Below are positions 1 to 64,000 of a stretch of DNA of 64,000 bases, in pieces. Origin of the DNA: Globomyces pollinis-pini (Eukaryota; Chytridiomycota; Chytridiomycetes; Rhizophydiales; Globomycetaceae); contig MU621159.1 of assembly GCA_025399215.1 (NCBI GenBank), positions 1 through 64,000 on the forward strand. The letters run 5' to 3'. The number at the start of each line of letters is the position of its first letter. The first letter of the stretch is position 1. The position numbers and the translations under genes were made by a program. Under the pieces are notes generated by a model, which was not told the DNA's origin, did not search any database, and saw only the letters and a list, made by a program, of their open reading frames with translations.

Positions 1-449
1 GTAAATTGCTATTATTAAATTTTCATTTTGGATAAATACAATTATAACCGTATGAATTACGCACAAAGTACAACCAAAATTAAGGATAATCTCGTTTAAA
101 AACATCTATTTCACTCTTAAATACAAAACAATTTCATCCAAGAAAACTGGTATTATTCGGTGCCGTATATATACTACTGATATATAATTCAGATCAGTTT
201 CAATACCTAGCAAAATCAAAATAACCCTTGCTCGCGATGTATTTACAAATAAAAATAGGAAACTTTTCACTTGGAGTCAAAAAGAAACCATAAGCTAAAT
301 GAAAATCTAACAAACTATTGCTGGTACATTGTGCTATGGACTATGTAAACAAAGTGGAAAAATGACGGGAAAGAGGAAAATTTAGATAAACCTCGTGTTG
401 TTTTGAGCGCGTTATTTTTCAAACATTGTTGATCTAACTGCACTAAACG
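1..449. other. Intergenic, upstream of first gene
   Basis: AT-rich sequence with no convincing coding segment. It presumably holds the promoter of the plus-strand gene that starts at 450. No RNA gene or repeat was recognised. Confidence 0.5.
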
Positions 450-1217
450 ATGAACTCATACGAGTCTCTTACTTTCACATACCATAACTCGAAATACTCG
501 TGTTTAAAGGGTATGTTCCCTTTTCATATAGCCATGGCATATATGGTTGGTATATCAGGAGTTGGATGCTTTGCAACTAGAGCTGTGTCGAAATGGAAGC
601 CATACCATATCTATTTTGCCAGGGTATATATTCTTTCTATGTTATGGTGTACGGCTTCTTCTCTGTTGATCCACAATACAGGACTTCCGTTGGGAGTTTT
701 GATTTCGTTTATTTGGGTACTTGGTGGTTTGACTCTAGGTTGGATGGTGATCATGATTCATCAATACGTACTATATAACGCTGCTCTCAAAAGTTTGGAC
801 ACAAAAATTACTGGTGGGTTTACAGGTTCCTTAAAAACATTGATACAACAAGAAAAGAATCTAATAGCGAATTCCAAATCATTATTAGAAAGAATGGTTT
901 CGTGGAAAGCTTTGCATGGTTGTATCATGTTTACTTCTTGGATCAACATAACTGGTCGATTGTTCTTTTCCGACCAAAGCGCAGCACACTTTGAGTGCCA
1001 TACTTATCCAGCATATAAACCATTGGATGGATTTCATTATAAAGGGGGTGGAAACACAAACATCACACTTGTTCCAATTGAAGATCCCAACTACAACAAA
1101 CAACCTTGGGCGAATGGGGAAGTTCGCTGGGGTGCTATAATGTTATTTGGACCAATGGTTGGAGCAGCAGTTGTGGGATTAATTTTTGGTATCTTTAATA
1201 GTCGTAAGCATAAGTAA
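450..1217 (+). CDS. Multi-pass membrane protein with conserved histidines
   Basis: A 255-residue single-exon protein starting at an ATG. It has about five hydrophobic segments, near residues 24-42, 56-75, 80-105, 150-170 and 228-248. Histidines sit at the ends of helices (PFHIAMAY, PYHIYFARV, MIHQYV, ALHGCIMF), which recalls heme-binding four-helix families such as cytochrome b561 or DUF2306-type proteins. The resemblance is by eye only and no family is assigned. A long loop with polar and aromatic residues (about 175-225) precedes the last helix, and the tail is basic. It is probably an integral membrane protein. A role in redox or heme chemistry is speculation. Confidence 0.6.
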   Translation: MNSYESLTFTYHNSKYSCLKGMFPFHIAMAYMVGISGVGCFATRAVSKWKPYHIYFARVYILSMLWCTASSLLIHNTGLPLGVLISFIWVLGGLTLGWMVIMIHQYVLYNAALKSLDTKITGGFTGSLKTLIQQEKNLIANSKSLLERMVSWKALHGCIMFTSWINITGRLFFSDQSAAHFECHTYPAYKPLDGFHYKGGGNTNITLVPIEDPNYNKQPWANGEVRWGAIMLFGPMVGAAVVGLIFGIFNSRKHK

Positions 1218-1523
1218 TACTAATAAACCATGAAATCAATCTTCTAGTTATAATTTTAATGAAACATAAGATTCTGCTCAAGAGATAGTTCAACAGACTC
1301 TATTGAACTATGAATACTGACACGCTACTTTAAGCGTATGACAAACTTTTTACCGTCATGAAAAGAAGAAATATTGATGGTCAATGTATTGATCGCTTTA
1401 GGATTATTTCTCCTTCCGAGAATCAGTTAGTTGATTGGTGATGGTTAATCGCCGAAATTTGGCCGATTCCGCTCCCACCCAATATAAAAATCAATTTTGA
1501 ACTGATCATCAATTACAAACAAA
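1218..1523. promoter_or_regulatory. Intergenic with TATA box of the glycosyltransferase
   Basis: About 300 bp between two plus-strand genes. TATAAA lies at 1483-1488, 41 bp before the ATG at 1524, a spacing repeated at many genes in this window. Nothing else was recognised. Confidence 0.5.
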
Positions 1524-3196
1524 ATGAACAGTAACCAGCCTTTCAGCGGATTAGCAAACATGTTTCGAATGCTCTTGATCTTTCTTTGTATTCTTGGTCA
1601 GAGTCAAGGGTTAACCATTGCAATTGGAATGACTTTTGGATCTTTATCCCATGTTAACACCTACTTTCATGCCTCTAAGCTGTTGCTCGAACAAAATCAT
1701 ACACTAGTCTTTGCTACCCCTTCTCAATATTTCAAATTCACAAAGGATTTCCCTCATGTAACAACCTTTGATATTGGCCAAATGGCAGTGCAGGAAGATG
1801 TCATGCTAGAAAAGATTATACGGCAAGAGAGCATGTCATCCAAAGTCATCGTGCATTTTATGAAGCAGTTTTCAGATAACTTGGAAACTTCGATCAAAGG
1901 GTATCAATCACTTCATGAAAAAATGCATGTTGATTTGATGTTATGCGATTTTGGGGAAGAAGGCTGTATGACGGTTGCAAAGCACTACAAAGTTCGAGTA
2001 GGAATATTGTCACATCTAGGTTTTGATGGTTGGGGGTTAGAATGGTATATACCGTCATTCATTGGTGAAGCTATTTCTCAAAAATCACACATCGAATCTT
2101 TTTGGACAAGAACTTACAATCAACTTCAAATACTGTCTGTAGTTCCATCACTAATGTCTATTGATTCAAAAAATCAGGCATTAAAAGAAAAATTGGGATT
2201 TGGAGGTATTCCAAAGCCAAGCGCTAAAGATTCATTTGTATTTGGCCATTCTTTTCAAGGGTTTGTTCCAGCTAGACCCATTCCATCCAATGGAGTTGTT
2301 TTTGGTCCAATGATTTATCCAGATTTAACACCATTTAATCCGGAATTGAAAGCAAAACTGGATGGCTTTCATTCTGTTGGACTTTCGGTAGTTTATATCG
2401 CATTCGGTAGCGTTGCCAATTCAGATAACGTAGGTATCAATGACAGATTAATTGAAACAATTCGATTATTGCTACGGCAATCAAAAAAATTGGTAGTCTT
2501 GTGGTCTGTTACAAAAGCAAAAATTGACATTAAATCGCTATTAGAAGAATTTGGCAGTCGCTTTGTTGCATTATCTTGGGTACAGCAAAAACATGTCTTG
2601 GCACATCCAGCAGTGAAAGTGTTTTTAACTCATGGTGGTCAAGGCAGTATACATGAAGCAATATACTATGGAAAGCCATTGGTAGTATGTCCATTATTTG
2701 GTGATCAATTTTCTAATGCGATAATGGTAATTGAAAATGGAATAGGACTGCAAGTCCGTAAACTTCGTTTCACACCTGAAGAACTGGCAAGTAATACTTT
2801 TTATAATAATGATTAGACAAACTAATGGTGATGATGTTTGCAACCGGAGTTGACCTGCCAATCAACAAGGAAACTATCAAAGCGCTACCAGTACCGAACC
2901 CTGAAGAATGGGTGAAGAATGTACAAAGTCAATTGACGAAATTCAACAAGTTGGCCATCATGAACAGTGATTCTCATCCACAGTTGGTAGCCAATGCCAT
3001 GCATATGATTGCCACGGTTGGGTATGACCATTTGATCCCAGCCGATGCTAAGTTATCTATATTCGATCGTGTTCCATTTTCTGTCATCTTGGTTAGCATC
3101 TTATTTGGAACCTTTTTGGTCAATACTAGCATCAGGTTTAGCAGTTGGATTTTACGAACTCTTTTTGTTCAAAAATCAAAAGTCAAAACTGATTGA
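1524..3196 (+). CDS. UDP-glycosyltransferase, GT1 family, one micro-intron
   Basis: A GT1 UDP-sugar glycosyltransferase of the UGT type, which moves sugar to small lipophilic acceptors. The ATG is followed by a hydrophobic signal sequence (about residues 12-30). The donor-binding half carries the family signature HGGQGSIHEAI followed by GKPLVVCPLFGDQ. A C-terminal transmembrane segment (VILVSILFGTFLV) and a basic tail suit an ER-anchored enzyme with a lumenal catalytic domain. The reading frame stops at 2816, but removing a 26-nt GT-AG intron at 2791-2816 joins the frames through EELAN and gives about 548 residues, a normal UGT length. The intron is inferred from frame and splice signals. The acceptor substrate cannot be told. 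Confidence 0.9.
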
Positions 3197-3313
3197 ACTG
3201 TTATTCAATAAATTTTAAATTGAAAAACTTGTATTTAGCCAGTTAGATACTTAGTAAAGATATCTGAAGACTAAGAAAAAATCTATAACCAAACTGTAAA
3301 TATCTATTGTTGA

Positions 3314-4066
3314 TCACACTTCTTCAGCCCATGTCCTCAACAACTTTTGTGGATAGACGAAAAACCTGTTCCCCATGGTTCTAAAGGATGACTTTTCAGG
3401 AACTGTTATTGAAAATTTTGATACAAGTAGTTCAACCACATCTTTCCAACCATAGTGAAAACATGCTGCAATTGCGTTTCGATATCTTTCTTGATCAAAT
3501 TTAAAGTCTGGATCGTTTAATATCACAAGTACAATTTGTTTATACATATTGAAAGCAGCAGTATCTAAGGGCATATTTGAAAGATCCCTTTTGTCTGTAA
3601 AACAACATCCAAATTCACCCTCTCCTCTTCTATATCTTCTATTTGGATCAACCCACTTCTTCTCGATTGCCAAAAGAACTAGATTTTGTCGTTCTTGGAA
3701 ATGATCTACGCTTCTCAACTTTTGAAATATTCCATCTTGTCTAACTCGGTAAGGTACTGTATCAATCACATCTTCCCATTCCATTAGTCTTTTCCACTCT
3801 TTGGCAATACAAGCATCATAAAACTTTGATTCGTATTTGATGTACTCTCCATAGTTCATACCGGGTTCACATCCATTGATATAAGGCACTCTCCTTTGTT
3901 TAATTTTTCCATGTTCTCTTGTCAAGTTCAACACTTTTAAGTGTATAAAAGAAGAATTCTTCCAAATTGGATATGCTTTTTGCAAACAGTTTATGTCTTT
4001 CACCGACAGATAATCAATAATATCCTCCAGAGTTTCGACTGGTAAAGTATCCAAATAACTTTCCAT
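3314..4066 (-). CDS. F-box-like protein with helical C-terminus
   Basis: A single-exon protein of 250 residues. The N-terminus (LPVETLEDIIDYLSVKDINC, residues 8-27) looks like an F-box, which would bind Skp1 and recruit substrates to an SCF ubiquitin ligase. The C-terminal segment AIAACFHYGWKDVVELLV resembles a degenerate ankyrin-type helix pair, so a substrate-binding repeat region is possible. The middle is rich in charged and aromatic residues with no recognised domain. It lies tail to tail with the glycosyltransferase. The F-box call rests on one short motif. Confidence 0.6.
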   Translation of the reverse strand: MESYLDTLPVETLEDIIDYLSVKDINCLQKAYPIWKNSSFIHLKVLNLTREHGKIKQRRVPYINGCEPGMNYGEYIKYESKFYDACIAKEWKRLMEWEDVIDTVPYRVRQDGIFQKLRSVDHFQERQNLVLLAIEKKWVDPNRRYRRGEGEFGCCFTDKRDLSNMPLDTAAFNMYKQIVLVILNDPDFKFDQERYRNAIAACFHYGWKDVVELLVSKFSITVPEKSSFRTMGNRFFVYPQKLLRTWAEEV

Positions 4067-4311
4067 TTTCTTTGCCTTTAAAGAGAGAATCGATTTGTTT
4101 TAAATTCCCCATTCAAGTCGAGTCACACTTTTCATTAGATTATGAAACTTTCTCTAGTAGGTGAGTTGATTACTTGATATTAGCTAGCTGTATTGAGATG
4201 CAAAAGAATTGTTCAAATTTGTGAAGGATTGGGACGGAAACTGGAAGGAAATTTCTACTTAAAACTACTTCATGAAAGTAAATTCTAATCCTTTTTATTT
4301 TAAGTCTATCA

Positions 4312-6989
4312 CTAAAGTGGTGGGTTGGCATTTCGAACCAATTCAACAAATTGATCATGGAACCATTCTCCAGCTTGAGGAGCATTGTACAATGCATCAA
4401 ATCCATCTGGACCACCAGCTACACAAAAACCATCAACACGACTATTACCGCTTGAAGCACCATCTGATTCGCCTGGTGGTTTGGCCCATACATAAGCATC
4501 AACATTGGTAATTGGATTGGCTTGAGGACGGAATCCAATCCCAGCACCTTTGTTGTTACACCATGAACCCCAACGAGTTCTGATCCCTGCCACACCATTA
4601 CGACTGGTGTCGATGATAAATCTTGAAGGTAAACCGGCTTGTCTGAATCTCCAGGCCAAAATGCTGAGGAAGAGATTTTCATCTATTGCTGGATTATAAT
4701 CGTATGTCAGTCTTTCATTTCCTCCCTTGTCTTTGGCCATAAACATTGGTGCCTTTTGCTTGGCTGGTGGGACCCCATTACTAAAGACTGGACTGTAATT
4801 GGCAATGTTTGTAGCAAAACCTTGAATGCGAAGGTTTCCATTCATAGCCCTTGCCCAACCAAAAGTATCTTGAAGGATACGCACAATACTTTCTTGACCA
4901 TCTTCCCATCCAAGCCAACCTCCATGAGCAACATCGATGTACATGTAAACGTTAGGAATTGTGGTCAATTTAGAAAGTGCATATGCTACTCCTTCTTTAT
5001 ATCCAGGACCAGCAGCAGCACATCGAGGATTATCCATATTAGTGGCCAAGTTCGGTAGCGAGTCGGGTTCAATGATGAGAACGATTCGGACATGTGGATT
5101 GTTGTTGCGGTTTAATTCATCAACAAAACGATCAATATACTAGAATAATTAGATTCAAATAGATAAAGTACCTGACTTTTGTATGTATCTATTCCACCAA
5201 CTGCAATCTGACCGTTAGATGCCAATGCATGACAGTCACGTCCAGGGAGGTTGTAAACAATAAATTGAATAGTAACTGGGTTGGAGGCACTTGCTTGTCG
5301 TCCAGCATTTCGCATATGTTTACCAATCTTGCTTAAATTTTCTATCGTATCTACCCAGATAGCCGTAGGTTGATTCTTGACAACGTTTGCTTTTCCTGCA
5401 ATTGATCCGTCTCTTGCAATCGAACTATCTACCGATTGCGCAAAGTCAGGACTTACATAACCAGAAGCGCCTGCATATGGATTGTCAACTCTAACAACGT
5501 CCCTTCCAGTTACTAATTTGTTACATAGCAGACCAGACTGGACATTTCCATTGGGTTTACTGGCAGGATAATCAACAGTAAACTTTTTCATGTAACAATT
5601 GTTGTAGGCGAAACCAAACGCAGTACAACCGGGAGTGAATGCACATGCAAAAGCGCATTCATCTACACCAGCTGCACCAACCGATTTGAAATCACCGCCA
5701 GTAAAGTCACGGTTGTCAAAGTATACAACACCTTTCTTCACACATTCGTTTCTTCCTCCAAGAATTGCTGAATAGATATCTTTATTCTTCTCGCGACGAC
5801 TTGATGATTGAATTCCACCTTTGAAGTAGCAGACCTTCTGACTGGAAGACCAAGAGTAAGCATTACAACCTTCAACTTGTTGGCACATGGTTTGACAGTA
5901 GTTTCTATCGGTGGCAGGTTGGTTGCTTAAATCGCCTCCAACAAAGTCTTCAAAATCGTAGAAAGTCCAACCAAACATATCGACTTGAGATGGTGGAGGA
6001 GGTGGTGGAGGAGGAGGGGGTGTAGGTGGTTTTGGGGCAGGGGGATAGCACTTGATTGAGATCACAGTATCAATCATATCTTGGCTTGGAAAATCCATTG
6101 TGACAAATCCAGTTGCAGTAGGACAAGAAGTATGTTCCTTCATATAATCCAACGCTTTTGGATTAATATAAGCTGCCAAATTTCGTAGTCCCGCACCAGC
6201 AGCGTCAATCACAGCAGACGAAGCAATATCATAATAAAGCTTATCAGAATCTTTGCGGGCAGATTTATCCCAAATATCTTTGAAGGCTTGGACGGCTTTA
6301 GTTGCTTTAGAGAAAGACCAACCAGGTCGAGATTGGATGCATTCATCGAATCCAAAGCCATAGTCCAGGCCATAGTAATTGTTCCAAAAACTGACAATTT
6401 TTCCACGCATGTCACCCATAGTCAAGCTTTTACCACAATTTCCATGTTTTCTTTCATCTACATACCACAAACTCTTTTTGATGTAAGCATTGAATCGGTC
6501 TTGGAATTGACGAGTGCTAATTTTTTGGCCATCACCATCATGTTCTTTCTGGATTCTGACAATGAGAGTTTCCTTTGGGTGGTTTTCAATAAAGGAATGA
6601 ATTTGAGAGATCACATCATTCAGATTCAAATCAAGGTAGACTGCACCATGATACATGCAGATTGCGGTGTCAGAACCTTCACAAGATCCAGCACGTAAAT
6701 CAATGTAGCGGATACCTGCATTAAGTTGCGTTGCAATAGACCAACTTTGAGTTTTTACCTGACCAAAGGCTGTTTCGATACCCGAAGCTTTGTATGTACT
6801 GGCGTCATGAGTACCTGGGATCAACATTTCACTAAGTTTGACATGATTAGGCACGCTCTCCATCCAATTAGGGTTACTTCCTGGAACTTCATCTGGGATT
6901 CGTATTGGTGGTTCTGGAATTTCACCACCTGGCTCGCCTGGAATTCGAATGGCAAGTGCATGAAGAATGCACAAGTAGGACTTTAACAT
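4312..6989 (-). CDS. Secreted PI-PLC X / PAN / PAN / GH6 fusion
   Basis: About 881 residues in two exons (6989-5172 and 5139-4312) around a 32-nt intron at 5171-5140. After a short N-terminal hydrophobic stretch, residues about 43-300 form a bacterial-type PI-PLC X domain: IPGTHDAST and CMYHGAV hold the two catalytic histidines. A polyproline linker (about 318-333) leads to two PAN/Apple-like Cys-rich modules (about 335-410 and 415-493), a class that binds glycans or proteins. The rest is glycoside hydrolase family 6: YNLPGRDCHALASNG, the IIEPDSLPN signature with the usual catalytic Asp, AHGGWLGW and DTSRNG...RWGSWCN. GH6 enzymes cut beta-1,4-glucan from the non-reducing end or internally. 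PLC, both PANs and the GH6 start lie in one uninterrupted exon, so the fusion does not depend on gene modelling. The predicted product is a secreted wall-attacking enzyme. Confidence 0.9.
5140..5171 (-). other. 32-nt GT-AG intron in the PLC-PAN-GH6 gene
   Basis: The reading frame ends just after the SQ of GGIDTYKSQ. Removing a 32-nt segment that starts with GTACTT, contains CTAAT and ends with CTAG joins it in phase 0 to YIDRFVDELN and then the GH6 EPDS motif. It is typical of the tiny introns in this window. Confidence 0.85.
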
Positions 6990-7782
6990 TTTACTGAATA
7001 GTCTTATGGCAAAATTTCGTTATCATTAAATACCTTTTTCTGTGTAACTGTCCGTTTCTTGTTCAACTTGGTTCTCATCATTTGACTTGTCCCAAAATAA
7101 ATGAAACGTTTCATTTATAAACATGGCCTTTGAAAAAAGCGGTTAAATCCAACAAGAAGTTCCATTTTCCATAGAAGAGAAGTGATGTAAGCTTTTGAAT
7201 TATGTGATATGCAGATAGTAGACATGTCCGTAGATAGCCGTAGTATAGAATTCCAAATTGGACTGAAGTGGATCACGAAAAACAGCAACACCCATTTGTT
7301 CTAGCAACACCCACAAATATTTGGCCAAAATGAAGAAATGATCACAAACAAGAACACAAAACTAAAGCAATTAGTAACGTAGGCCACTTGGTCTCTTTTT
7401 ACGTCATTATATCTTAAGGGATCTTTGCAGTACTGCATTTAACAAATCCTGAAATACCTTTGTGTTCCGTTTCAGAAAAATTGTGATCGCTGTGTGGTTC
7501 CCTAGGTCACTCATTGAGCCCTCAGCATTTTGGGACATTTCACATTTCTAGGTCAAAATCTCCTTTTTAAGTTTTGCCGATTCGATTTTATCAGAGCTGC
7601 TAATATAATAGGTCAATATTACTAGCTCTTGTCTCAACGGTACGAAACAATTTGCATGATGTAAATATATTCAAATTTTACTTGTCATTCACGTTAGACA
7701 GCATTACTACTATTACTCAGCAGAAGTGTTTACAGTATTAAGTGGAACACGAAAAAATGATAGAATAATGCGACCTTGAAGT
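6990..7782. other. Intergenic, about 790 bp
   Basis: Lies between the start of the minus-strand PLC-PAN-GH6 gene and the end of the minus-strand helicase gene. A TATTTAA-like box (minus strand) near 7033 is about 43 bp upstream of the ATG at 6989. The rest holds no convincing reading frame, repeat or RNA gene. Confidence 0.4.
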
Positions 7783-9783
7783 TTATTTAAAGTAATCGTT
7801 ATGAATTACTTTGATCAGGTTTGATGCTGCTATTTGCATAGAAGCCTTTTTGGACAAGCAAGATCCTTCTGCAGTAAGAATGGAACGGCCATACTCTAGA
7901 ATTGTAAATGTGGTGGTAAAATTTCGACCATTTCGACCAAACTTGTTCTGTAGCTCTGCTTTTGTTTTCTGACAATAGTGTTTCAACACCATCAAGGCCT
8001 GTTTTTGTTTTCCATCGGTAGTCTGTTCCAAGTAGAGTTGAAGTATTTTCCTTGCTTGAAAACGTCGGGACTCTTGAGCTTTTATTTTTGTATTATGGAT
8101 CTCATCCAAAGAATTTTCAGATATCCCATCGCTGCTAATCTTGGATATCACATTGGATTGAACTTGCTCGGCATTTTCCAAGCTGGATACATTTCGCCCC
8201 TTCTGCTCTTGAAGGACAACAAAGGAACTATTTGATTGACGAGCACGACCTCTGCTTTGCACTAGAGACACTGGAGTTTGGATTGCATCGAATCGAATGA
8301 CGCAGTTTGCAGCAGGAATATCCATCCCTTCCTCCGCAACACTAGTGGCAAAAAGCAAATTGATTGTGCCGTCAGCAAATTGTTTAATCCGTTGTTTTGC
8401 AACTGCTGGTTTGACAGACAGGGTTGATGTTGCTGGAGCTGAAGTTGCATAAATGACATTTGAAAAAATGATTTTTTGCAAATCTGGATCATTTGACACA
8501 AAGTGATTTACAATGTGAGTAGAAATTCGTTGTTGAACAAACACAATACACCTAAACGATTCTCCGAACCTTTTATATTGAACTAGAAGGACAGATTTAA
8601 GATGCATGAGCGACGTGAATTCCTGGCTAAGTTGTTGCCACTGGATGCTGAGAGGTTGTAAATGACGATTTGTGGATGAATTATTAATCAATGCGTTCAT
8701 GATCAAATATTGCATTCCAAGTTCTAGATGGCGTTGCCTAGAATTAATAATGACACGCACACATTCGTATAAATGTTCAAGAATTGAATACATATCTTTC
8801 AATGATTTTGATTTTGAGGTATCTATTTTCTTGTGAGCGTAAGTCCCCCAAGAACCCACATTTCCCATCTTTCCTTTTCTACCGATTGGAGTAATAAATG
8901 AAGTATCCAGCATTGAAATCTCAGCTTCCAGAGTCTTTATTGCGGACATCAATGCTAAGGATAGAGAATGAATCGGTTTGGATCTTGTTTGGACGTGATG
9001 TAGGAAGTCCCCTAAAGAATTGTGTACTTTTCCTGGCAGTTCCAATTCCTTAACTTGATCCGAGCAGACAGGTTCCGAGTCCACACCAAGACTCACTTCT
9101 GCAGATATGGAAGCATGATATCCATCATTAATTAATTCATCCTCAGTGGCAGTGAAAATACAGTTTCCATTCAAGTTCAGATCAAAACAAAGATGTTCAA
9201 TATCTTTTTGAATGGTAGCAGATCCCATAGAATAAGTCAATGAAGCGGTAAGCCCTAAGATTCGAGGTCGATTTTCTTCTTTAAGAGCCGATATTTGACG
9301 AGATACTGTACGATAAGGATGTTGTTTCATCACATGATGAACTTCATCGAAAATAACCAAACAGAAATTGGAGTATGTGAATTTTGCATCAATGGAAAGA
9401 GTTATAAAGGCTGCAGGTGTTGAAATGATCATATCATGAGACGCTTTGAACGGATTTGAACCACCAGCCATATATTCTGCGACTGAAAGACCAGTCTGCA
9501 AGCGAACAGCCTTTGCTTGTTGAGAAACAAGTAGTCTAGTAGGAACTAGAAATAAAACTGGTTTCTTCATAGACAAGCATAAAGATTTAGCAACAGTAGC
9601 AGCAATCCGAGTTTTCCCAGAACCAGTTGGAAGCACCACAATGCAGCTTTTGGTCAAAGCAAGAGAACAAGCCTTCAACTGATACGGTCTTAGTATAGTT
9701 GACATGGGTTCCATTTTTAATTGGGTAAGATTTCCTTTAAATGCTTGGTGCACTTCAAGTGTCAAGTTTGACATTAGTGACAT
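7783..9783 (-). CDS. Dicer/RIG-I-like SF2 helicase with C-terminal dsRBD
   Basis: A single-exon protein of 666 residues. Motif I (LPTGSGKTRI) is at 51-60, motif II (DEVHH) at 146-150 and motif III (TAS) at 179-181. A long helical insert lies between the two RecA-like halves, as in RIG-I and Dicer. The C-terminal half has SVAEEGMDIP and QSRGRAR (motifs V and VI of the Dicer/RIG-I/FANCM group). Residues about 596-666 fit a dsRNA-binding domain, with G.NFTTTFTI and LSKKASMQIAASNLI. The family uses ATP to bind or move on double-stranded RNA. No PAZ or RNase III domain follows: the frame ends at 7783 and the next gene is unrelated. It could be an RNA sensor, an RNAi cofactor or half of a split Dicer. 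Confidence 0.9.
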   Translation of the reverse strand: MSLMSNLTLEVHQAFKGNLTQLKMEPMSTILRPYQLKACSLALTKSCIVVLPTGSGKTRIAATVAKSLCLSMKKPVLFLVPTRLLVSQQAKAVRLQTGLSVAEYMAGGSNPFKASHDMIISTPAAFITLSIDAKFTYSNFCLVIFDEVHHVMKQHPYRTVSRQISALKEENRPRILGLTASLTYSMGSATIQKDIEHLCFDLNLNGNCIFTATEDELINDGYHASISAEVSLGVDSEPVCSDQVKELELPGKVHNSLGDFLHHVQTRSKPIHSLSLALMSAIKTLEAEISMLDTSFITPIGRKGKMGNVGSWGTYAHKKIDTSKSKSLKDMYSILEHLYECVRVIINSRQRHLELGMQYLIMNALINNSSTNRHLQPLSIQWQQLSQEFTSLMHLKSVLLVQYKRFGESFRCIVFVQQRISTHIVNHFVSNDPDLQKIIFSNVIYATSAPATSTLSVKPAVAKQRIKQFADGTINLLFATSVAEEGMDIPAANCVIRFDAIQTPVSLVQSRGRARQSNSSFVVLQEQKGRNVSSLENAEQVQSNVISKISSDGISENSLDEIHNTKIKAQESRRFQARKILQLYLEQTTDGKQKQALMVLKHYCQKTKAELQNKFGRNGRNFTTTFTILEYGRSILTAEGSCLSKKASMQIAASNLIKVIHNDYFK

Positions 9784-10037
9784 TTTCGATTCGCATCTTT
9801 TGGGATTCGTTAGTGTGAGAGGTTAGTTTGCTTATAACTACAACGATGTCCCATATTGGCTTAAAGGAAAAATTCTTTTGTAATTTAGCCCTGTTACGTC
9901 GTGATCTAGTTTATTTCTATCTAATTAAAGTTTTAATTTATTGTTTTGATTATCGTATCCTCAAACGATCAAGCTATAATATCTAGGAATTGCTTTCATC
10001 CTGACGACTAGAAAGAATAGTTAATGAACAAGTTGCC

Positions 10038-12424
10038 TTACGATTTCCAGTATTCCTTTGTAGCTTTGATATATTGGATGGCGGGAAATACCATTTTGTT
10101 TCCATCTTTAGCAGCTCTGTCCATCAGATATTTATCCCAGACTTCATACAAAGGCAATACAATAAAGTCAATGAATCCCAATTGACATTTACTAACAATC
10201 GTGTTTGTACGATCCATCAATGGCGAAATTGGCAATCCCAGTTTCTTTTCTTCATCGCCCTAGAAAATCATTAATAATGGATTGATACTTGTCGGAAGAA
10301 CTCCGCCATAATCAGACCTGTCCATTTCACGGCTAAGTTGTTTGGCTTGGCAACATTACTAATATCTCCACATTTAATTGCAATATCCATCAACAACTGT
10401 CTAGTTTTGGTATCATTATGATCAAATCCTGTTTAAAGATTAATGCTATGGCTTATTACCATCGGAATTCACTTTGTTTTTGAATTTAGTGATATATTCA
10501 AAATGATTGATCATATCGGTTGCCAATACCATGGATATGACTGAACTTCTAATCGTTTTGACTCTTTCGGCTGGCAATCCTTCAAATATATTACATGAAG
10601 GTTGCTGTAGTAGCTCAAATCCTTTTGCTAAATGATAATTTTCCAGAACCTACTATTTGAATGATATTGGCTTACAGAAATATCATTGTATCGCAATGCT
10701 ATTGGTGACATTGTGGCGATCATAAATCCGTTGTTGTATCCAGGATGATCCACGTCGTGAATTGCAGCAGCTATTACACAAGAGAAGACATCCTACACTC
10801 AGCAGCACATTTTTTTACTTCATCTGTTAAGATACTACGTAAACCCATTGTAGTTATGAAATAATTGATGGCATGTAAAACATCAGTTGCATGGGTTGAG
10901 TTATGATACGTGTTCTCCTGTTGTAGTGATTAGATCAAAACTCTTTATACATTTCGATATGACGATTCTACGCTGGAAAAATACGTATACATTACAAAAG
11001 GTGGAATTCCAAGTTTCTTTTCAAACTCATATTTGTCAAATAATTCCATCCCCAAGTGAACTAAAGGTTTGCCTGAACCATATTACTTGGATCTATTTGT
11101 TACCTCGTGATGTATCTCTTAATGAGAATACATCAAATTCCCATAGATCGACCTTTTCAAGCACCTTTCGCGTTTCGGGTAGTGTTTTACTACAAAATTA
11201 ATCGAAGCAGTTGATTACGTTGTTTCTCCCAAATTCTCAATGCTCCAAATACCTTTTTGGAATGTCAAACTCTCAGATTTGCCATCTTCAGCTGATCCCT
11301 CATTTTCATTTCGATTTGTTATTTCTAAGAGCCATTGACTAACCTCTGATTCCATATCAGTACTTTTCAATTGAGGTTGAAACAACTGAGGAGAGCTCAG
11401 TAAATGCACTACTTGATCCAAACTTCTTATAGTATCTATATCAATATCTAATTTTCAGCCTTAATATTTTCAGTTACCACTGTAAATTTGCAAGTTTCTG
11501 ATCATTCGTATCACATTTGTCATTGGAGAATTTAAATCCAGTTCGCTGATTTTAGCATTTGGAAACCTAGATTGAATATCAATAGAGTAAAGTATTACTG
11601 ACTTAATTCCGATCGTAAAACATTATTATCATCAATTAACTCATTCACCAATTCTTTCCTTTCTTTCAACTCACTACGATAATCACGTTGATGTATTTCT
11701 AATGATAGGAAAGAAACCGATAAAATAACAATTCCAACAACATAGAGAATTTCATCCATTACCAGTAATTCAAAAGGTTTAAAGTAACGACATTCATTTG
11801 TCATATTATTGATAATATAGTTTGTAGGACACGAACATGATTCTGTCACATTCCCACAAGTTTTTGATTCAACTGATTTGTAATTCCAATCCGTTAAATT
11901 CATAACTGTTGGCATAGTACTTGTCAATATCGCATAAACAACTATGTAATAATTTATGTACACAAAATTACTTACAAACAAAACCGATACAGTATGCTTG
12001 TAGTAAACGATGTCCTCTTTGATGATTGATTTGTAAAATAATAGAACTTACACTTGAAAACCAAATAACACCAAATTCTTTATGATATTCATTTGATAAA
12101 TAATGGAATGGAATATACGGCAAGAAAGTAAAGAGTAAATCATAATTTTGTAGGAATTGGAATTTGGTAGTCAAGGTGAATATTTGAATAGATGCGTAAG
12201 CAGTGAAAATATAAATAGGCAATACTTGATACGATATATATGAAATTCCAATGAAATGCGCAATCAAGATTATAATCAAATGAAAAATGTAGTGTAATGA
12301 CATCTGTATACCAATTAGTAGATGTTTCTATTACTTGCTTCAGTGTGATTTTCACAGATCGACTATCTAAAAAGGAACCAGAGGATTTAACTTGAGCATT
12401 TGTATTTGAAATTTTTGAATACAT
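10038..12424 (-). CDS. Transmembrane class I cyclic-nucleotide phosphodiesterase
   Basis: A twelve-exon gene with eleven introns of about 26-34 nt, all GT-AG. The chosen ATG is at 12424; the frame upstream has only a TTG and then a stop. After about 30 residues come six hydrophobic helices, with a Cys-rich loop (TCGNVTESCSCP) before the sixth, then a charged coiled coil (RDYRSELKERKELVNELIDD). The catalytic PDE domain follows: YHNSTHATDVLHA, AAIHDVDHPGYNNGF, LRYNDIS, IKCGDISN, then GLPISPLMDR and SKCQLGFIDFIVLP. The metal-binding His and Asp residues of the HD-fold PDEases are present. It should hydrolyse cAMP and/or cGMP at a membrane; specificity cannot be read. The membrane part may sense or only anchor. 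A cNMP-binding F-box protein lies about 6 kb away. Confidence 0.88.
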
Positions 12425-12634
12425 CTCTTGTTTGTCTAATGATGAAATTTTTACGCGTTGAGACGTGATATAAAATTGTCTCAAACGTAGCTGGATGAAA
12501 CGAAAATATCTCGTTTAAACAGCTTATAAATATGGCAAAATTGAGTTTATAATAATGGTTAAATCAATGAAGCAATTGTTTGTATTATATCATCTATACC
12601 ATATTTTTTTAAAAAACAAATACCAAAGAAGGAT

Positions 12635-15026
12635 TTATGAAGTAAATGGGTTGAATGGATTATGAGCAGTATTTGGTTGACCAAATGAGTTTGTGGTAGA
12701 ATATGCCTGTTGAGTATCCCCAAACGCCATATTATTCTCGGAAAAGACTCCAACTGGTTTTGTGTTCTGTTGAGCAAAAGAAGCAGACATTGCTGTTGGC
12801 ATAGAATATTGTTGTTTGTTCGATTGGAACTGTTGCGATTGAGATCCCATCATTTGATTCGAGGTAGCAAAAGTGGCATTTCCGAATTTAGGGGAAGGGT
12901 TTGAAGCTAATGAAGCATGAAATCCATTAAGAGTTGATGTACCTTGATTTTGCCCAAAGGCATTTGGCATACCTCCAGTATTTGGAAACTGTGATTGTGG
13001 GTTCATGGTATTGTTATTTGTTGCAAATGGATTAATAGTAGCTTTTTGTGCAAACGGATTAGAAGCAGTTGATGGGTTTGATTGTCCCGTTACTTGGGTC
13101 GTCATCATGCTTCCAGTGTTCATTTGGGGAGATGTGATTCCATTCATTTGCGAATTCATCATAAATCCATTATTTATTTGCGGAGACATCATTGAGCTGT
13201 TGAATTGCATATTACTCATGTTGCCATTGTTCATTTGAGGTGAAGTTATTGCAGGACTGTTCGATTTAGTGGTTGCGCGACTTCGGATTTGCATGAAAGG
13301 ATCCACTTCGGCATTCGGGTTGCTGGCTACATTTGGGGTAAAATTATTATTGGTAAATGGTGATGAATTGCCAAAAATACTATCCACACTAAAATCTGTG
13401 GATGCATTATTTGATTGGAAATTTCGATTTCCTTGATTTTGAAACCCAGTGTTTTGTACTGACATGGGCATACCAGTATTTTGCATTGACATTGGCATAG
13501 CCATACCAGTATTTTGCATTGGCATTGACATTCCAGTATTTTGCATTGACATATGCATTCCTGTATTCTGCATACCCATTGGCATAGACATCCCCGTATT
13601 CTGCATCGACATTGCACCTCCGTTATTCATGCCCGTATTTTGCATAGGAATTGGGATTCCTGCAGTTTGCTGGCCACCAAAAGGATTCGAAGAATTTCCT
13701 GAAAAGTTGTTGAAAGGATTTGATTGAGGGGCCGGTACAGATGACACTAAATAATTGGTAGCTTGAAGTTGTTGTTGCACTTCATTCAACATCTGTTGGT
13801 TTCCAGCAACTTGCTTTGCAAATTCATCATTTGTATCCCAAATGTTATTGAACGGCTGGAATTGAGGAGAAGCAGATCGATTGTAAAGCGCTACTTCCTC
13901 TTCAACGGTATTAAAGAAGTCAATCAAAGGTTGCTCTTTCTTTTCCACTTTCTTTTGGACAGGTTCAACATCTAAAAAGAATTAGAGTATTTAACTTAAC
14001 TTACATTTTCCATTCTTTTTATCAATTGCAGCTTGGCGATTAGCATCGAAATCAGAAGAACGAAGGAAATCCTCTAAGGTAACAGCTAAAGAAACGGGAG
14101 GCTAGGAGTCAGTAGTTGCGAATATTACTGATTTGAATTTTGGGATATCCATCATCAACACACTTTTATGCTTTTTTCCGTTTTCGAAAATAGATTCCAT
14201 TTTTTTAGTTTGTTTTACAAACGTCTTATAAATATCAAGAGACTTAGTTGCGTTTGGCTTAGTCATTGTGAAATAGTTTCCTAATATCAGCAATTATAGG
14301 ATTATTTACCTAGCATTTTCACGATAGCTTCATTGACAAGGTGATATAATGCAATCAATTCAGCCAATACAAATCGATATGCTTGCTGTACTACGATACC
14401 AGAAGATATCGATACTTCCCAAGAGCAATTCACAGCAGACTCAATTTGCTTTTGTAATATAATAGTGTTCTTAATCAAGTCCAAATCCTCCATACTTCTA
14501 AACATTGCAATTCCTTCATCTTTTCTCTTTATCCAATCTACTTTCACCTCCCTGTAACTTCCAACTTTTTCCTCTAATAGCCCAGTGTAGCTTTTCAAAT
14601 AAACGGACATTTCAGACCCTGATAGTTAGTTATCAACGATACCTTGGGTTTTGAAAAACGATTGGTATAGAATATCAACGTTTGATACCAAATATCCCAA
14701 CTAAAAATAAATCTAATAGTAATGAAATACCATTCTATCCGAATTTCCTTCTCTAAGAAGCAGATGGATTAAACTCAATGCTTTCATTACAACAATAGGA
14801 CGATCGTCTCTCAATCTATTTCCAATACATTTGAACAATTCAGACATTGATGTTGAATGTGAGTAAGTAGCGTCAATGAGTACTACCATTAATTACAGTC
14901 ACAAACATCTTATATGAGTTTCTTTGAAAGTTCTGGGAACTACATCGTTAAAATCCAATTTTAATACCGTCGGTAGTTAGTCGTTGCACAGCATATTCCT
15001 GTCGTTATCAATGAATAATTTACCAT
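12635..15026 (-). CDS. AP180/CALM-type clathrin adaptor (ANTH) with NPF tail
   Basis: A nine-exon gene with eight introns of 24-33 nt. The ATG (15026-15024) is followed at once by an intron (15023-14999). The ANTH domain is recognisable: HIRLLIDATYSHSTSMSELF, RPIVVMKALSLIHLLLREGN, then YLKSYTGLLEEKVGSYREVK, and LDIYKTFVKQTKKMESIF. ANTH proteins bind phosphoinositides and help form clathrin coats. The tail (single exon, 13948-12635) is low-complexity, rich in Asn, Gln, Met and Ser, with six NPF motifs for EH-domain partners, ending NPFNPFTS. A repeated MQNTGM-like segment lies in the middle. Related to fungal Yap1801/1802 and animal PICALM. The join at the third intron uses an unusual GTTTGT donor. 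Confidence 0.88.
13440..13650 (-). repeat. Coding minisatellite (MQNTGM repeats) in AP180-like gene
   Basis: About eight imperfect copies of a unit encoding MQNTGM plus spacers of Met, Ser and Pro (MSMQNTGMSMP and similar) lie in tandem within the adaptor tail. The repeat keeps the reading frame. Copy number is likely to vary between strains. Confidence 0.8.
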
Positions 15027-15407
15027 TTTATTAGGGAAAGCAAAAATCACAAAGGGTTCCATTTGGGTGTTGCCAACATCATTGGACCCAGAATGAAAAT
15101 TGAACTCTTATCGGTGCCTTCAATCTTTGGTCAGTGATGTGCTAACAAATGTGATTGATTGTATTGGATTTATAAGATTGTATGCTCATTCGTGTCCCTT
15201 TTATTATTCAATAATTCACAGTTAACCTGTTAATGCTACAGTTTAAATTAATTTCATTCATTCAATAGTTTACAGAAGAAGCACTGAAGAATCAGTTACC
15301 AACTTTCATACTCGTAATTAAACGCGATGCATAAACAAAAAATAAAACAATCATTCAATTCAGTATATTTGTTATTCAGGCATCCAAACCCACGCATTCT
15401 GCTCAAT
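15027..15407. other. Intergenic, about 380 bp
   Basis: Lies between the 3' end of the TTC39-like gene and the ATG of the AP180-like gene, both minus strand. It should hold the AP180 promoter and the TTC39 terminator. AATAAA-like sequences occur near 15340. No other feature was seen. Confidence 0.4.
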
Positions 15408-17766
15408 CTAATCTTCATCTGAGTGGTCTTCTTCCCCTTCCTGTCCTTCACTAACCTGTCCCTGTAACGCTTCAATTAAGTTCAGTTTAGAAAAGGCATT
15501 GTGGATTCTCATATGCAAACTACTTTCCATACTAGCTTTTCGTTTCTGTTTACCGGCTTCATCATCAGAGTAACCTCCATTTAATGCAGCTTGGAATTCT
15601 AATCTGGCTTTGCTATACTGACCCCGACGAATATGTAAACTACCGAGCTCATAACGTGCAAACGGTAGAATCCAATGATCGTACTCTATTTGATCGGCTT
15701 GTAATGCAATAAACTCCAATTGACGAACAGAGTAGTTTAACATGGCTTCTTGTCCTTCAGAGATTTTTTGCTTAAATAGTTCACATTCTGGGACAAGCAT
15801 TGAAGAATTTGGGATTGCTATTTCTCTTGTCGCTAATCCTTTAAAGAAACGAGCTAGACATAAATCATCGTAGTAAGTTTCGTATGGAATTTCAGTGTCA
15901 TTTTCGTTTGCCGCATCGACCTTCCAGCGACTCTGCTGATCGTCTAAATCCTCCAATATTGTATCCAATTCTTGTACAATTTCTTTCAATCTATCTTCGG
16001 GAATTAAATCGAATCCATTCCACATGTATAGAATTTCTAGTCCTGGTATTAATAGTCGCTCATTCTGAATGAAATACTTTCTTGCTTTACGAGCTACAAA
16101 TTTCTGTTTGATTAAATAATCACTATTATACCTGTTTTCATTAATGATTTTATCACAGTACCTCTAATGGTATGGATTTACCTGCAACCTTCTTCAAATG
16201 TTTAGGAACTTCTTTCATGATATCTGCAATTTGAGATTTGAATTTGATTGGGTCTGCGCAATATAAAAATGTTCCTTTAAGGTAAAGATAAATGGATTTA
16301 GACCACTTATTCTCTTTGTAAAGAATATCAGCATATTCAGCAGCTTTTTCCCATTTGCCAATAGCAGCATGACATACTGCTAATTCCCAAAAACAAACAT
16401 GTGCAAGTTGTCTCCAATCTTTCTGAATGGTAACCACTCTATTGAAGTCTTCAATAGCTTGTGTAATATTCCTTTGAGATTGGGATAACTTTCCTTTGAA
16501 GATTAAATAAAGAAAAGAATTTGGGTGATTGGTCAAGTTGATGTCCATCATTTTGGTAGCATGAGGAACATCACATCCAGGTAATTGAACCATAGTTGCC
16601 TTTTTCGTTACCAAATCAGTATACTTACCAAAACAATATGATAAGTATGCAGTATTATATCACACAAAAACTTTCTTGTTCCAGGACTTGCTTCAACTGG
16701 CACTTGATCTGAAAACATATCGATCACTACTTTCTTTTTCTTTACTACAGCAGATGGCGAAGCTACCTCCAAACCACTCCATTGAGCTCCTAATGCCAAG
16801 CATTTCATTCCAAAATCACGATGACCTAAATCTTCAACCATTAATTTTGGTTACCACCAAACCCAATCATTTCAAAAATCCTCAATAATTTTTGTGGTAA
16901 AATAGAAAGCATAAGATTGAAGGCGCCCATCCCCAAATATACACCAGTAACAAAATGAGAATCAATATCATGTTCCAACAACCCTTCCTTTCCTTCAGTT
17001 TCGACGATTTTTTGTAAATACTTGTAGCAAATCTTATAAACAGAGTATGAATGACGAATAGCCATTGCTGTCGAATTTAGTCAATTAGCTTACCATCTTT
17101 CATAAAGGTCACCATATTGGCTTCGGTAATTAGTGAGAGTACTGCCTTGAGCAAATACGATTCAGCAAACTAAAGTTTCAATTATACATTATGTGCAAGT
17201 ACAATGATTTCAGCATGTTTCTGATATCGTGTCATTGAGCTCAACGTTTCCAGTTTAGTTTTTTCTGAGCTCCCAAACACCATTCCAGAGAAAGAACTCA
17301 TAAAGGACTGTTCTTTACGAAGATAAGAACTAGCTTCAACCTATATACGAAAGGAAAAATTAAGCAACGAGATAAAATACTGTGTTTTTCAATGAGTCCA
17401 TTGCGTATTGAATGTCTTGAGAATCAAACTAAACTCGATCAACATAACAATAATAAGGTTACAGTCATCACTCCCTTTAACACCGCCAAAACAGCGGTTC
17501 CATGTGTGTGATACAGAGTCTTGCCATATTTTGTTTGAAGCAACTTTTCAGCCTAAATTGATAGGTCAATAATAAATCTTCAAACTCACTTGATTGACTT
17601 TAGAATTCAAAAACAATTTGATTGCTTCGATCAGTTCGTCAATATCCTCATCTAGCGTTTGTTCTCCTGTACTCAACATCACCTTTAGATCTTTCTTTTG
17701 TAATTTAATACTGGGGATTGTTGGTGATACTGCTTCCTCTACACCTTCAAAATCATCATCAGACAT
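15408..17766 (-). CDS. TTC39/Iml2-family TPR protein
   Basis: A multi-exon gene with about eight small introns and an ATG at 17766. The product matches the TTC39 (animals) and Iml2 (fungi) family in order: an acidic N-terminus, HAEIIFAESYLLKAVL (after removal of a 33-nt intron), a conserved Gly-rich LLRIFEMIGFGG, then TPR-like helices (FLYLIFKGKLSQSQRNITQA, HVCFWELAVCHAAIGKWEKA) and C-terminal TPRs with ARYELGSLHIRRGQYSKARL. Yeast Iml2 is linked to lipid-droplet and inclusion-body clearance; the molecular role is not settled. The gene is divergent from the cNMP/F-box gene. Confidence 0.85.
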
Positions 17767-18175
17767 CTTAGTGATATGCTTTTTACGATTGACTTATAAA
17801 AACTCGTAAAATAAATGGATCGATCATCCGTGACTTCAGTGGTCACACCACAATGACCAACGGTCTGTTTGGAATAACCTTGCTAATCAAGTAAAATTGA
17901 TTCGAGTTTTACATAAATGAGTAACATTAGTGCATTAATTAGATTATCTTGAGAGTCCCATAAATCTCACCTGAAATGTGTTCATCTTACTTTCCATGTA
18001 TTATGCTTGCATTAAAGATAATATATTATCAGTACTTTAATCTCCTATAATATTTAATTTGCATCTAAAAATCCAAGGTTCCAGGTTTTCCACCCCAACT
18101 TACAAATTTCCACGCTTGCAAAAACAAGAAACAGCGTGTTTTGTAAAGTTTACCAAACTATTATATTTTTATATT
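17767..18175. promoter_or_regulatory. Divergent promoter region
   Basis: About 410 bp between two genes transcribed away from each other, so it should contain both promoters. It is AT-rich. No single motif stands out. Confidence 0.4.
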
Positions 18176-20535
18176 ATGAATGTTATAAGCAATCCGACAT
18201 TGTCAAATAATACAGCTACTTCGAAACGAATCAAAGTATACACTTTGCAAGAAGTAGAAGAATTAACACCAACTGAACAAGGTAACCAAGAAGATTTACT
18301 TAATGAAAGATATTGATGATGATGAAAATGAAATTCATATCAATGTAGTATCATCAGTTTCTGATGCTCCAACATTAAGTGAAAGTCCTTTTCGTGAATC
18401 TCCAGCAGATATTGATTTTCCAAGCATTCCTGTAGAGATTAAATCATTAATCCACACACTTCCTTTTTTCAGTGAATGCTCAGAATCTACCAGATTTGTT
18501 GATGAAATTTCCAAAGTTCTAAGTATGAGGAAATACTGTACGGGGGATCGTGTCATTCGACAAGGAGATTCAGCTAGAGCAATGTTTTTTGTTATAAAAG
18601 TAAAATCGATTTCTTTTAATGGTTAGGGAAGAGTTAAGGTTATTAGTGAAGATGGTGAAGTTGAAATTGCAGAGTTATCTACTGGAAGTTACTGTAAGAT
18701 ATCAATCACATAGAAGTTTTGTTCTAATTTCTTTTATAATCAGTTTAATCATTTGGTTTACTCGCTATTCTTCTTCTTCTTGTTTGATTTTCTAACATTA
18801 TAGTTGGTGAAATTGGAATAATGTACGATGTGAAACGAACAGCAAACGTGGTCGCGAAAACGAATTGTACACTAATCGTGCTGACGGCGGAGAAAGTAAA
18901 TCTGATTTTAGAATCGTTTCCTGAAATTAAACAATCTATGAAAGAAAATGCCCAGGAACGCATGATTTCTCTCGCAGATGAATACAATAAAACTGGAAAA
19001 TCAGTCAATCTTGATATACAAAGATATGTGGATGAATTTAAACTGGTATTACTTCATATATTGAATATTAGGATACCAAAAGAACACATACAATTGATAC
19101 CATCAAAGATTTGAAGGTTGTTGTGCTGGAAGAGCCAGAAGAGAATGATGAAGAAGAAGATTTGTACGTTCCGCCAATAGCCAGTAGAGAAAAATCACAA
19201 GAGTATTTATCTGTTGCTGGATCACTAAGCAAGCGATTAACGGAAAAACGAAGAGCATCGGTGGCCGTTTGGTCTGATGCCAAACTAATGCAATTTGCTC
19301 AAAACGTGGTTACGCAAGCATCTATAAAGGAATCTCGATTCGCTGGTAGTAACATGTTATTGAATGACGATACAAATTCCATTCTGGCATCTACTTTGTC
19401 ATTGGCACAACTGGATCAATGCCAAGAGATTGGATTATTCAAAGTTAAACCAGAACTTATTACACAGATAATTCAACAGTTGGATTTACAAACAATACTT
19501 AAATTACGGCTTGTGTCCAAATCTTTTTCAACGATCGCACATGCTAGTTTAAATAGAGTGAACTTAAGTCCTTGGTCGAAAACATTAACGGATAAGCATT
19601 TGCTTCGTTTGATGAGTTTTGCTGGTCAATACGTTCAAAATTTGTCACTGAAGAATTGCTGGGGACTGCGAGACGGCGGTTTAGCAGATATGGCACGGTA
19701 CAGTACCAAGTTAACGTCACTCAACTTGTCTGGAGTTTGGGAACTTACCGATATGGGGCTGTTGAAAGTAGCAGAGGTATCACAGTTTTTACAATCAATG
19801 GATCTAAGCAATTGCAAGAAAATCACAGACACTGGGATGATTGGATTTTTACAACAAGCAAAAAGTCTTAAGCGATTAAATGTTGGATTTTGTAAGAACT
19901 TATCAGCAAAGATGATGGATCATATTGCTTGGGTCAACTTAACAGAAATTAATCTACCTCGTTGCACTGGAATAAACGATACTGGATTTAATCACTGGCT
20001 GAATCCATTACCGACTGCAATGTGTGAATTAGCGTTGGGAACCTTAACCTTTTCATTGGAAGACATTAATTTAAGTGATTGTTCGTTTTTAAGTGATTCA
20101 ACTATTCAAGTACTTGGCAAACAATGTCCTCAACTAAAACGACTCTGCCTCTCTTTTTGTTGTTCATTAACTGAAAAATTCGCAACGTATATATCAGAAG
20201 GGTGCCCGTTCATTCAAACGTTGGATGTCAGTTATTGTGGTGGAGCAATGACAGATAATGCTACTTTAGTGCTGGCTCAGGGACTACCGAAACTAAAAGA
20301 ATTAGGAATGCGAGGATGCGTGCAATTGACTGATTTAGGAATGGAACATCTGGCTACACACGCGCTGGCATTGGAAACAGTCAACTTCACCCAATGTAAG
20401 AACGTTTCGGCGACTATTTGCAAAAAACTTGGCATTCGATGGAGAACTGTTAGTCACCAAGTATACGAAAGTGGATTTCAGGTGGTTGAAGAAAACTCTC
20501 ATAATAGAATTCGAGCAACTTCTAATCTGTATTAA
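18176..20535 (+). CDS. cNMP-binding / F-box / LRR protein
   Basis: A five-exon gene. The start is taken as the ATG at 18176; upstream codons in frame lack an ATG. After an acidic region comes a cyclic-nucleotide-binding domain (FFSECSESTRFVDEIS, GDRVIRQGDSARAMFFVIK, GRVKVISEDGEVEIAEL, YFGEIGIMYDVKRTANVVA). It lacks an obvious PBC Arg of the GExAL..RAA type (reads MYDVKRTA), so ligand binding is uncertain. An acidic linker leads to an F-box (LFKVKPELITQIIQQL, LRLVSKSF) and then about ten leucine-rich repeats of the Cys-containing AMN1/FBXL type (LTSLNLSGVWELTDMGL and so on). This predicts an SCF substrate receptor possibly gated by a cyclic nucleotide. Introns are 28, 27, about 112 and 26 nt. 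Confidence 0.85.
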
Positions 20536-20712
20536 ATAAACGCTTTGCAATTTAAAATTTGAACATATAGCAGGAATCAGCAACACCGATTAATAACCAG
20601 AGTATTATGTAGAGCATGATTGTATTTGAAGAGCGTTTTAATCATTGCTGTTTTTCCACTGGTCATTCAGTTGCTTTACTGAGATGAATGATCCTGGTGT
20701 AACTCACATGAG

Positions 20713-20720
20713 TATATAAA
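20713..20720 (+). promoter_or_regulatory. TATA box of the aldo-keto reductase gene
   Basis: TATATAAA with its TATAAA core 41 bp before the ATG at 20756. The same spacing recurs at many other genes in the window. Confidence 0.6.
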
Positions 20721-20755
20721 TGGATCAAAATAGGTACAATCCGGAATAATTCAAA

Positions 20756-21815
20756 ATGTCAATGGAATATCGTTTCTTGGGAAACAGTGGGTTGAAAGTA
20801 TCTGTGCTCTCGTTGGGAGGTTGGGTAACGTACGGAAAACAGGTTGGAAATGATGCTACATTTGAATGCATGGAAGCTGCATACAACGCTGGCATTAATT
20901 TCTTTGATACTGCAGAAGTATACGCTAATGGAGAGTCCGAGAGAGTGATGGGTCAGGCCATTAAGAAGTTCAACTGGAGTCGCACAAGTTTGGTTATTTC
21001 AACTAAGATCTACTGGGGAGGTTCTGGTGTAAATGACAAGGGTCTTTCTCGAAAACATATCATTGAAGGACTGAAGGCATCATTGAAGAGGTTGGAATTG
21101 GTATATCATTTTGTGTTAATGTATAGGATTATGTGGATCTGGTATACGCTCACCGTCCTGATGACTTGACACCAATGGAAGAAATTGTTCGCGCATTTAA
21201 TTGGTGCATCGAGCAAGGTCTGGCATTCTACTGGGGTACCAGTGAATGGAGTGCGGAGCAATTAACTGATGCTTGTAGAGTTGCAGATCAGTTAGGATTG
21301 ATTCGACCTCTTATGGAACAACCACAGTACAACATGTTCCATCGAGAACGATTTGAAAAGGAATATGAACCGCTTTATCGTAAATTCAAATTGGGAACCA
21401 CTATCTGGTCACCACTTGCCAGTGGGATTTTAACTGGAAAGTATTTATCCGATATTCCAGCCGATTCTCGTTTGGCTCTCGATGATCCTATCATGAAAAG
21501 AATTGCAGGTTCTTTAAAAACAGATGAGGTAACATAAAACCTTCCGTTAACACTTAGGGTCTAGCTAAATCCGAAAAGGTGCGCAAATTAATGGTCATTG
21601 CAAAGGAGTTGGATTGTACCGTAGCACAGCTTGCACTCGCCTGGTGTGTGAAGAATCCAAATGTATCCAGTGTGATTACTGGGGCCAGTCGTGTATCACA
21701 AGTTACTGAAAATATCGCTTGTTTGAAAGTTGTGCCTAAGTTGACTAAGGAGATCATGGATCGAATTGATGTCATATTGGATAACGCTCCAGTCTTACCA
21801 ATTGCTCGATTTTAA
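20756..21815 (+). CDS. Aldo-keto reductase, Kv-channel beta-subunit type
   Basis: Three exons with introns of 26 nt (21101-21126) and 29 nt (21529-21557) give 334 residues, the size of the AKR6 (Kv-beta/YghZ) family. Features seen: [33 protein letters not shown] (catalytic Asp and Tyr), [10 protein letters not shown] (catalytic Lys), [40 protein letters not shown] and [16 protein letters not shown] (NADPH contacts). Family members reduce aldehydes with NADPH, and animal homologues bind potassium channels. There is no N-terminal inactivation peptide. TATATAAA lies at 20713-20720, about 41 bp before the ATG. Confidence 0.93.
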
Positions 21816-21957
21816 GAGATTCAATAAATATATTGCATTCTAATACATGGCAGTTGAGTAAATATGCTTGTTAATTTGCATCTATTTCGATTCACGTTGA
21901 GAATCCCTTGTCAAAGGGTGATTTTATTCTTTGTTTTTTCGTGATATTCGTTCGTTC

Positions 21958-24500
21958 ATGTCGTTTGAAAACTTGACGATGAACGAAGTCCTTGAGGACT
22001 TATCAAGGTATTTCTGGACCGTTGAATTATTAATTATACAGGTACAATCATCATTGTTTGTTGCTTCTGATTTCAAAACACTATACTATTGACAGACACT
22101 AATTCATTATCTAGCCGATTTATCATCAACGTTCCAAACGAAGAATTAAAGTCAATTCAGCGAGTTTGCTTTCAAATTGAGCAAGCTCATTGGTATTATG
22201 AAGATTTCGTAAGAGAAACCAATCCTAAATTTCATTCAACATCTCTAAAGACATTTGCTCTCATGATGCTGCGAAGTTGCCCATTGTTAAGGCACTGGTG
22301 CAACGACTTTGATAATGCTTTTTCGACGTTTATGGATTACAAAGTTAGAGTCCCTGTGTGTGGTGCAATTCTCTTGAATTCCGAATTAAACAAAGTTTTA
22401 ATGGTTAGAGGGTAAACGCTTTTGTTTATCTTATTGATCATCTAGATGGAAAGCAAGTGCTGGCTGGGGTTTTCCAAAGGGCAAGATCAATCAAGATGAA
22501 TCCGAAACTTCATGTGCAATCAGAGAGGTAAAAGAGTATAAAAAATTGATCAAGGACAGGTTTTTGAAGAAATCGGCTTTGATTGCAGTCCATATTTTCG
22601 TGAATATGAATTTGTGGAAAGAGTGATCAATGGCCAAAAAGTTCGATTATTTATCATTTCTGGAATTGACGAAAACATACAGTTTGCCACTCAAACTCGG
22701 AAGGAAATTGGAGTAATGTTTATTAACTAATTATCTTTACAGGATATCAAATGGCATTCAATTCATTCTTTACCTGGTTATAACAACTCGGATTTAGATG
22801 AAACTTCAAAGTATGCGGTCTATACCAACAACAAGAAGCATAAGTTTTATATGGTAACTCCTTTCATACCCGCGCTTCGAAAATGGATTAAAAAGTTTAA
22901 GCGAGCGAAACAACAAGGAAAGGCAAGATCAAGAGCAAAAATCAATGTTCAAATGGATCATATTGTAGCAGACAGTGATGATGAAGATGATAGTGCTGTA
23001 CCTAATACTAATTATGGATACTCAAATGATTATGTTAATGCAATGGTACCTGAGAATGAACAAGTTCATTTGGAACAGTCCCTTAAAAAGTTGTTGGGAT
23101 TAAGGATCGAAGACAAGTCAAATCATAATGGCCCATTTTATCAGAAAGATGGCAACAATAATGTTAATTACGAGCCAGACCCTATCAATCATTCTAGTTA
23201 CCAACAAGAAGCTGTGAATCATTCTAATTACCATCAGTTGTCAGTTAATCACGTGGATCAAAATATTCACCAAGCAAACAATACGTCCCCATTTATTCGC
23301 CCGGGGATTATGCAGCCAAATTGTGTTAGATATCCTCAAATGATACCACCAGAATACTCTTATCCACCAATGCCAGGCTCATATCAGAATATTGTACAAA
23401 CTTATAGTGGAATGCCTCCTATGCAAATCCAAAGCAATTATGCACAACCTAACCAATATGCTAATCAATCATATCCAGCTGTTTCAACGCACCCAGTAGA
23501 TTCTGCGTCTCAAATACCACCAAATATCATCAACACACCTTCTGAACAAATTGAAATGCAGCAGCAACAGAAACCTAATGATCAATCTGTTGCTAATCAG
23601 AATTCTTTGTTAAGCATTCTCAAAGGAAATGATTTGGACTCTACGAATAAGACATTGGATTTTGAATCATTTGAAGAATCGCCACAGAATATCAAAGCAG
23701 AGTCTAGTCAAGCAGAGTCAAACAAAAACCAACTTCTTGATATACTACAAGGTCCAAAACCCAAATCACCTGTGAAGGAAGCCAAGAAGCCTAAAAAGAA
23801 GAAGGGTAATAGCAAGGAAAAAGAAACTAATGAATATGGAAAAATAAGAATTCTGAATCGTCAAGATAAGGAAGAAAAGGTAGCTGTACCAAAGAAACCT
23901 AGCCCTATATCCACTGACGACTCTAGCGTTTTATTAAGCATCAAACCACATTCCAATTCAGCACAAGTGAAAGGCGAGGGGTTACTTAAACTCCTGGTAC
24001 ATGGCAGTCCAACATCTAGCAAATCAAATGCACTCATCAGTCCTGATAAAGGGCTTGAACAAGTCCTAAAAGGGTTAATGCCTCAAAGACTGAACTCTAT
24101 ACCAAAAATATCAACTGATTTCGAAAATGGAGTACCACCACCTTTACCTGAATCCACGTCTTTACTGGATATTTTAAAGGGAACGCCAGCACCACCATCT
24201 CGCTCACAAACGCGATTGACTGTAGACCAAGAGCGATCCAAACAAGGCAAAGATAAGACCATGTTATTGGACCTACTACTCCAACCGAAACCGAAGCCAG
24301 TATCTCCTACCAAAACCAAAACTGAATCATTGTTGGAGATTCTACAGGGACCAATTATAAAGGGGGATGTATCTGAAGATGAGTATCAGGGATATGTAGA
24401 TGATGGGGATCTTGATGGAGATGAAAGCACGGATATGGATGCCAAGAAGACTAAAACACATCAAGCCGATTTGTTGAATCTGTTATTGCGAAAAACTTAA
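21958..24500 (+). CDS. DCP2: mRNA-decapping enzyme Dcp2 with repeated C-terminal leucine motifs
   Basis: Dcp2 removes the m7G cap from mRNA in P-bodies. The ATG at 21958 starts a short first exon; a 107-nt intron (22008-22114) joins it to SRFIINVP. The N-terminal regulatory domain (QIEQAHWYYEDFVRE) and the Nudix box (G-K-I-N-Q-D-E, seven residues, then REVFEEIGF, with the catalytic Glu residues) are intact. Box B follows (WHSIHSLPGY). Further introns are about 28-35 nt. The long disordered C-terminus (22851-24500) has about eight copies of an L-L-x-x-L type motif (LLSILKG, LLDILQG, LLEILQG, LLNLLLR). These resemble the helical leucine-rich motifs by which fungal Dcp2 binds Edc3 and Pat1. Confidence 0.93.
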
Positions 24501-24696
24501 TAAAATCCTATAAACTTAATCTTTGGAATCATTAATCATACATCTCAAATTATCCAACTTCTACCTATATGCTCAAGAAAATATGCGGCAGATGCACGAA
24601 ATGTCATTATTTGATGATCAACAATAAATTCTTCGATGGAAACTGTCAACGTGATCAATTATTATTGCAAGGTAAACTAAAGTATATATTGGAGCT

Positions 24697-25368
24697 TCAA
24701 CCAACGTACACAATGCCCTGTTCAATTTCATACCTTTTGGGTTGAACGATAGGAAATATCATCATACCCTGTTGAAGGGATCCAACCATATCCGAAGCAA
24801 TCTCTTGTAATTTCAGTTTAACATCAGAACCTTGTAAAAAAGTAGATAATCGTTCAGAACGAATCGTCCACGAAGACATTTCATCCTGCTTTGCAACACA
24901 AATTAAGATTCGTTCATTTCCTTTTACAGGTTCATCTTCTGTTATCCAAGAAGCTCCTTGAAATGCAGAAAATATCCCTTGCTTCGCATGATGGAAAACT
25001 GCACCAATAGGAGCTTCGGTACTCTCTTCGATTGCTGGAATTGGTTCATTTTGTTTTGTAGGTTCAATTTGAAAATGAACACCGAAATCTTCAAGATCAA
25101 CACCAGTCTTGACACTCTTTTCAGGTAATCCAAAATAAGTAACGTATAATTTGTTTGCATCATGATAACAATCCCGGGAAATGATTTCATCCAGTTCTCC
25201 ACTCTCATTGACCATATACATTGAAATTAATCTGGTCGGGTGACGAAATGGAGTCAGACTAATAAGCTTCGAATATTTGGAATGTGCAAACCCAAGGATT
25301 AATGGTTGACTTGAGATATCGATTTTAATTTCTTTCTGGAAAGATCTTTTGATTTCAGTTGGATTCAT
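24697..25368 (-). CDS. Unrecognised protein, 223 residues
   Basis: The start is the ATG at 25368; the frame upstream is open for a little but has only a TTG. The protein is soluble-looking with mixed strands and helices (IDISSQPLILGFAHSKYS, ISRDCYHDANKLYVTYFGL). An acidic Pro-rich stretch (residues about 108-125) precedes a second conserved-looking half (GAVFHHAKQGIFSAFQGASW, ERILICVAKQDEMSSW). No signal peptide or membrane helix. Convergent with DCP2. I do not recognise the family. Confidence 0.6.
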   Translation of the reverse strand: MNPTEIKRSFQKEIKIDISSQPLILGFAHSKYSKLISLTPFRHPTRLISMYMVNESGELDEIISRDCYHDANKLYVTYFGLPEKSVKTGVDLEDFGVHFQIEPTKQNEPIPAIEESTEAPIGAVFHHAKQGIFSAFQGASWITEDEPVKGNERILICVAKQDEMSSWTIRSERLSTFLQGSDVKLKLQEIASDMVGSLQQGMMIFPIVQPKRYEIEQGIVYVG

Positions 25369-25557
25369 TAGACAACACAAAAAGATAAAAAGTAAGGAAA
25401 TGAATTGACACTGCAAGCCGGACTTGTTAATGATCTCAAGTAGGAAAATTCAAGTACACCAACCGTTTACTGCTTAAAGTAAAACCAATTAAACGAAAAT
25501 GTAACGATTGAGTTACAACAGACTGTCACGCTATTTCTTTGTTCTAATATTATGCCA

Positions 25558-26145
25558 TTATATTGATTCTAGTTTCTTCAAAGTTTTGTTGACTGATCCC
25601 TGCAACAAAATAGGGAGAAGTACACGACATCCATATTCTTGGAAAACACTTCCAGAATATTCCACAAATCCCATTTGAACTTGACTTCCTATCAGTCCAA
25701 TGTACAATCTGTAATTAAACCCTGGAAGTTTATAGCGAAGAATCAATTCCTGATTTGGTAATCGATTGGATTCTACTAAAAAATGACCCATTTGTTGATC
25801 TTCAGATTAACATAGAACCAGTAAACCTTTTTTCATCTCGAAATCTTTGTTGAATTCACTGTCAGATAAGAGAAATTCCAGCCGATAGATTGGTAATTTG
25901 AACACATTATCGACTAATAACTTGAATAATTCTAATCGATCCACTTTTTTCATTGCTAATTCATTTTCCAAATCCTTGGTATAAAAACCAAAAGTATTGC
26001 TCGGATAAATCAATTGATTGAATGACTTTGGAGTACTGTGAACATCATCGATTGAGTTCACTTGGCTGATATACCATTTGACTCCAACAACGCTCGACCA
26101 GAAAATGACATTGTATCCAATTGCAATCGATTTCAAGGTTTTCAT
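25558..26145 (-). CDS. Unrecognised protein with N-terminal membrane helix
   Basis: Two exons around a 36-nt intron at 25811-25776 give about 183 residues. Residues 7-24 (IAIGYNVIFWSSVVGVKW) form a likely membrane anchor with a short basic N-terminus, which would fit a mitochondrial or ER single-pass protein. The rest is probably a small globular domain (LPNQELILRYKLPGFNYRL). Its ATG lies only 67 bp from the ATG of the divergent GOSR1 gene. Family not recognised. Confidence 0.6.
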
Positions 26146-26212
26146 AGGATTATCGGTCTTCTACCTCCCTGAATCAAAAAAATTTTGGTTGAAATTCTTG
26201 ACTGTCAAAAAA
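26146..26212. promoter_or_regulatory. 67-bp divergent promoter
   Basis: The two ATGs (26145 minus, 26213 plus) are 67 bp apart, so both core promoters and any 5' UTRs must fit in or overlap this segment. No TATA box is visible. Confidence 0.5.
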
Positions 26213-27195
26213 ATGAGTAAACGATACCAACAAGTTCCTACCCAAGAAAATTTAGATGAACTACCGTCTTGGGAATCTTTAAGAAAGCAGGTAAGTGCAG
26301 GCAGACTTTATCGGGATTTATCCATTTGCTTTGTTCATTTTGTTAAACTGGTTGTGGAACTCAACAATATGAATTGAATCAAGCTAAATATATCAAAAAA
26401 TTGCCTTCAAATTCCTTCTATTCACTCTCTAACTGTATAGGCTAGGCACTTGGAATATCAGATAGATTCTCGATTGATTTCATACTCACAATCATCTGCA
26501 AATTCTACAAACACTTCTATACAACAAGAATTAACCACTCTTCTTCAAACTCTTACTAAAGTGTCAAATGATATGGGCATTCACGCTCAAAATAATCCTC
26601 AATATTCTCATTTACATTCAAGGTTTACCATAGTTCCTTTCTAATTTTACAATCAGACATGTATCAAACTTATACGAGTACAATAAGGAATTCAAAAAAA
26701 CAAAAGTATATACTGGTCTTAGTTGATGTTAGGCAAATATTCAATCACAAAGGGATCACCTGGAGTTACTTGCAGGTAACAAATCTATAGGCTGATTATT
26801 ATTAGGGGATTATTCTCGGTCTTCTCATCTATCTGAACTTACAAGAATGGAACAGTCACATAATGATGTTGATGAAATTTTACAGTATTAATTCATTTAA
26901 AATATTAATATCACAGACACGCAATGGATTCTCGTGATGATTTAGAACGTCAACAGAATGATTTACGTAACTCTACTGGTAGATTAAACCGCGCGTCTGG
27001 TAAGTTAATTCACTCCTTGCCATTTCCCCAACATTACGCCTTTTATAAGTTCAAAATCTAATCTGAATAGCCATATTCCCCCAACTGCGAACAGTTCTTA
27101 ATCAGATCCAAACTCGTAAAGGAAGAGATACGATAATTTTGGGATCTATTATCGGAATTTTGACTTGTATTTTGCTTTGGTATGCGTTCCGATAA
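26213..27195 (+). CDS. GOS1: Golgi SNARE GOSR1/Gos1
   Basis: A Qb-type SNARE for transport into and within the Golgi. The ATG at 26213 starts SWESLRKQARHLEYQIDSRL, the conserved N-terminus of GOSR1/GS28. Later exons give LTKVSNDMG, a helical domain, the SNARE motif (HAMDSRDDLERQQNDLRNST, RLNRASAIFPQLRTVLNQIQ) and a C-terminal anchor (ILGSIIGILTCILLWYAF). The gene is split by about seven introns, from a 150-nt first intron (26291-26440) to several below 36 nt. No exon is long enough to be obvious alone, but joined they cover the whole family length. Confidence 0.88.
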
Positions 27196-27504
27196 GTATA
27201 TATATCGCTTCTTTACCAATGGTTTAAAACTATACTTAGTTTAAATAATCTTTCTATTATCATATATTAAAAGCAAAATATTGATCATTTGTATATTTAA
27301 TTGAGTGTGAGAGTCTGGTCTCATGATGGAATTTTTAAGGATAAGGATCTACAAACATCAATCAACCTTTTTATTATTGCTCTAGAATCAGGTGTAAAGC
27401 CATATTTTACGTGTAATGCAAATATTTAAATCAACAGGCGGTTTCGCGAATGAAAGAGTGTCATTCTCATCTGAAATCAAAATATTTAATTCTTCTAGTA
27501 TAGT
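27196..27504. other. Intergenic between convergent genes
   Basis: About 310 bp, AT-rich, between the 3' ends of GOSR1 and the small secreted-protein gene. Nothing coding was recognised. Confidence 0.4.
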
Positions 27505-27819
27505 TTATTGAGTATCAGGTAAAGCTCTAAACATTTCTGGGTGATTCATTGCGAAATGAATGTACGTAGGATCGTTAGCACTGTTTGGAATACATTTCGG
27601 AGGATTGCATTGTGGGAGATTACTGGCAATGTCGCTCCATTCAGAGTCAGACATTTTTCCACATTGTAAAGCAGCATATGGACAAGCAATTACGGCCATT
27701 GGACTAGGTAATGGAGCACATCTGTAGTAAAGCATACAACCAATCCAGCTAACGGAACCTACATCAAGAGCAGATGCCAAAGTCATTAAGCTAGTAGCAG
27801 TCAGAGTCACGTATTTCAT
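27505..27819 (-). CDS. Small secreted Cys-rich protein
   Basis: A 104-residue single-exon protein. A signal peptide (about residues 1-17, MKYVTLTATSLMTLASA) precedes a mature part with six cysteines at C28, C34, C46, C53, C70 and C75, consistent with three disulfides. No known family was recognised. Size, secretion and Cys content fit the loose class of fungal small secreted proteins, which includes effectors. TATAAAT (minus strand, 27857-27851) lies 38 bp upstream of the ATG. Confidence 0.7.
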   Translation of the reverse strand: MKYVTLTATSLMTLASALDVGSVSWIGCMLYYRCAPLPSPMAVIACPYAALQCGKMSDSEWSDIASNLPQCNPPKCIPNSANDPTYIHFAMNHPEMFRALPDTQ

Positions 27820-29137
27820 TTTTAATGTTGAACTACTGTGTCTTGTGGGTATTTATACTCATCTGCAATGAGACACAAAGTACCGATTGGATCCCGGTTC
27901 TAACATTTCGTTATGAACACTGTCACAAAGCATACAAAGTTTGTGTGGTAAAGTTCATATTTGTTAGTGCTTCTATTAAGGATATCATATACTAAGCTAA
28001 CATCTTGCAACCCGCTGAACAAAGATTTAAGAATCAATTTTTAATATTCAAACTCATCAAAAAGTTCATTTTGGCGGACCACGGTGTGTCAACTGCGTGG
28101 TACTTATGGCAGTTTATGATTAAATTATGAAACGCTATTTTAATAGCTTTGAACAACTGGAATGTCAGAATATCATCACAACTTGTAAATATGGAACATG
28201 CAGATGAACCATTACAAATGCTTTGCACTAGAATAGTATCATCATAGTTACAATTAATGACTCTTTCGTAAAACATCGAATGTTGCGAACAGTATTCGCA
28301 GCAATAGTAACTCACTATTTTTAACATGATGAAAATAAAATCATAATTATGCAAATAATGCAATATAGTCACTGAATAAGTGTATTTTGGATAATAGACT
28401 CAGTATTGCAGCAATTGATTACATACTAAGGATATCTAAAACTGTGTATCTTCAATGAATATGAAAATCGATCGACCTTGTAATCCAACAAGATACAAAT
28501 TTTGGCAGGTCTTACTTTGTGTTCTTGTATTTTTTTCACGTTTATGGCAGTGCACATTCATTCATTGTATTGTAAATATTAAAAAACCTAAGTTTTGGAG
28601 TTCTCTCATCAACCGTTCATGAACAATAAAGAGTATACCCTTACCCATAGCATTAGCTATGTATACTTTATTGACGTAACAGTTATATTTCGTTTATCCA
28701 CTATACACTCTTGCTTTCGTATTACTTTCATTAATCAGATGTCGATTAGAAAATCACATATAGGATCACAGATAACACCATGCTGTTATTAGTATGATTA
28801 CTTAAAGAAGGGGTTTGTGGTCCTATCAAAACCAATCTAACACAAAGAAAAGACAACCACCCGTATGCATTTATTTACAAATTGTTTGTACGTTTGCCTT
28901 CAAATGCCTCCAAATAGATAATTAGCGGTAGCTTTCTAATCCTCAAAAGCATTGAGCACATAAGCAAGAATAACATGATATATTAGAAAATCTCAACACA
29001 AGTCACAAAGTTGTACCACCCTCATTTTCAGATTGTGTAACGAATACTGGTACCACCCACGCTTCTCAAATATTAAGTATGAAGAGGCTGGGTCAATAGT
29101 TTATAAATAGACTAGTCGAGAAGCATTCACAACAACA
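27820..29137. other. Long intergenic stretch with one weak reading frame
   Basis: About 1.3 kb. A minus-strand frame from an ATG at 28327 to 28034 would encode 97 Cys-containing residues (MLKIVSYYCCEYCSQHSMFY and on) but has no clear signal peptide or family, so it is not called as a gene. The LITAF gene's TATAAA is at 29102-29107, 36 bp before its ATG. Confidence 0.35.
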
Positions 29138-29350
29138 ATGTCCAAACCTCAAGCTCAATCTGCTCAAATGAAGTGTCAAAACTGTCTTTCCATCACTGAC
29201 ACTAACGTAGAAACAAAAACAACTCCTTTCTGGGAATCAGCATTAGGTTGGATGTGCTACTTTCCATGCTGTTGTCTTGTTCAGTCGGAAACAAAGACTA
29301 CACACAAGTGTGATAAATGTGGAATGGTTCTTTCGATCACTAAAGAATAA
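29138..29350 (+). CDS. LITAF-domain small membrane-associated protein
   Basis: 70 residues, single exon. It has the LITAF (SIMPLE) layout: a zinc half-site CQNC (13-16), a hydrophobic Cys-rich membrane-inserting segment (WMCYFPCCCLV), then H-K-CDKC completing the zinc site. LITAF domains sit peripherally on endosomal or lysosomal membranes. The protein is little more than the domain itself. A TATA box 36 bp upstream supports the ATG. Confidence 0.8.
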   Translation: MSKPQAQSAQMKCQNCLSITDTNVETKTTPFWESALGWMCYFPCCCLVQSETKTTHKCDKCGMVLSITKE

Positions 29351-29680
29351 GTAGAATCATCACTATTGTAAGTTTAATAAAGATGTTTCTCTCAAAATCT
29401 GCTTACAAGTCTTGAACCTTGCACAGCTAATTCCTTGCTGATTGGGAGACATCTACATACAGAATAAGTTTTTGGTCGAATCACAAAGCTTCAATTTACA
29501 ATAATCAAACGAATCAGGCAGTGAGTTAAACTTAACAAGTGGTGTGTAAAAAATATTACCTAATCTATATGGGTTGTATAAGTTAGAAACCTCACATTTG
29601 ACTTTAATTATATAATTGTTTTGAAAGATATAACTGGTTTTTTGACTTGTTTATTGATCTATCTCTTTCACCTGAACAGA
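29351..29680. other. Intergenic between convergent genes
   Basis: About 330 bp between the LITAF gene and the 3' end of the first surface-protein paralogue. An AATAAAG-like 3' signal follows the LITAF stop. Nothing else seen. Confidence 0.4.
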
Positions 29681-30610
29681 TCATAAATGAAGGAACATCC
29701 ACCCAGTAATCATGCCAATCCACAGCATGTTAGAGTTAAAATAAGCTCCACCAGATGGAGGAGTGGAATTACCTCCAACTGCATTATTGCTAGAGCCACC
29801 AACTGTATTATTGTTAGAACCACCAACAGATGGGGTGACAGATGGAGTAACAGTATTAGTAGGCTTTGGAGAAGATACATGCCCCTCAAGTTTCAATGAT
29901 CCTTTATTGATCGTGCCAGTGGAGAAGATATTATCCACTTTTAGTAACTCTGTTGTTAGATCAAATACGCCTTTATCAGCAATGATGCGAACAATGGTTC
30001 CTTTGAGGGTGATTATTTTGACTTTGGAAAAATTGAGAGTTGCTGTAGCAAATGGCAATAGTTTAAAACTTCCTTCAAGTTTACCACCAAATGAACCCAC
30101 CCAACGTTGTACATACACAGCTTTCTTGAAAAGACAGATGCTTTCAAATCCACTTCGAATACCCTTGGCTGAATCAAACGTTACAGATTTTACGTCTTTG
30201 CCTGACTTTAATGCTGCGGACATCGCGATGTTTATATCAGCATCAGTCACTGGAGTAGAGGCATTTCCCCAATCTCTAAACGGCTTGTATTTTTTATCAA
30301 AATCGGAAATAAAATTCACATCAAATTCGATATCAATATTTTGAATATCAAGTGTTCCATTAATGAAAAGCTCTTCCAAGTTCAAAGCATATTCAGTAGC
30401 CAAGATGACAGGATAATCAACTTTTTTAAAGTAGCCTTGTCCAAAATCGGTATTGGTGGATGTAAATTGAATTTCTTGTTTAGTTGAATCTGACGGCCAA
30501 TATTTGACACCAACGTCGGTGGTGAATGAAAAAGTTATCTTTTTATTAGCAGATGTTTGCGCGATAGCCAAAAACAAGATAGACATGAGAAGTATGAGCT
30601 GTGGGTGCAT
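29681..30610 (-). CDS. Secreted GPI-like surface protein, array copy A
   Basis: About 309 residues; start at the ATG 30610 (only TTG upstream), 38 bp from a TATTTAAA box. A signal peptide (to about residue 21) is followed by a family-specific domain with KYWPSDSTKQ, DWGNASTPVTDADI, VTFDSAKGIRSGFES and YVQRWVGSFGG. A Ser/Thr/Pro/Gly/Asn-rich linker (SVGGSNNNTVGG and similar) leads to a C-terminal hydrophobic tail (MLWIGMITGWMFLHL) with no basic residues after it, as in GPI-anchor signals. I do not recognise the domain. It is intact and the last member of a five-unit minus-strand array. Confidence 0.8.
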   Translation of the reverse strand: MHPQLILLMSILFLAIAQTSANKKITFSFTTDVGVKYWPSDSTKQEIQFTSTNTDFGQGYFKKVDYPVILATEYALNLEELFINGTLDIQNIDIEFDVNFISDFDKKYKPFRDWGNASTPVTDADINIAMSAALKSGKDVKSVTFDSAKGIRSGFESICLFKKAVYVQRWVGSFGGKLEGSFKLLPFATATLNFSKVKIITLKGTIVRIIADKGVFDLTTELLKVDNIFSTGTINKGSLKLEGHVSSPKPTNTVTPSVTPSVGGSNNNTVGGSSNNAVGGNSTPPSGGAYFNSNMLWIGMITGWMFLHL

Positions 30611-31504
30611 GTTGTTACGATTATTGGCTATGATTTCTAGGTTTAAATATTCCAACCCAAAACAGCACCTTCATATTTAGCATATCATGGTAGTACAATA
30701 TCTTACCAATGTGCAATGAGAATCGAAAATTATCAAAATTATATATGCTCATTATTAGGGTTTCTGTGTTCTATGGAAATGTACACCAGTTACTCTTTGC
30801 AACTATCACTCTAATTGCATTTTAACGAGAGATACAATGATTGACAAAGCAACATGACCTTGTATCATCCATAAATAGTAAATTTGCGCTAATCAAAACG
30901 AGTCCAAATCGAAAATTTTGTAGTTTCAAATGAGAATTCTCAAGTTATTCACGATCAAATACATAAATAACGCATTATTCAATTGGAAAGTTCCAGCTGA
31001 ATTAAAGGGTCTAGCTTGATGTTATTTATTTGCTGTGTTGTACTGTCAAGGCCATGCAGCCGGTAAAGGGGTCTCATTTAACGATCTTACCTAAAACGAA
31101 ACGAATCTACATTCAATCGAATTACCACTGAACAAAGAAATAAATAGATCTTTTACAGTGTCTTTGATAGCTTTTGAATTGTCTACAAAAAATCTATTTT
31201 CAGGCTAATAAAGGAGACTTAATGCTTATGAAATTGCTTATTTATTTCATAGAAAGTATATTAAACTTATTTTTGTTTTATTAACCATTACCAAATTGTA
31301 ATTATGGATACAAAGTTATTGGGGCGAACCTGATATTTGTGAGTGTCTGCAAGTAAAGTTTGCAAATGAATTTGCTAATTATATCTAAACTACATATGTC
31401 GAGTATCGCATATTAATATAAACCTATCATCCTTAATTAAAAGTTCCAATCAGAATATAGTATTTTTGAAATCTTTATTGATTTATCTCTTTCATGGAAA
31501 CAAA
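30611..31504. promoter_or_regulatory. Duplicated upstream region of copy A
   Basis: Shared with the other array members. A proximal block at about 30666-30730 (core CAATATCTTACCAATGTGCA on the plus strand) recurs near 32467-32530 and, more diverged, near 33070, 34762 and 36060. A distal block at about 31020-31140 (GTACTGTCAAGGCCATG) recurs upstream of copies B, C and E. The duplication unit therefore includes 500 bp or more of 5' flank. Confidence 0.7.
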
Positions 31505-32410
31505 TTATAAACTAATGAGCAACCATCCAGTAATCGCGCCAATCCACAACATGCATGAGTTGAAATATGCTCCGCCAGATGGTGGAGTTGGATTTCCATC
31601 AACTGCATTATTGTTAGAACCACCAACAGATGGTGTAACAGATGAAGTACCAGTATTAGTTGGCTTTGGGGAGGAAGCATAACCCTCAAGTTTCAATGAT
31701 CCTTTATTGACCACGACATTGGAGAAGAAAGGGGCCAATATTAAATCTGTCACCAGATCAAATATAGCTTTATCAGCAACGATTCGAACAACTGTTCCTT
31801 TCAAGGTGACCATCTTGATGTTGAAAAAATTAAGAGTTGTTGTAGGACCAAATGGCAACAATCTAATATTTCCTTTGATTTTACCACCAAAAGAACCGAT
31901 CCAACGTTGTACATACGCTACCATTTTAAGAGCACAGATAGTTTCAAATCCACTTCGAATACCCTTGGCTGAATCAAATGCGACTGATTTGACGTCCACA
32001 CCTGACTGCAATACTGCATTGATCGCCCTGTTAATATCAGCATCAGTCACTGGAGTAGAAACATTTCCCCAATCTTTGAATGGCTTGTATTTCTTATCAA
32101 AATCGGAAATAAAATTCAAATCAATTTCGATATCAATATTTTGAAGATCAAGTGTTCCATTCACAAACAGACTTTCCAAGTTGAAAGAGTGTTCAGTAGC
32201 CAAGACGACAGGATAATCGAATTTTTTAAAACGAGTTTTTCCAAAATCAGAACTGCCAGTAACCAATTGAATGTCTTGTTTGGTTGAATCTGATGGCCAA
32301 TATTTGACACCAGCATCAGTGATGAATGAGAATATCGTTTTTTTATCAGTATCTATTTGGGCCATGGCCATAGTCAAGATCGACACGATTAATATGAACT
32401 GTGGATGCAT
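31505..32410 (-). CDS. Secreted GPI-like surface protein, array copy B
   Basis: 301 residues from the ATG at 32410. Organisation is as in copy A: signal peptide, the WPSDSTKQ...SFGG domain, Ser/Thr/Pro linker (shorter) and hydrophobic C-terminus (MLWIGAITGWLLISL). The frame is intact. Most of the domain is close to copy A, so duplication is fairly recent. The linker and the region around residues 195-230 diverge more. Confidence 0.8.
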   Translation of the reverse strand: MHPQFILIVSILTMAMAQIDTDKKTIFSFITDAGVKYWPSDSTKQDIQLVTGSSDFGKTRFKKFDYPVVLATEHSFNLESLFVNGTLDLQNIDIEIDLNFISDFDKKYKPFKDWGNVSTPVTDADINRAINAVLQSGVDVKSVAFDSAKGIRSGFETICALKMVAYVQRWIGSFGGKIKGNIRLLPFGPTTTLNFFNIKMVTLKGTVVRIVADKAIFDLVTDLILAPFFSNVVVNKGSLKLEGYASSPKPTNTGTSSVTPSVGGSNNNAVDGNPTPPSGGAYFNSCMLWIGAITGWLLISL

Positions 32411-32919
32411 TTTGGTACGAATATTAGTTGTTATTTCAACGTTTAAATAGCTAATGGCAAAACAACACCTTCATGTTTAGCATATCATGGTAGTACAATA
32501 TCTTACCAATGTGCAATGGGAATTGAAATTATTGAAATTATTGAAGTTCGTGATCAGTGTTTCTCTAACGGTAATGTACACCAGGTACTCTTTGTAACAG
32601 ACGCTCTAATTGGACGGCAACGAGAGATAGAATGACTTGGATAAAACAACATCACCCTGTATCATCCATAAATAGTAAATCTGCTCTTACCAAAGCTAAT
32701 TCACAAAAACCGGAAAATTTTGTTGTTTAAGGGGGTATTATCACGGCATTCACAACCATATATATTAGTAATGTCCATCATTCAATTGACAAGTTACAGT
32801 TGAATAAAAAGTTATTGATATTCATTTGCTGTGCTGTACTGTGAAGGCGATGTCCATCACGCCAGTCGGTAAGGGGGGTCTCATTTAACCATCTCAAATG
32901 AAATGAAACGAAACCACAT
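32411..32919. promoter_or_regulatory. Duplicated upstream region of copy B
   Basis: Contains the proximal block (about 32467-32530) and the distal block (about 32815-32930) also found upstream of copies A, C and E. The distal block runs directly into the remnant of copy C. Confidence 0.6.
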
Positions 32920-33009
32920 TCAAAAGAAAGTATCATCTTTTTTTTTGGTAGATGTTTGAGCCATGGCCAAAGACAAGATATATACAAGAAGTATGAACTG
33001 TGGATACAT
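32920..33009 (-). pseudogene. Remnant of array copy C (signal peptide only)
   Basis: An ATG at 33009 with a TATTTAAA box upstream begins MYPQFILLVYILSLAMAQTS, clearly the family signal peptide. After about 27 codons homology ends at a run of A/T and the sequence passes into the distal upstream block of copy B. The rest of the gene appears deleted. Its own upstream blocks survive at about 33070-33135 and 33413-33520. Confidence 0.75.
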
Positions 33010-33812
33010 AATGGTACGATTATTGGTCAAGATTTCTTGGTTTAAATAACTCACTGGCAACACAGCAACACCTTCTCCTTGAAAAGCACAGTAACACAAT
33101 AAATATCTTACCAATCTGCAAGGAGAATCGAAAATTGTTGAAAGTAGTTAGGTTCAATCATCAGTGTTTCTCTATTTAGTGGACATTTATACCAGTTACT
33201 ATTTGTAACTAACACTTTCATTGTACAGATAGAATGGTTTAAAAAAAAACATGGCTCTCTTATCCATAAATATTAAATTTGGTAACACAAAACTAGTCCA
33301 AAACCCAGGTTTTTTCTAGTCTTAAACTTAGTAATTATCTTATCCACAACCGAATACATTAAAAAAATATTCATGATTCAATTGTAAATTATGTATCAAT
33401 CAAAAAGTTTATTAATTTATTTTTTGTTTTGCACTGTGAAGGCCATGCCTGGAACACCAATATGAGGTAGCATTTAACCATCTTACCTAAATTAAACTAA
33501 CGACATTTTATTGCCACACAGCTGATCCTTTAAGTGTCTTCATCCTTTCGATGGCTGGAACTCAGTCCAGAACATATCAAAAGACCAACTATAAAACTTA
33601 GGAAATTTTAAAGCATACTTCATTACCATATTGCATTTATGAATGGCGCTGGGGTGACCAAACCTATTATATATTTTTATGATAACTTCATATTTTGGGT
33701 ATTGCATATTGATGTCAAACTATCAAATTTCTTATCAACATATTTATGGTTTCAATTGGATAATAATTTTTTTGAAATCTTTATTGTTTTTTATCTCTTT
33801 CACTTGAACAGA
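33010..33812. other. Upstream region of remnant C and flank of copy D
   Basis: About 800 bp holding the proximal and distal duplicated blocks of remnant C, plus unique AT-rich sequence. No gene was recognised. Confidence 0.5.
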
Positions 33813-34706
33813 TCATAAGCTAAGGAACATCCATCCAATAATTGCGCTAGTCCACAACTTATAAAAGTTGGAGTAGGCTCCAGATGGTTGTGTTGAATTA
33901 CCCCTAACTGCATTATTGTTAGAGCCACCAGCAGATGGGGTAACAGTATTTGTAGGCTTTGGGGAACCTGCATGACCTTCAAGTGCCAATGATCCTTGCT
34001 TGACCGTGGCAGTGGAGAAGAGAGAGTCCACTTTGACCACATCTGTCACTAAATCAAATACGGCTTTATCGGCAGCGATTCGAAGAGTTGGTCCTTTAAG
34101 GGTGACCATTTTGATGCTGGAGAAATTGAGAGATGCGTTACTTCCAAATGGTAATAGTTGAAAGCCTCCTGTAATTTTACCACCAAATGAACCGATCCAG
34201 CGTTGTGCATACACTGCCTTGTTAAAAGCACAGAGAGTTTCAAATCCACTTCGAATACCCTTTGCTGAATCAAAAGTCACAGATTTTACTTCCTTGCCTG
34301 ACTTTAATGCCCTATTAACTGCACCGTTCAGCTCTGCATCAATCACTGGAGTAGAAGCATTCCCCCAATCCCTAAACGGCTGATATTTCTTGTCAAAATC
34401 GAAAACCAATTTCAAATCAAATTCTACATCAATATTTTGCAGTTCAAGCGTTCCATTCATAAACAGACTTTCCAAGTTGAAAGAGTATTCCTTCGACAAG
34501 ACGACAGGAAAATCAAATCTTTTCAAGTTAACGTGTTGGTAATTGGTGTTAACATTGATATATTGCATATCTTGCTTGGTTGAATCTGAAGGCCAATATT
34601 TGACACCAGCATCAGTGTTGAATGAAAATATCGTCTATTTATCAGTAGATATTTGGGCCATGGCAAAAGACAAGATTGATACGATTAAAATGAAATGTGG
34701 ATGCAT
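33813..34706 (-). pseudogene. Surface-protein copy D with an in-frame TAG at codon 24
   Basis: Starts at ATG 34706 with the family signal peptide (MHPHFILIVSILSFAMAQIS). Codon 24 is TAG where copies A, B and E have a Lys codon. Downstream the frame is fully open for about 270 codons with all family motifs (KYWPSDSTKQ, DWGNASTPV, FDSAKGIRSGFE, AQRWIGSFGG), a linker and a hydrophobic tail. No GT-AG intron that removes the stop in frame was found. It is either a young pseudogene or a candidate for stop readthrough. The rest being undamaged implies the stop is recent. Confidence 0.8.
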
Positions 34707-35115
34707 TTTGTTACGAAAATGGGTTATGATTTCAAAGTTTAAATATTGGACGGTTTCACAAACAACACCTTCAACCTTGGCCATAAAAGGATCTTACCAA
34801 TGTGTCATGAGAGTTGAAAAGTGTTGAGATTATTTAAGTTAATCACTGCTTTGTCTCTCTTTTGTTGAAATTTAGACCATTTCTCTTTGTAGCGAATACT
34901 AAATTGTACATTAACGAGAGGTATAATAATTTGGTGTAACCATTTGGCTGTGTACCAAATCTGATATTTCTATCATTTCTTTCCAGGATATCTTTATGTA
35001 TATGAAGTTGCTTTATTTGATTGCACCGCCTGTTGATATCAAACTATCAGTTCTAGTTAATATTCGGTTTGAATTATATAATTTTGATTTCTTTATTGCT
35101 CATCTCTTTCAAAAA
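34707..35115. other. Short intergenic between copies D and E
   Basis: About 410 bp with a diverged proximal block near 34762-34820. The distal block seen upstream of other copies is missing, which suggests a deletion or unequal crossover here. Confidence 0.5.
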
Positions 35116-36002
35116 TCATAAACTAAGGAACACCCACCCAGTAATCGCGCAAATCCACAATATGTATGAATTAAAATAGGCTCCAGATGGTTGCGTTGAA
35201 TTACCACCGACTGCATTATTGTTAGAACTACTAACAGATGGGGTAGCAGATGGAGTAACAGTATTAGTAGCCTTTGGGGAAGATGCGTGGCCTTCAAGCG
35301 TCAATGATCCTTTATTGACAGTGGCAGTGTATAAAATAGGAGGGAGAAGTGTTTCTGTCACTATATCAAATACGGCTTTATTGGCGGCGATTCTCCTTTT
35401 AGGGAAGCCATTTTGACACCAGAAAAAATGAGACTTGCTGTACTGAATGGCAATAGTGAACTACTCCCTGTGATTTTACCACCAAATGAACCAATCCATC
35501 GTTGTGCATACACTACCTTGTTAAAAAGACTGATAGTTTCAAATCCACTTCGAATACCCTTGGCTGAATCAAATGCGACTGATTTGACGTCCACGCCTTT
35601 CTTTAATGCTGCTTTCGTTGCATCGTTAATATCAGCATCAGTCACTGGGGTAGAAGCATTCCCCCAATCTCTAAACGGTTGAATTTTCTTATCAAAGTCG
35701 AAAACCATTTTCAAATCAAATTCGATTTCAAGATTTTGCAGTTCGAGTGTTCCATTAGCAAACATAGTTTCTAAGTTCAACGAGTATTCAGTAGCCGAGA
35801 CAACAGGATAATCGTATTTTTTAAAGTCACTTTGTTTAAAATGGGTGTTGGTGGTAAATTGAATTTCTTGTTTGGTTGAATCTGATGGCCAATACTTGAC
35901 ACCAGCATCGGTGTTGAATGAAAATGTCGTCTTCTTATTCGTAGATATTTGCGCCATGGCCAAAGACAAGATAGACACGATTAATATGAACTGGTGATGC
36001 AT
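35116..36002 (-). pseudogene. Surface-protein copy E, frameshifted by a 10-bp deletion
   Basis: The ATG at 36002 opens a family member (signal peptide, KYWPSDSTKQ, DWGNASTPVTDADI, FDSAKGIRSGFET, AQRWIGSFGG). At about 35393/35394, ten bases present in copy D (GAAGAGTTGG on the plus strand) are missing. The frame then ends at a nearby TAG. The shifted frame (NKAVFDIVTETLL, linker, ILWICAITGWVFLSL) runs on to 35116 without further damage. A truncated secreted protein without the C-terminal anchor could still be made. Confidence 0.85.
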
Positions 36003-36529
36003 TTTGTAAGGATATTGGTTCTGATTTCTAGGTTTAAATAACCCACTGGTAACACAGCAACACCTTTTCTTTGAGAACGCATTGTAGTACAATAAGAATA
36101 TCTTACCAACCTGTAGTCGGAATTGAATATTGGAACAGTGTAGAGGTCCAATTATCTTGGTTTCCCTGTTTACTGCAAATTTAACCCATGTACTCTTTGT
36201 AACGAACGCTCTAACATTGCAATTATGACTGACAGCTTTGATTTTAATGCTAGGTATAGGGATTTTGTGAAACTACGATGGCATCTGAAATGGTCCAATT
36301 TGTGGTAGAGACTTCATATTTTTGAATCGAGACTAAAACCAATGTATAGACGAATCAATAACACAGATGAAAGAATTAGAACGGATCGGTTAGTTCATAG
36401 TAGTGAGAAATACATAAATCAAGGAATACGTTTGCTGTGCTAAACGTGAAGGCCATGTTTCGTACCACAATGAAATGTGCAGGACTCCTTTAAATCACCT
36501 TGAATTAAGTCAACGTACCATCAAGAAAA
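36003..36529. promoter_or_regulatory. Divergent region between copy E and a membrane-protein gene
   Basis: About 530 bp. The proximal array block (about 36060-36130) and the distal block (about 36425-36530, AACGTGAAGGCCATG) are present, the latter ending at the ATG of the plus-strand gene at 36530. That gene's promoter may therefore descend from array flank. Confidence 0.55.
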
Positions 36530-36994
36530 ATGCGAAACCAGCTGCTTTTCACTATCTTTACACTTTCGAACGTTCTCGCTCAAATACTACTCCCCAATGG
36601 AACCATTAACTACTCAAGTATGCCTACAGCTACCTATACACCTTTTTCAACTGATCATTACGACAACTATTTTGCTTGGTTTGGTGTAGTTGTCTCTGCT
36701 TTCACACTGCTTCCATTTTTAATACTTGGAGGAGTGTGTATTGTTTTCTTAGTTATAGTTGTGAAATTCGTTAGACATATGAATAGACCAAAACTACCAC
36801 CTGTTTTTGTAACTCCTCCAATACTCTTATCTCAAAGTCGAGTACCAACATATCAGAACGGTGTATCGGTTGCATTTCCCCAATCAAGAGTATCTGTTCC
36901 AACTGCTGCAGCATCTCAATATAATCAACAAGTTCAACTATCTCAAAGGGGCCAAGTTGATGGTTCAAGGACTGTGAAAGTTAGGATAGTGTGA
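36530..36994 (+). CDS. Type I single-pass membrane protein, unrecognised
   Basis: 154 residues, one exon. A signal peptide (about 1-17, ending VLAQ) precedes a short extracellular part with N-glycosylation sequons (NGT, NYSS), a transmembrane helix (about 55-80, LPFLILGGVCIVFLVIVV), a basic stop-transfer (KFVRHMNRPK) and a Pro/Gln/Ser-rich cytoplasmic tail. No family recognised. It lies between the two strands of the surface-protein family. Confidence 0.65.
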   Translation: MRNQLLFTIFTLSNVLAQILLPNGTINYSSMPTATYTPFSTDHYDNYFAWFGVVVSAFTLLPFLILGGVCIVFLVIVVKFVRHMNRPKLPPVFVTPPILLSQSRVPTYQNGVSVAFPQSRVSVPTAAASQYNQQVQLSQRGQVDGSRTVKVRIV

Positions 36995-37236
36995 TGCAAT
37001 GATTCGTTTCTTTGAATAAAAATATCTATGTGGGAAGCTGATCAGTTTGTGAACTTATTAAATTGACATGATTGTTGCTGCATTTAAGAATATCCAAATA
37101 CGCAATTACGAATTGTATGTCTAAGTCATGCCAATATTTGCGGTGTTGAAGGTGATGTCGGTACCACCACGGTTACCGACTCTTGATTTCCTTTTGGTAT
37201 TTATTAAAAGGATTGAATGAGATTAATTCACCGAAT

Positions 37237-38907
37237 ATGAAATTAGTAAAGATAAACCTGATGACGATTTTAAACCTCTTTATTCTGTGCTCTATTTCAG
37301 CCGAAACAACGGGTCCAAAAAATGTTGTTCCACTCTATACTACTAATGATGTGGTATTTTGGCCATCAACTGGTGATGCTAGCAAGACTGGTCAAAAGAA
37401 CTTGTTCGATGAAGCCGTCAATCTACTAGTCTTCCAAAACAACTCATATTCTGTTCCCATTGGTAAACGACACACTTTGAATGCAGATAGGTACTATCTG
37501 TATGGATCACTTGAATTAGAAAATATTGATATTTCAATTGAACTGACAGATAAAATTTTGAAGACTAAAGATTGGTATCGACAGCTTAAAAAATGGGGAA
37601 AAAATTCGAACCAACTAACTGAAGATGAAATCAGTATGGCCATGACTTCTGCATTTGCAGAACGTGTGCGTTTGAATTCGATAACAGTGGATTCAGCAAA
37701 GGCTTCTGGTACTGGGTTTGAAAGTATGGGTTTCCTGAAAAAACTGGCATATGCGCAAAGATGGATGGGACAGTTTGGTGGTAATTTTACTGATCCGTTT
37801 CGAGAAGCACGGATTGAATTGTATCCTCAATCCAATCAACCAATACTGAAATTTACAAAGGTCACTCGTGTTGAATTAGTTGGTGAAAGTGTACGTATCG
37901 TTGCTGAAAAAGCATTATTAACTATTGATGTATCCAAAATTAATTTGCCATTAGTTTACAGTACAATGACAAAAGGTTCTTTGACCTTACAAGGTTTTAA
38001 ATCTGGCGAAATTTCTCTTAATACCACCTCATCTGTGCCCAGTCAAGTATTATCTTTGACTACTGGGTCAGGCATATATTATTGGCCATCTGTAGGTTCT
38101 TTTGACAAGCAAGTAAGCGGTCCCAGAAATGATCTGGAAAACAATATTCTCTCAAAAAAATATAGCAATATGACCACTACAATTACAACAAACACTCCTT
38201 ACGATATGGAAAACTCTGATTTTTATGTGTATGGGACAGTGCTGTTGGAAAAAATTGATATTCATGTATATCCAGAACAGTATGGGTTTCAAAGCAGTTT
38301 ATGGTATCGTCCAATTTTAAAATGGGGAACTATCCCTACACGACCCATCACTGATCAAGAAATCAGTGAGGCTATGGACTCTGCTTTTGCTGGGACTGTG
38401 AAACTGGCCAAAATTTCTTCTGAATCTGTATCTGCAATTGGAGGTGGATTTGAAAGTCTGGGCTATATTAAAAGATTCGGTATGTTTCAACAATCGGCAG
38501 GATATGCACTGAAGTGGAAGGGATCATTTAGTGGATCAATCACAAATTCGGCATTGATAAGAAGCTCTGCTGGTTTTCTAAAACTAAAGGCAATTGACAA
38601 ACAAACTATATTGAATTTTTCAAATGTCACGAAAGTGGAGTTGCTTGACAAGAATAGAGGTATCCGAGTGGTAGCTGACAAGGCTATTCTTTCAGTTGAC
38701 GTTTCTGAAGTAGATCTAGGTATGGGTATTGCCATTGTGAAGACAGGTTCGTTGAAGCTAGAAGGCGTCTCTTCCCATTCTAACTCTATATTTGATAGTA
38801 TGATAGTATGGATTGTGATTATAATAACAATCATTGTATTTGTGATGGTAATGCTAGGAGTTTGTGTTCGCGTTGTGCTTAATGGAATAAAGAGAGTGAA
38901 TCGTTAA
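37237..38907 (+). CDS. Two-domain transmembrane relative of the array family
   Basis: The start is placed at the ATG 37237; the frame further upstream begins only with a TTG. 556 residues: signal peptide (to about 23), then two tandem copies of the array domain. Copy 1 has VVFWPSTGD, WYRQLKKWGKNSNQLTEDEI, VDSAKASGTGFESMGFLKK and AQRWMGQFGG. Copy 2 has IYYWPSVGS, RPILKWGTIPTRPITDQEI, GGGFESLGYIKR and ALKWKGSFSG. The Ser/Thr linker and GPI-like tail are replaced by a true membrane helix (about 522-548) and a basic tail (RVVLNGIKRVNR). It is the only membrane-spanning and only two-domain member here. Confidence 0.85.
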   Translation: MKLVKINLMTILNLFILCSISAETTGPKNVVPLYTTNDVVFWPSTGDASKTGQKNLFDEAVNLLVFQNNSYSVPIGKRHTLNADRYYLYGSLELENIDISIELTDKILKTKDWYRQLKKWGKNSNQLTEDEISMAMTSAFAERVRLNSITVDSAKASGTGFESMGFLKKLAYAQRWMGQFGGNFTDPFREARIELYPQSNQPILKFTKVTRVELVGESVRIVAEKALLTIDVSKINLPLVYSTMTKGSLTLQGFKSGEISLNTTSSVPSQVLSLTTGSGIYYWPSVGSFDKQVSGPRNDLENNILSKKYSNMTTTITTNTPYDMENSDFYVYGTVLLEKIDIHVYPEQYGFQSSLWYRPILKWGTIPTRPITDQEISEAMDSAFAGTVKLAKISSESVSAIGGGFESLGYIKRFGMFQQSAGYALKWKGSFSGSITNSALIRSSAGFLKLKAIDKQTILNFSNVTKVELLDKNRGIRVVADKAILSVDVSEVDLGMGIAIVKTGSLKLEGVSSHSNSIFDSMIVWIVIIITIIVFVMVMLGVCVRVVLNGIKRVNR

Positions 38908-39110
38908 ATAAACGGATAAACAATATCTTATGAGTGAATTCAGGATAAAGTATATTAATAAGCTTAAACTTGGTTAGATGGTGATGGGATAGTATAACCC
39001 AGGCACACCTATAACATGCCTTGAAGTAATAATCATCAATACAAGTATCTGAGTATTAATGATAAAGGAGCTACAGTTAGCAAATAATTACATGTACCGT
39101 TTTCATATGA

Positions 39111-39823
39111 GAATATAAACTAAATCCCATAAATCTTCAATTAAGTCGGATCAACGCTTTGTTCCACAAGTCTCATCAAATTTTGGTTGTCCGAGTTACA
39201 GTTTTGAAATTTTGATTGTCCGAGTTACAGTTTGATCTAATAAGTGACTGTGAAATTTTTCCCAAATGAAGATCAAACATCGCACTCAGAAGGAACTGAC
39301 AACCCTGGTCCCCTTATCAACGAGTTACTTTCAGATTGATTTGGTCCTATATGGAAAAGAAAACTTTGATTCTACCTCAATCTTTTACAGCTATCAAGCT
39401 GTGAAGAACTTCGCAAGATTTGTGTTAAAGTCTGAAAATGGAAACCAGCTGGTCTTCCATCTCCATAAGCACGACAGAAATTTGGAATACTCAAGACTTT
39501 ATGACTTGTTGGTGTTTGTAGAAAGTTCTTCACAGCTTGATAGCTGTAAAAGATTGAGGTAGAATCAAAGTTTTCTTTTCCATATAGGACCAAATCAATC
39601 TGAAAGTAACTCGTTGATAAGGGGACCAGGGTTGTAAGTTCCTTCTGAGTGCGATGTTTGATCTTCATTTGGGAAAAATTTCACAGTCACTTATTAGATC
39701 AAACTGTAACTCGGACAATCAAAATTTCAAAACTGTAACTCGGACAACCAAAATTTGATGAGACTTGTGGAACAAAGCGTTGATCCGAGTTAATTGAAGA
39801 TTTATGGGATTTAGTTTATATTC
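39111..39823. repeat. 301-bp inverted repeat with 111-bp spacer
   Basis: Arms 39111-39411 and 39523-39823 pair base for base without any indel; I found only two mismatches by eye (near 39148 and 39309). The spacer is 39412-39522. Each arm holds a direct repeat of about 25 bp (TTTTG-GTTGTCCGAGTTACAGTTT twice, one base different). The flanks both show ATGA (39107-39110 and 39824-39827), a possible 4-bp target duplication. Mirror reading frames on each strand are a by-product of the arms. It could be a foldback/MITE-like element or a source of long hairpin RNA. Confidence 0.93.
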
Positions 39824-40517
39824 ATGACGTTAGTCGACAAAGTATCCAAAACTTCAAGCACTCCCAATAGCATTTTGAGCTTATCAAGTTTTGGTTTGAA
39901 TCTGCTTAATTGCATGCATTGGAGGGTGATGAATTTCAATCAGAAAAGTATTAGTTGGAAGTCAATGATAATGTAGAAATGAATATTTCTCCCAACAATA
40001 ATTAACTCCACCATGGTGGAAAAAGTGACTGAGTTTAAGGAGACGTCAAATCTGCCAGAATATGACAACAGAAGAGCTTCATAATTTGAATGCGTTAACA
40101 TGATCTTAAAACAGTTCTTTAAATGATGAATTTATAGATAATTTGTATTTATATGCTTTTCTAACACCACCATCATCACTGGAATTTGAAAGCATCAATC
40201 TGCTAGGCATTTGAAAAGTTCGTGGTATATTGTTTTGATGAGTGTTACTGATTTCCAACGCATTTGTATCTATGCTGAATGTATACAGTCGATAAAAATT
40301 GAGACTACTTTACACGATACCATAAAAATATGCACAATTGATATCGGATTAGTGACATGATAAGATTACGATTTCCAGACTCCTATCGGCTCTGTGTGAC
40401 TCTTGAATGGTGTCATTTTACACAAAATATTCAAATTTCCACTAATCTGTCACGGCAAGCACATCGAAATCGAGCCATGAAGTATTTAAAATAGAAGAAA
40501 TTTCTCACTTATCTAAA
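39824..40517. other. Intergenic, about 690 bp
   Basis: No gene recognised. TATTTAAA at 40483-40490 is 35 bp before the ATG of the DOMON gene. Confidence 0.4.
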
Positions 40518-41198
40518 ATGTTTGTTCTTTATTTGGTAGCAGTTGTTGCTGGTTTAGTAAAGAATACTGATCAAGGTTGGATTCCGTTTGATACCTCACT
40601 GTTTACTCATTACCAATCATTGAACTTTCAAAATGATAAAAATATTGATCTGTTTTGGAAACTTTCAGCCGATCATAAAGAAATAGAATTTGGAGTTGCT
40701 TCTCATAATGGTGCTGGTTGGGTTGGAATTGGAACCTCTAATGCTGGTGGAATGGAGGTAAATTCAAATAGTGACTAAAAGTGATAGGATGCCAACATAT
40801 TTGTAGGAAGAAAGGATTCTAAAAATGATTTCATTTTGGAAGAACGATACGCTGAAACCTTTGATTATCCTCCTGTAAAGAAATCACAACAAGCAAAACT
40901 GATTTCATCATTTCAATCTGATAATGTAACAGCATTTACTTTCTCTGTACCAATTTACACCGGTTTGACAGTTGATAAAGCTACATGGTTGATTTTTGCC
41001 TATGGTGATTCCAACAAGTTTGGATTTCACAAGGACGCACATCAAATCGAGTTTAGAATTTTGGAGGAAACTAGTACTGGAGGTGACTACGCGACATACA
41101 TAGTTGGTGGACTTGCTGTCGTCGTTGTTTTTGGTGGGCTTGTGTTTGCTCGTCGTTATTCTCGCAAACAATACATTACCATCCCTGACTCTTCTTAA
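40518..41198 (+). CDS. DOMON-domain type I membrane protein (stripped DBH-like paralogue)
   Basis: Two exons; a 30-nt intron starts after GGME and ends before DANIFVGRKD. The protein of about 216 residues has a signal peptide, one DOMON domain (IDLFWKLSADHKEIEFGV, GAGWVGIGTSNAGGM, WLIFAYGDSNKFGFH), then directly a membrane helix (YIVGGLAVVVVFGGLVF) and a basic tail ending IPDSS. DOMON domains bind heme or sugar. It matches the minus-strand monooxygenase at 43349-45209 at both ends but lacks the whole copper catalytic core, so it should be non-enzymatic, perhaps an electron-transfer or binding partner. Confidence 0.85.
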
Positions 41199-41477
41199 GG
41201 GTGAATATAATAAACTATGATCGAAAATAATATACCACTAGTTTACATTTCCTTAACAACCAATAGTTGCAGTCAAACTTGAAAAGTATTATTGGGCTAG
41301 AAAAAGCACAGAGATTGGAAACAATGGCAATACCAACTGAACCCGAATAATGTTGAGATATTCAATGGTCTCTATTTTTGAATGCGGAATCTAAGTAGTA
41401 CAATTCGGGCGAGTCGCTGGCGAAGTCTTCACATTTAAATATAGAAATTTTCAATCTCAATCAGTGAGAAAAATACG

Positions 41478-42386
41478 ATGTATTCGATAAAGTCATTGGC
41501 TGTTGTAGCCTTTTATGTGGCTTCTGTATTTGGTTCAGTTTTACCAGATTCTGGTGTAGCCATTGGTAAACCATATAGTGTTGAACGTTACAATGATCTT
41601 TATGATCAAGAATTTACACCTATCTCAAGTTTTGATGACGATGAAGCGGATGATGAAGACTATATTGCTGAAGAAGGCGAAGAGGATGAAGCATCATGGG
41701 CATCCGATGAAGATGATGATGAAAGTTTCTCATCTTGGGCAGCTGATGAAGATGAAGAAGAGGGCTTTACATTGGGAGGAGAGATGGTTGATCCATTAGA
41801 AGATCTAGGTTCAGTTGATGTTGATACTGTCGGTGGTGTATTAGGACAAGAGAACTTACCACCATCTGTACTGTATGATGAAGGACATAGTATTAACGCG
41901 TACGATGATGAAGACTATGAATTGCGTTCATCGGTTTCTTCAGTTCGAGGAAGGCCAAGCAAAAAGTCAAAGACATCCAAGAAGGTCAAAAAGTCAAAGA
42001 AAGGAAAGAAATCCAAAAAAGTCAAAAAGACCAAGAAAGGAAAGAAATCTAAGAAGGTTAAAAAGTCAAAGAAAGGGAAGAAGTCCAAAATAGTCAAAAA
42101 GACCAAGAAAGGAAAGAAATCTAAGAAGGTTAAAAAGTCAAAGAAAGGGAAGAAGTCCAAGAAGGGCAAAAAACCCAAGAAAGGGAAGAAGTCCAAAAAG
42201 GGCAAAAAATCCAAGAAAACAAAGAAATCCAAGAAGTCGAAGAAAGGAAAGAAGTCAAAGAAAGGCAGAAAACCAAAACCAATAGTATACGATGGCGCAG
42301 AAAAGGAGGTTGAAGTTGAAGGTGAAGAAATTTTGACAGAAAGCTACGCTCAGACTGCTTGCGCTGAAGATGAAGAAGATAATTGA
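41478..42386 (+). CDS. Secreted charge-segregated protein with KKSKKGKK repeats
   Basis: 302 residues, one exon. Signal peptide MYSIKSLAVVAFYVASVFGS, then a very acidic part (about 50-160; Asp/Glu runs), then about 110 residues made almost only of Lys, Ser and Gly in repeats of KKSKKGKK and KKVKKTKKGKK type, then an acidic tail. No Cys except one near the end (TACAEDEE). The opposed charge blocks predict self-association or coacervation. Lys-Ser repeats recall silaffin-like mineralising proteins and some wall proteins, by composition only. A nuclear role is unlikely because of the signal peptide. TATA-like ATTTAAATATAG is about 45 bp upstream. Confidence 0.8.
   Translation: MYSIKSLAVVAFYVASVFGSVLPDSGVAIGKPYSVERYNDLYDQEFTPISSFDDDEADDEDYIAEEGEEDEASWASDEDDDESFSSWAADEDEEEGFTLGGEMVDPLEDLGSVDVDTVGGVLGQENLPPSVLYDEGHSINAYDDEDYELRSSVSSVRGRPSKKSKTSKKVKKSKKGKKSKKVKKTKKGKKSKKVKKSKKGKKSKIVKKTKKGKKSKKVKKSKKGKKSKKGKKPKKGKKSKKGKKSKKTKKSKKSKKGKKSKKGRKPKPIVYDGAEKEVEVEGEEILTESYAQTACAEDEEDN
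41940..42270 (+). repeat. Tandem coding repeats for Lys/Ser/Gly blocks
   Basis: Units of 24-36 bp such as AAGTCAAAGAAAGGGAAGAA repeat in frame. The minus strand shows an accidental long open frame of Phe/Leu codons, which is a shadow. Confidence 0.85.
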
Positions 42387-42645
42387 TCATTTCTGAAATA
42401 TTTCAATATAGGATTGAATCTATGATATGCTTTTATATTTTGAGATCTGTATATAACCTTAACTAGATTAAGGGTCATCAATTGGCGAAGCATCTTGCTC
42501 TCATACGTGATTTTCTCAACCATATATTGCATGTTGGCCTCGGAATTGTTAGAACGATGTTCTAGGGCCGGAACACTGGCGAAACAATTCTGGCGAAGTG
42601 AATATTTAATCGAGAAAAACGTATTACAATCTTTTTGAACAAGTC

Positions 42646-43215
42646 ATGTATTCTATCAAATCATTGGCTGTGATAGCTCTTCACTTTGGAATCGTACTTG
42701 GATCTCCTATACCAAAATCTGATGCAGCTGTAGGTCAAGCGTACAGCCTTGAACTTGATTCAAGTTATGATGATCTTTATGATCAAGAATTTGCTTTTGA
42801 TGAGAATGAAGGTGATCATGAAGATTATCTTTCAAGCGATCTCTTTGCCCCAGAGGAAGACGAGGACGAAGAATCTTTCTCTACTTATTTTGATGGGGAT
42901 GATGATAAGATTCACCATCTCTGATTGCTGAAGAAGATGAGGAAGAGTTTGATGAAATGAACAACTATGAGCTGAAGCGTACCAATCGCGCTCAACAACT
43001 TTTTCAGCTGGGACCAAACAAGCACATCCACAGCAAAGAAAGCCAAGAAGGAGAAAAAGAGACCAAAGAGAGTGGTAAAAAAACAAAAGAAACCTATTGT
43101 GGATACTGATGAAGAAGAAGAAGATGAAGATAACAATGTCGAGCATGATCACCCACCTGTTGAACCTGATGATGAAGATGAAGGTTTCTTGCGACCCTCT
43201 TACGATGAACAGTAA
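42646..43215 (+). pseudogene. Frame-disrupted paralogue of the Lys-rich secreted protein
   Basis: Begins MYSIKSLAVIALHFGIVLGS, nearly the same signal peptide as its upstream neighbour, followed by YDDLYDQEF and an acidic region. In frame 1, three TGA stops fall between about 42922 and 42975. Over this stretch another frame is coding-like (SPSLIAEEDEEEFDE, NNYELK). Frame 1 becomes coding-like again afterwards (KKAKKEKKRPKRVVKKQKK, PIVDTDEEEEDEDN) and ends at a TAA in the original frame. Two compensating indels explain this. I found no GT-AG intron that repairs it. Sequencing error is the alternative. Confidence 0.7.
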
Positions 43216-43348
43216 AGAATATTGTTTTCCAATATATTTTTTTACTTTATATTGTTTTATACTCTGAGTTGTATATCCTAAAATTCGTCGATATTAAGAT
43301 GATTTATTTTCAAATGAGTCAAACAAAAAGGAAAACGAAAGTGAACAT

Positions 43349-45209
43349 TTATTGCTCAGTATTGTCTGGAATAGGCACATACTTTTGATAGTATGAACGT
43401 CGAATAAACCAAAGTCCAATAAGCACGACCACAGCTGCTGCAACTCCAATCATAAATGGATTCACAATAACATTATCAGATACATCCGACGATAAAATAG
43501 GACAAGTCAAATCAACTACCAATGGAGTGAAAGGAGGGGTGTCGGATGGAATTAACTCTACCAAAGATGTATTCAAAGATTCATGTCTTTGTACAGCACA
43601 ATGAGTTAAATTGTGTTTAAACTTGATATCATCCTTTTGTTTCACCAACAAACATGAAGGAAAATATTCAATAGCTGGGTAATATTCAATAAAGTGGAAA
43701 CACATTTCTTCTTCGGATGATAATCCTATAAAATATGTTTAGAAAACCATCAATTTACCTCCATATACATAATCATCATTTTCAGTGTTATCCCAAGTAC
43801 AGTTTGTAATGAATCGATCACCAGGTAAAAGTTTTGGTTGATGCTTAGTTCCATAAAGATACATTTGAAAGTCAAAATCAAAATATTCCATATTTGGGAA
43901 TGATTCAAGTTCAGTATCCCCTCGGATATGTCTAGTACCTCCAGCAACTCCACGTTTATGCATATGAAGTTGACTGGCCAGTAAATTGATACCATCTTCT
44001 GGAATAGCGCCAACTCGAGAGGTACACTTCGTTCCACATTCGGATATTAAAGTTGTTTTTTGTTGTGGTGGTAGTGCAATATCTGATGGACTAACCCCCA
44101 AAGTCCACATTCCAACATCGATAGGTCGAAGTTGATCAGTAATAGACATTCGGAACCCTGAACCTGGATCAACAGTTCCTCCAACCTTGCTTGGATTGTT
44201 ATAATGAGATTCAATAACCATGTACTTGAGGTCTTCAGTACCTAATGGTTTGCCCATATTAGTTGGGTAAACCCTTGATTGGCCACCTTTAGCCCAAGCC
44301 AGATAAATACGATCAGCACCTATACATTATTTTTACCAAGAAATTTACATGTTAATTTAAAATTGGTGATATCAGGTTCTCCCTTTTCTCGGTAATAGTT
44401 ACAAAAGACTCCACCATGTTTAAATTCTGGTGGAGGTTTTGTGCAAATATAGCCAACAGAATGATGAAGAAAATCTGATCCGATAATAATATCTTCCTTG
44501 ACAATATGATGCTTCTTTCCGTTAAGGATTTTGGATAGATCAAAGAAGGAATAGCAATAAGAAGTCTTTTCAGGTTGAATCTCAACAGATGGAGAGATTA
44601 AATCTAAAGTCTTGATGTTCTCGGTTGAAGGAAGAACCATATCTTTAAAGTATTCCCCAGTAAAGTCGACCATCTGTTGACCACGATGAGCATCCAAATG
44701 TTTTCGGAACGCATTTGAAGTTCCATAAGCAAAAATCATCCAAATTGGCTTTTCAACATTTAAACCTTCACATACAACTGTTCGGAAGGTGTATGCAGTG
44801 TACTCATCAGTTTGGTAAGAAGAAAGTAACTTAGATTGTTGAACATCTTTTGTGGATGGATAAGTATAAGTTTCTGCAAACATTTCTTGTAAGATAAATT
44901 CGTTCTTTGCATTTTGTCTACCAACAAAGATATTAGCACCCTAGATGTTTAGATAAACTATCCATGAACCTTCATTCCACCAGCATCAGAAGTACCTATA
45001 GCAACCCAACCAGCACCATTTCGAGATGCCACTCCAAATTCAATTTCTTTGTTATTGTTAGTTAATTTCCAAAACAAGTCAATAGTCTTCTCATTTTGAA
45101 ATTGAAGTGATTGATAGTTAGTGAACAATGAAGTATCAAATGGAATCCAGTCTTGATCTACATTTTTAACTAGTCCAGCGACAATGGTTATCAAGTAAAT
45201 AATAAGCAT
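43349..45209 (-). CDS. DBH-like copper type II monooxygenase (DOMON + Cu2 domains)
   Basis: Four exons, introns about 29-33 nt. Order: signal peptide, DOMON domain (IDLFWKLTNNNKEIEFGV, GAGWVAIGTSDAGGM, IWMIFAYGTSNAF), Cu2 monooxygenase N-domain with IGSDFLHHSVGYIC (CuA His pair) and VIESHYNNP, C-domain with LLASQLHMHKRG (CuB His-x-His) and GLSSEEEMCFHF (Met ligand), a membrane helix (MIGVAAAVVVLIGLWF) and a short tail ending PIPDNTEQ. The layout is that of MOXD1/dopamine beta-hydroxylase relatives, which hydroxylate small molecules with ascorbate, copper and oxygen. The substrate is unknown. TATAAAA lies about 42 bp before the ATG. Confidence 0.9.
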
Positions 45210-45583
45210 TTTTTCTTTCTTTGATCTGGAGTTTAATGGTTGGTTTTTATATGGTCAAAACGGCCGTAGAAATCCGGGCCGATTGAATATTTTAAAAGCA
45301 ATCAAGCACTACTTCATTAGAGTGATGGTATAGTTAAATTAGTAGTCTAACAAACTAAATCAGACTCAAGATGGTAGTGATTATCATTGTTAGTAAATCA
45401 GACTCAAAATGGTAGTGATTATCATTGTTCATTAGAAAAGAAATCCATAAAATTAGGGAATAGAAATAATATTGAAAAACTATACAATGCATTGGATTGA
45501 ATTTCATTATGATGTTTATAATTGGCACTCAACTTCACTATCATCCTGCTATTTTTTTTTTTTTTTTAATTTAAGGTTTTTGA
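45210..45583. other. Divergent intergenic with tandem 38-bp repeat and poly-T
   Basis: Between the monooxygenase (minus) and RIO1 (plus). A 38-bp unit occurs twice in a row (45357-45394 and 45395-45432, core ATGGTAGTGATTATCATTGT). An uninterrupted T run lies at about 45552-45567, just before the RIO1 ATG. Confidence 0.7.
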
Positions 45584-47567
45584 ATGCAAGTCGTTGAAGG
45601 TCAATTCTCGGATGTTGAAAGTGACATTGAAAACAATAACGAAGCAATAAATTTAAATAATCACAATGATTCTTCTAAAGAGAATTCAGAAGAGCAAGTG
45701 GAAGTCGAATTCTGGGATGAAGAATATGATTCGGAATTGGAGTATGAATTACAATCAGAAAAGGTTACTATGGATATTGAAGAATGGGATGCTTGTAATG
45801 GAGGTGCTCTGATTTGTATACTAATAGACTTGTAGACTTTACAAAAAAATATAACAGAATGCGTTCTCAACTATCAACTTTAAGTCAATCACAAGTAACT
45901 AACGATACAAAACAAGTCAAAGGACAAATATTAAATTATATCAAACAGCGTCAAACTTCAAATGTACCAAAGCTGGTAAAAGTGGATGTTGCAAATAAAA
46001 ACACTGTTGAGACAGCTACCACAAAAGATGATCAGATTAATGAATTGACTGTCAAATTTTCTAGCAGAATTAAATTAAGTAAGATGTGTGATAGTTAAAC
46101 ATTAGATGAACCAATTGAATTTTTTGCCAACCAAGCAGGGCACAGTAAGAAAGCAGACGATGGGTAAGTTGTAAGTTTACCTTAACCTGTTAGAAAGTAT
46201 TTAGTAAAAGATAAGGCGGACAGAGCTACAGTTGAACAGGTCTTGGATCCTAGAACCAGAATGATTCTGTTCAAATTGATCAATAGAGGCGTTATTTATG
46301 AAGTGAACGGTTGTATCAGTACTGGTAAAGAAGCCAATGTCTATCACGCATTGACCCCTGAAAACGATCATTTAGCAATCAAAATATACAAAACATCGAT
46401 CCTGGTTTTTAAAGATAGGGATAGATACGTTTCCGGTGAATATCGATTCCGTCATGGATATTCCAAATCGAATCCAAGAAAAATGGTTCAAACATGGGCA
46501 GAAAAGGAAATGCGAAATTTAAAACGATTACAAGCGTGTGGAATACCTTGTCCTGACCCAGTAGTATTAAGACTTCATGTTTTGGTGATGACTCTAATCG
46601 GTGATAAGGCAGGTTGGGCAGCACCAAGACTGAAGGATGCTGTTATTCGAAAAGAAGAGACTTTTCAAAAGATCTATCGACAACTTTGCAAAATTTTATG
46701 GGTCTTGTACAATCGCTGTAAACTTGTGCATGCTGATTTCAGTGAATACAATCTCTTGTAAGCTTTTCCTTTTTAACAAGTAGATATCAGAAAGGAGTTA
46801 TTTATGTTATCGATGTTTCACAGTCAGTTGAACATGATCATCCACATGCTCTAGAATTCTTACGAAAGGACGTATCTAATGTCATTGACTACCTTCGAAA
46901 AAAGTTGACTGGTCAAATTATGACAGTTCGAGAATTATTTGATTTTGTTGTCACTGACTATTCCATTATTGAGCCAAAAGTTAAGGAATTTCCTGGATTT
47001 GAAGAAACAATGACTGAAGATCAAATATTAGATATGTATTTGGATAATGTAATTTTACTTTCTATTCATAGCTAGGTTCACAAAGAGATTGATGAAAGAC
47101 CAACTAATTATTTGGAAAATTCAACAATTCAATCAAATGAACAGGTGTTCAAGAATGTTTATATACCCAGAACTTTGGAAGAGATTATTGACCATGAAGC
47201 CGATATAGAAAAAGCCAGAAAAGGGATTGAAAACGATGTAATCTCATTTGTTTAATTATATCAGCTCGTTTATGAAAGTGTTACAGGATTAAGTTTACAA
47301 GATGCAATCAAACCAACAGAAAATGGTGATGGCAGGCAACCAAGTGAATTATCATCAGATCAAGAAGTAGATGAGGATGGTAGTGATCATTCTGATTCTG
47401 AATCCTCTGATGAAGATAAATTTTCCAAGACCTCCAATTTAAAAAAGCATGAAGATAAAGAATCCAAAAAAGAAAGAAAACAACTGGTTAAAGAACAGAA
47501 AAAGGCCAAACGACAAACAAAGATGCCTAAATCGTTAAAGAAAAGGAAAACAAAAAGTAAAAAGTAA
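45584..47567 (+). CDS. RIO1: RIO1 atypical protein kinase
   Basis: RIO1 acts in the last cytoplasmic steps of 40S ribosome maturation. A multi-exon gene: an acidic N-terminus, [10 protein letters not shown] (after a 32-nt intron), then the RIO core with [11 protein letters not shown] (ATP loop), [19 protein letters not shown] (family signature), [10 protein letters not shown] (catalytic Asp and metal-binding Asn), [20 protein letters not shown] (the metal-binding DFG-equivalent Asp) and DVSNVIDYL. The C-terminus has acidic Ser-rich and Lys-rich stretches as in fungal Rio1. All key residues are present. Introns are about 24-35 nt. Confidence 0.93.
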
Positions 47568-47803
47568 ATTAGATCAAGTTTTTCAAAGTTTTCTTACTTT
47601 TGTATGAATAAAGAATCTATTTACTAACATTATATCTCAATACAACACATTTGAATAATATTAAACGACCTGGTGAGTTCCCCAAAAGACCCTGTTTGCT
47701 TTCTATGGCTTTCTTGCTTTTGATGCTTTTGCGCTTATTTTTCACGGATGGTCACACAAAACCCACACATAAAAAGGGAGAAATAGTTAACTAATATCCA
47801 AAA

Positions 47804-48424
47804 ATGGTATTTCAAGTTTACTTTGGAGACGAGAAAAAATCAGACGAAACTCTAAGAGAATCCGAACAATCAACTTCAAGACGGTCTTCAAAGTCTCATA
47901 AAAAACCAAGAGAGAAACGTTGTAGAACCGACAGTAGTCAATGTGAAATCGATCCAACAAAGTCTCAACATGTGCAAATTAATATGGACGAACTTAAAGT
48001 ATTGGCAGCAATAATTTTGAACAAATTTAAACTCATCACTGACAACTATCTAAATAACCAAGAATCCTCTCCTGTGGTTACTGAAGATCAACCATTAAGC
48101 ATGTCATTAGTGATTGCATGTGTAACCAATCTTGGTTTATGTTTGTTTGGTGCTCTCAAATACCTACACAGACATCAAGACGAAATTGAAGCTAAAGCGG
48201 AACAATTTGAAGCTAAAATGGAAAAGCTCATAGAATCAAGTGCAGATGCCTTTGAAAACTTGGTTGAAAAGACTTTCGAAAACCGAAATGTTGTTGAAAT
48301 GCCTCATAATATGGATTCACTTTCTGAAGTGTCCAATGAAGAAGAAGATCATGAACCAAACCTTGTTCATTTTTCTATCAATTACAACAAGAATGGTGAA
48401 TTCTTGAAAGTACAACTTGAATAA
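47804..48424 (+). CDS. Unrecognised protein with one membrane helix and coiled coil
   Basis: 206 residues, one exon. A basic Ser/Arg/Lys N-terminal region (about 20-45) is followed by one hydrophobic segment (about 102-120, MSLVIACVTNLGLCLFGAL), then a charged coiled coil (DEIEAKAEQFEAKMEKLIES) and an acidic tail. No signal peptide. Probably a tail-exposed single-pass organelle or plasma-membrane protein. It converges on the MscL array. Family not recognised. Confidence 0.6.
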   Translation: MVFQVYFGDEKKSDETLRESEQSTSRRSSKSHKKPREKRCRTDSSQCEIDPTKSQHVQINMDELKVLAAIILNKFKLITDNYLNNQESSPVVTEDQPLSMSLVIACVTNLGLCLFGALKYLHRHQDEIEAKAEQFEAKMEKLIESSADAFENLVEKTFENRNVVEMPHNMDSLSEVSNEEEDHEPNLVHFSINYNKNGEFLKVQLE

Positions 48425-48559
48425 GTGATTTTCACAACCCCACAACAACAATAGTACCTCATATAATTCAACTTGAACAATTTATATTTAGTTGTGGTGT
48501 TTCGTTATACTTTTGGAATATAAAATCCTTTACTCTAATATTTGTACAAATTGATTTTA

Positions 48560-49445
48560 TTAACTTTTTAATGGTTCCAATTTACGACCTTCATTTGAGT
48601 TTTCAAGTTCCGATTTGCCTTTCGTGTCTCGTTTTGACACTACTTTACTCTTCTGATCTACCTGTAGAAAACCTGTATCTGAAGTACAGTTTGGACACTT
48701 TTTGGCTATAATTGGTATCTCTAATAAGCAAAATGGACATGGTTTGCATTCAGGTTTTGACTCTTCAGTTTCGCCTTGATCATTCATAAAGACAGCTACA
48801 TAACCTACCAACGTTAGACTATTCTTGAGGAAACAAACCTTTTATGATGATATACAATACCAACGCGATAAATAAAAAGTTGATGATAGTTTGGAAAAAT
48901 GTTCCATAGTTAAATGTAATTGCACCAGCAGTTTCCGCTAAATTGAATTAAAGTCTTCTTAGATACCTAGACTAACTGTAGTATAGTCTCTCGAACTACA
49001 TGGATTTTCGTCTGGACATTTTAATACTGCAAAATTTCCACTCAACGATGTACCTATTATCAGTCCGATAATTGGTGTCAATAAATCATTAACGACAGAA
49101 TCTATTATACTTCCAAATGCACCACCTATTATTATTCCCACCTAATTGTTAGGTTTCTTAAATTGTATTTCATACTGCTAATTCTATTGTATTTCCACTT
49201 GCAATGAATTTTTGAAAGTCTTCAAATATATTGAAAGGTTTAGATTCCTCTTTTTTGCCTTCTTTCTCATCATTTTCAAGTATTGTACCCGCTTCGATAT
49301 CTTTATTGGGTAAAGTTTCAATTCCAACTTTGGATGGTTTATTCATTCGAAAACATGAGAACCATTTGTTGGCTGACTTTGGTTTTTTTTCTACTGTAGA
49401 CTTCTTTATCAAGTTTATCTCTTCAATTGATGGTTGTTTTTTCAT
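48560..49445 (-). CDS. mscL: MscL-type mechanosensitive channel, copy 1
   Basis: Four exons. A Lys-rich N-terminal extension of about 70 residues leads to the MscL domain: [17 protein letters not shown], then [20 protein letters not shown] (pore helix TM1), an extracellular loop with [27 protein letters not shown] (TM2) and a cytoplasmic zinc ribbon [18 protein letters not shown]. MscL opens under membrane tension to release solutes during hypo-osmotic shock. The three introns fall at the same positions as in copies 2-4: phase 0 after ELA, phase 1 before GAIT and phase 1 after TM2. The last donor is GTTTGT. Confidence 0.9.
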
Positions 49446-49544
49446 CCTTTAGTCTAAAAAAAGATTGGACGCGTTTTGATTGGTGATAAGAAAATTTAAA
49501 CTCATTATTTTCTTCATTTCATAGTGAATTTCTCTAAGTTAAAT

Positions 49545-50881
49545 TTATTTCAATTCTTTTAAGGGTTCTAAAGATGTCTTTTTCTTCAAAGGTATTAATG
49601 TTAAACCGTCCAAAAAATTCGGCTTTCGGATATCTGAGAGACTACTGGAGCTTGTTTGATTAGCCATTTCATTCGTAGATGCATCTTTGCTTATCTTTTC
49701 ATTGTTTTCAGCAGGAAGTTCAGTTTTTGTCGATATCATTCCAGGTTGGTTTGCAGATTCAGTGTAACTCATGTAAGTTTTAATTGGAGGGAGTTCTGCA
49801 TTTCTATTTTCGACTCTAGATGTCTCCACATTCTTTTTTACAATATTTTGATCTGCAAATGGATCTGGGTTTTCATTTGCCTTATTTTGATCACTTTCCG
49901 ATATATTCTCTTCAGATTTTCCGAAAACGAATACAAGACCATTACTATCATTCCGGGTAGGCTTATTCTCTTCCAATGATTTAGTTTCATTGCTGGAATC
50001 GGTGGGATTTTTAAGATTGGTGTTGCAATAAGGGCATACAATAGTTTTTGAGGCTATCCTTGATGTACAGTAATCACAAAAAAAACTTTCCTGTTCAATA
50101 TTTACTTCTTTCACTTCTTTCTTGAATACGGATGTATATGCTGGGAAAATGAGCAAACGAATAAACCTTACCACGAACAAGTACATACATGATTATTGCG
50201 ATAATTATAAAATTGAATAATGTATGAAAAAAGCTTCCATAGTTTAAAGTGATAGCTCCAGCATCATGTGCTATAGATTAGTGACCATAATTGAGTACCA
50301 TTACTCAAAGTAATATAATCACTTCTTAAACATTCAGTTCTATGACCATCGCTATCAGTAGGACACTTTAACAAAAAGAAAGAGTTGTCCAAACTTTCTC
50401 CTACGATCAAACTAAGTATTGGTGCAAAGATGTCAAAAACCAACGACGCAACAATCTCACTAAAGGCTCCTCCAATAATGACTCCAATCTATTCCATAAA
50501 CTAATAGAAATTTACTGTTAAATCCACAACATTCCCACCACCAATAAAATTGATAAAATCGTCCAAGTAACTTTTCGTGACTAATGCTGCATCCCTAGAT
50601 GCTTCTTGTGCAGCTTGAGCAGCACTTATTCTGTATCCATCCGCACTCCCATACTGCCCCTCCGCAATTTGTCTATAATCCTCGTATTCATTCGGATTAT
50701 GTTTCTCTTCTTCAAATTGTTCATCAACATGATCTTTTGAAACACCATCAACCTCCAAAAACTGCTTTGGAAATTTATCATAGGAAGTGGAGTCGATAAT
50801 AAGGTTTCTATCCCCATATTCTACAAAATCATTCAACTCGGCGTATTTTTCTTCGGTGTAGTCATACTCTCCTCTAAACAT
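49545..50881 (-). CDS. mscL: MscL-type mechanosensitive channel, copy 2
   Basis: Four exons from the ATG at 50881. An acidic Tyr-rich N-terminal extension of about 100 residues ends in an amphipathic helix (AAQAAQEASRDAALV), then YLDDFINFIGGGNVVDLT, GVIIGGAFSEIVASLV, a loop with LLKCPTDSDG...EC, GAITLNYGSFFHTL and TM2. The long C-terminal exon (50186-49545) holds the zinc ribbon CDYCTSRIASKTIVCPYC followed by about 160 polar residues ending near PLKKKTSLEPLKELK. Introns match copies 1, 3 and 4. Only 99 bp separate it from copy 1. Confidence 0.9.
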
Positions 50882-50966
50882 AAAATTTTTACGTGTTTTT
50901 AAATGAGAAAATGTACAGATTAATAATATATTGGTATCACATAATTAAAAATATCTTCAACATCCC

Positions 50967-52492
50967 TCATAAGTGAAAGGATCGAGACCGTTTCCATTCC
51001 TTCAACTCTGCCAAAATATTTTTATCCAGCTTCGTATATGTTCTAAAGTCACTATTGCAAAATGAACAGACCACAGATTTTTCTGGAATCATCATTGTAC
51101 AATATTGACACTGTTTACAGTCTTGCGTATCTTCTGATGGGGTATCTTTGTAAAACACAGAAGTATAGCCTATATTATTAGCTTTAAACAAATACCTCGA
51201 ACAAGGATATATAAAATAATACTTATTACCAATAAATTACATATTTTTTCTACAAAACTTCCATAATTTAATGTGATTGCACCTTGTTCATTCGCTGATG
51301 TTAGTTTCAACGAACTACTCACCATTCTGATACGTATTAAAATCCGTAGAAAGGCATGGACTTAACTTCCCATCTGAATCTGTTGGACATTTTAAAAGCC
51401 AATAAGAACCATAAAGAGATTGATTACCAAGTAAGGCAAGAATTGGTGTGAGGATATCAAATACCAATGAATCAACTATTTGACTAAATGATCCACCCAA
51501 AATAACCGCAGCCTATAGTGTTAAGTTAATGTTGAATTTACTAGCAGATTCATGGTGTTTCCATTGCTGAGAAACTGTACGAAATCATCCAAAAGGGCTT
51601 TGGTTTGTCTAGCAGCAATAATAGCATCTTCCTGTGTATCTCGAAGTTTTTCTAGTTGTTTCTCTTGGTTCAAATGGTATTCGTCAGTGAATATATCAGA
51701 GACATTATCTGGTTGGTTTTTTTGTCGATATTGATTGAAAGATTGTAAAGTTTCAATTCTAGGGTTTTGTTCTTTTAACAGGTAATTGTCTTCCATGTTG
51801 GTGTCTTGATTGGGTATCTCGGTGATCAAAAATGGAGAGACATTATGTCCTTCTAAATAATTCATCATATCCTCGTTTTCTTTTATATCTGGTTCTGTAA
51901 AATGGCATTTGTTAATAGCAATTATGTTTGTGAATGGTTGATGAATCGTTTTCCTTTGAATGTCCATAATATTGGTTTCTGTTTGCGGTTGTATAACTGA
52001 CAGAACCTCTGTTTTTTGTTCATCGTTATCAATTTTGTCATCTTGAAATACAGTGATCTTTTCAGGAGGGATATATTTGGAAATTTGGTCAGTGTCTTTG
52101 GTTAATGCAACTGATTTTGGAATAGGTTCAGGCAGTTTCAACAACGGCGAGTTCAATTTCGCAGTTATCTTCAAGGATTGTGATGTTGTATCAATAGATG
52201 TAGGAGTGATTTTTGTCACGATAGCGAATGGAGGTGGTGTAAAGTTAACATTAGGAGGAATTCTAAATACTTCTATATTAGATGTTGAAAGATTGCTTTC
52301 GGGTCTTTTTAGTGGTTCAAGTCGCTTTGGGAATTGTCTTTGATTGGAAATAGGTGGAGATACAACACCAACAGGGTTTTCAACTGAATTATCAGACAGA
52401 AGTATATGAGGTATTGATGATTTTTGCTTAGATTGATTATTTCTACCCTGGTTTGTTGTATTATCATTGGTTATGTTAGTTTTCTCATCCAT
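50967..52492 (-). CDS. mscL: MscL-type mechanosensitive channel, copy 3 (long N-terminus)
   Basis: The longest extension: about 300 polar residues, Pro/Thr/Asn/Gln-rich and probably disordered, ending in a helix (DAIIAARQTKALLDDFVQFL). The TM1 region reads NGNTMNLLA then AVILGGSFSQIVDSLVFDIL, a more diverged pore than the other copies (NLLA for DLAV). The loop has LLKCPTDSDGKLSPC. GAITLNYGSFVEKICNLL and TM2 follow, then the zinc ribbon CQYCTMMIPEKSVVCSFC and a short tail. Three introns (29, 28 and 24 nt) lie at the shared positions. It is 85 bp from copy 2. Confidence 0.88.
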
Positions 52493-52767
52493 AATTTGTG
52501 TGTTACTTGAAGAATACGCGCTTTCAATACCAAATAAGAAAAGGGTTGAATAACGAAAAATAGATCATTTTTTGTTTTGTATGGTTTACAGAGCAGACAG
52601 TTAGATCCAGAGAGATACAAGATGTAGTATAATCTAAAGTACTGCTTACCTCAGTGCGCGCAGTTATTCTTCCAATCTACATTTAAATGTCGTAAAATCA
52701 ATAAGAATCAAAATTAAAATGAACTTTCGACAATTAAAATGCATTTTTGACACTGTTGATTTTATTC

Positions 52768-53862
52768 TTATTTAAGGTCTGAAAACATACTCGGTCTACG
52801 ACTGGCACCATGATCTTGTTTACCACTAAGAATCGAAAGGTTACCACTTTGCATCAGGTTGCCTAGCAAAGCAGCTTGTAATCGCAAATCTTTCTTTTTC
52901 TGTAAATTGTCATCGTCATCTGAATCATCATCGGTTTCCCTTTGCTGCTTGATTCTAGTAAATCTTTCTGCTGCAGATTCTTCTTCTAAATATGATTTAC
53001 AATGATGGCATCTTTTAGCTTCTACTAAAATATCCTTTGTACAAAATGGACAATCTCGTTTCTCTGGTTCAATCTCTTTGGGAGCCTCTTTGCCTTGAAA
53101 TAAAAGCATATATCCTAAAATCAGATCTTAAAACTTACCTCTAACTACAGCATACAACATTAATGCTATGATAAAAAAGTTAATAAGCGTTTGCAGAAAG
53201 TAGCCATAATTTAATGTGATTGCCCCACTATCTCTTGCTACATAGTTAAGTATATATGATCTAACCGATGGCTATGGTGTTAAAATCAGACCAAAAACAA
53301 TCCACTCCAATAGTTCCTCGTACGGTAGTTGAGTTGGGTAAATAAGGACAAGCCAAAACGAAAAATGACGATGATAATGTAGAACCAACTATTACTCCCA
53401 CAATGGGTGAGAATAAATCGCGTACAGCAGAACTGACGATGGAACTAAAACCACCACCAAGAATAATACCAATCTATTGAATTAAAAACAGAAATAAAAA
53501 GATACTGCCAAATCCACCGAATTTCCTTCTGAAATAAATTTCTTAAAATCATCCCAAACTGTTTTTCCAGCAATCATAGCTGCTTCAGCTGTTTCTAAAG
53601 CAGCTTCTTTTGAACTGAGTGTATACGGCGGTCCATCAAATTTTACCTGATCTTCTGAATATTTAACGAATTGTTCAAAAGTTTGCAATTGTTGATACGT
53701 TTCTTCAATATAACTTCTAAATTCTTCAAACTCTGCAGGTTTTTCAGTTACATAATCTTGCAATTCTTCAAATGAATTCCATCTCTTTACTGGAAATTCA
53801 GAAAAGTTTTGGAATTCTTTCAAGTCATCTTTGAAGTCTGTAAATTCCGATTTAGATTCCAT
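52768..53862 (-). CDS. mscL: MscL-type mechanosensitive channel, copy 4
   Basis: The start is the ATG at 53862. An N-terminal extension of about 100 residues with acidic/aromatic helices (FEEFRSYIEETYQQLQTFEQ) ends AALETAEAAMIAGKTVWDDF, followed by KKFISEGNSVDLA, GIILGGGFSSIVSSAV, a loop with ACPYLPN...DC, GAITLNYGYFLQTLINFF, TM2, zinc ribbon CPFCTKDILVEAKRCHHC and a charged tail. Intron positions match copies 1-3. Confidence 0.9.
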
Positions 53863-53964
53863 CAACAAAAATCGCGTTAAAGTTACTACTCAACTCATGT
53901 CATAACATGAAATAAAATTATTGATTGACTACAATCAAAAGATTAGTATACAAAAAACTGTTTA

Positions 53965-54594
53965 TTATGCTATTTCAATTTCATCAGATTCTGCAATCAA
54001 ATCAGAAGTACAAAATCCACATTTGACAGCTTTTATAGGAACATCTTTGCAACAAAAGTCACACTCTCGTACCTTTGGTGGTTTTTCACGACGAAAAGTA
54101 GCAGCATACACTTTAACCATAAAGTAAACAATTGCAGAAGTAATCAGAAAATTAATGCAGATCTGTAGAAAGGATCCATAATTCCATGTAACTGCACCTC
54201 TGTTTTTTGCTATTTCAATAGTTGCAAAATCACCTTGCTGACAGTCCTTTCCTAGAACACCTCGGGTTTTGTTATCAGCCAGTTTTGGACAAGCAATAAT
54301 AAGCATGGTATTTTGAAGTGAAGAACCGACTGCCAAACTGATGACAGGAGTGATTATATCACTAACTCCAGAGTTTACAATTGATGTAAATGCAGCACCC
54401 ATAACGATACCCACAGCCAAGTCAACAACATTTCCTCTGTTTAAGAATTCCTTGAAGTCTTCCAATACTGACCCAACAACTTTTACAGACTTTCCGACCC
54501 CTTTTCCCACATTTTTACCCACTTTACCAATTCCATTTCCCACTGATTGAAAAGCATTTCTGTTATCCTGTTCGATTTCGTCGTCCCTGGCCAT
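53965..54594 (-). CDS. mscL: MscL-type mechanosensitive channel, copy 5 (intronless)
   Basis: 209 residues in one exon, the most MscL-like of the five. A Gly-repeated N-terminal helix (GNGIGKVGKNVGKGVGKSVK) precedes LEDFKEFLNRGNVVDLAVG and IVMGAAFTSIVNSGVSDIIT, close to bacterial MscL in the gate region. The loop has ACPKLADN...KDC. WNYGSFLQICINFLITSAIV is TM2. The C-terminus is the zinc ribbon CDFCCKDVPIKAVKCGFC. None of the three introns of copies 1-4 is present. It is the first gene in transcription order. Confidence 0.93.
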   Translation of the reverse strand: MARDDEIEQDNRNAFQSVGNGIGKVGKNVGKGVGKSVKVVGSVLEDFKEFLNRGNVVDLAVGIVMGAAFTSIVNSGVSDIITPVISLAVGSSLQNTMLIIACPKLADNKTRGVLGKDCQQGDFATIEIAKNRGAVTWNYGSFLQICINFLITSAIVYFMVKVYAATFRREKPPKVRECDFCCKDVPIKAVKCGFCTSDLIAESDEIEIA

Positions 54595-54912
54595 TGAATT
54601 GGATCAAGAATTGTGTACAATTTCTTGTTTTATACGAACCAGGCTCATTGAGTTGGGTTGTTCTTGTTTCAATATGAACGAATTGGACCAGGCTTCGAAA
54701 TTCAGCCATGAAACAAAAAACAAGAATCGTAGATGAACGTGATGGAACCAAATCTATGGTAAATAGTAAAGGGAAAGGATCCGGTAAATAAAAATGCTAG
54801 TAGCCTTTGTGTAGGTTAGACAACCTAACCATAAACATCATTCAATTTAAGGATATTAAAAATATCTGGATTTAAATAGAAATTTTATTCATAATCGAAT
54901 CACATCAATAGA

Positions 54913-57900
54913 CTAAACTTTAATCGGTGCCTTCTTCACTTGCCATTTACCATTTGCAATTATTTTGGCAAACTGTCGTACAGGACCCAAAATCACAACT
55001 TTTTCCCAGAATAAAAGTGCCAATAAGTTGAAGAATGCAAACACCAAAATAACCCACCGGAATTGAACTGGGATAACATTGTGTCCAATATTATTGAAAT
55101 ATTCCGATGGGGTTATGAAGTTAACTACATATCCTAGATTAATAAGACTCTCTTCCGTTCCACAGTTAATGTGGAATAAACAAGTCAAGGCGTTAGGGTC
55201 GGACAAGACTAATCCTGATAATAAAGCACATCCTGTAGCATATGCCAATAAAAATATTCTATTTTTCCAGAATCCTTGACGGTATTTGTTACCCAAGTTG
55301 AATACACAAGAAGAATGCAAGATTTGGAACATTGTTAAAACTCCAAGAATTGCCCCTTCGTAGTTATCTGCAAGTTCCCACCATTTTCGTAAATCAGCTT
55401 GGGAACCATCAAATTCATGACAGCGATAGAACGACTGGTTATATAGCAGTGCAACCATTGCTAATATGAAACAAGAATTGATGAATATCTGACCCAACAC
55501 AGATAGTACAGTTTCAAACCCTACAATAAGAAATGCCACTCGATTTACCTATTAATCTTGCAGTTGGACGAAATGGAATCAATTTCAATGCTGGTTTTGC
55601 CATTGTCAATGCCCAACTAAGAGGGACAGTACACCCATCGATAAATATCCACATTGCTTGACTCATTTGTACTTTATAGTAGTACATTACCAACCCATTC
55701 ATGGCCAACGTTTCACCATACATGATAAGAACCCTTAGATATTAGCTAAGTAAATGAATTACTTGTAAGATGCAATTGACACATCTAATGAGCAGCGAGC
55801 TTCACGCACAAGTTCCACACAAGAGTTAATCGACAAGTTACAGGACGAAAAGTGCGATACTACTGATGTTCCTGATCCAGATAGAGCAATACCAGCATGC
55901 GCTGCTTTCAGAGCACCAGCATCATTTCCTCCATCACCACACATGGCAGTAATGTGTTGAGACATGTGTAATCTTACACAATGCACTTTATCAAGCGGGC
56001 TCATTCGGGCAAAAATTCGAATATCACCCAAAAATTGTGGAATCCAACAGTGCTCCATCAATGTTTTGAATGCCTGTCCAGCGATGACTAACTCTACTTG
56101 ACGCCCACCACTTCTAGAGTTATAAACTGCTTTTTCAACATTAGATTGGGTCCATTTCGATTTGTCGGCCACATTGTGCCATACTACTTCCTAGCAACAT
56201 TAGTAAATAAGAGATTGTACGTTATCAATGTATTCGGCCATTAAAATAATCTGTTCGTTGGAAAGAAGTCCACAAGCTTTTCCAATGAAGGTAGCGGTGT
56301 TGGCATGATCTCCAGTAATCATCACTGTTCTGCAACCTCCATTTCGAAGGTGTGTTAATGCATCGGCAGTATCATGTTTCAATTCATTACGGAAAAGTAA
56401 TAAACCAATAATTTTAGCTCCTCTTTCCAAATCATCTCTTGAAGAAACTTCCACTTTTTCGGCAGTAAAATCTTGAGGCAGTTGCTTGCAAGCAATAGCT
56501 AAAACATAATGTCCTTCCAATGCATGTTGCTTCGCAACTTCAACAAAATCAGATGGGATATCATCTTTATCCACCAATCCAGAAATTTTTTCAAAGGAAC
56601 CTTTTAAAAAGACGGATGTCATTTTCGATTCAGTATCATGAGCTACAACAGACATGTAAGCATGGGCATGAACAAACTCGAAACGTTTCCAAATCTTAAT
56701 TACTGATTCTGATAAATGTGGATAGATTGAGGTAAAGCTGTTTGGATCCACATTTGCTCCGGTAGCATTGAACATTTCAATATCAACAAAATTTCCAACA
56801 GATTTACCCTTTACTAATGAAATGGAATGACAAGTTTGCATTGCCAGTTTCATTTGAGGAGTGAATAGGAAAAAGTTATCTTTCAAAGGAATAAATTCTT
56901 TCTTGCTAACGTCAATTTCATGAGCACCCATGAAATCAAGCCCTTCTTTAGTTAATGTACCAGTTTTATCAAAACAGAATACTTTGACTTTACCCGCCAA
57001 TGTGATTCTATTTAAATCTACACACATGATTCCTCGATGTCGCAAGCGTTCGGCAGAGACTGATTGTCCAATTACCAAAACTGCAGGGATAAGTGGTGAT
57101 AATACTTGTGAGATTCCAAACATTCCGTAAAACCATGCATCATAACCTTCAGTTCCCAACATCAATACAGAGATGATAAGCATAACAATTCCCCAGAAAA
57201 TCAATATCGGAACAACGATTTTCAAATGTTCAGTAAAAACAAAGACAAATGGTACTGGATAGAGAATATCTCGAACTAGTTTACCCTTTTCAGTTGAGCC
57301 ACCTGTTTCCAAAACCAATGCTTTGATTCTATCACCATCTACACTATGTTGTGTTTCCAATACAGTGGTACCTGCAAACAGACAATTTAATTTTCCAGTC
57401 GATTCTTTGATAAATGGTTTGTTATCTTCCTTGAGTGCAAATTTAGTAACAGGCAATGCTTCCCCGGTAAGTGAAGATTCATCCACAACCACATCACCAC
57501 TTAAAATAACGCAATCAACCGATAATGGTGATCCCTCTGCCACTATTTCAATCACATCACCAACAGCAATATTTCGTGATTCGATCTCAATCCATTTACT
57601 GTCTCGGTAAACCTTTGCTGTACCGATAAAGGTTGCCATTTCAAGAACACGTTTTTGAGCTTTTGCAGATACAATGACTTTGGTAATACCAGAACCGATA
57701 ATGATACAAGTCAATACCAAACCCATGTAATAGTAGGCATAAAAATACCAAATAGTTAAAGTCATTAATTGATAAAGGTAAAATATTCCTGAAAATCTAT
57801 GAATAGTTAGTGTTTCTGAAGGATACGTACTCTTTCACAATGCCTTCTAAAAATGAATTCATTTTGAATAAAATTTCATTGTTTCCACTCATTTCAATAC

Positions 57901-59223
57901 GTTCATCAGCTTCTTTTGAAGTAAGACCTTTTGATTGTCTGATCAATTCACTATTGCTTGAACCGCAAGAGAATACAAATGGTTCGAAGGTGTCTGTTTT
58001 TCTATTCAAAATGTATCGTACACATTCAAATTCAATATATCCGCGACCATTTTGAGTATATTGTAATTCAATGATTTCTTTTGTGACATTAGTGTTGGTT
58101 GCTGCTCTGATTTTGCTTTCAACATCTTGCAACCATTGGACCAAGTCACCCATATCTTCGGTTCGAACTGGAGTTTGACGTTTCTTTTCAATCAGAATAT
58201 GAGAAGCGTCTGATATTGGAACTGGAGCTAAAAACCAAGTTTTAAGTTTTCCTTTATAGCAATGAAGACCCAAAAACCATCCAGTTGATAAATGCTGCAT
58301 TCAAATGAATCAAATAATAAATTACCCAGACCAAAATAAAGATCAATGACAGATTATCGTGGTTTCCAAACAATAGATGATTGTTGTCAGCATAGCGTCC
58401 AAATACTTCGTAGTAATCACATATAATGATGGTCATTGCAATAAACCAAGCCAAACTGGTTACCACGATTGAGTTTAACACAAAGGTTCCCAACTCATCT
58501 CTGCGATAACCAGAAAATCTCATGGACTTTGCCTCTGAATCTGGTACTCCAGTTTGTAAGTTTGAAAAACTATCATATTTAGCATGTTCATTTTTGAAGT
58601 TTTTCTTTTGTTAATAGACGTTAGAGTTACCAATTGTAATTGTTTATATCTTGAGTAGACAATCAAAATACTTGCTTCGATTGCCATAAATAAATAGAAG
58701 AAGGTGAATCCGATACTGGTCCACGTTAAATCAGTCTCTTGGCTGACATAACAAGAAAGTACTTTGCCAGGCGTACCCTTCAATAGATTTGTACAAGCAT
58801 TCACCAACATGCTGTCATTCCCGTGAGCAAATACTTCGATTGTTGCTCGTAAACCAATTTTACATGGCAATAAATTGGTAGGAGTGTTATCTTGAGGACA
58901 AGAACAACTACAGATTAATTAGAATGATTTACAGTGAAGTAACACCCGCACAGGCAAATGCAGATGATACACCAGGGTGACATTTTCCATCTCCACAGTA
59001 GAATTGACCTGCTGGACAAGCATCAGGAATAAAAGAAGTAGGACATTGTGACAATGAAGTTACACAAACGGGAGGACATAAGACGGGTCTTTCAATTTTA
59101 GGACAAGTATTGCCATTGACATCAAACACATTTGCTAAGCATTAAAAATCTGGATATGATACGTGTATATAATATTGCAGTTGCAGATTGCAACAGAATG
59201 AAGGTAAAGGAGAGAATCTTCAT
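54913..59223 (-). CDS. P5-type ATPase with signal peptide and Cys-rich head
   Basis: Nine exons, eight introns of about 25-35 nt. The ATG at 59223 opens a signal peptide (MKILSFTFILLQSATA), then about 60 residues with many Cys (CPPVCVTSLSQC, CPAGQFYCGDGKC, CSCP). The P-type core follows: GYRRDELGTF, SSLTGEALPV (actuator; TGEA rather than TGES), FCFDKTGTLTKEG (phosphorylated Asp), MITGDHANTATFIG, CGDGGNDAGALKAAHAGIAL and C-terminal helices. GDGGND.GALKAAHAGI and GYR mark the P5 group (yeast Spf1/Ypk9, human ATP13A). The M4 motif reads SPLIPAVL instead of PPALP or PPELP. P5A removes misinserted helices; P5B exports polyamines. The subgroup is uncertain, closer to P5B by eye. Confidence 0.88.
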
Positions 59224-59568
59224 TTTCCTACAGTTTGATTTCAAATAAAAAGATTAAAGAATTTAAATAATGAAAAGAATGACGTCTCCTTGTAGTATAT
59301 TTTTTTATTGTCTAGTCGCGACCACTCCACTTCAGGTTCTCCACGCAACACAAATTAAACTCATAGTTTAAAATTCAATCTTTTCCAACCAATAATCCAA
59401 AACCATCTCCTTCATGATTTTCCATTAGCATCCAAAATAAAAAAAAAATATTCGATTCTGTAGTCTACAACCGTATCTAATTTGCTTTATGAAACGCCTT
59501 GAGTATTTTTTAAGGCTTCAAACCCTGAGGCTCATATTGAGACTCCACCTTGAATTGTAGTTACCCAA
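59224..59568. promoter_or_regulatory. Divergent promoter between P5 ATPase and chitin synthase
   Basis: About 345 bp. A TATTTAAA box on the minus strand (plus-strand 59262-59269) is about 46 bp before the P5 ATG. No clear TATA lies at the usual spacing for the chitin synthase. Confidence 0.45.
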
Positions 59569-62564
59569 ATGTCTGAAGCGAACGAAGCTGCACGACGACC
59601 AACCCTTTTTGCACCCGCGAATGTGAGTAGAGTCCCAACTGTTAGTCGACCAAATTTATTTAGAAGAGGTACAATGTCCTAGACTGATTTTTAGCTACTG
59701 CTACTGGTGCTCCAAAGCAGAATTCCTTAAATAGACGTAAAACTACCAATCAAAAGGTTAATATGTTTGAAAAACCTCAAGAGAAACCTTCACTTTGGGT
59801 GAACTTCTCTTGGTTCATCACTTGTTGCTGCCCTTCAGCGCTGTTGAACTCTTGTGGGGTTCACACTAATTCTCAGCAAGCTTGGAGAGAAAAGGTAGCA
59901 TTGTGCTTCATTGCTTTTCTGTTGATGGCAATCACGGTGTTCATCCTAGTGTTTTTTTCAAATGTTCTCTGCCCAGCTTCATTAACGGATAATGTTATTC
60001 CAATCAATGCCTTTGGAGGAGTTGTTATTTTTGGAACAATGTATAATTCAATCACAATGACTCCCCCATTTAATGCGCTCTTTGAACAGACAGATGCTGC
60101 ATTTGGAGGAATTGATGTTTCTCAAGTCTTTTCTCAACCAAACGTTGGTGCCTGTACAAACGAAAAGATAAAGAATTTCGCCTTTGCAAGCTTTACTTCA
60201 CCTTGTGAACCGAACTGTTTAAGCTTAGACGATCTCAAAACACAAAGCAATTTGAAGGTGTATGATAAAATTACTGTATGTCTGTTAGAAATTTAAGAAT
60301 TAGGGTAAAAACAACAAGGAAGTGAAAGTAAATCCCCAACCTGCATATGAATGGAAAGATGTGCTGCAAAGAAGATTGGTAGCGTACCAAAACACTGGTA
60401 TCTTAAAAGAAAAATTAACCAGTAGTACTAAACTTCAATCCGTATTTTGTTCAAAACCCTGATCCAATTCCAAACGATCCAGTCGACCAGTTTATGAGAC
60501 AAGCTCAATCGATCAATGATGCAACGAGATTACTTGAATTATCCACCAAATTATCAAACCCAATGAAAGAATGTTTAGTGAAGAAATACTATGCTGGTGT
60601 TTTATCTGTGCTTCCAACTACCTGTATCTTGTCGCGATTATTGACTTGGACAATTGCAGGTGTCATTTTATCCATTTTACTATTCCGATTTGCTTTCTCA
60701 CTCATTTTTGCTTGGTTTGTGTCTAGACGTTTAGCAAAGGACCCATCGTCGGAGACTATGATTAATAACTATGATAATGTCCCTGCTTCTAAACCATTGT
60801 TGTCGCAGTTAACTCCAAAGGATAGAAAAAATGTCACTCCAAGTGGGAATTTTTTTACTGGTGGTATTGATAAAGGAGTTGCTACTCTGTTCAAGAAACC
60901 AGGTGCTAAATCGCCTGCTCCTCATCCAGCCGACCTTTTTGCAGTTCTGTTAGTCACTTGTTATTCAGAAGGGAAGGAAGGTATTAAAGCGACCTTAGAT
61001 TCACTTGCTGCAACCAATTATGATGATAGAAAAAAGCTGTTGTTCGTAGTTGCTGATGGACTAGTTCAAGGAAGTGGAAATGCTCAATCTACTCCTGATA
61101 TATTAATTTCCATGATGGATCATGACCCAAGATTTGGAATGCAACCATTACCTCAATCATATGTTGCGGTCGGAACAGGCTCCAAGCAACACAATATGGC
61201 AAAAGTATACTGTGGATGCTATACATATGAGGGAAGAGCGGTACCGATGGTATTGATTGTCAAGTGTGGAACTCCAGATGAACAATCAGGTAGTAAACCT
61301 GGAAATAGAGGGAAGCGAGATTCGCAGTTAATTCTAATGAATTTCTTTTCACGAGTGACATTGAATGATAGAATGACACCACTTGATTTTGATTTATTCC
61401 GTAAAATCCATCACATCAGTGGTGTTACGCCAGACTTTTACGAATTAGTGTTGATGGTGGATGCAGATACAATGGTAGAACCATCTTCAGTGCGATATCT
61501 AATCAATGCTGTTCAAAATGATCAATCCATCATGGGATTATGTGGTGAAACAAGAATCGAAAATAAGAAAGCATCATGGGTTACAGCAATCCAAGTTTTT
61601 GAATACTTTATCTCCCATCAAATGGGTAAAGCTTTCGAATCCGTATTTGGTGGAGTCACATGTTTACCAGGATGTTTCTCAATGTGGAGAATCAAATCAG
61701 TAACACGGGACGGTACTACATTACCAATCATTGCCAATCCAGATATTCTTGAACAATATTCCACAAACGATGTGTATACGCTACACCAAAAGAATTTATT
61801 GCTGTTGGGTGAAGATCGGTTCTTGACTACCATCATGTTGAAACAATTCCCAAATCGTAAGACGGTATTTATCCCACAAGCGGTTTGTAAAACTGTTGTG
61901 CCTGATGATTTCAAAACTTTACTTTCGCAACGTCGTCGATGGATCAATTCTACTATTCATAATTTGATGGAATTGGTTATGGTTGATACATTATGTGGAA
62001 CATTTTGTTTCTCTATGCAAGTAAGTATTTTTTTTTAGCAATTTATACAAATAGTTTGTTGTATTAATGGATTTATTGTCTACTGCTGTGATGCCAGCTG
62101 GATTAGTGGTGACGTATTATTTAGTGTTTTCGGCAATATTTCAAGTTCAATATTCGACGGACAATATTACTGCGTTAATTATGACCATAGCTATGGCAGT
62201 TGTGATTTTCCTCCCAGCATTTGTAGTATTATTAACTGGTCGTCGCATTTCGTATGTATTGTGGATGTTAATTTACCTTCTTGCATTACCTGTCTGGCAA
62301 ATCATTCTTCCAATTTATGCGTTCTGGAATTTTGATGATTTCTCATGGGGAGAAACTCGTAAAGTAGAGGGCCATGTTGAATCCAAGTCTGGACATGATG
62401 AAGGAGATGGTAGTTTTATAGCTTCTCGTGTTGCATTTAAACGATGGGATCAATATGAGCGTGAATGGAGGCGGACTATGATTCCTGAAGATTTACGACG
62501 CAACAACAGTTTTGTACGTGAAGATGGTCGTGAAAGCACTGTATTCACTGACACATCCAATTAA
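59569..62564 (+). CDS. CHS: Chitin synthase, division 2 (class IV-like)
   Basis: Five exons with introns at 59669-59694, 60276-60303, 60398-60422 and 62021-62054; 960 residues. N-terminus: RRPTLFAPA, then CCCPSALL and [16 protein letters not shown] (typical class IV/Chs3 start with membrane helices), [10 protein letters not shown] and GGIDVSQVF (a cytochrome-b5-like remnant), [18 protein letters not shown]. Catalytic GT2 domain: [63 protein letters not shown] and [12 protein letters not shown] (the QRRRW motif). Polymerises GlcNAc from UDP-GlcNAc while extruding chitin. C-terminal helices and a short cytoplasmic tail follow. No myosin motor. Confidence 0.93.
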
Positions 62565-63179
62565 ATAAAAGTGATTTAATCAATGCATGACATTTATGGT
62601 TAGTTCAGTTAATTTTTTTTTGTACAAGAGTTCCAAATTGAGATGTTATCCACCAAAAGGTAAAACTTGTAACTTGACATAACAACGTTCTTATATTATA
62701 AAATTTATAGTCATTAGTCTAATAACAACGCGCACATTATTATTTTATCATTGACTATGATATTTACGCTTTAAATGATTGAAATTCAAAGTTCTTTCGC
62801 TATGAAACAGAACTAAATCAGGTCGTTTCATGGTTGTGATTGACAGCAAAGGGAGTCAAAAAGACACAAAGAATAGCAATCAGTAAACAAGTAATTTGAT
62901 AAAATAGGTACGATTCAAGTATTTACATATTACTAACACAGATCCAAGATAGTGCACGATTCCCACTCCGCTAGTACTACACGATACCAACTCAACTAGA
63001 TCAGTCTGTACTAGTAATACACAACTCACTATCATTCCACTAATAACTCTTACTCTTGTCTTTGTTTTGTTAAAATTACTTTGAAAGGCGAAGTGGGTGA
63101 CGTCAGTGAAATTCAGCCTGTGCGGTGACTGAAATTATAAAAACGTCAAAAACGAAATTCAAACTCTTTTTGTATTATC
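62565..63179. promoter_or_regulatory. Intergenic between tandem chitin synthases
   Basis: About 615 bp, AT-rich, with loosely repeated CTAGTACTACACGATACC-like segments near 62970-63030. TATAAAAA at 63135-63142 is 45 bp before the ATG at 63180. Confidence 0.5.
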
Positions 63180-64000
63180 ATGGAACGAAGACCAACTCTG
63201 TTTGCTCCTCCTCCGGAACTAGGTGCTAAGAAGTCAATGCGACGAGCTGGTATCATCATTCCTCTAATCTCTAGGTATCCCATTCAACTTGAACTAACTC
63301 AAAGGTACTCTCTCTCGTCCAGATAGAAAAATGACTTTATTGAGGCAAAACCCTTCAATGTTTGAGAAACCAAAGGAAAAACCATCAGCTTGGGTGCTCT
63401 TTTCCTGGGCTGTTACATGCTGTTGTCCTGGTCCTGTCTTAAGATCTTGTGTTCCTTCCACCCAACAACAAGCTTGGAGAGAAAAGGTTGCATTATGCTT
63501 CATCGCTGGTTTCTTGATGGCTGCTACTGCCTTCTTCCTACTCTTCTTCAATAGCACTCTCTGTCCTCCAGATATGAAATTAAGTGTCCCTCTTGAAGTC
63601 TTTGGTGGAGTAGTTATTTTCGGGAAAATGTACAAATCTAGAGATATGATTCCTCCTTACAATACTTTATTCGATAAAACTGATGGTGATAAGGATAACA
63701 TGGGAACTGATGTATCCCAAGCTTTTGCTCCTCCACCTATGCCTTCCTGTGATAGATCTTCATTTTCCTTTGCTAAAATCAAAAACCCTTGTCAACCGGA
63801 TAACTGCTTGGATTTAGATCAGTTACGAAATGAACGGAATTTAAGGGAATTTGATGGAGATCAAGTATATATGGATGTAAAACTATTTAAAACTAATTAT
63901 AGACTGCTAGAACTATCACAAAGAATATTAGTTATATCCCTAGTCCTGCATATCAATGGTCTGATCTACGAAGACGTAATTTAGTTGCTTATGGCAGCAA
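63180..64000 (+). CDS. CHS: Second class IV-like chitin synthase, 5' part (runs off the window)
   Basis: The ATG at 63180 opens [20 protein letters not shown], joined across a 55-nt intron (acceptor ending CAAAG) to TLSRPDRKMTLLRQNPSMFE. It then parallels the first chitin synthase: [50 protein letters not shown] and LDLDQLRNERNL. A further intron (about 38 nt after GDQ) leads to SYIPSPAYQWSDLRRRNLVA, equivalent to the [18 protein letters not shown] of copy 1. The catalytic domain lies beyond the window. The two genes are a direct tandem duplication, well diverged. Confidence 0.9.

Follow-up and report, generated by a model that had tools for sequence, protein, structure and literature searches.

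Five genes encoding the channel protein MscL lie head to tail on the minus strand at positions 48560-54594 of the window, by which we mean the whole 64,000-nucleotide stretch of contig MU621159.1 that was analysed here, from Globomyces pollinis-pini, a chytrid of the order Rhizophydiales (Chytridiomycota) isolated from pine pollen (PMC9381765). They are called A to E in the order of their transcription, their reading frames are all open, and they are separated by intergenic gaps of 102, 275, 85 and 99 bp (A/B, B/C, C/D and D/E, respectively). A first reading made from the sequence alone had proposed five adjacent, same-strand and diverged eukaryotic genes, each joining an MscL pore to a cysteine ribbon, with these outer coordinates and a spacing of 85-275 bp. 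The array is confirmed on all of these points, in a zoosporic fungus, and is slightly richer than first described.

Gene A (54594-53965) is a single intronless exon encoding 209 aa, and genes B to E carry three introns each, a difference on which the sequence-only reading had not commented. Gene B (53862-52768) encodes 336 aa in exons 53862-53506, 53473-53266, 53237-53139 and 53114-52768, with introns of 32, 28 and 24 bp. Gene C (52492-50967) encodes 480 aa, including an N-terminal extension of ~300 residues, in exons 52492-51542, 51512-51323, 51294-51196 and 51169-50967, with introns of 29, 28 and 26 bp. Gene D (50881-49545) encodes 416 aa, with a long tail beyond the ribbon, in exons 50881-50516, 50488-50299, 50270-50172 and 50140-49545 (introns of 27, 28 and 31 bp), and gene E (49445-48560) encodes 262 aa in exons 49445-49176, 49141-48967, 48937-48839 and 48804-48560 (introns of 34, 29 and 34 bp). 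These splice models were built by hand from the DNA sequence, choosing GT..AG sites with which the reading frame and the MscL alignment are restored. In the protein alignment, the introns of B to E occupy the same three positions, in phases 0, 1 and 1: within the pore helix, ahead of the motif G-A-I-T-x-N-Y-G, and beyond the second helix. A branch-like T(A/G)A(C/T) is present in 10 of the 12. At 24-34 bp these introns are very short, which may be typical of this genome.

The array is neighboured by a P-type ATPase gene (window positions 54913-57834), where introns of similar size can be seen by eye between the open frames, one clear case measuring 28 bp. The window also holds a chitin synthase open frame at 60419-62038 (PF03142, 604 bits), and another at 5112-7019 with glycoside hydrolase family 6, PAN and PI-PLC-X profiles, possibly a multidomain secreted enzyme.

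The sequence-only reading had left family membership to a profile search of the spliced proteins, and in that search all five match the Pfam MscL family (PF01741), with 108.5, 92, 70.5, 89.8 and 103.2 bits for A to E (cut-off 27.4), far beyond chance, and nothing else in Pfam reaches E 0.001 in any of them. They align with the MscL motif, with the G-N-x-x-(D/E)-L-A-V-G pore helix, the loop, N-Y-G and the second membrane helix, and by modelling they are predicted to adopt the fold of solved MscL. The pore-helix stretch D-L-A-V-G is intact in A, one conservative step away in B and E, and two in D, whereas gene C departs from the motif with N-L-L-A-A, the pore helix of this gene being uncertain at its intron-1 junction. 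In E. coli, these positions affect gating. Gene C has also been deposited under G. pollinis-pini as a protein of 482 aa (BC833DRAFT_587628, our P0121), which equals the hand-built model except at that junction, where it has V-N-S in place of A; the hand-built model was kept, since intron 1 of B, D and E lies at the homologous site.

The outer loop contains two cysteines in each of the five proteins. Among 68 fungal rows of the alignment (the 5 array proteins plus 63 named database proteins), 60 have at least two loop cysteines and 8 have none, whereas the other 167 rows, some of whose unnamed members may be chytrid, divide into 25 with at least two, 3 with one and 139 with none. A loop disulphide may be present in the fungal line.

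The second helix is followed in all five proteins by the C-x2-C-x10-C-x2-C ribbon noticed in the sequence-only reading (C178-C195 in A and C243-C260 in B, for example). The same ribbon is present in 64 of the 68 fungal rows, which represent named chytrids and Mortierella-group fungi, array included; in 112 of the 120 proteins listed out of the 681 matches of gene A; and in 69 of 112 proteins from two further protein searches, one of them with gene B. It is equally a common tail of bacterial MscL, occurring in 56 of 78 readable loci among the closest bacterial and archaeal MscLs; its invention in eukaryotes, or its addition in fungi, was accordingly rejected, and inheritance is the simplest source of the fungal ribbon. 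When compared with the zinc-ribbon families of Pfam, the tail segments of genes B, C and D gave only matches below the cut-off (DZR, 18 and 21.4 bits; UPF0547, 13.5 and 12.4 bits), the tail of A gave no match, and that of E none of the zinc-ribbon kind, so that no named zinc-ribbon family was assigned by this comparison. Its four cysteines make the ribbon a putative zinc-binding element.

The deposited form of gene C carries pore and ribbon in one chain, bearing out for this gene the joining of the pore exons to the ribbon that had been proposed. Gene A is represented by a deposited fragment (P0001), and B, D and E did not appear as deposited proteins among the matches listed from three protein searches; gene prediction may fail on introns this short, or the searches may have passed over these proteins. 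Bacterial contamination or an assembly artefact might be suspected from the mainly bacterial distribution of MscL and the lack of introns in A, but the nearest relatives among the matches listed are chytrid proteins, B to E have introns, gene C has its deposited counterpart in G. pollinis-pini, and the contig also encodes a chitin synthase and a P-type ATPase. We reject this explanation as extremely improbable.

A search with gene A returned 681 proteins at E <=0.001 among 869 candidates, 120 of which were listed. After the array's own fragment, the best named matches listed come from chytrids (Globomyces, Boothiomyces, Terramyces, Spizellomyces and others). The MscLs of Boothiomyces, Terramyces, Spizellomyces, Batrachochytrium and other chytrids resemble gene A, with 45-62% identity, the ribbon and usually the loop cysteines. 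Judging by shared locus-tag prefixes among the 120 of 681 proteins listed, at least eight assemblies have two or more copies: among these matches, Boothiomyces has three, and Borealophlyctis, Rhizophlyctis, Geranomyces, Dinochytrium, Batrachochytrium dendrobatidis, Physocladia and Siphonaria have two each, the Siphonaria pair being labelled UNVERIFIED_CONTAM. Two pairs among the matches listed are adjacent or nearly so (HDV06_006616/006618 and HDU67_006527/006528), on contigs of equal size within each pair. Multi-copy and partly tandem MscL would thus be a chytrid habit, and the five consecutive genes described here are its largest instance among the matches listed.

This recurrence of multiple copies and of adjacent or near-adjacent pairs in other chytrids is what one would expect if the array were plain lineage-specific growth in copy number, providing more valve for dilute water with overlapping functions and no specialised roles. 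However, the proteins of the array share only 36-53% identity, have very different tails, and differ in their introns between A and B to E, which leaves this explanation possible but rather doubtful. As for how exceptional the cluster is among fungi, its size and divergence do stand out, whereas the matches listed include dozens of named chytrid MscL proteins, several assemblies with more than one copy, and two adjacent or near-adjacent pairs. Neither an array of five nor a close relative of B to E was present elsewhere among the matches listed; the search with gene B returned 39 proteins with hardly any fungi, and another scored the 7,999 candidates with the greatest word overlap, so that the absence of such relatives is weakly tested.

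The sequence-only reading also knew of no description of such a eukaryotic cluster. That part stands as far as titles and abstract openings go, where no account of a chytrid MscL, of an MscL ribbon or of such an array was found, most subscription journals lying outside the scope; the presence of MscL in chytrids, the ribbon and the multiple copies, on the other hand, proved not to be unusual. In a 2014 review, fungi are counted among the carriers of MscL homologues, and a single copy is given for fungal and bacterial organisms (PMC4204436), a statement that the array and the multi-copy MscL of other chytrids contradict for fungi.

Outside fungi, the closest architecture is that of bacterial MscLs with a four-cysteine ribbon (Nitrospirae P0100, Anaerolineales P0117 and Lachnospiraceae L032, for instance), which have the same two-helix channel domain and ribbon spacing. 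These lack long tails and mostly have a loop without cysteine (the 139 of 167 rows not named as fungi), and the array differs further in the introns of B to E. The MscLs of Escherichia coli and Mycobacterium tuberculosis (the latter solved as PDB 2oar and 6ctd) share the channel domain, as judged from profile, sequence and modelling. They are single-copy proteins that have a C-terminal helical bundle and are not known to carry a zinc ribbon. Fungi also possess the mechanosensitive-type MscS-like channels, such as Msy1/Msy2 and MscA/MscB, described as a family structurally distinct from MscL, with Msy1/Msy2 linked to hypo-osmotic survival (PMC9367656). Carriage of the array MscLs by viruses was considered and rejected: none of the 12 MscL-encoding loci on viral contigs is close (31-39% identity), and the ribbon is present in 3 of the 12. 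On two large, putatively viral contigs from IMG/VR (L027 and L028, 146 and 381 kb), the encoded MscL lacks the ribbon and has an extended, repetitive N-terminal part.

Phylogenetic trees of the quick kind, without bootstrap and with the array's own deposited entries (P0001 and P0121) excluded throughout, support B to E as probably a single branch. SH-aLRT values for it are 96 in a 130-row tree (drawn from 235 rows, with the unnamed rows from P0100 up thinned to one in six), 96 in a 94-row tree (seven long-branched or near-duplicate rows, an Eisenbacteria row and most unnamed rows excluded), and 82.6 in a 95-row tree (limited to named proteins and the first 34 ribbon loci, with no loci lacking the ribbon, and omitting eleven listed rows for being long, partial or near-duplicate). 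C and D pair at 96-97 in the first two, in both of which the residue composition of gene C was flagged as odd. In the 130-row tree, B to E form a seven-row set with Powellomyces, Phlyctochytrium and Gaertneriomyces (support 90), and Tieghemiomyces falls among bacterial rows; long-branch rows, including Tieghemiomyces, were excluded from the later trees. Kinship with the long-tailed proteins of Powellomyces and Phlyctochytrium was not retained, as their N-terminal extensions, compared by eye, show no likeness and the grouping may result from long branches. In the 95-row tree, one branch (93, not starred) splits 58 fungal from 37 bacterial and archaeal rows, and the free search places B to E outside the other fungi (85.9). 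Neither the constraint that holds A to E together (p-AU 0.58 and 0.65) nor the one that joins them with Boothiomyces and Terramyces (p-AU 0.71) was rejected, and the constrained trees outscore the short free search. Thus, a local origin of the whole array is allowed, without being demonstrated.

Since gene A lacks all three introns common to B to E, it might also have arisen by retroposition of an intron-bearing gene, instead of having kept an ancestral intronless form. Even so, A is the member nearest to the MscLs of other chytrids, with identities of up to 65% as against at most 49% for B, and a retrocopy of a B-E gene would leave this closeness unexplained. We therefore consider retroposition of a B-E gene unlikely, whereas introns may have been lost from an A-type gene.

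Between the five genes, silent sites are near saturation (pS 0.66-0.82 for the pairs among A to E, over 141-150 codons of channel and ribbon), whereas dN is 0.41-0.69; dS was not computable in 5 of the 10 pairs. Near-saturated silent sites with fewer protein changes indicate that the copies are old and have been maintained as proteins, under purifying selection.

The array also accounts for all MscL matches retrieved from the genome assembly (18,547,825 bases in 459 contigs). These searches ran exon by exon, with scoring confined to the top candidates (9 of 9 each time), so that their counts are lower bounds: the MscL profile gave at least eight exon-level matches, all inside the array, and a query with P0002 at least nine, also all in the array, with no second MscL site. 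P0002 is a 194-aa MscL named for G. pollinis-pini, from a contig of 7,333 bases; it has no copy in the assembly, where its best match is gene A at 60% identity, and it may possibly be a sixth gene on a missing contig or come from another assembly. A single MscS-domain match was found in the assembly outside the array, on contig C51 (26.8 bits against a cut-off of 20.2).

Taken as a whole, the best explanation is that the array arose by tandem duplication of a fungal MscL and is maintained as a set of osmotic release valves, to which we assign a probability of roughly 0.8. A fungal MscL related to the ribbon-tailed MscLs of bacteria would have been duplicated, A remaining like the form common in chytrids and B, C, D and E descending from one copy with introns. 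In this family, a wide pore opens as membrane tension nears lysis. Each of the five proteins would have the MscL topology, with both ends cytosolic, two membrane helices and a loop that is outer or lumenal, and its wide pore would be opened by membrane tension to release solutes upon hypo-osmotic shock; the ribbon would form a small zinc-bound cytosolic domain in place of the helical bundle of E. coli MscL. Gating by tension and the membrane of residence are inferred, as is any difference between copies in threshold, stage or partners.

The shared introns, the old divergence and the purifying selection fit a lasting specialisation of the copies, which bears out part of the interpretation in the sequence-only reading; the heteromers and the zoospore use that it proposed would be candidate roles. 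The altered pore-helix residues and very different tails make different thresholds or partners likely; copies with different thresholds or stages, or mixed channels, are plausible. Beyond this, we only tentatively suggest a graded or mixed valve set, in which A would be the general channel and B to E would be specialised through altered gates and N- and C-terminal extensions, letting solutes out at tensions that differ between wall-less zoospores, sporangia and internal membranes, or via mixed pentamers. A stricter version, with A as the core of mixed pentamers and B to E as tuning subunits that set the threshold or link partners through their long tails, draws on the five kept, diverged and clustered copies with their individual extensions and on the altered pore helix of gene C. 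It seems improbable to us, however, because MscL is known as a homo-oligomer and stage-separated expression could equally explain the copies.

What stands out, then, is the size and divergence of the array, a notable expansion within a known family rather than a new kind of system. The swimming spores of chytrid fungi have no wall. In such organisms, the array offers natural eukaryotic variants of MscL with which to study how tension thresholds depend on the residues of the gate and on the cytosolic tails, and it allows one to ask whether MscL forms mixed channels.
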